Shown in pieces: positions 1 to 36,702 of a stretch of 36,702 nt of DNA (the stretch's first letter is position 1; the number at the start of each line of letters is the position of its first letter). Position numbers and translations under genes: made by a program. This DNA comes from Chloroflexota bacterium (GTDB lineage: Bacteria > Chloroflexota > Dormibacteria > Dormibacterales > Dormibacteraceae). The stretch covers positions 1 through 36,702 of the forward strand of contig VBHJ01000140.1 of the NCBI GenBank assembly GCA_005887685.1, in the 5' to 3' direction. Below the pieces are notes generated by a model. That model saw only the letters and a program-made list of their open reading frames with translations, ran no database searches and had not been told where the DNA came from.

Positions 1-155
1 CGCGCGATGTGATGCACCAGCGCGCGGCGCCACTGGCCGTTCTGGCCCAGCGACAGAACCTCCGCCAGGCGGTCGTATTTCCGAGGCAGATCCTCGAAGA
101 GACCCGCCGCAAACGCATTCTCCGGGCTCGCCTCCGGCGGGCCGGTTTCGTCCAT
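1..155 (-). CDS. UbiE/MenG-type SAM methyltransferase, N-terminal fragment
   Basis: This gene runs off the left edge; only about 51 residues are visible, from an ATG at 155. After an acidic, Pro-rich start the sequence reads AGLFEDLPRKYDRLAEVL and then LGQNGQWRR. That matches the start of the UbiE/MenG/COQ5 family (F-x-xIA-x-xYD-x-LN-x-LLS-x-G-x-x-x-x-WR), which methylates demethylmenaquinone or ubiquinone precursors. The SAM-binding motif lies outside the window, so a related class I methyltransferase cannot be excluded. It is the last visible gene of a minus-strand run after the aldo/keto reductase and a small hypothetical, with a 60-bp gap upstream. A TTG at 182 is an alternative, longer start. 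Confidence 0.6.
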   Translation of the reverse strand, partial: MDETGPPEASPENAFAAGLFEDLPRKYDRLAEVLSLGQNGQWRRALVHHIA

Positions 156-215
156 GCGCGACTTCAGGGTACGGGTACTCAAGCCTCGATGATGCTGACC
201 TGCCCGCGGGGTCGC

Positions 216-533
216 CTATCGGCCTCTGAGGTAATGGCCGCCCTCGTCGAGCTCTCTCAACATCGCATCCGCCTGCTTCCAGATTTCGTTCCTGAGCCTG
301 GTGAGCCGCATCTGTGCGCGAGCGTCTTCGAGCAGGATGTCGTTGATGCTGCCGGCGCCTCCGTACGCGCTCAGCAGGTGTTGCAGGGCGCGCGTCTTGC
401 CGTCCGCAATCTTCGAACGGTCAAGCTCGAGCCAGTCCGCGAACTGGCTCTCGTCCGCAGCGCGCAGCATGGCGACGCATTCGTCGATCGCCTTGAGGAG
501 CGACAGATAACGGGCTTCGAAGTCGCCGCCCAT
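216..533 (-). CDS. small hypothetical protein with a GGAGSIND motif
   Basis: A 105-residue soluble protein of mainly helical, charged composition, with no signal peptide or membrane segment. The centre carries W-L-x-L-D-R-S-K-I followed by LLSAYGGAGSINDILL. This resembles small domain-of-unknown-function proteins with a GG-x-GS-x-ND signature that recur in many bacteria; I do not recall a proven activity. It starts at ATG 533, 17 bp after the stop of the aldo/keto reductase, so the two are probably cotranscribed. The function is unknown. The reading frame is convincing because its codon use resembles its neighbours, and the overlapping plus-strand frames are low-complexity Arg/Ser-rich shadows. 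Confidence 0.65.
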   Translation of the reverse strand: MGGDFEARYLSLLKAIDECVAMLRAADESQFADWLELDRSKIADGKTRALQHLLSAYGGAGSINDILLEDARAQMRLTRLRNEIWKQADAMLRELDEGGHYLRGR

Positions 534-550
534 CTGGCGGGTTGGGGTGC

Positions 551-1408
<858 letters not shown>

Positions 1409-1449
1409 CAGCTCAAAGTACCGCAATGCAGGCGGATTGCGCGGGTGTG

Positions 1450-1482
1450 TATTGTGGGGCCTCAGTTCAATTCACGAGGAGG
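1450..1482 (+). promoter_or_regulatory. possible -10 element and strong ribosome-binding site that fixes a TTG start
   Basis: TATTGT (1450-1455) could be a -10 element. GAGGAGG (1476-1482) is a near-perfect Shine-Dalgarno sequence. The ATG at 1483 abuts it directly and is too close, whereas the in-frame TTG at 1489 lies 6 nt downstream at ideal spacing. No convincing -35 is seen. Confidence 0.5.
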
Positions 1483-1488
1483 ATGCAA

Positions 1489-1704
1489 TTGGAGTTTTTC
1501 AACCTCAAGACGAAGAAGAAAGTCGAGGTCCCCGACAGTGAGCTCAAGAAGCGGCGCAGCGTCCGCACCACCAGTGGTGGGAAGCGTCAGGAGCGATACG
1601 CGGTGATCGCCGTGGTGCACGAGGGCGGAAAGCCGCTCCAGATGTTCAAGTTCGTCAACAAGGAGACGTTCGACAGCCTGGACGTGCCCGAAGACAGGGG
1701 CTAA
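1489..1704 (+). CDS. small conserved-looking hypothetical protein
   Basis: A 71-residue basic protein beginning EFFNLKTKKKVEVPDSELKK, then RRSVRTTSGGKRQERYAVIAVV and a C-terminal helix-like segment ending in acidic residues. It has no cysteines, signal peptide or membrane segment. The TTG start at 1489 is preferred over ATG 1426 and ATG 1483 because GAGGAGG lies 6 nt upstream of it. The alternating charged/hydrophobic pattern with a central YAVIAVVHEG beta-strand pair suggests a small nucleic-acid or protein-binding domain. That is only an impression, and I do not recognise the family. It stands as a single gene or leads into the acyltransferase 23 bp downstream. Confidence 0.75.
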   Translation: MEFFNLKTKKKVEVPDSELKKRRSVRTTSGGKRQERYAVIAVVHEGGKPLQMFKFVNKETFDSLDVPEDRG

Positions 1705-1727
1705 CTCCCGCTCCGCACTCGCAGAAT

Positions 1728-2813
1728 GTGCGCGTGCGCCCGTCGGAGCTGTCGCGGAAGCTGAAGATCGGGCCAGGCGATCGGTGCCTGGTCTTCAACC
1801 CGCCTGAGGGTTACCTCGACCGTCTCGAGCCACTGCCCGAGGGTGCTTCCGCCGGCTCCGGCAACGGGGCCGGTGCGGCGGACGTGGTGCAGATGTTCGT
1901 TGCCGACCGCGCCGCCCTGCAACATGAGTTTTCGGCCGGCTACGGCGCTCTCAAGCCGGGCGGGCGGCTGTGGGTGGCCTACCCGAACGTCGGCAGCGGT
2001 GTGGCGACCGACCTCAGCCGGAATCATGGCTGGGCGGTCGTGTACGGCGCCGGTCTGACCGCGACCGACGAGATCAGCCTGGATGGGTCCTGGGAGGCGC
2101 TGCGATTCGAGCCTTCGGCGCAGGTTGAAAGGAGCCCGGTTCCGGGCGCCGACATGCTTCCGGTCGGACGAGCTGCGAGTCCCGCCTTTCGAGCGGTGCG
2201 CGCCATCGCCGGGGCGCTGTTTCGACTGCTGTTCCGTTTCGACGTGCAGGGGCGCGCAAGGATCCCCAACGGCCCATACGTCCTCATCGCCAATCACCTC
2301 GGCTGGATGGACGCGATCAGCCTGCTGCTGCTATTTCCGCCTGAACCTCGGATCCACTACCTCGCCGACCCGACTTCCATGATGCGGAACCGCCCGCTCT
2401 GGGCGCTCGTGCGCGCGGTCGGCGGCATCGTGCCTGTGGACAGGAGGCAGCGAGGCAACACCATGCTCTTTCGCCACGTCCAGCGCTGCCTCGAGAGAGG
2501 CGGAGTCGTCGCCGTTTTTCCGGAAGGCGATTTCGGTCCGAGCGAGGGGCAGCTGCTTCCATTCAAGAAGGGGTTCGCGCATTTCGCCGCCAGCGCCGGG
2601 GTTCCGGTCCTGCCTGTCGCACTGGCCGGGATGAAGGAGATCTGGGTCGGCAAACGGCTCTTCGTGCGCATCGGAGAGGAGATTTCAACGCAAGGCCGGA
2701 CAGTGGACGAGATCCATCGCCTCGGCGAGGGGGCGGTGGCCGCTCTTCTTCCCGCCTATCAGGAGCCTGCCGGACGCAAGCCGATGCGGCGCTGGCTGAC
2801 CGCCCTCTTTTAG
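1728..2813 (+). CDS. DUF3052-like domain fused to PlsC-type acyltransferase
   Basis: A 361-residue two-domain protein. Residues 1-130 resemble DUF3052: LKIGPGDRCLVFNPPEGYLDRLEPLPEG, DVVQMFVADRAAL, a GALKPGGRLWVAYP strand and a final SWEALRF. Residues 155-355 are a 1-acyl-sn-glycerol-3-phosphate acyltransferase (PlsC) domain with NHLGWMD (HX4D, His190/Asp195) and VFPEGDFGPSE (264-267 FPEG), the acyl-transfer and phosphate-binding motifs. A hydrophobic stretch around residues 157-172 probably docks it to the membrane for phosphatidic acid or another lipid acylation. GTG 1728 is the first start; GTG 1734 is possible. Its stop interlocks with that of the convergent GMC oxidoreductase in the 4 nt 2810-2813. 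The fused N-terminal domain is the unusual part. Confidence 0.85.
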   Translation: MRVRPSELSRKLKIGPGDRCLVFNPPEGYLDRLEPLPEGASAGSGNGAGAADVVQMFVADRAALQHEFSAGYGALKPGGRLWVAYPNVGSGVATDLSRNHGWAVVYGAGLTATDEISLDGSWEALRFEPSAQVERSPVPGADMLPVGRAASPAFRAVRAIAGALFRLLFRFDVQGRARIPNGPYVLIANHLGWMDAISLLLLFPPEPRIHYLADPTSMMRNRPLWALVRAVGGIVPVDRRQRGNTMLFRHVQRCLERGGVVAVFPEGDFGPSEGQLLPFKKGFAHFAASAGVPVLPVALAGMKEIWVGKRLFVRIGEEISTQGRTVDEIHRLGEGAVAALLPAYQEPAGRKPMRRWLTALF

Positions 2814-4432
2814 GTCAGCGTCACCGCCGAGGCCGCCTCCCGCGCGCGGTTCGCCGGGATGAGGCTCATGGCGCGCTCGGCCACCGCGGTGATGGTGAGC
2901 GAAGGATTGACGCCGAGGTTGACGGGAATGGCTGACCCATCGACCACGTACAGGCCCGAGTAGCCGAACACGCGGTTCCGTTCGTCGCATACGGCCAGCT
3001 CGACATCGCTGCCGATGACGGCGCCGCCCAGGATGTGCGCCGTCGATGGGATGTCGAACAGCACCTCGTTGACGGAGCTCGACGGCCATCCGCCGATTTT
3101 TCTTGCCACACGCCGCGCCATGTCATTGGCGATCGGTATGTATGACGGATTGCGTTTGTCTCCGCTCGTCGAGGGAGCCGAAGCGAGGTGCGTGCGGAAA
3201 GGCCAGAACCATCGCCGGCGCCTGACCAGGCGCAGGTCGTTGTCGGTGACCTGCATCACCAGCAGCAGGATGGTGTGCTGCGCCCAACCTCGGGGCATGA
3301 GCGACCTCAGGAAATCTCCCGGCCGGAGGAGTGAGTTGACGAGGAAGCGCAGCGGTCGCGGCATGCCTGGGCCGCCGTCCGTCAGCGGCTTGGCCAGCAG
3401 CCCGATGAAGTCCGAGCCGCGCGGGTAGCGGACGGGTTGGATGTGCGTCACATCGTCGGGATAGATGCTCGACGTGATGGCCACCCCCTCCGTGAAGTCG
3501 GCGTCTTTGCTGTACGACGTCGCTCCGACGATCGCCTCGCTGTTGGTGCGGACCTGCCGGCCAAGCGACGGCGACAGGTCGGGCAACCACTTCTCCTCCC
3601 GCGCGCGCAGCATGAGGTCGATCGTGCCCAGGACGCCGGCTGCCAGCACCACCATTGGCGCGCGCCACGTGGTTCGGCCGCGCCTGAAGAGCCGCGTGCT
3701 GCGAAAGCTGGACAGCTCGAATCCGCGATCGGCCGGCTGTTTGATGCGGTCGACCTGGGTCTCGGGATAGATGTCGACGCCCAGCTTCTCGGCCAGGTAG
3801 AGATAGTTCTTGTCCAGGGTGTTCTTCGCGTTATGGCGGCAACCCACCATGCACCCGCCGCAAAAGACACATCCCGACCGTTCGGGCCCCTCCCCGCCGA
3901 AGTAAGGATCCGGGACCGCCCTTCCAGGCTCGCCGAAGAAGACCGCCACCTCAGTCGGGTGAAAGGTCGCGCCTTTGCCAATGTCGTCGGCGCATTCCTT
4001 CAGGACTTCGTCGGCCCGCGTGAGCCGAGGGTTGGTCGTCGCGCCCAGCATGCGGCGGGCGGTCGCGTAGTGCGGAGCAAGTTCGCTCTCCCAGTCCACG
4101 CCCGCGGGCCAGTCGGGCCGCCCGAACACCTCGCGACGCGGCACCGGCAGGGTGTTGGCGTACACGAGGCTCCCACCTCCGACGCCCGCGCCCGAGCCGA
4201 CGAGCACATCGCGCAGCAGCGTCAGGCGAAGGATGCCGTGGCAGAACAACTTCGGGATCCATAGGGAGCGGCGGAGGTCCCAGTTCGTGCGCGCGAAGTC
4301 TTCGGGCCCGTATCGCCGGCCCGCCTCCAGGACAGCGACGCGATAGCCCTTCTCGGCCAGGCGCAGCGCCGCCACCGAGCCTCCGAAACCCGAACCGACG
4401 ATCAAGACGTCGTACTTGTCGATGACCGCCAC
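2810..4432 (-). CDS. GMC-family (cholesterol-oxidase-like) FAD oxidoreductase
   Basis: About 540 residues. The N-terminal Rossmann motif VLIVGSGFGGSVAALRLAE is followed by VLEAG, then GSGAGVGGGSLVYAN, which shields the flavin. Near residue 190 CVFCGGCMVGCRHNAKNTL gives four cysteines in CX2CX2CX3C, as in a known actinobacterial subgroup of GMC oxidoreductases and suggestive of an iron-sulfur site. The C-terminus has HILGGAVIGSD and VVDGSAIPVNLGVNPSLTITA, the GMC_oxred_C signature. The substrate is probably a sterol-like or other alcohol, but this is unproven. ATG 4441 is possible; I prefer GTG 4432 because TAGCAT (4440-4445 complement) lies 7 nt upstream. It diverges from the membrane protein at 4454, so any promoter for one gene falls inside the other. 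Confidence 0.88.
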   Translation of the reverse strand: MAVIDKYDVLIVGSGFGGSVAALRLAEKGYRVAVLEAGRRYGPEDFARTNWDLRRSLWIPKLFCHGILRLTLLRDVLVGSGAGVGGGSLVYANTLPVPRREVFGRPDWPAGVDWESELAPHYATARRMLGATTNPRLTRADEVLKECADDIGKGATFHPTEVAVFFGEPGRAVPDPYFGGEGPERSGCVFCGGCMVGCRHNAKNTLDKNYLYLAEKLGVDIYPETQVDRIKQPADRGFELSSFRSTRLFRRGRTTWRAPMVVLAAGVLGTIDLMLRAREEKWLPDLSPSLGRQVRTNSEAIVGATSYSKDADFTEGVAITSSIYPDDVTHIQPVRYPRGSDFIGLLAKPLTDGGPGMPRPLRFLVNSLLRPGDFLRSLMPRGWAQHTILLLVMQVTDNDLRLVRRRRWFWPFRTHLASAPSTSGDKRNPSYIPIANDMARRVARKIGGWPSSSVNEVLFDIPSTAHILGGAVIGSDVELAVCDERNRVFGYSGLYVVDGSAIPVNLGVNPSLTITAVAERAMSLIPANRAREAASAVTLT

Positions 4433-4453
4433 GGCGCGCATGCTACGGGCGGC

Positions 4454-5923
4454 GTGGCGACTGTGGAGGCAACCGCGGGCACCGAGCCTTCATCGGATCG
4501 ACCTGGTCGACTGGCGAACTGGCGTCGATGGTGGCTCGCCGGCACACGTCTCGATTGGGGGTTCGTCGTGCTGAGCGCCGGCATCGTGGGCGCCGGTTAC
4601 TACGAGTCGTACCTCACCCGCAACGACCACCCCGCGCCCAATTGGGCGGCGGTCCCGGTGCAGGTCGCCTGGCTTGCGGTCACCGCCTATGTGGCGGTTG
4701 CGGGCTTCCGGGCATGGCGCCGCGACGGCCGGCTAAGGTCGCTGATCCCGGACGGATACGGGCTCAGCGTCGCGGGCATCGCCGTCTTCCTGGCCGGCAT
4801 CTTGATCAACGGATGGTGGTCCGACGCTTTCGGCCCGGATTTCGGTGTTCCGGCGATCTTCCGGTTGCCCAACCTGCTGGAGATCACCGGCGCCGGGCTG
4901 ATCGTGGTCGGCCCGCTGCGCGCCTCGGCCGGCCGCGGCGAGCTGATGGCTGGGCCGACGGCGCTTTTCTCCGCCGTGCTCCTGCTTGCGACCGTGCTCT
5001 TTTTCACGCAGTTCGACCACCCGTACATCGACCAGTACGCGGTGCGCGGGGCCGTTCTCCTGACCGACCCGGGTAACCCGGTCGACCTCTTCAACCATCG
5101 CGAAGAGATCCTCGGCGCGCTCGGCCTGATGATGCAGACCGCCGCGGTGGTCGGCGTGATTCTCTGGACCTTGCGCCAGAATCGGTTGCCCGTCGGCAGC
5201 GTGACGGTGATGCTGACGGTCACCGCCTTCCTGGCCGCGACCCAGCTCGGCCACTACTCGATGGTGATCGTCGGGCTCATCGTCGGCGTACTGGCCGATG
5301 CCGCCCTGGCGTTGACCCGGCCGCGCGCCGACCGCGTGCTCAGCCTGCACCTGTTCGCGGTTGTCCTCGGCGCGCTGCTGAGCGGCGTTTACCTCGTCTT
5401 CATCGGTATCAATCCGGGGACATGGTGGCCGCCGGACATGACCTACGGGACGGTCTTCGCGTGCGCGATCGTCGGTGGCCTGATCAGCTACGTGCTCTTC
5501 CCAGGCGCCGACGCAACGCGGGCTGCGTCGGTCCTGTGGCCGGCTCTGTCGCAGGAATCTTCGGCTGAGGCTCCCGACGTGACGGTCGAGCGGGTGGAGC
5601 ACGCGCTCAAGGTGCTGCACAGCACCCGGGACCTCGCCGACAACCCGCTGATCGGGATGCGATGCATCGCCGCCTCGACGCCAGGCGAGCTGCGCAAGAC
5701 CATCGAGGCCGCCATCGAGCATCTCCGCGCATCGCAGTTCCAGCAGGACGCTCAGGCGGGCCAGATCCTCGACCTTTATTACGTGCGTCGCATCGGAGGC
5801 CACTACGCCGTGACGACGCGAGTGGGCCTGAGCCGCGCCGCCTATTTCAACCGCCGTTCATACGGCGTCAGGCGCCTCGTCGACCGATTGCGAGAGCTCG
5901 AGGAGTCTGCCGCACCGGCCTGA
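4454..5923 (+). CDS. multi-pass membrane protein with C-terminal helix-turn-helix-like domain
   Basis: A 489-residue protein. Residues 30-365 contain roughly nine hydrophobic helices, for example FVVLSAGIVGAGYY, LSVAGIAVFLAGILI, AVLLLATVLFF and TAAVVGVILWTL. The remainder, about 375-489, is soluble and helical. It ends LDLYYVRRIGGHYAVTTRVGLSRAAYFNRRSYGVRRLVDRL, which resembles winged or sigma-like helix-turn-helix segments where a GLSRaTYfRR helix contacts DNA. This would make it a membrane-anchored regulator, possibly sensing through its membrane half. That is inference, and a purely structural role is possible. GTG 4454 is the first start, and no ribosome-binding site is visible. I do not recognise the membrane domain. 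Confidence 0.7.
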   Translation: MATVEATAGTEPSSDRPGRLANWRRWWLAGTRLDWGFVVLSAGIVGAGYYESYLTRNDHPAPNWAAVPVQVAWLAVTAYVAVAGFRAWRRDGRLRSLIPDGYGLSVAGIAVFLAGILINGWWSDAFGPDFGVPAIFRLPNLLEITGAGLIVVGPLRASAGRGELMAGPTALFSAVLLLATVLFFTQFDHPYIDQYAVRGAVLLTDPGNPVDLFNHREEILGALGLMMQTAAVVGVILWTLRQNRLPVGSVTVMLTVTAFLAATQLGHYSMVIVGLIVGVLADAALALTRPRADRVLSLHLFAVVLGALLSGVYLVFIGINPGTWWPPDMTYGTVFACAIVGGLISYVLFPGADATRAASVLWPALSQESSAEAPDVTVERVEHALKVLHSTRDLADNPLIGMRCIAASTPGELRKTIEAAIEHLRASQFQQDAQAGQILDLYYVRRIGGHYAVTTRVGLSRAAYFNRRSYGVRRLVDRLRELEESAAPA

Positions 5924-5940
5924 CGGTGGCCGATTCACTC

Positions 5941-5992
5941 CCGAGACTGGTCTCGGATCCGTCTCCGACCTAGTCAAGACCTGGTCCGGACC
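5941..5992. repeat. short inverted repeats between genes
   Basis: CCGAGAC-TG-GTCTCGG (5941-5956) is a perfect 7-bp inverted repeat with a 2-nt spacer. GGTCCGGACC (5983-5992) is a perfect 10-bp palindrome. Both lie in the 137-bp gap before the alpha/beta hydrolase. The spacer of the first is too short for a normal hairpin loop, so an operator is more likely than a terminator. The rest of this gap holds only the ribosome-binding site near 6050. Confidence 0.35.
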
Positions 5993-6060
5993 TCAGCGCT
6001 ACAGGTCTGCCCGAACGCTCCGCCTCAGCGGCCCCACCCAGGGGCTCGAGGAGGAGCGAA

Positions 6061-6963
6061 ATGTTCAACAGGACCCGTGCCCGACACAGTTCATCCCCGC
6101 GCCGCGCTCGGCTCGCGGTCGAGCGGCTCGACGTCAAAGACCTGCAGTTCGCCGACGAGCTGCCCGAGGGGCGGATGGTCGAGCTTCCCGGACGTGGCAC
6201 CGCGTTCGTGCGGATCGCGTCCGGCCCTGCCGGTGCGCCGACCGTCCTGCTGCTCCACGGCCTGATGGCGACCGCCGACCTCAACTGGTCGCTGGCGGTC
6301 CCTGCCCTGGCCCGGCAGTTCAACGTCGTCGCGCCCGACCTTCGCGGGCACGGTCGAGGCATCGCCACCAAGCAGTTCAGCGGCGAGGAATGCGCCGAGG
6401 ACGTGGCGGCGATCGTGCGAAGCCTCGAGCTCGGACGGGTCATCGTCGTGGGTTACTCGCTCGGAGGCCTGGTCGCGCAGATCTTCGTCCGCCACCACCC
6501 CGAGATGGTCGCGGGCATCGTCCTGTGCGCCACGGCGAGCCGGTTCGACGTTCCGACCGGGAAAGGCCTGGTCCGGCTGGTCGAGCAGGCCGCCCGGCGT
6601 TTCCCGGAGCGTTTCCGCCGGGCCGCGATGCTCGCGATGCTGGCGCCAAAGTCTGCCGATTGCCCAAGGGGTCGGTGGCTGATGAGCGAGGTCCGCCGCC
6701 ACGACACGATGGCGCTGCTCGACGCGATCGCCGAGGCGGCCAAGTTCAATTCAGGTTCGTGGCTGGGTGACAGCACCTGCGCCTCGGCGGTGATCGTGAC
6801 CCAGGACGACCTGGTCGTGTCCGTCGAGGCGCAGCGGGAGCTGGCGCGCGTCCTGCGCCGCCCCTCGGTTTACGAGATTCCAGGCGACCATTTCGTGTGC
6901 ATCAAGCGGCCGCGCGAGTTCAACGAGGCGCTCGTCGCGGCGTGCGCGGGCGTGCAGGCATGA
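6061..6963 (+). CDS. alpha/beta-fold hydrolase
   Basis: A 300-residue serine hydrolase with the standard alpha/beta-hydrolase order: LLLHGLMATADLNW (oxyanion HG motif, residues 63-76), APDLRGHGRG, the nucleophile elbow GYSLGG with Ser133, then VTQDDLVVS (likely catalytic Asp) and GDHFVC (likely catalytic His). The N-terminal 25 residues are basic and not obviously a signal peptide. GAGGAGG about 8 nt before ATG 6061 is a strong ribosome-binding site. It is the first gene of a tight operon: its TGA overlaps the ATG of the DegT-like gene. The substrate is unknown; ester or lipid hydrolysis is plausible, since a GlpD-like gene once followed in the same unit. Confidence 0.88.
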   Translation: MFNRTRARHSSSPRRARLAVERLDVKDLQFADELPEGRMVELPGRGTAFVRIASGPAGAPTVLLLHGLMATADLNWSLAVPALARQFNVVAPDLRGHGRGIATKQFSGEECAEDVAAIVRSLELGRVIVVGYSLGGLVAQIFVRHHPEMVAGIVLCATASRFDVPTGKGLVRLVEQAARRFPERFRRAAMLAMLAPKSADCPRGRWLMSEVRRHDTMALLDAIAEAAKFNSGSWLGDSTCASAVIVTQDDLVVSVEAQRELARVLRRPSVYEIPGDHFVCIKRPREFNEALVAACAGVQA

Positions 6964-8267
6964 AGGGTCTGGCGGCTGATACCGAAATTGAAACGGCGCC
7001 GAGACTGACTCCGAGACCGAAACCGGCCGACGCTGGCGCCATGAAGCATCTCTACGCCCGGCACCGGCTCGACATCCGGCCGGCCGACCTCCTCCACGCG
7101 CTCTCCGCGATGCCGGCCGGCGACCAGAAGAGGGCGGCGGTCGAGGTGGAGCACGTCTGGTCGGCCGGTGGGCCCGGGCTGGCTTGCTACTCAGTGCGCA
7201 GCGGGTTTCACCTGCTGCTGAAGGCGCTCGCCCTGCCTCGTGGCAGCGAGGTCCTGTTCTCCGCGGTGACCCATCCGGACATGCCCCGCCTGGCCCTGCA
7301 CCACGGCCTGGTCCCGGTGCCGGTCGACCTCGAACCGGCCACGCTTGCGCCCCGGCCGATGCTGGTGCGTCGCGCGATCACGGATCGGACTCGAGTGTTG
7401 GTCGTGGCGCATCTCTTCGGCGGCCGGGTCGACCTGTTCGAGCTGGCTGAGATCTGCCGCACGAACGGAATCCTCCTGGTCGAGGACTGCGCGCAGGCTT
7501 TCCAGGTTCCCGACGACACAGGCGGCATCCTCGCGGACGTCTCGATGTTCAGCTTCGGCATCCTGAAGACAGCGACCGCGCTCGGCGGCGCCATGCTGAC
7601 GGTGCGCAAACCCGACCTGCTCGGACGCATGCGCTCGATCCAGCAGCGCTGGCCGGTGCAAAGGCGCGCCGCGCACCTCAAGCGCATCGTGCAAACCGCT
7701 GTCTTTGTGGCCCTGACCAGGCCGGCGCCCTACGCGATGCTGGCGCGCCTGGCGGCAGCGCTCGAGATCGATTTCGACCGATTGGTCAACTCGAGCGCGC
7801 GGGCGTTTCCCGCGGGCGCCACGGATGACCTGGTGCACAGCATCGAGCGGCAGCCGAACGCGCCTCTTTTGAAGTTCATGGAGTTTCGCTTCAAAACCTT
7901 CGACCGTGGTCGATTGCTCGCGCGCGCCGCGGCGGGTGAGGAGCTGGCGTCGATCCTGCCTGCCGGATTGCACGTTGGCGGGCTTGCGCCGGACCACACG
8001 CACTGGCTGTTTCCGATCGTGGCCGAGCGCCCGGACGAGCTGATCGAGCTGGCTCGCGCCGCGGGGTTCGATGCAGCTCGCGCGGCGAGCAGCGTCAAAG
8101 CTGTCAGCGCACCCGCTGGCCGGCCGGAACTGGAACCCGCTTGCGCGCTGTCCGTGATGTCGCGACTCGTTTTCCTGCCGGCGTATCCCGAGCTGCCTCA
8201 GGGCTCGTTGGAGACGCTCGCGTCAGCGCTGGAGGGACACGAGGTCCATGCGTACGCCACGCGCTGA
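6960..8267 (+). CDS. DegT/DnrJ/EryC1-family PLP-dependent protein
   Basis: About 435 residues with the fold of sugar-aminotransferase-like PLP enzymes: SVRSGFHLLLKAL (phosphate-binding region), VLFSAVTHPDMPRLALHHGLVPVPVDL, LLVEDCAQAF with Asp176 for the pyridine nitrogen, and SFGILKTATALGG with Lys203 as the Schiff-base lysine. Family members transaminate keto-sugars or act as carbon-carbon or oxidation enzymes; the acceptor here is unknown. ATG 6960 overlaps the hydrolase stop as ATGA, implying translational coupling. The first 27 residues are repetitive Pro/Arg/Thr, so ATG 7041 (MKHLYARHRL) may be the true start. It is coupled in turn to the GlpD remnant, overlapping it by 20 bp. Confidence 0.82.
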   Translation: MKGLAADTEIETAPRLTPRPKPADAGAMKHLYARHRLDIRPADLLHALSAMPAGDQKRAAVEVEHVWSAGGPGLACYSVRSGFHLLLKALALPRGSEVLFSAVTHPDMPRLALHHGLVPVPVDLEPATLAPRPMLVRRAITDRTRVLVVAHLFGGRVDLFELAEICRTNGILLVEDCAQAFQVPDDTGGILADVSMFSFGILKTATALGGAMLTVRKPDLLGRMRSIQQRWPVQRRAAHLKRIVQTAVFVALTRPAPYAMLARLAAALEIDFDRLVNSSARAFPAGATDDLVHSIERQPNAPLLKFMEFRFKTFDRGRLLARAAAGEELASILPAGLHVGGLAPDHTHWLFPIVAERPDELIELARAAGFDAARAASSVKAVSAPAGRPELEPACALSVMSRLVFLPAYPELPQGSLETLASALEGHEVHAYATR

Positions 8268-8571
8268 AACACTGGAGCGCTTGCGGTCGGGCCCGATCGA
8301 CCTGCTGGTGATCGGCGGAGGAATCACCGGCGCGCGCATCGCGCTGGAAGGCGCGCGACTTGGCCGGCGTGTGGCCCTCGTGGACGGAGGCGACTTCGCC
8401 GGCGGCACGTCGAAATCAGGTTGGCGAGATTGTGACGATCACGTTGCCTTTTTTGTGACCCAGGTCGACGTAACGGTGCGCCTCGACAATCTCATCCAGC
8501 GTGTAGCGGCGGTCGATCACAGACCGAAACGCGCCACTCTCGGCGAGTTCCTTCAGCACCAACAGGTCTGA
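8248..8571 (+). pseudogene. truncated glycerol-3-phosphate dehydrogenase (GlpD)-like gene
   Basis: Only the first 56 or so residues look real: LLVIGGGITGARIALEGARLGRRVALVDGGDFAGGTS is the FAD dinucleotide-binding start of GlpD-type glycerol-3-phosphate dehydrogenases, which normally run beyond 500 residues. After GGTSKS, at about 8415, the resemblance stops. The remaining frame to 8571 merely reads the antisense of the quinone oxidoreductase whose stop codon is 8416-8418. The missing parts include the substrate-binding and C-terminal domains, so a functional enzyme is not expected. The clean edge points to a deletion or rearrangement, or to an assembly join. It was the third gene of the alpha/beta hydrolase-DegT operon. 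Confidence 0.75.
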
Positions 8572-9342
8572 TCTCTTGGTCCTCGGGAACGCATCGTCGA
8601 CGGACATCGACACTCCGCCCGATGCGAGTGCCGCGCCGGCGTTGAGCATCGCCTTCGCGCTCTTCCGTTTGCCAACCGCGTCGAAGATGAGGTCGTAGCG
8701 CCTGCCCCCCTGTGTGAAGTCGTCCTTCGTGTAGTCGATCACCGTGGTGGCACCCAGCGACCGCACAAGCTCGAGGTTCGCGGTACTGCAGACACCGGTC
8801 ACCTCGGCGCCGAGATGCCTGGCCAGCTGCACCGCGGACGTGCCGATCGCCCCCGAGGCTCCATAGACGAGCAGCCGCTGGCCCTTCTGAACCTTCAGCC
8901 GGCGCACGAAGAACGAGGCGATCAGCCCGCCATAGGGCAAGGCGGCGGATTCCTCGTATGTGAGGTTGGCAGGTCGAAGTGCGAGCGCCGCACTCGCCGG
9001 CCAGCACACCTTCTCTGCGTATGTACCGGCGCGGAAGCCGTCCATCCCAAAGACCTGGTCACCGGGCTTGAAGGAGGTTACCTCGCGGCCGACCGACTCG
9101 ATCTCGCCGGCCGCGATCATGCCGATGATCCCCTTCCGCGGCGCCCTGAAGCCGAACGCCGCTCGCAAAAAGAGCCGGTAGACGCCGCGCATCTTGAGGC
9201 CTCTCACGATGCAGTCGCTGGCTGTGACCGCGGTCGCGAAAAGCCGGATGCACACTTCCTTGTCCCTGGGACGCGGGTCGGGCACAGTCCTGATCTGGAG
9301 CACCTCGGGCGGCCCGTATGCCGTGCAAACCGCGGCTTTCAT
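8416..9342 (-). CDS. zinc-independent NAD(P)H:quinone oxidoreductase (MDR family)
   Basis: About 308 residues from ATG 9342. The medium-chain dehydrogenase/reductase layout is complete: MKAAVCTAYGPPEVLQI start, catalytic-domain text GMIAAGEIESVG and FKPGDQVFGM, then the NADPH-binding Rossmann motif VYGASGAIGTSAVQLARHLGA, FDAVGKR, and the C-terminal HRYVDLGHKKGNVIV. The usual zinc ligands of alcohol dehydrogenases are absent, placing it with the zeta-crystallin/quinone reductase group. GGAGA about 6 nt before ATG 9342 selects this start over the TTG-type starts near 9366. It lies tail to tail with the GlpD remnant, and its stop codon coincides with the end of GlpD homology. Confidence 0.9.
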   Translation of the reverse strand: MKAAVCTAYGPPEVLQIRTVPDPRPRDKEVCIRLFATAVTASDCIVRGLKMRGVYRLFLRAAFGFRAPRKGIIGMIAAGEIESVGREVTSFKPGDQVFGMDGFRAGTYAEKVCWPASAALALRPANLTYEESAALPYGGLIASFFVRRLKVQKGQRLLVYGASGAIGTSAVQLARHLGAEVTGVCSTANLELVRSLGATTVIDYTKDDFTQGGRRYDLIFDAVGKRKSAKAMLNAGAALASGGVSMSVDDAFPRTKRSDLLVLKELAESGAFRSVIDRRYTLDEIVEAHRYVDLGHKKGNVIVTISPT

Positions 9343-9439
9343 CTCGTCTCTCCAGCCCGCTGTCAACCGCGGTCACGAATTCGCACGTCGTCCTCGTGTC
9401 TAGAGGTGCGAGACGGCCCTCTATACGGGGGGACGAGAG

Positions 9440-9512
9440 TGCGCCTGGCAGGAATCGAACCTGCTGCCTTTCGGTCCGGAGCCGAACGCTCTGTCCGGTG
9501 AGCTACAGGCGC
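9440..9512 (-). tRNA. tRNA-Arg (CCG)
   Basis: The complement folds into a full cloverleaf: acceptor GCGCCTG/CAGGCGC, D stem GCTC/GAGC, anticodon stem TTCGG/CCGAA around loop CTCCGGA (anticodon CCG), 5-nt variable loop AGGCA, T arm GCAGG-TTCGATT-CCTGC, discriminator A. No CCA is encoded after the discriminator. It reads the CGG arginine codon. TAGACT lies 14 nt upstream of the 5' end and may be its -10. It is a close paralogue of the tRNA at 10192. Confidence 0.97.
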
Positions 9513-9526
9513 GATAGGACCCACCC

Positions 9527-9536
9527 AGTCTAAACT
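9527..9536. promoter_or_regulatory. overlapping divergent -10 elements (AGTCTAAACT)
   Basis: TAAACT (9531-9536, plus) lies 9 nt before the GTG of the lipoprotein gene. TAGACT (complement of 9527-9532) points at the tRNA-Arg(CCG) 14 nt away. The two hexamers share two base pairs, forming an imperfectly symmetric element. No -35 consensus is apparent for either direction. Confidence 0.45.
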
Positions 9537-9545
9537 CCGGCCCCC

Positions 9546-10178
9546 GTGGGTCGGTTGTTGGCGCTGATGCTCGTCGTGTGCGCGGTGGCCTCGTGTCAGG
9601 GCGAGACGCACGCCGTCTTCAGTCCCGTGCCCAGCCCCTCGCCACACACGGCGCCGACGGTCGCGATGTTGCAGTCGGGCGACGTGCCGGCGGGGCTTAG
9701 CGTGTGTCTTGGCTCAGGGCCGATCGACGTCTATCTCTCAGTGCTGTCGGGCGCCGACGCGGCGCTGGCCGCGCGAGAGTCGAACTTGTGGCAGCAACTG
9801 CGTGACCAGGGAGCGATCGCGGGCGCGGTTTCTGTGTATGCGGCCAACCCCACCGCGTGCAAGACAGAGCTCGGTGCGACGACCACCGTCAAGGCGATGA
9901 CCAGCCTCGTGTTCCAGTTTCGCGATGAGGGTCAAGCCGAACGAGCATGGGAGTCGGGTGTGTTCGGTTTTGCGCCCCCGCCGCCGGGTCAGGTCTCGCC
10001 TGGCCTGATTCGCGGCACGGGCACGGGCCTGGGGCAGAGCTCGTTTACCTACGACCGGCCCTCGGTACGATTGGCATGCTGGCGGCGCTCGGTCTTCGTC
10101 TCGCTGGTGGTGGTCAGCAACCTGGACCTGAACACGTTCCACGCCGCGACCGCCGCGATCGACCCTCGCCTAAACTGA
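9546..10178 (+). CDS. lipoprotein of unknown function, paralogue of the protein at 12109-12771
   Basis: A 210-residue protein with a bacterial lipoprotein signal: MGRLLALMLVVCAVASC places the lipidated cysteine at residue 17 after the V-A-S lipobox. A Pro/Ser/Thr-rich linker follows, then a globular domain. Shared anchors with the protein at 12109-12771 are GDVPAG near the start, SNLWQQLRDQGAIAGAVSVY, LVFQFRDEGQAERAWESGVFGF, GTGTGLGQSSFTYD and the end strand SVFVSLVVVSNLD. The family is not one I can name. It is probably attached to the outer face of the membrane. The GTG start has TAAACT 9 nt upstream and no ribosome-binding site, suggesting a leaderless mRNA. It sits between two tRNA-Arg genes. 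Confidence 0.8.
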   Translation: MGRLLALMLVVCAVASCQGETHAVFSPVPSPSPHTAPTVAMLQSGDVPAGLSVCLGSGPIDVYLSVLSGADAALAARESNLWQQLRDQGAIAGAVSVYAANPTACKTELGATTTVKAMTSLVFQFRDEGQAERAWESGVFGFAPPPPGQVSPGLIRGTGTGLGQSSFTYDRPSVRLACWRRSVFVSLVVVSNLDLNTFHAATAAIDPRLN

Positions 10179-10191
10179 ATCCCTTCTTCAT

Positions 10192-10267
10192 GCGCCTGTA
10201 GCTCACCGGATAGAGCGCTTGCCTGCGGAGCAAGAGGCAGCAAGTTCGATTCTTGCCAGGCGCACCA
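10192..10267 (+). tRNA. tRNA-Arg (GCG), with encoded CCA
   Basis: Complete cloverleaf: acceptor GCGCCTG/CAGGCGC, D stem GCTC/GAGC, anticodon stem CTTGC/GCAAG around loop CTGCGGA (anticodon GCG at 10225-10227), variable AGGCA, T arm GCAAG-TTCGATT-CTTGC, discriminator A at 10264, then encoded CCA at 10265-10267. Anticodon GCG reads CGC and CGU. Bacteria almost always use an A34 tRNA-Arg(ACG), edited to inosine, for this box, so G34 is unusual. TAAACT (10171-10176) could be its -10. Apart from the anticodon arm and a compensated T-stem pair it is nearly the same as the tRNA at 9440. Confidence 0.95.
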
Positions 10268-10428
10268 TCACGCCCGGTCTGTATGGTCCTGGAGCTCGCC
10301 TTAACCGTTTAGCAACAACTTGCTGAATTTGTTATCGAAACGCTTGATACTACGTGTCCTAGACCGAGCCTGGGTTTGCAGGAGCGGCAGGTCCGCGTCA
10401 CTGGTGAGGCGCGTGGAGGATTTGCTAC

Positions 10429-10947
10429 ATGAAGCGTGTTTTCATCACATTCATGGTGGCGGCGGTGGCCGCCATCGCTTTCGGCGGTGTCGCCGCGTCT
10501 GCCTCGCCGAACAAGTTGCAGAGTTTCGGAACCGGCACGGTAACGATAAATGGGGACAGCGCCACCATCGACAACAACGCCGGCGAATACGGCGGCGTCT
10601 TCCTCACCTCCAGGAGCCTCAGCGCCAAGCCACTTAACGCCGTCCACCTCTCGTTCGATTCAAGTGGCGACACGGCGGGCGGCGCCCCGAGGTTCAGCAT
10701 CCCGATCGACGATGGCACCACCGTTCTCAAGTACGCGTTCCTTGACGTTCTCGGCTGCGGCTATACCACCGGCACGGTCAGCACGGACTTGGCGAACTGC
10801 CATGTCAACTTCAACAGCGTGGATTACGCCAACTGGGACGCCTTCGCGAGCGCCAACCCGACCTTCCGCATCGCCGCCGGGCAAATCCCGTTCATCATCG
10901 CTGACGAGCCCGGCAGCTACGCAGTTAGCAACATCGACCTGCGCTAG
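10429..10947 (+). CDS. secreted protein of unknown function
   Basis: A 172-residue protein with a clear Sec signal: MKRVFITFMVAAVAAIAFGGVAASASP, with likely cleavage after an A-S-A motif near residue 26. The mature part is rich in Gly, Ser, Thr, Asn and Asp with alternating hydrophobics (GTGTVTINGDSATIDNN, LNAVHLSFDSSGD), typical of an extracellular beta-sandwich. Two cysteines (in GCGY and ANCHVNF) could form a disulfide. I do not recognise the family. GGAGGA about 9 nt before ATG 10429 is a good ribosome-binding site. The preceding 160 bp is the most AT-rich part of this region and probably holds its promoter, though I see no consensus pair with correct spacing. Confidence 0.8.
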   Translation: MKRVFITFMVAAVAAIAFGGVAASASPNKLQSFGTGTVTINGDSATIDNNAGEYGGVFLTSRSLSAKPLNAVHLSFDSSGDTAGGAPRFSIPIDDGTTVLKYAFLDVLGCGYTTGTVSTDLANCHVNFNSVDYANWDAFASANPTFRIAAGQIPFIIADEPGSYAVSNIDLR

Positions 10948-10968
10948 CTCAAATCCCCGAGAACCAAA

Positions 10969-10997
10969 GGTCAGGGCGTACGCGTTGCGCCCTGGCC
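10969..10997 (+). terminator. stem-loop after the secreted-protein gene
   Basis: GGTCAGGGCG (10969-10978) pairs with CGCCCTGGCC (10988-10997) across a 9-nt loop, with one G-T pair. It lies 22 nt after the stop codon. The following bases (TCGCTTCATT) are only mildly T-rich, so this may be a weak terminator or an mRNA 3'-stabilising stem. The rest of the gap to 11095 shows nothing else. Confidence 0.5.
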
Positions 10998-11094
10998 TCG
11001 CTTCATTACCCCCGGAGCACAAAGGCCTCGACGACGACGGTCGCGATGTCGATAAGGAGCGCGGCGCCTGAGACCTACGCCGGTTTAGAAAGCC

Positions 11095-12056
11095 TCAGGC
11101 GCCGCTGAAGTACTTCTGCAGGCCCGTTTCGAGCGAGGCGGCAACGCGCTGCTGGCCCGCGGTGGTGCTCGCCAGTTTCGCCTCGGCCACGTTGGTCAGG
11201 AAAAGCGGCTCGACCAGGGCGCCCGGCATCTGGCTCGGGTTGTCCACGTACCCCGCCGACCGCGGACCGAGCTCGATCAGGTGGCCGTACGTGCTGCCTG
11301 ACGCGGTCAGGGTGGGCGCCGCCAGCTGGTCGTCGGTCCACACGCCGCGGTCGGTCGAGCCCAGCCCCGAAACAAGCGCCTTCTGCAGGTCCGCGGCCAG
11401 CCGTTTGCTGTCGGGCGCGAACGGGCGCGCGGCATCGTAAAAGGTCTCCGTTCCACCGACCGACGGGTCGTCGTACGCGTCGAAATGGATGGAGACGAGA
11501 ACCGACGCCGCGGCCGCGTTGGCGCACGCGGCACGCGTAGCCAGGTCGCGATGAACAGCCGATATGCGGTCATCGCCCCGGTCACCGAGTCGTCCGCCGA
11601 CAGCTTCGTCACTGATGAATCCTGCGTCCGCGACATGACGACTCGATAGCCGTCGCCCTGGAGCAAAGAGGCCAGGCGCATGCCCACCGCCAGCGTCACA
11701 TCCTTCTCCAACACCTGCTGCTGGCCGACCGTGCCGACCACACCAGGGTCGAGGCCGCCATGACCTGGATCGATGAAAACGGTCTTGCCCGATCCGGTCT
11801 TCGAGGAAAAGCTCATGCAGGCGCCCGCCTGAAGTCCGCTCATGGCGACCTGGCCGGCGACCATGCCCAGCGGGTTCCCCTTCGATCCCACCACAGGGCC
11901 GCCGGCGGAGCGCACGGCCTGCAGGACCGTAGGAAATGCGAAGACGCAGGCGATCGCAAGCGCCACGATGAGCGCTGGGCGAAGCAGCGATGGCGATCTC
12001 TGCCGGCGCCGAGTGCGGGCTGGGACGTTGGCGGGTTTTGCGATCGGCCGCGTCAT
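11095..12056 (-). CDS. N-acetylmuramoyl-L-alanine amidase (Amidase_3), split by a -1 frameshift
   Basis: Zinc peptidoglycan amidase with an N-terminal membrane anchor (LLRPALIVALAIACVFAF, residues 24-41). Frame one, from ATG 12056, carries FIDPGHGGLDPGVVG (first zinc His) and VLEKDVTL (Glu). After SADDSVTG the frame loses sense. Homology continues in another frame as DDRISAVHRDLATRAACANA, then VLVSIHFDAYDD (zinc His), GTETFYD and LIELGPRSAGYVDN (catalytic Glu region), ending at 11095. The switch maps to a run of four C at 11576-11579; one more base there would restore a single frame of 320 residues. It would cleave the amide between MurNAc and L-Ala. As written the protein is broken. Confidence 0.85.
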
Positions 12057-12108
12057 TCTAGTGGCCGGAGCGGCCCCTCATATAAGGAAACCGCTTCTTG
12101 CTCGCCGC

Positions 12109-12771
12109 CTACTTGATCCGGCTGTTCTCCGAGGTGGCGACCTTCTTGCTTGCGGTCGAGTCCACGTTGATCACGGCAAGAACCACCGCAAACGTTTTAA
12201 GGACGACCGCAAACGCTTTGTTCTGCCAGAGCGCTATGTAGAACGACTGGTTGGAAATCGTCTGGTCCAGCACGAGCGAGTTGGCGGTCAGACCGGTCTT
12301 GGTCCCCTCGATCGGCTGCGCGCCACCTGAGCGCAAATTCGATGCGCTGAAGCCGAACAGCGAATCGTTCGTGTAAGCGGCTGCTGCGCTCTTCTCATCT
12401 TTGAACTGGACGACGAAATTCACGATCACCTTGTAGGTGGCGACTCCGGGATCTGATGTGCTGCTCTTGATGGAGGAGCAGTGAGCGTCGCTGTCCGTGT
12501 AGATGGCGGCGTAGGCGGCAGTGGCGCCGGCCTTCTTCGCGTCGGCCCAATACGTGGACATCGATTTGGCTGTTTGGGGGTCGGGTGATTGCTCCCTCGC
12601 GATGAAGTTGTTGATGTCGCCGGTGAGGTCGCACTTCACCATGCCGTGCGGCACGTCGCCAGGCTGCGCTGCAACGCTGGAGGCGCTGGGTCCTTGCGGG
12701 CCGTTGGACGAACCACCGCACGCCGCGATGCTGAGCAATGCGATGAGAGCTGCAATCAGTGGTTTGACCAT
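12109..12771 (-). CDS. lipoprotein of unknown function, paralogue of 9546-10178
   Basis: A 220-residue lipoprotein starting at ATG 12771: MVKPLIAALIALLSIAAC gives a lipobox with Cys18, followed by a Gly/Ser/Pro linker. Segments match the lipoprotein at 9546: GDVPHGMVKC, STYWADAKKAGATAAYAAIY, VNFVVQFKDEKSAAAAYTNDSLFGF, GTKTGLTANSLVLD. TAGCCT (12779-12784 complement) lies 7 nt before the ATG, fitting a leaderless mRNA. The frame is open for 33 more codons upstream, but that part is antisense-like and lacks signal-peptide logic. Near the C-terminus a 7-residue tandem repeat, KAFAVVL-KTFAVVL, is absent from the paralogue. The amidase lies 52 bp downstream on the same strand. Confidence 0.82.
   Translation of the reverse strand: MVKPLIAALIALLSIAACGGSSNGPQGPSASSVAAQPGDVPHGMVKCDLTGDINNFIAREQSPDPQTAKSMSTYWADAKKAGATAAYAAIYTDSDAHCSSIKSSTSDPGVATYKVIVNFVVQFKDEKSAAAAYTNDSLFGFSASNLRSGGAQPIEGTKTGLTANSLVLDQTISNQSFYIALWQNKAFAVVLKTFAVVLAVINVDSTASKKVATSENSRIK
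12185..12226. repeat. 21-bp imperfect tandem duplication inside the lipoprotein gene
   Basis: Two adjacent 21-bp units (12185-12205 and 12206-12226) share ACCGCAAACG followed by TTT or CTT. On the minus strand they encode KAFAVVL and KTFAVVL. The length preserves the frame. Confidence 0.7.
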
Positions 12772-12812
12772 TTGACTCAGGCTAACAGCGGGCCTGATTC
12801 GGGCGCCCTCGC

Positions 12813-13640
12813 TTAGAAGAAGATCGTCTGGCGCCTCGAGAGCAGCCTGTGCACGCTCGACTGGATCCATTCCCGTACCCGTTCGCTGAGCTCCAGGACC
12901 AGCCGCGCGTCGCCGGCCGCGTCGGGCCCGAAACGCGCCACATCGATCGGCTCACCGAAGGCGATAAGCCATTTGGAGGGGAGTGGGACGAGCCCCGCAA
13001 GGCCAAACCACGGGAACGTCGGAGTGATCGGAAAGGCCGGCAGTCGCAGCATCCGGGCCAGCGGCTGGAGATCCGCGATCACCGGGTGGACTTCTTCGGA
13101 GCCGACGACCGCCACCGGGATGATGGGCGATCCCGTGCGCAGCGCCACCTGCACAAATCCGCCACGACCCAATCGCCGGATCCGGTAACGGTTGCGATAG
13201 GGCTTGGACGCACCCTTCACGCCCTCGGGAAACACCCCGACCAGCTCGTCGCGCTCGAGAAGCGCGGTCGCGTTGTCGGGGTGAGCCAGCACGTTGCCCG
13301 TCTTGATCAGAAGCATGTTGGTGAAAGGCATGGCGAACGCCCAATCGACGACGAGCATGCGCGCGTGTCGGGGTTGTGGATGTTCGGCGAGAATCGCCGT
13401 GCGGATCATCGCGCCGTCGTACGGAATGATGCCGGCATGATTCGCGACGAGAAGCGCTCTGCCACGCGCCGGAACGTTGGTCACGCCGTCGGTTTCGACT
13501 CGCCAGTACTTGCGATAAAACCACAGCGCAACGTTCTTGACCCGCTCGGTGAAGTCGGGGTCAAAGCCGAAGCCGTCGCTTGGAAGTTCCTCACGCGGAG
13601 GACTCACTATGCGGAGGGCCCCCACCGCGTCCATTATCAT
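12813..13640 (-). CDS. lysophospholipid acyltransferase family protein (PlsC-like)
   Basis: About 275 residues from ATG 13640. ALLVANHAGIIPYDGAMIRTA holds the catalytic His with an Asp seven residues later, the spacing of the actinobacterial-type branch of the PlsC superfamily. GVFPEGVKGASKPYRNRYRIRRLGRGGFVQVALRTGSPIIPVAVVGSEE is the acceptor-binding block. It probably acylates a lysophospholipid or other glycerol lipid at the membrane. The open frame extends to 13793, but that extension overlaps the recombinase gene on the other strand. GAGG lies 8 nt before ATG 13640, which I therefore take as the start. It is separated by 15 bp from the divergent recombinase start and by 41 bp from the lipoprotein downstream. 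Confidence 0.87.
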   Translation of the reverse strand: MIMDAVGALRIVSPPREELPSDGFGFDPDFTERVKNVALWFYRKYWRVETDGVTNVPARGRALLVANHAGIIPYDGAMIRTAILAEHPQPRHARMLVVDWAFAMPFTNMLLIKTGNVLAHPDNATALLERDELVGVFPEGVKGASKPYRNRYRIRRLGRGGFVQVALRTGSPIIPVAVVGSEEVHPVIADLQPLARMLRLPAFPITPTFPWFGLAGLVPLPSKWLIAFGEPIDVARFGPDAAGDARLVLELSERVREWIQSSVHRLLSRRQTIFF

Positions 13641-13655
13641 CAGCTCGGCCTCGAT

Positions 13656-14582
13656 ATGCCACTCGCCCTGCAGGCCGCCGCGGATGAATACATTGGATGG
13701 CTTCAGCTCGAGGCCAACCGCAGTCCGAACACGGTTCGCGCCTACGGCTCTGAGATTCGCAGGCTGCTCGGATTTCTTGCGGCCAAAGGACACTCACTCA
13801 TGGCGGATCAACTCCGCCACGAGGACCTGCGTGCATTCCAGCGTCACCTCGCCGGCACGTTGAAGAGCCCGGCCTCTCGCGCACGCGCATTGGTCGCGAT
13901 CCGGTCCTGGCTCCGTTGGATCGCCCGCGAAGGATTGGTCGAACGCGACCTGTCCAACGGCATCACGCTGCCCAAGCTCGAGCAGCGGCTGCCCAAACCC
14001 ATCGACCCCGATGAGCTGACGCGACTTCTCGCGAGCCTGCCCCATGAGACTCCGCTGGAAAAGCGCGACCGCGCGCTGGTGCAGTTCCTCGTCAGCACGG
14101 GATGCCGCATCTCAGAGGCTCTCGCGCTCGACCGGACTGACTTTCCGCGTTCCGGCAATCGTCTTGTCGTCACCGGCAAAGGCTCCAAACAGCGCAGCGT
14201 TTACCTGACAGCCGACGCCCGAGCTGCGATGGAGGATTACCTCGCCGGTCGCGAGGATGCGTGCCTGGCGATGTTCATCAACTTCGACCGCTCCGCGGGC
14301 GATGACCGGGCCAGGCGTTTGACGCCCGCCGGGGCGCGCTACATCGTGAAACAGATTCGCCAGCAGCTTGGCGCGTGGTCGTTCAAGTCACCCCACGTGG
14401 CGCGGCACACCGCGGCGACGACGCTGCTGGAGGTCACCGGTGGCGATGTGCGGCTGGTACAGGAGGTCCTGGGACACGCCAACCTCAACACGCTGCAGGG
14501 TTACACGAAGATCGTCGACAGCCGGAAGCAGGAAGCCTACCGCCTGTACCAGGCATTTCTCGACGGCAAAAAGAAGGCATAG
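13656..14582 (+). CDS. XerC/XerD-type tyrosine recombinase
   Basis: A 308-residue protein, the normal Xer length. Residues 1-95 form the core-binding domain (DEYIGWLQLEANRSPNTVRAYGSEIRRL), and residues 112-308 the catalytic domain. All catalytic positions are present: Arg151 in STGCRISEALAL, Lys175 in TGKGSKQR, His247 and Arg250 in SPHVARHTAAT, His274 in LGHANLNT and the nucleophile Tyr283 in QGYTKIV. Such enzymes resolve chromosome dimers at dif or act in site-specific integration. No attachment site or phage genes are nearby, so a housekeeping role is likelier. The start ATG 13656 is chosen because upstream frame text is antisense to the acyltransferase. XerC and XerD cannot be separated by eye. 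Confidence 0.92.
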   Translation: MPLALQAAADEYIGWLQLEANRSPNTVRAYGSEIRRLLGFLAAKGHSLMADQLRHEDLRAFQRHLAGTLKSPASRARALVAIRSWLRWIAREGLVERDLSNGITLPKLEQRLPKPIDPDELTRLLASLPHETPLEKRDRALVQFLVSTGCRISEALALDRTDFPRSGNRLVVTGKGSKQRSVYLTADARAAMEDYLAGREDACLAMFINFDRSAGDDRARRLTPAGARYIVKQIRQQLGAWSFKSPHVARHTAATTLLEVTGGDVRLVQEVLGHANLNTLQGYTKIVDSRKQEAYRLYQAFLDGKKKA

Positions 14583-14585
14583 TAT
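14580..14585 (+). promoter_or_regulatory. -10-like TAGTAT, 6 nt before ATG 14592
   Basis: TAGTAT (overlapping CATAGT at 14578) spans the recombinase stop codon and ends 6 nt before the ATG of the cyclic-nucleotide-binding gene. No Shine-Dalgarno sequence intervenes, so the transcript would be leaderless. Confidence 0.45.
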
Positions 14586-14591
14586 TTCGCC

Positions 14592-14990
14592 ATGGTCGAG
14601 CTCAAGCAGTCGAAGGTGTTCCAGGGTTTGCCGGAACCAGAGATCCGGTCGATCGAGAAGCAGATGAAGACCGTCAAGCACCCGGCAGGTCACGAGATCG
14701 TGGTCCGGGGCGACGGCGGCGTGGGGTTCATGATCATCACCGACGGCACGGTGGCGGTGAAGACCGTGCAGGGCAAGACCCGCAAGCTCGGGCCCGGCGA
14801 CTCCTTCGGCGAGATGGCCCTCCTCGATCACGAGGGGCGCAGCGCGACCATCACGGCCGAGACGGACGTCACGATGGCGACCATCCCCGAGTGGAACTTC
14901 AAGCCGTTCTTGAAGGAGCACCCCGAGGTGGCCTACCGGTTGCTTCAGACCTTGAGCCGGCGCGTGCGCCAGGCCGAGGGAGACCTGTAA
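14592..14990 (+). CDS. single-domain cyclic-nucleotide-binding (CNB) protein
   Basis: A 132-residue protein that is essentially one CNB domain: beta-strands around HPAGHEIVVRGDGGVGFMIITDGTVAV, then the phosphate-binding cassette DSFGEMALLDHEGRSATITAE, in which Glu and Arg would hold the ribose and phosphate of cAMP or a similar nucleotide. A C-terminal helix, VAYRLLQTLSRRVRQAE, is the usual lid. There is no DNA-binding or catalytic domain, so it must act through a partner or as a nucleotide sink. It sits 9 nt after the recombinase and ahead of the Hsp70-like gene. The near-intact cassette argues for real ligand binding; the ligand itself is not readable. Confidence 0.88.
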   Translation: MVELKQSKVFQGLPEPEIRSIEKQMKTVKHPAGHEIVVRGDGGVGFMIITDGTVAVKTVQGKTRKLGPGDSFGEMALLDHEGRSATITAETDVTMATIPEWNFKPFLKEHPEVAYRLLQTLSRRVRQAEGDL

Positions 14991-15011
14991 GCCGGATCCG
15001 TCTTCGGCAGG

Positions 15012-15017
15012 TATAGT
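15012..15017 (+). promoter_or_regulatory. -10 element TATAGT, 8 nt before GTG 15026
   Basis: TATAGT is one base from the consensus -10. The GTG start follows after 8 nt, which places transcription start at or within 1-2 nt of the start codon. No ribosome-binding site is present. Confidence 0.6.
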
Positions 15018-15025
15018 CGCCGTCC

Positions 15026-16339
15026 GTGGCTCCTCCCAACCCTCCTGTCGGCTACGGCATCGATTTCGGGACGAGCAACAGCTCGGTGTCCATCGCGTAT
15101 GCGGATCGGGTCGAGGTGCTCACCCTGGCAGGATCGGCATCCAGGACGCTTCCATCGTTTGTGTACCTGCACAGGGCGGGCCGTCGGGCGGCCGGCAATG
15201 AGGCGGTCAAGAGGTTTCTCGTCTCCGGCCACGAGAAGACCGATTGTTGGAACTGCCCCCTCGCCCCCTACGGTTGGGATACCGACTGCCGCCAGTACCG
15301 CAAGGGCGGCGGATGCAACGACGCGCGACTGCTGTCGGGAGTGAAGCACGAGCTGGCGAAGCTCGGCTTCGCGGGCACCAACTCATGGGCGACCGACTTC
15401 AGCGTGGGCGCGCTGGTCAGCGTGGTGCTCAGCCGCCTCAAGCACGAGGCTGACAACGCCACGGGCCAAGCCGTCGGATCCGTCGTGCTGGGCCATCCGG
15501 TCGTCTTCGCCGGCGCCGATCCGCAGAACCGGGCCGCATCCGATGCCGAAGCGTTTCTCAGGCTGGAGCAGGCCGCGTTGGAGGCGGGCTTCATCGAAGT
15601 GGCCTTTCTGCCGGAGCCGACGGCGGCGGTGATCGGTGAACACGTCCACCGAGGCGTGGAGATCGCGGTCGACTTCGGCGGCGGCACTTTCGACGTCGCG
15701 GTGCTCGACTCTCGCCACGGCGCGCCTCGAGTCGCCGGCATTGCGGGCATCGCGATCGGAGGCGAAACCCTGGATGGGATCCTGTTCGAGACCATCGTCG
15801 GTCCGGCCCTCGGTCTGGACGCGCTTCCGAGCTGGCTTTTCAACGAGCTGCGCACGGCGAGCTCTGTCCGCCTGCTGATGGCCGATCCCGGGATCCCGGC
15901 CATCCTCGCGCGGATTGGGGGCGGCGCCGCCGACGTCGCGAACGCGCTTCTGTACGAGGGGCACGCCTACGAGTTCTACCGCGCGGTCGAATCCGCCAAG
16001 ATCGCCCTCTCGAACGCTGAGTCGACCTTCCTCGAGTTCGCACCGCTTGGGCTTCGGGTCGAAGTCCGGAGGTCGACCTTCGAATCCATGATCCGGCCCG
16101 AGCTCGATCTCATCGCGGCAACCATCGAGCAGGCGCTCGGCGAAGCAGGGATATCCACGGCCAACGTCGATCGAGTCCTGCTGACCGGCGGTTCGGCATA
16201 CATTCCCGCGTTCCGAAACGACCTTGCCTTGATCTTCGGAGAGCCCCGGCTTGAGCAGCGTGACGCGTTCACGGCCGTGGTCCATGGGCTCGGCGTGCGG
16301 GCCCAGCAGCTTTGGGGCCAGGTCGCCGTCACCCCTTGA
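15026..16339 (+). CDS. Hsp70-family ATPase-like protein with a four-cysteine insert
   Basis: A 437-residue protein with the actin/Hsp70 ATPase fold: phosphate-1 loop YGIDFGTSNSSVS (residues 10-22), EPTAAVIGE, phosphate-2 loop AVDFGGGTFDVAVLD and the adenosine motif LLTGGSAYIPAFR near the end. It stops there, lacking the substrate-binding domain of DnaK, and so belongs with YegD-like Hsp70 relatives. Residues 74-97 add DCWNCP, DCRQ and GCND, four cysteines spaced CX2CX10CX8C, which could bind zinc or an iron-sulfur cluster and is not part of ordinary DnaK. The GTG start has TATAGT 8 nt upstream. A strong terminator follows. Client and function are unknown. Confidence 0.88.
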   Translation: MAPPNPPVGYGIDFGTSNSSVSIAYADRVEVLTLAGSASRTLPSFVYLHRAGRRAAGNEAVKRFLVSGHEKTDCWNCPLAPYGWDTDCRQYRKGGGCNDARLLSGVKHELAKLGFAGTNSWATDFSVGALVSVVLSRLKHEADNATGQAVGSVVLGHPVVFAGADPQNRAASDAEAFLRLEQAALEAGFIEVAFLPEPTAAVIGEHVHRGVEIAVDFGGGTFDVAVLDSRHGAPRVAGIAGIAIGGETLDGILFETIVGPALGLDALPSWLFNELRTASSVRLLMADPGIPAILARIGGGAADVANALLYEGHAYEFYRAVESAKIALSNAESTFLEFAPLGLRVEVRRSTFESMIRPELDLIAATIEQALGEAGISTANVDRVLLTGGSAYIPAFRNDLALIFGEPRLEQRDAFTAVVHGLGVRAQQLWGQVAVTP

Positions 16340-16345
16340 CGAGAA

Positions 16346-16381
16346 GAGCCGGGCTCGAGGTGAGCCCGGCTCCGTTGTTTT
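16346..16381 (+). terminator. rho-independent terminator
   Basis: A perfect 11-bp stem GAGCCGGGCTC (16346-16356) / GAGCCCGGCTC (16362-16372) with 5-nt loop GAGGT, followed by CGTTGTTTT. It starts 6 nt after the Hsp70-like stop codon and lies between convergent genes. Read from the other strand the tail is not T-rich, so it mainly serves the plus strand. Confidence 0.9.
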
Positions 16382-16397
16382 CAGCTACTGCGCTTGC

Positions 16398-16712
16398 TTA
16401 TTCGTCCTCGATCTGGTTGTACATGAGGCTGTCCTGGATCTCGTAAAGAGCATCCATGGCCTCCATCACCGAGGCCGGCTTGGCCTGCGCCAGCACCGTC
16501 ACCTCAGGCGACTCCTCGATCACCTTGTTGATCGCGACCGACAGCACAGGCGGCATCTGCCGCTGGTCGGCCAGGTTCAGCATCTCCAGCTCGTTCAGGA
16601 GCTTGTCGATGTAGCGCATCTTGTTCCGGCGGGCGTACTTGGCCCGCTGGATCCGGCGCTCGCGAGCCGTCATGTGCTCGATCGCGCGGCTGGCCTGCTT
16701 GATCATCGGCAT
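16398..16712 (-). CDS. 104-residue helical hypothetical protein
   Basis: The protein reads MPMIKQASRAIEHMTARERRIQRAKYARRNKMRYIDKLL and continues with amphipathic helices to a very acidic C-terminus (YNQIEDE). There are no cysteines, signal or membrane segments. The basic N-terminal half and acidic tail suggest a nucleic-acid- or ribosome-associated protein, but I do not recognise it. The frame is open far upstream to 17417, but that part is antisense to the regulator gene. GAGGAG lies 9 nt before ATG 16712, and a second ATG at 16706 is possible. Its promoter (16736-16763) is the best consensus promoter in the window, implying strong expression. Confidence 0.78.
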   Translation of the reverse strand: MPMIKQASRAIEHMTARERRIQRAKYARRNKMRYIDKLLNELEMLNLADQRQMPPVLSVAINKVIEESPEVTVLAQAKPASVMEAMDALYEIQDSLMYNQIEDE

Positions 16713-16735
16713 TCCCTCTATCTCCTCGGCAACCA

Positions 16736-16763
16736 AGTTTAGGGCGCCTCCGTCTTTTGTCAA
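16736..16763 (-). promoter_or_regulatory. consensus sigma-70-type promoter of the 104-residue protein
   Basis: On the minus strand, TTGACA (complement of 16758-16763) is a perfect -35. It is followed after 16 nt by TAAACT (complement of 16736-16741) as -10. Transcription would start near 16729, leaving a short leader with GAGGAG before ATG 16712. Confidence 0.8.
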
Positions 16764-16777
16764 GAACCACCTGTAAT

Positions 16778-16795
16778 AAATCGCTTTAGCGATTT
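16778..16795. promoter_or_regulatory. perfect 8-bp inverted repeat, candidate operator
   Basis: AAATCGCT-TT-AGCGATTT is a perfect palindromic repeat in an otherwise AT-rich gap. It lies 15 bp upstream of the -35 of the minus-strand promoter and about 35 bp before the start of the divergent regulator gene. The position fits autoregulation by the SufR-like protein, though it does not match the CAAC-N6-GTTG site known for cyanobacterial SufR. Confidence 0.6.
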
Positions 16796-16829
16796 TGGCC
16801 TGTGCTAGCATCCGAACAAGCGACCGGAT

Positions 16830-17471
16830 GTGCCCTTCATGATCGCCGGCCGTTCGACCCGCATGGAAGTCCTGGAGCTGCTTCGGCGCAAGGGCCGTTC
16901 CAGCGCGGAATTCATCGCCAACGACCTCGGCGTGACGCCCAACGCCGTGCGCCAGCACCTCACCAACCTGGAGCGCGAAGGCCTGGTGGTGAGCCAGCCC
17001 GAGCGGAGCGGTCGCGGCCGCCCCTCCCTTCTCTTCGCCCTGACCGAACGGGCTGATTCCGTCTTCCCCAAGCGCTACGGCCAGCTCGCCACCATGGTGC
17101 TGCAGGAGGTCCAGGAGATGGGCGGGCCCGACGCGCTGGACGAGGTCTTCGCCCGGGTTGCGGCCCGGCACGCGAACGCGATCGAAAAAGACCTGGTGGG
17201 GCTTGAGTTCGACGAGAAGCTCCGCCGCGTCGTGGCCTGGATCGGCCGCGCCGGCACCCTGGTCGAGCAGACGGAGAGCCCTGAGGGGATCAAGGTCACC
17301 ATCCACAACTGCCCGTTCCGCAACACCGCGCTCAAATTCCCGCAGGTCTGCACCATCACGCCGCAGCTGATCTCTCGACTGACAAGCGCGGCCATTTCGC
17401 AGTCGGACTCGATCCACCGCCGCGATCCCTACTGCTCATTTGTCGTCCAGCGCCCCACCCACCCTCACTAG
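16830..17471 (+). CDS. SufR-like winged-helix regulator with C-terminal cysteines
   Basis: A 213-residue regulator. Residues 8-70 form a winged helix: MEVLELLRRKGRSSAEFIANDLGVTPNAVRQHLTNLEREGLV, then the wing GRGRPSLLFALTE. The C-terminal part carries IHNCPFRN, FPQVCTI and DPYCSFVV, with Cys161, Cys174 and Cys202 in a C-X12-C-X27-C pattern. This is the arrangement of SufR-type sensors that ligate an iron-sulfur cluster to control Fe-S assembly or redox genes. No suf genes are in view. The first gene downstream, nnrE, overlaps it by 32 nt, and the exonuclease follows. The start is GTG 16830, with ATG 16839 possible. Binding of the 16778 inverted repeat is inferred. Confidence 0.83.
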   Translation: MPFMIAGRSTRMEVLELLRRKGRSSAEFIANDLGVTPNAVRQHLTNLEREGLVVSQPERSGRGRPSLLFALTERADSVFPKRYGQLATMVLQEVQEMGGPDALDEVFARVAARHANAIEKDLVGLEFDEKLRRVVAWIGRAGTLVEQTESPEGIKVTIHNCPFRNTALKFPQVCTITPQLISRLTSAAISQSDSIHRRDPYCSFVVQRPTHPH

Positions 17472-18105
17472 CGCGCAGGTCAACCAGGTCGACGCGCTCG
17501 CCCAGGAGCGCTTCGGGATTTCCGTCGACTGGCTCATGGAGGCGGCGGGCTGGCAGGTCGCCAGATTCGTTCGTGAGCGGGCGGCCGTCATCTGCGGTGT
17601 GGGCAACAACGCCGGCGACGGACTCGCCGCCGCGCGGCACCTTCACCGGTGGGGGCGCCTCGTGCGGGTCTGCTGCGTCGACGTGACCCGGCTTCGAGGA
17701 CCCGCGGCAAGAGAGCTCGAGGCGCTGGGCAAGCTTGGTATCGAGGTGAGCCACGATCTCAAACTCGATGAAGCCGAAGTCATCGTCGACGCCATCTTCG
17801 GCACCGGTCTGTCGCGCGCTCCGGAAGGCAAGTTCGGGGAGTGGATCGAATCGATCAACTCCTTTGGAAAGCCAGTGGTCGCGGTCGACGTGCCGTCGGG
17901 GCTCGACGCGGACTCGGGCGTCGCCTACGCTCCAACTGTGCAGGCAGACGTGACGATCACGCTCGGGCTTCCCAAGCCAGGACTTTTGAAGCTCGGCAGT
18001 CGCGTGCTCGTCGCCGACATCGGCGTGCCGTTCGAGGCGTACGCGGCGATCGGTATCGCTGTTCCGCCGGACCTCTTTGCGAAGGGAGAGCTGGTCGAGC
18101 TGTGA
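17440..18105 (+). CDS. nnrE: NAD(P)H-hydrate epimerase (YjeF N-terminal domain)
   Basis: A 221-residue protein that corresponds to the YjeF_N domain alone: SAQVNQVDALAQERFGISVDWLMEAAG, VICGVGNNAGDGLAAARHL (nucleotide-binding loop), VDAIFGTGLSR with the catalytic Asp, and VVAVDVPSGLDADSG. It interconverts R- and S-forms of damaged, hydrated NAD(P)H (NADHX/NADPHX) so that the dehydratase NnrD can repair them. In many bacteria both activities are fused; here the dehydratase domain is missing and must be elsewhere. TTG 17440 is the first plausible start and lies inside the regulator gene. Its TGA overlaps the GTG of the exonuclease as GTGA, so the three genes form one operon. Confidence 0.9.
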   Translation: MSSSAPPTLTSAQVNQVDALAQERFGISVDWLMEAAGWQVARFVRERAAVICGVGNNAGDGLAAARHLHRWGRLVRVCCVDVTRLRGPAARELEALGKLGIEVSHDLKLDEAEVIVDAIFGTGLSRAPEGKFGEWIESINSFGKPVVAVDVPSGLDADSGVAYAPTVQADVTITLGLPKPGLLKLGSRVLVADIGVPFEAYAAIGIAVPPDLFAKGELVEL

Positions 18106-19070
18106 CGCGCGAGGTCGTCTGGGACCACGGCGTTTCATTGCCCGGCCACCGGCTGTGGCTCGACCCCTTGGTGGTGCGCAGCTTCGCGTTCATCTCGCAC
18201 GCCCACACCGACCACGCCCGGCGCCACAAGGAGGCGCTGCTGACGCCGCAGACGCTCGCCCTGATCCCGGAGGCGCGGCGGCCGCGCGGCTGGCGGATGC
18301 TCGGCTACGGAGAGGCGATGCGGCGTGGTCCCGCCACCGTGACTCTCCATTCGGCTGGACACATGCTCGGCTCGGCGCAATTGCACTTCGAGCACGACGG
18401 CACATCGGTGCTCTATACGGGCGACATCAAGCTGCGACAACCCGGCGGCTTGCCCGACACGTTCGTGCCCAAGGCCGACACCTTGGTCCTGGAAAGCACT
18501 TACGGCCGCCCGCATTTCCGCTTCGGTGATCCGGACTCGACGATCGAAGCGATCGCCCGTTGGTGCCGGCTGGCGCTGGACAGCCGGGTCACGCCGGTGC
18601 TGCTGTGTCACGCCCTCGGCAAGACCGAGGAGGTGATGCTCGCCCTGGAGCAGTACGGGTTCAGCTTCGCGCTCGAGAAACGATGCGCGCCCTGCGCGCG
18701 GGACTACGCGGCCGCGGGCCGCCCGCTTCCCGAATGGGTGGAGCTCAATGGCGAACCGGTGAGCGGCCGCGTGGTGATCGCCCCGCCCGTTGGCAAGGAC
18801 GAGGTTCGCCGGCTGGGTCGCTATCGCACCGCGCTCATCTCAGGCTGGGCAAAGGACGCCGAGTTTGCGCGCCTGTTCGGAGCCGACGCGACGTTCGACC
18901 TTTCCGACCACTGCGACTTCGACGAGCTGATGGAGGTCGTCGAACTGTCGGGAGCGGACCAGGTCTACACGGTGCACGGCTACACCGAAGATTTCGCACG
19001 GTCGCTGCGCAAGCGCGGGATCCGAGCGTGGGCGCTCGAGGCGAACGAGCAACTGGCTCTCGCCCTCTAG
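18102..19070 (+). CDS. ligase-associated MBL-fold DNA exonuclease
   Basis: A 322-residue metallo-beta-lactamase/beta-CASP-type nuclease. Metal ligands are visible: SHAHTDH (HxHxDH, residues 31-37), HSAGHMLGSAQ, YTGDIK, then the beta-CASP-like motifs LVLESTYG, LSDHCDFDEL and YTVHGYTEDF. It matches the family found beside ATP-dependent DNA ligases and Lhr-type helicases and thought to trim DNA ends. In agreement, an ATP-dependent ligase lies 0.6 kb downstream on the same strand. GTG 18102 overlaps the nnrE stop. Its own stop interlocks with the convergent zinc-ribbon gene in CTAG 19067-19070. The open frame reaching upstream to 17841 is out of phase with nnrE and not coding. Confidence 0.9.
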   Translation: MTREVVWDHGVSLPGHRLWLDPLVVRSFAFISHAHTDHARRHKEALLTPQTLALIPEARRPRGWRMLGYGEAMRRGPATVTLHSAGHMLGSAQLHFEHDGTSVLYTGDIKLRQPGGLPDTFVPKADTLVLESTYGRPHFRFGDPDSTIEAIARWCRLALDSRVTPVLLCHALGKTEEVMLALEQYGFSFALEKRCAPCARDYAAAGRPLPEWVELNGEPVSGRVVIAPPVGKDEVRRLGRYRTALISGWAKDAEFARLFGADATFDLSDHCDFDELMEVVELSGADQVYTVHGYTEDFARSLRKRGIRAWALEANEQLALAL

Positions 19071-19423
19071 CGGAGCGCCCACCCTGAACGGAGCACCGCG
19101 CGGCGCAGGTCGTGGTTGTGGGCCGCCGCGTCGCTGAGCTTGGTCAGCAGCAGGTCGACCCACGCGGCGAGCTCGACCGCCGGCGCCAGCTCCAGGGCCT
19201 CGTTGCGGACGCGGGCGTGGAAGCTGCGGCCATCGACGTCGATCGAGACCTCGGTGATCGGCCCGCGGTTCAGGTGGCCACGCTTGACGCTGGCGATCGG
19301 GATTCGCTCGACGAGGTAGTCGAGAAGCTCATCAGGCTCATCGCGCTCGACCAACGGCGCGTGACAGAAGACGCACGCGTCGTCAATAGGCAAAGCTGGG
19401 GCGGAACAGACTGGGCAATTCAT
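19067..19423 (-). CDS. small zinc-ribbon protein
   Basis: A 118-residue protein whose N-terminus MNCPVCSAPALPIDDACVFCHAPL holds two CxxC pairs (Cys3, Cys6, Cys17, Cys20), a classic zinc ribbon. The rest is an alpha/beta domain (SIDVDGRSFHARVRNEALEL, LAAWVDLLLTKLSDAAAHNHDLRRAVLRSG). There is no membrane segment. Nothing shows a catalytic activity; nucleic-acid or protein binding is likely. It sits between the exonuclease and ligase genes, on the opposite strand, 25 bp downstream of the four-cysteine protein, so it may take part in the same repair island. The family is not one I can name. Confidence 0.78.
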   Translation of the reverse strand: MNCPVCSAPALPIDDACVFCHAPLVERDEPDELLDYLVERIPIASVKRGHLNRGPITEVSIDVDGRSFHARVRNEALELAPAVELAAWVDLLLTKLSDAAAHNHDLRRAVLRSGWALR

Positions 19424-19448
19424 TTGTGTGGCGGGGTGGTAGGGCGAT

Positions 19449-19661
19449 TCAGTCCGTGTAGCGGGTTATTGTGCGGTCCTCGCGCCGTTTTTCATCCTGG
19501 TATAACGGGCAATCCTCGAAATTCCGGACGCAGATCGGGGGGCTGTCCCGCAGCGCGTACTTGAGCTTGGACCGGTGATCGACATGGCAGTCGAAGCGGT
19601 AGATGCGCACGAACGCCCGCTGATCCTTGACCAGCTCCTCGAGGTAGGGGCACCTTCGCAT
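19449..19661 (-). CDS. small four-cysteine protein
   Basis: A 70-residue protein: MRRCPYLEELVKDQ, then YRFDCHVDHRSKLKYALRDSPPICVRNFEDCPLYQDEKRR. The four cysteines (4, 25, 44, 51) and two nearby histidines suggest a metal or Fe-S site; the sequence is too short for catalysis. It is divergent from the DNA ligase with only 21 bp between start codons. It shares the TACGATA element with it (TATCGT on its strand, 8 nt before ATG 19661). It is probably coexpressed with the zinc-ribbon gene that follows. No function can be assigned. Confidence 0.78.
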   Translation of the reverse strand: MRRCPYLEELVKDQRAFVRIYRFDCHVDHRSKLKYALRDSPPICVRNFEDCPLYQDEKRREDRTITRYTD

Positions 19662-19682
19662 CCAGACTTACGATAGGCGTCC
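19662..19682. promoter_or_regulatory. bidirectional promoter with shared TACGATA element
   Basis: The 21-bp gap between ATG 19661 (minus) and GTG 19683 (plus) is centred on TACGATA (19669-19675). Read rightward TACGAT ends 8 nt before the GTG; read leftward TATCGT ends 8 nt before the ATG. Both transcripts would be leaderless. The same heptamer and gap length recur at 35625-35645. Confidence 0.65.
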
Positions 19683-21338
19683 GTGCTCCAATTCGCCCGC
19701 GCCGGCGCGGCCGTCGGCGCGACCACTGCCACTCTCGAGAAGACGCGGATCCTCGGCGCGTACTTCGGCACGCTCTCCGAGGATGACCTGCGGCGCGCCG
19801 CGGTCTACATGAGCGGGCGTGCATTTGCGCCCTCGCAACGCCGCACGCTCGGCCTTGGCTGGTCCACGTTGAGCAAGGTGGTTTCGTCGATCTCGAGCCG
19901 GGACGAAGACGAGCTCGGACGAATCTTCCGCAAGCACTCAGACCTCGGCGACTGGGCGGGCGAGGCGCTCGACGGGGGCACGCGATCAGAGCCGGTAACC
20001 CTCGAGGAGGTCGAGGCGACGCTGGAGGCCATCCGCACCGCGCGAGGCGCAGCCAAAGCCAAACCTCTGGAGGCGCTGCTCATGCGCCTGGACCCCGAGG
20101 CCGCGCGGTTCTTCGTCAAGATCATCTCCGGGGAGCTCCGCATCGGTCTCAGCGAGGGCCTCGTCGAGGCCGCGATTGCTGAAGCTTTCAGCGTCCCGAT
20201 CACCCAGGTCAAGCGCGTGCACCTCATCACCGGTGACATCGGCGAGACGGCCGTTCGTTGCAAACGGGGAGAGTTCGAGGCGAGCACAATCGCGCTCTTT
20301 CAGCCGGTCCGTTTCATGCTCGCGAGCCCAGTCGAAACGCCTGATGAAGCCTTCACGCGCATGGGTGCGGAGACCGTCTGGACGGAAGAGAAATACGACG
20401 GCGTGCGCTGCCAGCTGCACCGCCAGGCCTCGCGCGTGCAGCTGTTCTCACGCGACCTGAAAGAGACGACGGCGGCATTTCCCGAGCTCGTCGAGGCCGC
20501 CCCGGGAATCGGACACGACGTGCTGTTCGACGGTGAGGTTCTGGCGCATCGCGACGGGCGCGTGCTGCGGTTCTTCGAGCTGCAGCGCCGGCTCGGTCGC
20601 AAGCAGGTCGATGCGGAGCTGCGGCGCGAGGTGCCGGTCGTGCTCGTCATCTTCGACGTGCTGTGGCTCGACGGAAGGATGCTGCTCGACGAACCGCTCA
20701 CGACGAGACGCAAGCTTCTCGAAGGGCTCGGGCTTGAGCCTCCGTTCCTGCTCGCCCGTCTCGAAGAAGCCACCGGCCCACAGCACCTCGACCGCATCTT
20801 TGCCGAGACGCGTGAGCGTGGCAACGAGGGCTTGATGGTCAAAGATCCCTTGAGCCCATACACCCCCGGTCGCCGCGGCCTTGCATGGCTGAAGCTGAAG
20901 CGGCCGCTCGCGACGCTGGATGTGGTGGTGACGGCGGTCGAATGGGGGCACGGCAAGCGACGGGGCGTGCTGTCCGACTACACGTTTGCGGTCAAAGACA
21001 CACGGACCGGCAAGCTGGTCAACGTCGGCAAGGCGTACACCGGGCTGACCGACGCCGAGATCGCCGAGTACACCAAACGGTTCCTCGAGATGACGGTCAG
21101 CGACCTCGGCCACACCCGCATGGTTCGGCCCGAGGTCGTGCTGGAGGTCGCGTTTGATTCCATCCAGCACTCGGGCCGGCACGCAAGCGGCTATGCACTT
21201 CGCTTTCCGCGCATCGTGCGGATCCGCGACGACAAGCCCGTCGATGAGATCGACACGTTGGAGCGCGTGGCCGAGCTCTACGACCGCTACTTCGGCGAGA
21301 AGTCGGAGGTGCCTCTGAGCGAAGTCGCTGAGACATGA
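19683..21338 (+). CDS. lig: ATP-dependent DNA ligase (archaeal/LigB type)
   Basis: A 551-residue ligase. The first 200 residues are the helical DNA-binding domain (FFVKIISGELRIGLSEGLVEAAIAEAF). The nucleotidyltransferase motif I is EEKYDGVRCQLH with the AMP-accepting Lys237. Later motifs are LFSRD, LFDGEVLAHRDG, VIFDVLWLDGR, EGLMVKDP and WLKLKRP. The C-terminal OB fold ends GYALRFPRIVRIRDDKP. It seals DNA nicks using ATP and is additional to the NAD-dependent LigA expected elsewhere. Together with the exonuclease it makes the known ligase-exonuclease repair pair; the usual Lhr helicase is not in this window. GTG 19683 follows TACGAT by 8 nt. Its last bases overlap the next gene as ATGA. Confidence 0.95.
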   Translation: MLQFARAGAAVGATTATLEKTRILGAYFGTLSEDDLRRAAVYMSGRAFAPSQRRTLGLGWSTLSKVVSSISSRDEDELGRIFRKHSDLGDWAGEALDGGTRSEPVTLEEVEATLEAIRTARGAAKAKPLEALLMRLDPEAARFFVKIISGELRIGLSEGLVEAAIAEAFSVPITQVKRVHLITGDIGETAVRCKRGEFEASTIALFQPVRFMLASPVETPDEAFTRMGAETVWTEEKYDGVRCQLHRQASRVQLFSRDLKETTAAFPELVEAAPGIGHDVLFDGEVLAHRDGRVLRFFELQRRLGRKQVDAELRREVPVVLVIFDVLWLDGRMLLDEPLTTRRKLLEGLGLEPPFLLARLEEATGPQHLDRIFAETRERGNEGLMVKDPLSPYTPGRRGLAWLKLKRPLATLDVVVTAVEWGHGKRRGVLSDYTFAVKDTRTGKLVNVGKAYTGLTDAEIAEYTKRFLEMTVSDLGHTRMVRPEVVLEVAFDSIQHSGRHASGYALRFPRIVRIRDDKPVDEIDTLERVAELYDRYFGEKSEVPLSEVAET

Positions 21339-22072
21339 AGCTCACCTTCATGGGCACCGCCGGCGCACGCTTCATGGTGGCGAAGCAGGTCGCCGCGTCG
21401 GGGGGCCTCTACCTCGAAGACGGCGAGACACGGATCAGCCTTGACCCTGGTCCTGGCGCGATCGTGCAGTACGCCCAGCGCGGGATCGACCTGACTTCGC
21501 TCGACGCAATCGTGGTCAGTCACCGCCACCTCGACCACGCCGGCGACCTCAACGTGATGGTCGAGGGGATGACCGACGGCGGCTTCGCGCATCGAGGGAT
21601 GGTCTTTTGCCCCGCCGACGCGCTCGACGACGACCCGGTGATGCTCAAGTACCTGCGCCGCTTTCCGCGCGAGATCGTGCGGCTAGCGCCCGAAACGTCT
21701 TACGCCGTCGACAGCATCGCCTTCACCACCAGCGGACGGCACGTCCACCAGGTCGAGACTTACGGATTTCGTTTTGGCAATCGGCTGGGTTGGGTCACCG
21801 ACTCCGCCTACTACGAGCGCATCGCCGAGCAGCACCAGGCCGAGGTGATGGTCCTCCACACCATCCTTCTCCACTGCCGCCCTGACCTGCCCCACCTCTG
21901 CGTGGCCGACGTCGAGCGCATCATCCGCGACGCCAAGCCGCGGCTGGCTTTGCTGACTCACTACGGCATGACCGTCTGGCGTGCGAACCCCGCCGAGCTC
22001 GCCGCGGATATGACGCAACGTCTCGGCATCGACGTCCAGGCCGCACGCGATGGAATGACGATCGACCTATGA
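21335..22072 (+). CDS. MBL-fold metal-dependent hydrolase (RNase Z-like)
   Basis: A 245-residue single-domain metallo-beta-lactamase fold: MKLTFMGTAGARF, ISLDPGPGAIVQYAQRG, metal motif SHRHLDHAGD (residues 62-71), GRHVHQVETYGFRF, WVTDSAYY with the bridging Asp, and LLTHYGM as last ligand. The layout resembles tRNase Z-related proteins more than lactamases, but the long exosite arm of RNase Z is absent. The substrate is unknown. ATG 21335 overlaps the ligase stop and its own stop overlaps the GT87 start, so ligase, this hydrolase and the glycosyltransferase form one transcript. A nucleic-acid substrate is a reasonable guess from that neighbour. Confidence 0.87.
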   Translation: MKLTFMGTAGARFMVAKQVAASGGLYLEDGETRISLDPGPGAIVQYAQRGIDLTSLDAIVVSHRHLDHAGDLNVMVEGMTDGGFAHRGMVFCPADALDDDPVMLKYLRRFPREIVRLAPETSYAVDSIAFTTSGRHVHQVETYGFRFGNRLGWVTDSAYYERIAEQHQAEVMVLHTILLHCRPDLPHLCVADVERIIRDAKPRLALLTHYGMTVWRANPAELAADMTQRLGIDVQAARDGMTIDL

Positions 22073-23172
22073 GCCGATGGCGGTGGCGCGGCAACATCGC
22101 GCTGCTGGGCGTCGCGCTCGCGTTTGTGCTGTTTCCGGTGCTCCCCAACGACGACGTCGTCAACTCGGACTGGCCCGCGTTCGCGACCGGCGCCCGACTG
22201 ATCGTTTCCGACCCGAGTCATCTCTACGACCTGAAGGTGCAACAGCGGGTGGAGAGCGACGTGACCGGCGGTCGCGTGCTGGTCACGCTCGGCATCCAGG
22301 GCATCCTGCCGTTCCTCGCCCCAGCGTGGGTGGCGCTTCTGGCGGTGCCGTTCGAGGCGCTGGGCACCGACCTCGGCGGCCGGCTCTGGATCCTCTTCGG
22401 CCTGGCGTGCCTGGTCGGGGGCCTCTACCTGGCGACCCGGCCGAGGCCCACGACGGTAATCCTTCCCGCCTTCGCGTCGGTGCCAACGGCGCTGATGATG
22501 CTGAACGCCCAGCTCGACGGAATCGTTGCCCTCGGCATCGGAGGCGCCATCGCGCTCTGGTCGCGACCTTACCTCGCGGGGCTCGCGCTAGGCCTGACCC
22601 TCATGAAGCCGCAGCTGGTGCTGCCGCTCGGCCTCGGGCTGATCCTGGCGCGCCGGTGGATGGTGCTCGCCGGTTGGGCGACGGCCGGGGTGGCGCTGCT
22701 CGCTTCGACTTTGCTGCTCGATCCCCATTGGGTCTTCGACTGGCTCGGCCAGATCCGATCCACCGTCCAGACTGGAGCACGCGAGGTCAACCTGGCGCAT
22801 TTCGCCATCTACCTCCCGCCTGCGCTGCAGACCTTGGGCCTGGTCGGTCTCACGCTGCTTGCCCTAAGCGGCGGGCTGGTGTTGGCGGCGAGGCGCTACC
22901 GCGACTTCAACGCCGCCGCGGCCATCCTGGTGATCGGGGGCGTGGTGGCATCTCCCCACGCGCTGCCATCAGACCTGGTGTTGGTGGCGGTCGGACTTGC
23001 CATCTGGGGCGAGTCCGGCTGGATCGACTGGCTTGCTTTGAGCGTCGTCGCTCTCGTCGCCGCCCTGGCTCCGCCGCCAATTCCGGCTGCGGCCGGACTG
23101 GCGCTGATGCTGTGGCTGACCCTTCGGATCAGCCTTTACCGGCGAGGACCGGTACCCGCGTCTGCTCGATGA
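22069..23172 (+). CDS. GT87-family (DUF2029) membrane glycosyltransferase
   Basis: A 367-residue polytopic protein with about nine to ten hydrophobic helices. Near the N-terminus [22 protein letters not shown] carries the Asp-containing loop typical of polyprenyl-phosphate-sugar-using GT-C enzymes of the GT87 (PimE-like) group. [14 protein letters not shown] and [14 protein letters not shown] are further family-like blocks. Such enzymes add mannose or related sugars to lipids or glycans on the outer membrane face. It is the last gene of the ligase transcript, joined by ATGA at 22069. Its final 44 bp overlap the convergent clpP gene. The window holds two more members (31549, 33460), suggesting outer-glycolipid synthesis. 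Confidence 0.8.
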
Positions 23173-23749
23173 TGCCGTCGATCAGCCCGTACTCGACGGC
23201 CTCCTGGGGCGTGAGGAAGAAGTCGCGGTCGGTATCGCGCTCGACCCGCTCCAACGGCTGGCCGGTGTGCTTGGCGATGAGCTCGTTCAACACGCCCCTG
23301 ATCCGGATGATCTCTCGGGCGTGGATGTCGAGGTCGCTGGCCTGGCCCTGGAGTCCCTTGCCGCCGATCAAGGGCTGATGCATGTGGATGTTCGAGCTCG
23401 GCAGCGAGAATCGCTTGCCCTTTGCCCCCGCCATCAGGACGACGGTGCCGAAGCTCGCGGCGCGCCCGATGCATACAGTCGAGATCGGGGCCTGCACGTA
23501 CTGCATGGTGTCGTAGATCGCGAACCCCGCCGACACCGACCCGCCCGGCGAGTTGACGTAGATCTGGATCTCCTTCTCGGGGTCGTCGGCCGCCAGGTAC
23601 ATGAGCTGGGCGACCACCAGGTTGGCGACCACGTCGTCGATGGGCCGGCCGATCAGGATGATCCGGTCCTTCAGCAGCCTCGAGTAGATGTCAAACGTGC
23701 GCTCGCGGTTGCCGCCCTCGTTCTCGACTACGGTTGGGACGTACGCCAA
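23129..23749 (-). CDS. clpP: ATP-dependent Clp protease proteolytic subunit
   Basis: A 206-residue ClpP with the triad in place: Ser99 in [11 protein letters not shown], His124 in [10 protein letters not shown] and Asp172 in [11 protein letters not shown]. The handle and axial motifs ([38 protein letters not shown]) are standard. It forms the tetradecameric chamber that degrades unfolded substrates fed by ClpX or ClpC. The residue before the AAS motif is Arg instead of the usual Gln or Met. There is no neighbouring clpX and no second clpP, although high-GC Gram-positives often have pairs. The start appears to be TTG 23749; TAAGCT lies 10 nt upstream. An in-frame TGA lies further upstream, and CTG is a possible alternative. 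Confidence 0.96.
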
Positions 23750-23780
23750 TCTGGATGGCAGCTTACGTCAGGCCGAAGAA

Positions 23781-24218
23781 ATGTTGCTCGCCCCGGCTGA
23801 CTTCTTCGCCGGGCTCCGCAGAGGCGTCAAGCCGAGGCTGCCCAAGGCGATGCGCGATTTCCGCACCTCGCGCGGCCGCGGCCGGCTGATGAAGCTCCAC
23901 TTCGGGGAACCGGCCTTCCACTACGAGGCCTGGCACCACACCGGTGCAGGTAGGCTAGAGATCGGGTTGCATTTCGAAGGGTCGGCGGCCGACAACCAGG
24001 CGGCGTTCGACTTCTTCCGCGCTCGGATGGTCGAGGTCAAGGCCGGCCTTCCCCGTGCCGAGCTGGAGCCGTGGGACCGTGGCTGGTCGCGACTCTACGA
24101 GACGCTCCCCGCGGCGCGCCTGGATGACGACGTGCTGCGTCGGGCCGTGGATTGCTTGACCGGGTATGTCGTCACGCTTCAGCCTTTGCTCGAAGAGTTC
24201 TTGGGGGAGACGCGATGA
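23781..24218 (+). CDS. hypothetical protein, coupled to an O-methyltransferase
   Basis: About 145 residues from ATG 23781: MLLAPADFFAGLRRGVKPRLPKAMRDFRTSRGRGRLMKLHFGE, then FHYEAWHHTGAGRLEIGLHFEGSAADNQAAFDFFRARM and a helical tail ending LEEFLGETR. The middle part looks like an alpha/beta barrel strand-helix unit with conserved-looking His, Trp and Glu residues. I do not recognise the family, and no catalytic site is evident. The frame is open upstream to 23688, but that part overlaps clpP antisense. Its TGA overlaps the ATG of the methyltransferase gene (ATGA, 24215-24218), so the two proteins are probably made together. Confidence 0.72.
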   Translation: MLLAPADFFAGLRRGVKPRLPKAMRDFRTSRGRGRLMKLHFGEPAFHYEAWHHTGAGRLEIGLHFEGSAADNQAAFDFFRARMVEVKAGLPRAELEPWDRGWSRLYETLPAARLDDDVLRRAVDCLTGYVVTLQPLLEEFLGETR

Positions 24219-24871
24219 GAACAGTTGAGGTCAGCGACGAGCTTCAGCGATACCTCGACGGCCTGGTGCCGAAGCGCGATTCCGTACTGAGCCGGATGGA
24301 GGACGAGGCGCATCGCGAGAACATCCCGATCGTCGACCCGCACGAAGGTCAGCTTCTCTACCTGCTGGTCAAGACCGCCGGTGCGAAACGGATCCTCGAG
24401 CTCGGCACCGCGACCGGCTACAGCGGAATCTGGCTGCTGCGCGGCACCGCGGGCGGGACGCTGACCACCTTCGAGCTCGACCCCAAGCGCGCACAAAGGG
24501 CTCGCGCCAACTTTTCCGATGCCGGCCTGGGCAAGGAGGCTCTTGTGCTGGAGGAGGACGCGTTGGCAGGGCTGGAGAAGCTGGACCAGCGCTTCGACGC
24601 CTGCTTCATCGACCTGCTGAACGTCTTCCCCTCAGAGGAAGCGACCCAGCGCGCGCTGGAGCTGTGTCTGGAGCGGCTGGAGGGCGGAGCGTTGCTGATG
24701 GCCGACAACGCGCTTCGGCAGGGCGAGGTTATGAAGCCAACGAACCAACAGGCCCGCAACGTAGCGCGTTACAACGCATTGGTGGCGAAGCACCCACGTC
24801 TGGAGAGTGTCGTGATTCCCATCCGCGACGGTCTCTCCGTGGCCCGCGTCAAGGACCAACCCCCCGGATAG
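24215..24871 (+). CDS. class I SAM-dependent O-methyltransferase
   Basis: A 218-residue methyltransferase of the caffeoyl-CoA/catechol O-methyltransferase-like group (Methyltransf_3): EGQLLYLLVKTAGAKRILELGTATGYSGIWLL is the SAM-binding motif I block, TTFELDPKRAQRARANF provides the acidic ribose-binding residue, and DACFIDLLN plus LLMADNALRQGEV are the metal and substrate region. The natural acceptor, a catechol or phenolic, is unknown. A GGGGGAGA ribosome-binding site precedes ATG 24215, which overlaps the upstream stop. The longer frame from 24152 lies inside the preceding gene and is rejected. It converges on moaE, and both genes end in the same GGATAGTCCGG sequence. Confidence 0.9.
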   Translation: MRTVEVSDELQRYLDGLVPKRDSVLSRMEDEAHRENIPIVDPHEGQLLYLLVKTAGAKRILELGTATGYSGIWLLRGTAGGTLTTFELDPKRAQRARANFSDAGLGKEALVLEEDALAGLEKLDQRFDACFIDLLNVFPSEEATQRALELCLERLEGGALLMADNALRQGEVMKPTNQQARNVARYNALVAKHPRLESVVIPIRDGLSVARVKDQPPG

Positions 24872-24926
24872 TCCGGCCTATCCGCATGTTGCCCGCATCG
24901 GACTGGCGCGTTAGTCCGGACTATCC
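24865..24926. terminator. paired inverted repeats spanning two convergent stop codons
   Basis: GGATAGTCCGG (24866-24876) is repeated as its exact complement CCGGACTATCC (24916-24926). Each copy contains the TAG stop of the gene it closes. A local hairpin CGGATAG/CTATCCG (24865-24871, 24878-24884) and a 12-bp palindrome TAGTCCGGACTA (24912-24923) lie within. No T tract follows on either strand. A bidirectional terminator or mRNA 3'-end structure is the simplest reading. Confidence 0.45.
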
Positions 24927-25352
24927 GATCGCCGGCTTCGTTTCCTCGCCTTCGATCCAGAAGGTACCGTCCGCGGCGTGCTCCTTCTTCCAGATCGGCA
25001 CGCTCTCTTTCAGCCGGTCGATGCCCCACCTGCATGCCTCGAACGCTTCGTGTCGGTGCGGACAAGAAACCGAGACGACGACGGATACCTCGCCAATCTC
25101 GAGCTTCCCAGTCCGGTGCGCCATCGCGACGCGGGCGGCCGGCCACCGCTGCTTGATCTCGTCGCCGATCTTGCGCATCTGGGGCACGGCCATCTCGGCA
25201 TAGGCCTCGTAGTCGAGGTGAGTCACAGATTGTCCCCTGGCGTTGTCGCGCACGGTCCCGCTGAACGTGCAGATCGCCCCCGCGCCCGGATGGGTCACGA
25301 CCGCCTCGAGCTCGCGCGCGTCGATCGGCCCAGTCGTCACGTCGTAGCGCAT
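24921..25352 (-). CDS. moaE: molybdopterin synthase catalytic subunit MoaE
   Basis: A 143-residue MoaE: MRYDVTTGPIDARELEAVVTHPGAGAICTFSGTVRDNARGQSVTHLDYEAY, VAMAHRTGKLEIGEVSVVVSVSCPHRHEAFEACRWGIDRLKESVPIWKKE. The WKKE end carries the catalytic lysine region. It inserts sulfur from MoaD thiocarboxylate into precursor Z (cPMP) to give molybdopterin. ATG 25352 is chosen over the longer frame to 25418 because it has GGAGG 7 nt upstream and overlaps the moaD stop by one base (TGATG). It is the last gene of the pckA-SLOG-moaD-moaE run. No other moa or moe gene and no molybdoenzyme are in the window. Confidence 0.95.
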   Translation of the reverse strand: MRYDVTTGPIDARELEAVVTHPGAGAICTFSGTVRDNARGQSVTHLDYEAYAEMAVPQMRKIGDEIKQRWPAARVAMAHRTGKLEIGEVSVVVSVSCPHRHEAFEACRWGIDRLKESVPIWKKEHAADGTFWIEGEETKPAIG

Positions 25353-25618
25353 CAGAGACCTCCGCTCACCGGGGGAACGAAAGCTACTTCGTCGCCGTCC
25401 TGAACGACGGTGCTCCAATCGGCGAACTCCTGGTTGAGCGCTGCGCGCACGGACTCTCGAAGCGGAAGGGCGGCATGCTTGCCGCGCAGAGTCTCGTACA
25501 CGTCCTCCAGCCGCGAGCCGGGCGGCACCTGGAGCGCCTCGGTCTCGTTGCCCGCCAGCTCGCGCAATCGAGCGAAGAAACGCACTCGAACCGCGATGGC
25601 CACCGCCATGAAGGCCAT
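25352..25618 (-). CDS. moaD: molybdopterin synthase sulfur carrier subunit MoaD
   Basis: An 88-residue ubiquitin-like protein: VRVRFFARLRELAGNETEALQVPPGSRLEDVYETL and DEVAFVPPVSGG. MoaD carries a thiocarboxylate on a C-terminal Gly-Gly, which must be free. Here the frame reads Gly-Gly-Leu before the stop, one residue beyond the usual end; this could need trimming or could be a sequence or evolutionary slip. The start ATG 25618 lies 1 nt after the stop of the SLOG gene, with ATG 25609 as alternative; the frame to 25777 is rejected as it overlaps that gene. Its last codons form the ribosome-binding site of moaE. Confidence 0.92.
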   Translation of the reverse strand: MAFMAVAIAVRVRFFARLRELAGNETEALQVPPGSRLEDVYETLRGKHAALPLRESVRAALNQEFADWSTVVQDGDEVAFVPPVSGGL

Positions 25619-25619
25619 G

Positions 25620-25964
25620 TTACTTAGCGACGAAGACGTGAACCTCTTTGCCCGAGTCGAGCGCCCGCTCAACCGTGGTCTTGGTGCCCTTGGAGCTTCC
25701 GTCCCAAAAGGCCACCAGGACGTCGCAGGCGTCCACCAGCCGCTGGTTGCGCGCCGCGGACTTGCCTGCGTCCGCAAGCTCGTCGAACGAGGCCGGGATG
25801 ACCTGGACCGGAATCCCCTTGTCGCGTGCGGCCCTGGTCGCGGCCGCGTCCACGCCGCTCGCGCTTCCGGTGATGATCGACGCGCGCGGCGGAAGCGATT
25901 TCACGTAGTCCATCACGCGCTCCGGCTCTGAGAAGTGACGACTGCCGACTATTGCGACGCGCAA
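25620..25964 (-). CDS. SLOG/DUF2493-like small protein
   Basis: A 114-residue Rossmann-like protein: MRVAIVGSRHFSEPERVMDYVKSL, ITGSASGVDAAATRAARDKGIPVQVIPA, RNQRLVDACDVLVAFWDGSSKGTKTTVERAL. GSRxF, the TGSASGVD loop and GSSKGT match the YspA/cpYpsA-related SLOG families, predicted to bind nucleotides or nucleotide-derived ligands. Its length equals the minimal domain. The start is TTG 25964, which directly follows the pckA stop (TAG-TTG) with no gap, so it depends on read-through translation or shared transcription from pckA. The cellular role is unknown. Location between pckA and moaD gives no functional hint. Confidence 0.85.
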   Translation of the reverse strand: MRVAIVGSRHFSEPERVMDYVKSLPPRASIITGSASGVDAAATRAARDKGIPVQVIPASFDELADAGKSAARNQRLVDACDVLVAFWDGSSKGTKTTVERALDSGKEVHVFVAK

Positions 25965-27506
25965 CTACCCGGAGCCGGATCCGCTCTTGCCGATCATCTT
26001 GATGTTCTTTTCGAACATGTCGCGCAGCCTGGCCGCCTGCCGGTCGTAGTCGTCGGGGTTCGGCCAGCTGTCACGGATGTCCAGCACCTCGCGCGGCACG
26101 CCCGGCACCCGGTTGGGGATATGGAGACCGAACACGGGGTCGACGTGCGTGGAAACCCCGCGCAGATCGCCCTGCAGCACGGCGCGCACGATCGCGCGCG
26201 TGTGCGCGATCGACATCCGCTCCCCGACTCCGTACTGCCCGCCGACCCAGCCGGTGTTGAGCATCCATACGTCGGCGTGATGCCTCTTGACCCGCTCGAT
26301 CAGCATGTCTGCGTATCGATCCGGGGGCAAAACGAGGAACGGCGCCGCGAAGCACGTGCTGAAGATCGGCTCGGGCTCGGTGACACCACGCTCGGTACCC
26401 GCGACCTTGGCCGTGTACCCGCTGAGAAAGTAGTGACGGATCTGGTCCTCTTCCAGTCTGGAAACGGGCGGCAGCACACCGTACGCATCAGCCGAAAGGA
26501 ACATCACGTTGTGCGGATGGCTGCCCGTCCCCGTCAGCACTGCGTTGGGGATCAGGTCGATGGGATACGCCGCCCGCGTGTTCTCGGTCTTTTCGTCTGA
26601 GTCGTAGTCCGGCACGCGGGTCCGCGAGTCGTAGACGACGTTCTCCAGGATCGTGCCGAAGCTCTCGGTCGCCGCGTAGATCTCAGGCTCGGACTCCTTG
26701 TGAATGCGAATCGTCTTGGCGTAACAACCGCCCTCGAAGTTGAAGACGCCACGGTCGCTCCATCCGTGCTCGTCGTCGCCGATCAGCCGGCGCGACGGCT
26801 CAGCCGACAGAGTTGTCTTTCCAGTGCCGCTGAGCCCGAAGAACAGCGCGACATCGGATCCGTCTTCATTCGTGTTGGCGGAACAGTGCATTGGAAACAC
26901 GTTCTGCGCCGGGAGCAGGTAGTTCAATGCGGTGAAGATCGATTTCTTGATCTCGCCCGCGTAGCCGGTGCCGCCGATCAGGACAATCCGCCGGCCGAGA
27001 TGGACCAGGATGAATGTGTCGCTGTGGGTACCATCGCGAGCCGGGTCGGCCTTCATCGAGGGCAGCGCGATGACGGTGAAGTCGGGCTCGAAATTCATCA
27101 GCTCGTCCGCGTTGGGGCGGATGAAAAGGTTGCGTGCGAAGAGGCTGTGCCACGCGAGCTCAGTGATGACCCGAACGCGCAATCGGAAGCGCGGATCCGC
27201 GCAGGCGAAGACGTCCTGCGTGTAAACCTCGTGTGTGTCGCAGAACTCCTGCATCCGGCGGTGGAGGCCTTCGAACTTGTCCGCGGCGATCGGCTGATTG
27301 CCCGGATGCCACCAGATCGCGTCCTGGCTGGTCGGCTCCTTGACGAAGAACTTGTCCTTCGGCGACCGGCCGGTGTGCTTGCCCGTCTCGGCGGTCAGGG
27401 CGCCGGTCGAGACGATCGCAGCCTCCTCGCGCCGGATCGCGTGCTCGTAGAGCGCTGCGGGGCTCAGGTTGCGGCGTCCGACGGCGACCTTTGTGGTTTC
27501 AGCCAC
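25965..27506 (-). CDS. pckA: phosphoenolpyruvate carboxykinase (ATP)
   Basis: A 513-residue ATP-dependent PEPCK, normal length. Motifs are AETGKHTGRSPKDKF, RIVLIGGTGYAGEIKKSIFT with the substrate-binding lysine, FPMHCSANTNEDGSDVALFFGLSGTGKTTLS (Walker A GLSGTGKT), LIGDDEHGWSDRGVFNFEGGCYAK (metal-binding Asp pair) and GTGSHPHNVMFLSADAYGVLPP. It converts oxaloacetate and ATP to PEP, CO2 and ADP in gluconeogenesis. The end is a Gly/Ser-rich tail. GTG 27506 is preceded by TAGCCT with 6 nt spacing; the TAG of that hexamer is also the stop of the VWA gene, so pckA may have its own leaderless promoter within the minus-strand array. Confidence 0.97.
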   Translation of the reverse strand: MAETTKVAVGRRNLSPAALYEHAIRREEAAIVSTGALTAETGKHTGRSPKDKFFVKEPTSQDAIWWHPGNQPIAADKFEGLHRRMQEFCDTHEVYTQDVFACADPRFRLRVRVITELAWHSLFARNLFIRPNADELMNFEPDFTVIALPSMKADPARDGTHSDTFILVHLGRRIVLIGGTGYAGEIKKSIFTALNYLLPAQNVFPMHCSANTNEDGSDVALFFGLSGTGKTTLSAEPSRRLIGDDEHGWSDRGVFNFEGGCYAKTIRIHKESEPEIYAATESFGTILENVVYDSRTRVPDYDSDEKTENTRAAYPIDLIPNAVLTGTGSHPHNVMFLSADAYGVLPPVSRLEEDQIRHYFLSGYTAKVAGTERGVTEPEPIFSTCFAAPFLVLPPDRYADMLIERVKRHHADVWMLNTGWVGGQYGVGERMSIAHTRAIVRAVLQGDLRGVSTHVDPVFGLHIPNRVPGVPREVLDIRDSWPNPDDYDRQAARLRDMFEKNIKMIGKSGSGSG

Positions 27507-27512
27507 GTTTTC

Positions 27513-27518
27513 AGGCTA
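27513..27518 (-). promoter_or_regulatory. -10-like TAGCCT overlapping a stop codon, 6 nt before pckA
   Basis: The complement reads TAGCCT-GAAAAC-GTG. The first three bases are the stop codon of the VWA gene. The same hexamer stands 7 nt before the lipoprotein start at 12771. Chance overlap is possible. Confidence 0.35.
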
Positions 27519-29498
27519 CGCGATGCGGGCGCGCCGGCTGCTCGCGCGCCGGCGCTGCTTGCCGCTGACGTAATCGACCAGGATGTACTCGCCCAGGCGG
27601 TCCGGCGAGACAAAGAACGCTCGGCCTTTGTTGATGCGGGTCATCTGGTTGATGAACTCCGTCAGATAGGGCCCGCGCTCGAGCATGAACGTGTTGATGA
27701 CGATGCGATCTCGCGTGCAGCGCTTGACCTCGCTCAGCGTCTGCTGGATCGTCTTGTAGGTCGGCGGATACGCAAAAGAGGCGCGCCCGTTCTCTTCCAG
27801 GTGGGCGGTCGGCTCACCGTCCGTGATCATGATCACCTGGCGGTTGCCGCGGTGCTTCGCGAGCAGCGACCGCGCCAGCTGGAAGCCATGCTGCATGTTG
27901 GTCCCATACACGTAGTCGTTGAGCGCCAGCTGCGGCAGCGTGTGCGGTTTCAGCTCGACCGCGTAATTGGAGAAACCGACCACGTAAAGCGAGTCGCGCG
28001 GGTACTGGCTGCGGATCAGCGAGTCGAGCGCGATCGCCACCTTCTTGGCGGCGAGGAAGCAGCCGCGGAGAAACATCGAGCGGCTCATGTCGATCATCAG
28101 CACGGTCGACGCCTGGGACATGTGCTCCGTCTTGTGCACGACGAAGTCCTGCGCCGCCATCTTCACCGGCACCTTCGGGCCCTCACGCACGATGGAGTTG
28201 AACAGCGTCTCCTTCATCTCGAGCAGGAAGGGATCTCCGTACTCGTAGTCCTTCAGCTCGTCTGAGGCGTCGATGCCCTGCCCGCCGCGCCACAGCTGGT
28301 GCTGGCCCATCCTGGTCTTCTTGAGCTGGTCGAAGATGTCGCGCAGCGCCGACTGGCCGATCCGCCGCATGCCGCGTGGGGTCAGCTCGAGACGGCGGCC
28401 CTTCCGCTCCACGTAGCCGGCCTTCTCGAGGACGTCGGTCACCTGGCGCAGCTGATCGAGGGCCTGGCGCGCCTCCGGCCCGAGCATCTCTTGGGCCAGC
28501 GAGCGATCGACGTCGTCCGGCCGGAAGCTGCCACGCTCCAGCTGCGATTCCAGGCGGTCCATCCGCTGCAGGCGCTCCATCAAGGACATCGCTTCACCCA
28601 TCGAGAGCGGGTCCTCGCCGAAGAACGGGTAGCGCTCCGCCAGCTCCGACGGCGGCATCATCGCCTGCATGAAGCCCGACAGGCGCGCAAGCTCGAGGCG
28701 CAGGGAGTCGTCCTGCAGGAGCGCGTCCATCATCTGGCGCAGCTCCTCGCGGGCTTCCGGGCTGAGGCTCTGAAGAAGGGACTGCATCTGCGCCATCTGG
28801 CGCTGCAGGTGCTCGAGCAGCTCGTCGAGGCTGTTGATGCCCGGCGGGAACATGTCGCCGAACTTCTGCATGAAGCCGTTGAAGTCAGGCGTGCGGCCCT
28901 CCATGCGCTGCTCGAGCATCTTGTTGAGCTCGCGCACCATGTCGCGGACTCGCGAAAGGTCCTGGCCCTGCATCTGCTGCAGCGATCCCTTGATCCCCTG
29001 GAACATCTGGTCCAGGACCTGCTTCTGCAGCTGCTGCATCAGCTCTTCGAACTTCTGGCGCGCGGCGTCGTCGACGAACTCGTAGTTGCGCAGGCCTTTG
29101 ACACGCCCGCCCAGGTCATCGGGCAGCCGGTCGAGCTGCTCCTGGCGCTGCCTCGCGATCCGGTCGAGCAGCTTTTTTGCCTCAGGGGTGGCTTCGTTGA
29201 GGCGCCGCTCGATGCCCCCGCGCTCGGTGTCGATCACGTCCTGCACCTTCTGTCGCAGCTCCTCAACGGTCGAGTCGAGGTTGTAGCGACCCAGCTCGCG
29301 CTCACGCGATTCGCGCAGCTGTTTCAAGAGCTGCTCGAGACCGGGCATGTTCGGCGAGCCCCACCGCAGGAACCGTTGCAGGGCGGCGTTCAGGTCGCCG
29401 TAGTTCATCAGGTCGTCGGACAGTGCGTCGAGGACGTCGCCCGCATCGAGATCGTCGAGCTTTTGGGTTCCGTCCCACCGCGAGTAGCGGAACTTCAC
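27516..29498 (-). CDS. VWA-domain protein with long helical N-terminal region (Rv0959-like)
   Basis: A 660-residue protein. The N-terminus MKFRYSRWDGTQKLDDLDAGDVLDALSDDL resembles actinobacterial VWA proteins such as Rv0959. Residues 60-400 are Gln/Arg/Leu-rich helices, likely coiled coils (RQKFEELMQQLQKQVLDQMFQ). Residues about 455-640 are a von Willebrand A domain with the metal-site motif MIDMSRSM (DxSxS) and MITDGEPT. Such proteins usually work with a MoxR or Mg-chelatase-like AAA ATPase, which is not adjacent here. The C-terminal Arg-rich tail is unusual. GTG 29498 overlaps the amidase stop as GTGA. The role is probably assembly or metal insertion into a complex; the client is unknown. 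Confidence 0.85.
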   Translation of the reverse strand: MKFRYSRWDGTQKLDDLDAGDVLDALSDDLMNYGDLNAALQRFLRWGSPNMPGLEQLLKQLRESRERELGRYNLDSTVEELRQKVQDVIDTERGGIERRLNEATPEAKKLLDRIARQRQEQLDRLPDDLGGRVKGLRNYEFVDDAARQKFEELMQQLQKQVLDQMFQGIKGSLQQMQGQDLSRVRDMVRELNKMLEQRMEGRTPDFNGFMQKFGDMFPPGINSLDELLEHLQRQMAQMQSLLQSLSPEAREELRQMMDALLQDDSLRLELARLSGFMQAMMPPSELAERYPFFGEDPLSMGEAMSLMERLQRMDRLESQLERGSFRPDDVDRSLAQEMLGPEARQALDQLRQVTDVLEKAGYVERKGRRLELTPRGMRRIGQSALRDIFDQLKKTRMGQHQLWRGGQGIDASDELKDYEYGDPFLLEMKETLFNSIVREGPKVPVKMAAQDFVVHKTEHMSQASTVLMIDMSRSMFLRGCFLAAKKVAIALDSLIRSQYPRDSLYVVGFSNYAVELKPHTLPQLALNDYVYGTNMQHGFQLARSLLAKHRGNRQVIMITDGEPTAHLEENGRASFAYPPTYKTIQQTLSEVKRCTRDRIVINTFMLERGPYLTEFINQMTRINKGRAFFVSPDRLGEYILVDYVSGKQRRRASSRRARIA

Positions 29499-30784
29499 CC
29501 GATCACGCTAGCAGGCCGCCAACCTCCCAGAGCACGTTCGATGGCACGCGCGGCGCGCAGCGCGACGAGATCGTTCCAGTTGCGCGCCACGACCTGGACC
29601 CCGATCGGCATGTTCTCCGGCGAGGTGCCTGCCCGCACGACGACGCAGGGGTTGCCGGTCAGGCTGTAGGGGATCGTGTAGGTGTACTGATGGTCGGCCA
29701 GCCCCCGGGCCCGATAGAGCGGCGCGATGTTCGGCGCGACCGGGCTGAGGACGAGGTCGAATCGCGTCATGAAGTCCAGCAATTGGCGCCGGAAGTCGTC
29801 CCAGCGCCGGTACAGCCTGTCGTGGCTCATGTGCTTGCGGCCCCAGTACCCGAGCGTGACCAGGTGGGCCTCGTTCAGTCCCGGCGGGCGCTCCTCGGTC
29901 ACCACGCAGCCCTCCTTGCCCAGGGCTTTGGCCGCCGCCCGGACCGCGCCGGCGATCGCGGGGGTCGGCTTCATGATGCCGTCGTCCGTGTACCAGGCCA
30001 CCTTCAACCCGGGCAGCTTCGGCGTGCGCTTCGGCAGCGGGACGGGCACGACGCCCGAATCGAACCCGTCCGGTCCGATCAGCACCGGCAGCGCCAGCGA
30101 CAGGTCGCTGACATAGCGGGCCATCGGTCCGACCTGGCTCCGGGGATCGCTCAAGCCACCGGGCAGCCCGTAGCCGCCGGTCGCCGGGATCAGGCCCGCG
30201 GTGGGCTTGAGGGCGGCCACGCCGCAGTAATGAGCCGGCATCCGGATGCTTCCGCCCGAATCGCTTCCGATCCCGATCGGTGAGCCGCCCGCGGCGATGA
30301 TCGCCGCCTCTCCGCTGCTGCTCCCGCCCGGCGAGCGGTTGATGTCGTAGGGATTGCGCGTGCCGCCATGCAGAGGGTTCCAGCTGTCGCTGCCCACGCC
30401 GCCCGGGGGGCAGTTGGTCTTGCCGATCAGGATCGCCCCCGCGCGCCGCATCCGGGCGACGGCCGTGGCGTCGTGGTCGGGAACGTTCGTGCGCAGCATG
30501 CGCAGGCCTGCCGTGGTGGGTAGCCCGGCGGTGTTGAAGATGTCCTTGACCGTGAAAGGGACGCCGTGCAGGGGGCCCAGGGCGCTCTTCCGCTTGTTGT
30601 GGCGGTCGGCGGTCCGCGCCTCTTTGATGGCGCTTTCGGCGGTCGCGAAAACCACCGCGTTGAGCCGAGGGTTGACCGTATGGATGTGCTCGAGGTGGGC
30701 CCGCACAACCTCCACTGAGGACACTTTCTTGTCCCGGATGGCCCGCGCCAGCCAGGCAGCCGGCGCGCCGATGACGTCTCGCAT
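29495..30784 (-). CDS. amidase-signature family amidase
   Basis: A 429-residue amidase of the GatA/AS family: LHGVPFTVKDIFNTAG supplies the catalytic Lys, SPGGSSSGEAAIIAAGGSPIGIGSDSGGSIRMPAHYCG supplies the cis-Ser and nucleophile Ser of the Ser-cisSer-Lys triad. The C-terminus has NPCVVVRAG and MPIGVQVVARNWND. No GatB or GatC gene is adjacent, and the substrate loop differs from GatA, so a stand-alone amide hydrolase is likelier than glutamyl-tRNA amidotransferase. ATG 30784 has TAAGCT 7 nt upstream and no ribosome-binding site. The gene is translationally coupled to the VWA protein. The substrate is unknown. Confidence 0.92.
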   Translation of the reverse strand: MRDVIGAPAAWLARAIRDKKVSSVEVVRAHLEHIHTVNPRLNAVVFATAESAIKEARTADRHNKRKSALGPLHGVPFTVKDIFNTAGLPTTAGLRMLRTNVPDHDATAVARMRRAGAILIGKTNCPPGGVGSDSWNPLHGGTRNPYDINRSPGGSSSGEAAIIAAGGSPIGIGSDSGGSIRMPAHYCGVAALKPTAGLIPATGGYGLPGGLSDPRSQVGPMARYVSDLSLALPVLIGPDGFDSGVVPVPLPKRTPKLPGLKVAWYTDDGIMKPTPAIAGAVRAAAKALGKEGCVVTEERPPGLNEAHLVTLGYWGRKHMSHDRLYRRWDDFRRQLLDFMTRFDLVLSPVAPNIAPLYRARGLADHQYTYTIPYSLTGNPCVVVRAGTSPENMPIGVQVVARNWNDLVALRAARAIERALGGWRPASVIG

Positions 30785-30791
30785 CGCGGGG

Positions 30792-30797
30792 AGCTTA
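30792..30797 (-). promoter_or_regulatory. -10-like TAAGCT, 7 nt before ATG 30784
   Basis: On the minus strand TAAGCT is followed by CCCCGCG and the amidase ATG. No Shine-Dalgarno sequence is present, so this fits a leaderless promoter in the 39-bp gap after the UPF0173 gene. Confidence 0.45.
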
Positions 30798-30823
30798 GAC
30801 GCTCCGAGTCGCGTTTGAACTCG

Positions 30824-31534
30824 CTAGACGGTGTCTCCAGGCTTGATGTCGAGCACCTTGACGCCGTTGCCGACCAGCTCCTGGAGCTGATCGGGACGCC
30901 CGGCGAGGATCGGGAACGTGCCGAAGTGCATGGGGATGACGGTCTTGACGCCCAGCAGCGAGACGGCCTTCGCCGCCCGCTCAGGGCCCATCGTGTAAAA
31001 GCCGCCGATGGGCAGGAAGGCGGCGTCGAACTTGCCCAGCTCGGCGATCACAGCCATGTCGCCAAAAACGTCCGTGTCGCCGGCGAAGTAGATGCTGAAC
31101 CCGTTCTCGAACTCGATGACAAATCCACATGCCTGGCCGCCGTAGACGATGCCGCCGTTGTCCGTGATGCCGCACGAGTGCTCGGCGTGGACGAGCGTGA
31201 CCTGGATGCCGTCGGCGTCGATCGTGCCGCCCTGGTTGCCGCCGATGATCTTCTCGCCGTCGAGGCCCTTGGAGCCCAGCCAGACGCTTATCTCGTGATT
31301 GCAGACGATCGTCGGCTTGGTCCGGCGCGCGATCTCGACCGCGTCATGGATGTGGTCGAAGTGACCGTGCGTGATCAGCATGAGGTCGCACTTGTCGACC
31401 ATCTTCAACTTATCCGGGGTGACCGGGTTGTTCATCACCCATGGATCGATGAGGACTTCCTTCCCCTTGGCGCTGCGGACCTTCCATGTGCCGTGGCCCA
31501 GCCAGGTGAAGCTGACGTCAGCGTTGAGCGCCAT
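30824..31534 (-). CDS. UPF0173-type MBL-fold metal-dependent hydrolase
   Basis: A 236-residue metallo-beta-lactamase-fold protein of the UPF0173 (YtkL-like) type: VSFTWLGHGTWKVRS, EVLIDPWVMNNP, metal motif LITHGHFDHIHDAVE, AEHSCGITD, IYFAGDTDVFGDM and the final TVIPMHFGTFPIL. Members hydrolyse small molecules in ways not yet defined. ATG 31534 has a GGGG-rich Shine-Dalgarno-like stretch about 8 nt upstream. The frame stays open far upstream to 32713, but that stretch is antisense-like Arg/Gly-rich text overlapping the GT87 gene. It lies 14 bp after the GT87 stop on the same strand. Confidence 0.9.
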   Translation of the reverse strand: MALNADVSFTWLGHGTWKVRSAKGKEVLIDPWVMNNPVTPDKLKMVDKCDLMLITHGHFDHIHDAVEIARRTKPTIVCNHEISVWLGSKGLDGEKIIGGNQGGTIDADGIQVTLVHAEHSCGITDNGGIVYGGQACGFVIEFENGFSIYFAGDTDVFGDMAVIAELGKFDAAFLPIGGFYTMGPERAAKAVSLLGVKTVIPMHFGTFPILAGRPDQLQELVGNGVKVLDIKPGDTV

Positions 31535-31548
31535 CGAGACTGCCCCCC

Positions 31549-32883
31549 TTACACCCGGGTAAAAGCTGATTCTCCCACAGCGATCGCACGCTCGCGCCGG
31601 ACCGCCAGCAGGCTCGCGGTCCAGATCGCGAGCACGCCGATCACCCCCAGCTCCGCCATGAGCCGCAACACCAGGAGGTCGGAGTAACCACTGACCAACA
31701 AGGTCTGCATCCGGTTGTGGCCTGGACCGATCAGCAGGTAGCCCGCCGCCACCAGCGCGAGCACCGTCCAGTCGCGCCGGCGAACGCCCCAGGCGACCAG
31801 GATCAGGATCGGAAGCAGGAGCAGCACGAGGTGGGTGCCCCACGAGTAGCTCGTGACGAGGGGCGTCACCGCGACCACCGCCGCCGCCTCGAGGGCGCGG
31901 CCGGACCGCGCGGTGGCCGGCGACCGGAGCACGAAGAAGGTGATCGCGACCGCCGCGACCGCGATCACGGCGGTCATGACACGCGCTGTCGTCGGGCTGC
32001 CGCGCGCCACGCCGAGAAACGTGTCCGGCTGCAGAAATCGCGTGATGGTCCCGCCGGGCGAGTGGTTTTCGTAAAGGCCCGTGCCGGCGCTGATGGTCGG
32101 GAACACCGAGAACAGATACTCGAAGAGGTACTGCGGCGCGGCAAGCAGCCACAGGCCGAGCCCCGCGACGATCGCGGCCGCGAGCATCGACCAACGCCTC
32201 GCCCACAGGATCAGCAGACCCACCGGGGCCTGGATCATCTTCACCGCGACGGCGGCACCCATGGCAAGCCCGCCCCACCATCGAGCGCCGACCCAGCCCC
32301 ACAGCCATATGCCGGAGAGCGCGAGCAACAACAGGTTGACCTGCCCTTCGTCGATGTTGCCAATCACAGGTTCGAAGCTGATCGCCACCAGGACCAGCAG
32401 GGTCGCGAGCTGCCAGTCGGCGACTTTCAGCGCCCGCAGTGCACAGAAGATGAAGAAAAAAAGTGACGCGTTGAGGACAAGCACCGCGCCGATCGTGATG
32501 GCGTGGCTGTCGACCGAGATCAGCGGCTGGAGCAGCCACGCCAGCGGCGGTGGCATTACGTATTGCGGGCCCGTGGGCTCCAGGCAGCCCATCGTTCGGC
32601 AGAGGTCGTAGGGATCGCTGTTCACCGCCAGTCGCCGCGCGGCTCGCATGTAGCTCTCTTGAAAGTCGCCCAGGTAAGCTCCGAAGGCGAGCGGCAGGAT
32701 CAGCGCCTGCCACAGGTAGACGGCGGCGATCGGCACGCCGGCGAGGACCAGGAGCAGGCTGCGAAAAACGCGGTTGTCGAGTGCTGAACCGCGAGCCGTT
32801 GCCACCCTGACAACGCCCCTCTCCCCAGATCCCTCTCCCCTCAGGGGAGAGGGTGCCTTTGGCTCAACTGCCGGTGTCGTCAT
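31549..32883 (-). CDS. GT87-family (DUF2029) membrane glycosyltransferase
   Basis: A 444-residue polytopic protein with about ten hydrophobic helices (LLLVLAGVPIAAVYLWQAL, AITIGAVLVLNASLFFFIFCAL and so on). The periplasmic-loop motif GDFQESYMRAARRLAVNSDPYD and the later VKMIQAPVGLLILWARRW fit the GT87/DUF2029 group of polyprenyl-phosphate-sugar-dependent transferases. ATG 32883 overlaps the methyltransferase stop as ATGA. The first 25 residues (PKAPSPLRGEGSGERGV) are encoded by a REP-like palindrome, so a GTG further in (VATARGSAL) may be the ancestral start. Together with the adjacent methyltransferase it may build a methylated glycolipid; that is inference. Confidence 0.8.
   Translation of the reverse strand: MTTPAVEPKAPSPLRGEGSGERGVVRVATARGSALDNRVFRSLLLVLAGVPIAAVYLWQALILPLAFGAYLGDFQESYMRAARRLAVNSDPYDLCRTMGCLEPTGPQYVMPPPLAWLLQPLISVDSHAITIGAVLVLNASLFFFIFCALRALKVADWQLATLLVLVAISFEPVIGNIDEGQVNLLLLALSGIWLWGWVGARWWGGLAMGAAVAVKMIQAPVGLLILWARRWSMLAAAIVAGLGLWLLAAPQYLFEYLFSVFPTISAGTGLYENHSPGGTITRFLQPDTFLGVARGSPTTARVMTAVIAVAAVAITFFVLRSPATARSGRALEAAAVVAVTPLVTSYSWGTHLVLLLLPILILVAWGVRRRDWTVLALVAAGYLLIGPGHNRMQTLLVSGYSDLLVLRLMAELGVIGVLAIWTASLLAVRRERAIAVGESAFTRV
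32831..32853. repeat. REP-like palindrome CCCTCTCCCC-TCA-GGGGAGAGGG
   Basis: A perfect 10-bp inverted repeat with a 3-nt spacer. A related GGGGAGAGGGG-type stretch (complement of 32817-32826) lies next to it. Such elements are common intergenic palindromes in many bacteria. Here it is read through as the PSPLRGEGSGERG segment at the N-terminus of the GT87 protein. Confidence 0.75.
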
Positions 32884-33425
32884 GGCTTCCGAAACACCAA
32901 CAGGTGGTTCAGCCCCAGCTCGAATCGCGAATGCCGCTCGAGAAGCAGGCCTGCCCGTTCGAACATGGCGATGGCTTTTCGCGGATCGAAGCCATAGTGC
33001 TGGTCGTCACGCATTCCGTCGACGAGGCGGACAGCTTTCATCACATGGAGCAGGTCGTCCACGCGCGACGAGGGCACCGTCACCACGAGGTGCCCCCCAT
33101 TGCGCAGCTCGCGCGCGCAGCCGGCCGCGAACGCGGCTTGGTCTGCCTCAGGAATGTGCTCCACCACCGCGAGCGCCGCGACGACGTCAAACGGCTCGCC
33201 TGGCGGCATCGCCGACGGAAAGGCGCCCCGTATGTACCGGTACTTCGCCGTGCTTGACGGCACGGGGTCGAGGTCGATCCCGACGCCTGCGCTCAGTCGA
33301 TCGTCCAGGACCCGGAACAGCGCGCCGTCGGCGCAGGCGATGTCGAGGACTCGCGCCCCCTGGGCAACATAAGGCAGGACGCGGCGCGTTCGCTCCCATT
33401 GAAGTCTGTAGTCAAGCCACTTCAT
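32880..33425 (-). CDS. class I SAM-dependent methyltransferase
   Basis: A 181-residue methyltransferase: GARVLDIACADGALFRVL (motif I), VGIDLDPV (acidic ribose ligand), PFDVVAALAVVEHIPEADQ (motif II with the E-H-I-P signature of Methyltransf_11/25) and LRNGGHLVVTVPSSRVDDLL. It begins MKWLDYRLQWERTRRVLPYV, typical of small methyltransferases associated with glycosyltransferases. It is coupled by ATGA to the GT87 gene, so its acceptor may be a sugar or polyprenyl-linked glycan. ATG 33425 has no clear ribosome-binding site. It diverges from the GT87 gene at 33460 across 34 bp, so the two glycosyltransferase genes flank a common promoter zone. Confidence 0.88.
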   Translation of the reverse strand: MKWLDYRLQWERTRRVLPYVAQGARVLDIACADGALFRVLDDRLSAGVGIDLDPVPSSTAKYRYIRGAFPSAMPPGEPFDVVAALAVVEHIPEADQAAFAAGCARELRNGGHLVVTVPSSRVDDLLHVMKAVRLVDGMRDDQHYGFDPRKAIAMFERAGLLLERHSRFELGLNHLLVFRKP

Positions 33426-33447
33426 AGGAGTTCGATCGCGGGCACCC

Positions 33448-33453
33448 TACCAT
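33448..33453 (+). promoter_or_regulatory. -10-like TACCAT, 6 nt before GTG 33460
   Basis: TACCAT-GCCTGC-GTG. There is no Shine-Dalgarno sequence and no -35 consensus. The hexamer lies in the 34-bp gap between divergent genes. On the other strand TAGGGT (complement of 33444-33449) could drive the methyltransferase with a short leader. Confidence 0.45.
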
Positions 33454-33459
33454 GCCTGC

Positions 33460-34659
33460 GTGCTTGTTCCGCTCCGCAGGGTGTTGGCCCGTCCGCTGCT
33501 CTGGTGGGCGATCGCAGCGGTATGGGTTGTCCACGACGTGATGGGCAACGTTCTGACCACCAACCGCCCGGATGCGACCTCTGTGATCCAGGCGGGCTAC
33601 CGCTGGCTGCACGACCCCGCCGCGATCTACGCCGACACCGCGCGCCACCTGGCCCAGACCGGCCTGGTTCCCGTGACCGGCCTGATCCGCCCGCCGGCGG
33701 CGGCGATGCTGGCCGCGCCCTTCTCGCTGCTGCCCGGATGGATGCAGGTGCCGGCCTGGACCGTGGCCGACGCGGCCGCCGCCCTGATCGGCCTCTGGAT
33801 CGTGCAGCGATACGTCACCCGCACATCGCTCGAGATGGCCGTGTTCTGGGCTGTCGCGTTTTACAGCCCGCCGCTTTACGCCGAGGTCAACGCGGGGCAG
33901 ATCGGCGGCTTCGTCCTGCTGCTTGCGTGCCTCGGCCTCGTCACGTTCCGGCACCGGCCGGCGCTGTCAGGCGTGCTGGCCGCAGCCGCGGCTTCGTTGA
34001 AGCTCTATCCCGCGCTGATGGTGATGGGAGCGCGCACCAGGTGGCGGCCGTTCGTCATCGCCGCCGGAGTCGCCGGCGTCCTCATCACGGTCGTCGCGTG
34101 CATTCCCCTTGGCGCGGCCGGCGCCTGGGCGTATGTGACGGGCGTCTTGATCCCTTCGTTGAAGGCGCCCAATCCAGACTGCGCCCAGACCTCGGTCGCG
34201 ACGCTGTTCGGCCGCTCGATCGGCGGCGACCCCTATCCGATCATCACCCCGAGCGGCGGGATCAGCATCCTGCAGTCGCCGGTCCATCTCGCCGCACTCG
34301 CCACGATCCTGACCGTCCTGACGCTGGCGGCTGCGGTCATCGCCGCGGTCGCCGCCTCGCGAGCAAGCGGATGGAATCCGGTCTATGGGATGGGGCTCGG
34401 TCTTGCGCTCGGTGGCTTGCTCCCCGGCGAGCTCAACCCCTACCAGTACGTGCCGCTCATGCCGTTGGTGCTGATGGTCATGGTGGTGGCGATTCGCAAC
34501 GCTCATTGGATGCAGGTCCTCGGGCTCACGGTGGGATTGCTCTTCTGGCTGCGCCAGCCGTGTCTGCTGCCGTTTCCGAACCTGTGGACGATTGGCGCCT
34601 TGATCCTGTTCGCGGTTTGCGTGATCGCGGCAAGAGACTTTCGAGGCGAGACGGACTAA
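33460..34659 (+). CDS. GT87-family (DUF2029) membrane glycosyltransferase
   Basis: A 399-residue polytopic membrane protein with about ten hydrophobic helices. Family-like blocks are the first loop TSVIQAGYRWLHDPAAIYAD, RPPAAAMLAAPFSLLP, AEVNAGQIGGFVLLLACLGL and AAAASLKLYPALMVM. This is the third GT87-type protein in the window. It would transfer a sugar from a polyprenyl phosphate donor to an outer-surface acceptor. GTG 33460 is the start because the nearby ATG 33452 is in another frame, and TACCAT lies 6 nt before the GTG. Its stop interlocks with the LysR gene in CTAA 34656-34659. Donor and acceptor are unknown. Confidence 0.82.
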   Translation: MLVPLRRVLARPLLWWAIAAVWVVHDVMGNVLTTNRPDATSVIQAGYRWLHDPAAIYADTARHLAQTGLVPVTGLIRPPAAAMLAAPFSLLPGWMQVPAWTVADAAAALIGLWIVQRYVTRTSLEMAVFWAVAFYSPPLYAEVNAGQIGGFVLLLACLGLVTFRHRPALSGVLAAAAASLKLYPALMVMGARTRWRPFVIAAGVAGVLITVVACIPLGAAGAWAYVTGVLIPSLKAPNPDCAQTSVATLFGRSIGGDPYPIITPSGGISILQSPVHLAALATILTVLTLAAAVIAAVAASRASGWNPVYGMGLGLALGGLLPGELNPYQYVPLMPLVLMVMVVAIRNAHWMQVLGLTVGLLFWLRQPCLLPFPNLWTIGALILFAVCVIAARDFRGETD

Positions 34660-35624
34660 TCCGTCGGCGGTCTGACGCGGCCGCGTGATCCGTCGCGGGA
34701 AAGCCAGCTCGTGTCTTTGAGAAACTCGATGAACGCGCTCACCGAGGTGGGCAGCTTGCGCCGGCGCAGATGCACGATGTGCCAGTCGCGGCGGATCGGA
34801 AAGCCCCGCACGTCCAGCTCGACCAGGCGCCCGCTCGAGAGCTCGAGCGTGCACGCGTAGCGCGAGATCACCGCAAGGCCGAGACCGGACTCGACCGCGT
34901 GCTTGATCGCTCCGTTCGAGCCGAGCTCCATCGCCACGATCAGCTTCGCGCCTGCCTTGCGGGCTGCCTTCTCGAGCGACCACCTGCTGCCCGACGCCGC
35001 CTCCCGCATGACGAACGGCTGGTCGGCGAGGTCCTTCAGGGTCAGGCCGCGCCTGGTGGCCAGTGGGTGGCCCGCCGGGGCGACGACCACCAGCTCGTCG
35101 CTGATGAAGGGGATGATGCTGAGCTCGGGGTCCTTCGAGGCCGGCCCGACGACGGCGAGATCCAGCTCGTTGCGCAGCACCTGCTCTTGAACACGTGCTC
35201 GCGTTCCTATCTCGAGCGAGATGACCAGGCCTGGATGCAGCTTCTTGAAGGCGCCGAGCGCCGCGGGCAGCAGATAGATGCCGACGGTTGTGCTTGCGCC
35301 CACGCGCAGGTTCCCGCGCTTGATGCCGCGCATCTCTTCGACGGCGACCGTCGCTTCGTCGAGGACGTCCAGCATGCGCCGGGCGTATCCGTACAAGAGA
35401 GTTCCCGCCTCGGTCAGCTCAACGCGCTTGCCGAGCCGGTCGAGCAGCGGCAGGCCGAGCGTCTCCTCCAGCTCCTTGACCTGGTAGGAAACCGACGGCT
35501 GGCTCAGCTTCAAGCGCTGCGCGGCGAGGCTGAAGCTCTTCAGGTCGGCCACGGTCTTGAACGTCCGGAGCTGACGCAGGGTGACCGCGCGATCCAGGTC
35601 GAGCGTCAGGTTGGCCTCGGGCAC
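34656..35624 (-). CDS. LysR-family transcriptional regulator
   Basis: A 322-residue LysR regulator. Residues 15-75 are the winged helix TLRQLRTFKTVADLKSFSLAAQRLKLSQPSVSYQVKELEETLGLPLLDRLGKRVELTEAG. The effector domain follows (NLRVGASTTVGIYLLPAALGAFKKLHPGL, DELVVVAPAGHPLA, ESGLGLAVISRYAC). The sequence is closest in feel to CysL/CbbR-like members. It is divergent from the acyl-CoA carboxylase gene with a 21-bp gap, the classic position for controlling it, though the gap is too small for a normal LysR site, which would have to lie inside either gene. GTG 35624 follows TATCGT by 7 nt on its strand. The inducer is unknown. Confidence 0.93.
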   Translation of the reverse strand: MPEANLTLDLDRAVTLRQLRTFKTVADLKSFSLAAQRLKLSQPSVSYQVKELEETLGLPLLDRLGKRVELTEAGTLLYGYARRMLDVLDEATVAVEEMRGIKRGNLRVGASTTVGIYLLPAALGAFKKLHPGLVISLEIGTRARVQEQVLRNELDLAVVGPASKDPELSIIPFISDELVVVAPAGHPLATRRGLTLKDLADQPFVMREAASGSRWSLEKAARKAGAKLIVAMELGSNGAIKHAVESGLGLAVISRYACTLELSSGRLVELDVRGFPIRRDWHIVHLRRRKLPTSVSAFIEFLKDTSWLSRDGSRGRVRPPTD

Positions 35625-35645
35625 GCCGCCTACGATATATGCGCA
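35625..35645. promoter_or_regulatory. bidirectional promoter with shared TACGATA element
   Basis: The 21-bp gap between GTG 35624 (minus) and ATG 35646 (plus) contains TACGATA (35631-35637). Rightward TACGAT ends 9 nt before the ATG; leftward TATCGT ends 7 nt before the GTG. Gap length and heptamer are the same as at 19662-19682. Confidence 0.65.
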
Positions 35646-36702
35646 ATGGCGGCGCGAAAACCAAGGTCAATGTCGCCCGTTCGCCGGACCACGCCAAGCC
35701 TCGAGGGCGTCGAGGCTCCGCAGCGAGAGGCGGCGACCGTTTCCGAGCAGAAGATCAACCAGTACCGCAAGCGCCGCTTCCAGGCGCTGCACACGGATAC
35801 GGACGCCGCCAACAAGCGGCGGGCGTCCGGCAAGGCGACCGCTCGGGACCGCATCGAGATGCTGCTCGACGAAGGCTCGTTCGTCGAGCTCGACGTCTTC
35901 GCCACCCATCGGGCGCAGGGCTTCGGCATGGAGGACCGCAGGATCGCGGGCGACGGCGTGGTCGCCGGTTTCGGCGAGATCGACCGCCGGCCGGTCGCCG
36001 TGTACTCGTATGACGCGACGGTCTTCGGCGGTTCACTCGGTGAGGTCACCGCGGAGAAGATCGTCAAGGTCCAGGAGCTCGCCCTGCGCAATCGCGTCCC
36101 GATCATCGGCATCAACGACTCGGGCGGAGCGCGCATCCAGGAGGGCGTGGTAGCGCTGGCGGGCTACGCGGACATCTTCTACCGCAACGTCCGGTCCTCG
36201 GGCGTGATCCCCCAGCTCAGCGTGATTGCGGGGCCATGCACCGGGGGCGCGGTCTACTCACCGGCGATCACCGACTTCATCTTCATCGTCGCCGGCCAGG
36301 GCTACATGTTCATCACCGGTCCCGAGGTGATCAAGGTGGTCACCGGCGAGGCTGTGTCGTTTGACGAGCTCGGTGGGGGCCAGGTGCACAACGCGACGTC
36401 AGGCGTCGCGCACTTCCTGCCGAAGACGGAGCAGGAGTGCGCGGCGGCTGTGCGCAAGCTGCTCTCCTACCTCCCTTCTTCGAACAACGAAAGGCCGCCG
36501 TTCGTCCCCACCACCGACGACCTGGAGCGCGCGGACCCCGAGCTGCAGACGATCGTCCCCGAGTCGCCGAACAAGCCCTACGACATGCGCGAGGTCGTGT
36601 CGCGGGTGCTCGACTCGCGCGAGTTCTTCGAGGTGCAGCCCTTCTTCGCACCGAACATCGTGGTCGGGCTGGGACGGCTCGGCGGGCACGTCGTCGGCAT
36701 CG
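35646..36702 (+). CDS. acyl-CoA carboxylase beta (carboxyltransferase) subunit, PccB-like, 5' part
   Basis: The gene starts at ATG 35646 (ATG 35670 possible) and runs off the right edge after about 352 residues. After a basic N-terminus it reads KATARDRIEMLLDEGSFVELDVFATHR, then YDATVFGGSLGEVTAEKIVKVQELAL, IGINDSGGARIQEGVVALAGYADIFYRN, AGPCTGGAVYSPAITDFIFIV and GPEVIKVVTGE. These are the carboxyltransferase and acyl-CoA-binding motifs of propionyl-CoA or acetyl-CoA carboxylase beta chains (AccD5/PccB). It moves carboxyl groups from carboxybiotin to acyl-CoA for methylmalonyl-CoA or malonyl-CoA formation. It is divergent from the LysR gene. The biotin-carrying alpha subunit is not in the window. 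TACGAT lies 9 nt before the ATG. Confidence 0.95.
   Translation, partial: MAARKPRSMSPVRRTTPSLEGVEAPQREAATVSEQKINQYRKRRFQALHTDTDAANKRRASGKATARDRIEMLLDEGSFVELDVFATHRAQGFGMEDRRIAGDGVVAGFGEIDRRPVAVYSYDATVFGGSLGEVTAEKIVKVQELALRNRVPIIGINDSGGARIQEGVVALAGYADIFYRNVRSSGVIPQLSVIAGPCTGGAVYSPAITDFIFIVAGQGYMFITGPEVIKVVTGEAVSFDELGGGQVHNATSGVAHFLPKTEQECAAAVRKLLSYLPSSNNERPPFVPTTDDLERADPELQTIVPESPNKPYDMREVVSRVLDSREFFEVQPFFAPNIVVGLGRLGGHVVGI

Follow-up and report, generated by a model that had tools for sequence, protein, structure and literature searches.

The tRNA-Arg(GCG) gene in the 36,702-nucleotide stretch of DNA analysed here (the window) raises the question of whether its product supplements the usual arginine decoding system of bacteria or stands in its place. 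Bacteria usually read CGN codons with tRNA-Arg(ACG), in which A34 is edited to inosine by TadA, and inosine-34 in tRNA-Arg is often held to be near-universal and essential. The genomes compared here point to replacement in what genes they contain, in how these are distributed and in how well the tRNA is conserved. At a probability of roughly 0.93, we consider tRNA-Arg(GCG) to be the sole reader of CGU and CGC, having taken over from the ACG/TadA system in the ancestor of Candidatus Dormibacteraceae, with loss of tRNA-Arg(ACG) and tadA and with the GCG gene itself likely a duplicate of its CCG neighbour.

The tRNA-Arg(GCG) gene and its surroundings

The gene has a complete cloverleaf and a CGN-reading anticodon. 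ARAGORN calls it as tRNA-Arg(gcg), and Rfam RF00005 matches it over the full model (67.5 bits, E 8.8e-13), which confirms the intact fold and the GCG anticodon within the loop CTGCGGA that a preliminary description had read from the letters. The acceptor stem reads GCGCCTG/CAGGCGC, and G34 corresponds to base 10225. A base-call error at that position, which the preliminary description had entertained, is excluded, since 22 of the 29 loci read across the family, counting that of the window, have an identical 73-base sequence. The gene also encodes its CCA (10265-10267); the remark that it differs in this from its neighbour is true here, the CCG gene being followed by CTC, but it is uninformative, as CCA is encoded in 27/29 GCG genes and 13/24 CCG genes of the family loci, and a feature that varies in this way among relatives has no special meaning.

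Table 1. Features of the window
Feature	Position	Strand	Basis and remarks
tRNA-Arg, anticodon GCG	10192-10267	+	ARAGORN; Rfam RF00005; same 76-mer in 13 congeneric loci
tRNA-Arg, anticodon CCG	9439-9512	-	ARAGORN, Rfam; divergent partner of the GCG gene
210-aa ORF between both tRNA genes	9546-10178	+	Stop codon 13 bases 5' of the GCG tRNA; no match in a Pfam search
Tyrosine recombinase, 577 aa, XerC-like	12849-14582	+	C-terminal half matches XerC/XerD below cut-offs
GMC-type oxidoreductase	2810-4441	-	Cholesterol oxidase match strong yet below cut-off, 618 of 850 bits

The two tRNA genes are both visible in 24 family loci; in 22 of these they are divergent, at a distance of about 750 bp. Within the window's genus the GCG gene is 100% identical in 13 loci, with flanks that average 78% identity over the upstream 150 bp and 40% over the downstream 150 bp. 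The weak conservation of the downstream flank, together with the recombinase gene 2.6 kb downstream (Table 1), could be taken to mean that the GCG gene is a pseudogene or a tRNA carried by a mobile element, with no role in translation. Against this stand the identity of the gene in all 13 congeners and the recurrence of its 73 bases across the family, as well as the lack in this genome of any other tRNA that reads CGC or CGU. Nor does the window contain an attachment-site repeat for the recombinase, the 3' end of the tRNA being found elsewhere in it only within the CCG gene. We regard this alternative as extremely improbable, and the GCG tRNA is presumably both expressed and charged, even though a promoter scan near the gene gave no promoter-like match.

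Arginine tRNAs and TadA in the genome, the family and the class

The draft genome to which the window belongs as contig C14 comprises 264 contigs and 3.05 Mb, at 94% completeness and 2.2% contamination; 42 tRNA matches were found in it, and their anticodons were read with ARAGORN. The arginine anticodons among them are CCG, GCG, TCG, TCT and CCT; tRNA-Arg(ACG) is absent from the 42 matches, and the set holds no reader of CGC and CGU other than tRNA-Arg(GCG). The one match of this genome to the TadA profile NF008113 is weak, at 21.5 bits, and comes from a ComEB-like deaminase, the best NCBIfam match of that protein being ComEB (66 bits, below the ComEB cut-off). The genome therefore lacks both parts of the standard inosine-34 arginine box, tRNA-Arg(ACG) and tadA, and has the make-up of a TadA-independent G34/U34 box, without ACG and with TCG present for CGA. 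By the wobble rules G34 reads CGC and CGU, U34 reads CGA and C34 reads CGG, and inosine is not needed. On this basis tRNA-Arg(GCG) would serve CGC and CGU, the separate tRNA-Arg(TCG) would serve CGA, and tRNA-Arg(CCG) would serve CGG. The earlier expectation that a G34 tRNA would leave CGA to another tRNA is thus borne out by the TCG gene of this genome and by the TCG motif, which, when the count is limited to tRNA-like matches, is present in 23/37 family genomes (ARAGORN confirming 22) versus 1/24 relatives.

The same draft also misses tRNAs that must be expected, such as Ala-TGC, Glu-TTC and Gly-GCC, and a single absence proves little; because drafts are incomplete, the case for replacement rests on the pattern across the family. 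Two sets of genomes were compared: a class set of 110 (42 of Candidatus Dormibacteraceae and 68 others of the class) and a detailed set of 61 (37 of the family, the window's own counted, and 24 class members of other families). Of the family genomes 32/42 have the GCG motif, versus 0/68 other class members; in the detailed set the figures are 31/37 (ARAGORN confirms 29) versus 0/24. Pattern matches outside the family, in genomes G042, G149 and G152, are not tRNAs by ARAGORN. The ACG tRNA has the reverse distribution, with 56/68 other class members versus 1/42 family genomes in the class set and 20/24 relatives versus 1/37 in the detailed set. The lone family case (G014, contig C172, locus L385) is not a host gene, as the contig derives from a contaminating member of a different Dormibacteria family: the genome is a MAG with 9% contamination, and its 6.2-kb ACG contig is collinear with contigs of family f3, with pieces up to 86% identical.

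TadA follows the ACG tRNA. Matches of at least 125 bits to the profile occur in 22 of 24 class relatives and in none of the 37 family genomes, among which the top score is 95 bits (G036). This protein is apparently not TadA: in a small FastTree phylogeny whose branches carry no support values, it groups with the 106-bit match of another GCG-bearing genome (G097), outside the TadA group, and both sequences carry EPC.MC.YAIR, while most aligned TadA sequences of class relatives carry the form LEPCPMCAGA. The tree was built without the sequences of G110 and G045 and the RibD of G032, which a motif filter did not pick up. The TadA-like match of G032 (61 bits) is RibD, and G020 has a profile match just as weak. 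A search for the vacated tadA site by synteny found no flanking genes common to the outgroup tadA loci and the contigs of the window's genome tested. Several class relatives have tadA close to tRNA-Ser(CGA) and tRNA-His(GTG) (L090, L092-L110, L114-L117).

The GCG motif was not found in 10 of the 42 family genomes, six of which were searched by BLAST with the tRNA; G004, G013, G016 and G028 gave no similar tRNA-Arg, and G023 and G024 gave the TCG gene alone. GCG and CCG were both unseen in all six, as expected if their common locus is missing from the drafts, and the misses are likely assembly gaps. Four of the more complete genomes lack the TCG motif by pattern, namely G022 and G033, two members of one genus at 93% completeness each, and G005 and G015 (94%); the assignment of CGA to tRNA-Arg(TCG) applies to the genomes where the motif was seen. 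Outside the family, the class relative G043 (L126, L100) has tRNA-Arg(TCG) together with a good TadA (173 bits) and no ACG gene by pattern, and ACG was likewise not seen in its congener G154.

These counts bear directly on the choice between an extra isoacceptor and a replacement that the preliminary description had left undecided. Auxiliary use of a GCG tRNA does exist, as G101, a GCG-bearing Syntrophomonadaceae genome, also has the ACG tRNA and a TadA match of 188 bits, and the genomes compared are drafts in which a normal ACG/TadA system could in principle have been overlooked. Such an oversight would, however, have to recur for both genes in about 40 genomes, whereas drafts of the same class show ACG in 56/68 and TadA in 22/24, and we consider it very unlikely. 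The extra-isoacceptor option is accordingly rejected on its distribution across family and class. The proposed listing of tRNA-Arg genes and tadA in the genome and its relatives instead favours replacement, with ACG and TadA absent from the window's genome and effectively from its family.

Origin of the gene and codon usage

The replacement would have taken place in the ancestor of Candidatus Dormibacteraceae, where tRNA-Arg(GCG) would have succeeded the inosine-edited tRNA-Arg(ACG) and both the ACG gene and tadA would have been lost; the order of these events is our reconstruction. The source of the new gene is suggested by its body. Outside the anticodon arm it is identical to the CCG gene of the same genome at 53 of 56 positions, and to the ACG genes of five relatives at only 37-43 of 56-60. 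By sequence similarity the CCG neighbour is most likely the source, through duplication and rewriting of the anticodon arm, and duplication, as opposed to gene conversion, would be the simplest origin. A different route, differing in gene origin only, would begin with mutation of A34 to G34 in the former ACG gene, after which the CCG gene would have homogenised the body by gene conversion. It leads to the same functional outcome, conversion would be plausible for closely related paralogues separated by 750 bp, and an A34-to-G34 route for a G34 tRNA has been proposed for Mycoplasma in the available passages of PMC3711424. Conversion would nevertheless have to erase nearly the whole ACG body to produce the match to CCG, and we judge this route unlikely.

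Codons were counted with a simple script gene caller in samples of 20 stretches for each group, every stretch being 20 kb long. Of all CGN codons, CGC makes up 48% in the family and 47% in ACG-using relatives; with shares this close, codon use was not what drove the change, and the heavy CGC use offered earlier as a possible driver finds no support. The existence of a U34 tRNA would predict relief of CGA avoidance, and this effect is not clear. CGA rose little if at all, from 9.7% of CGN in relatives to 11.5% in the family, and CGA/(CGA+CGG) relative to other boxes is 1.50-1.81 in the family versus 1.17-1.70 in relatives, with overlapping intervals.

Inosine-free arginine boxes in other bacteria

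A pattern scan of the named collection returned at least 119 GCG matches, and among the 119 listed ARAGORN confirmed tRNA-Arg(gcg) in 90, the other 29 being mostly chance. From the 90, 50 genomes were picked by hand for variety (two from the window's family), a phylogenetically uneven sample; the 29 other genomes, less one archaeon, supplied 28 controls. Among these hand-picked genomes from the matches listed, TadA scores of at least 86 bits, a threshold set after the control scores were known, occur in 4/50 GCG-bearing genomes versus 26/28 controls, and an ARAGORN-confirmed ACG tRNA in 2/50 versus 22/28. The four GCG-bearing genomes above the threshold score 188, 140, 108 and 106 bits; the 108- and 106-bit matches fall outside the TadA group on the small tree, and the 140-bit match is without placement. 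Fisher tests on these counts take no account of relatedness among the genomes, and their p-values are given no weight here. Outside the family, the GCG tRNA thus coincides with TadA loss as a strong tendency, which is not to be read as a rate. In the Syntrophomonadaceae MAG G101 (L237), where GCG, ACG and tadA occur together, contig C80 carries the ACG tRNA and tadA some 300 bp apart, and this genome is possibly an intermediate or an auxiliary case. With slightly better than even confidence, we propose that the family gave up inosine decoding through CCG duplication without a clear change in codon use, and that the GCG tRNA marks a recurrent loss of TadA across phyla, for example in Dehalococcoidia, Anaerolineae, Bipolaricaulota and Dormibacterota.

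The mechanism is already known from other bacteria. In the available passages of PMC4041420 (Wald and Margalit 2014), 19 of 319 bacteria lack A34CG and use G34CG with U34CG, and 9 of these 19 add C34CG, only at high GC, which gives the same tRNA set as here; those passages leave the lineages unnamed and mention no case from Dormibacterota. According to the passages of PMC3711424 (Yokobori et al. 2013), the Mycoplasma pneumoniae group lost tadA and replaced ACG by GCG and UCG, and the G34+U34 strategy is used in quartet boxes of Borrelia, Campylobacter, Helicobacter, Treponema and Thermotoga. The M. pneumoniae group thus resembles the family in the loss of TadA and in a CGN box split between G34 and U34 tRNAs. 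The Mollicutes, however, are without a CCG tRNA in that account, which proposes an ACG origin for their G34 tRNA. In the present case the CCG tRNA persists and probably gave rise to the GCG gene, and the genome is high in GC and 3 Mb in size. GCG in place of ACG is also reported for all sequenced Thermotogae and Spirochaetes in the passages of PMC8007984 (Ehrlich et al. 2021), a lineage-wide substitution like that of the family though in different phyla, and those passages do not discuss the origin of the tRNA. Our literature search found no report of a G34/U34 arginine box in Dormibacterota, and the lineage, the family-wide extent and the likely CCG origin appear to be new.

Candidatus Dormibacteraceae are a family of soil bacteria, and what they present is a full and stable escape from inosine-34 in a 3-Mb, high-GC genome that is not that of a reduced parasite: ACG and TadA are gone across the family, and the replacement tRNA is unchanged within the genus. 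Bacillus subtilis is viable without its TadA (in the available text of PMC10454642). TadA has also been reported to edit bacterial mRNA (in the available text of PMC11472039), and TadA-less lineages can for that reason serve as natural negative controls for A-to-I editing. If the link between the GCG tRNA and TadA loss holds across many phyla, there would be many natural TadA-null lineages, which should also be without TadA-dependent mRNA editing, and the order of loss and replacement would become testable by comparative genomics.
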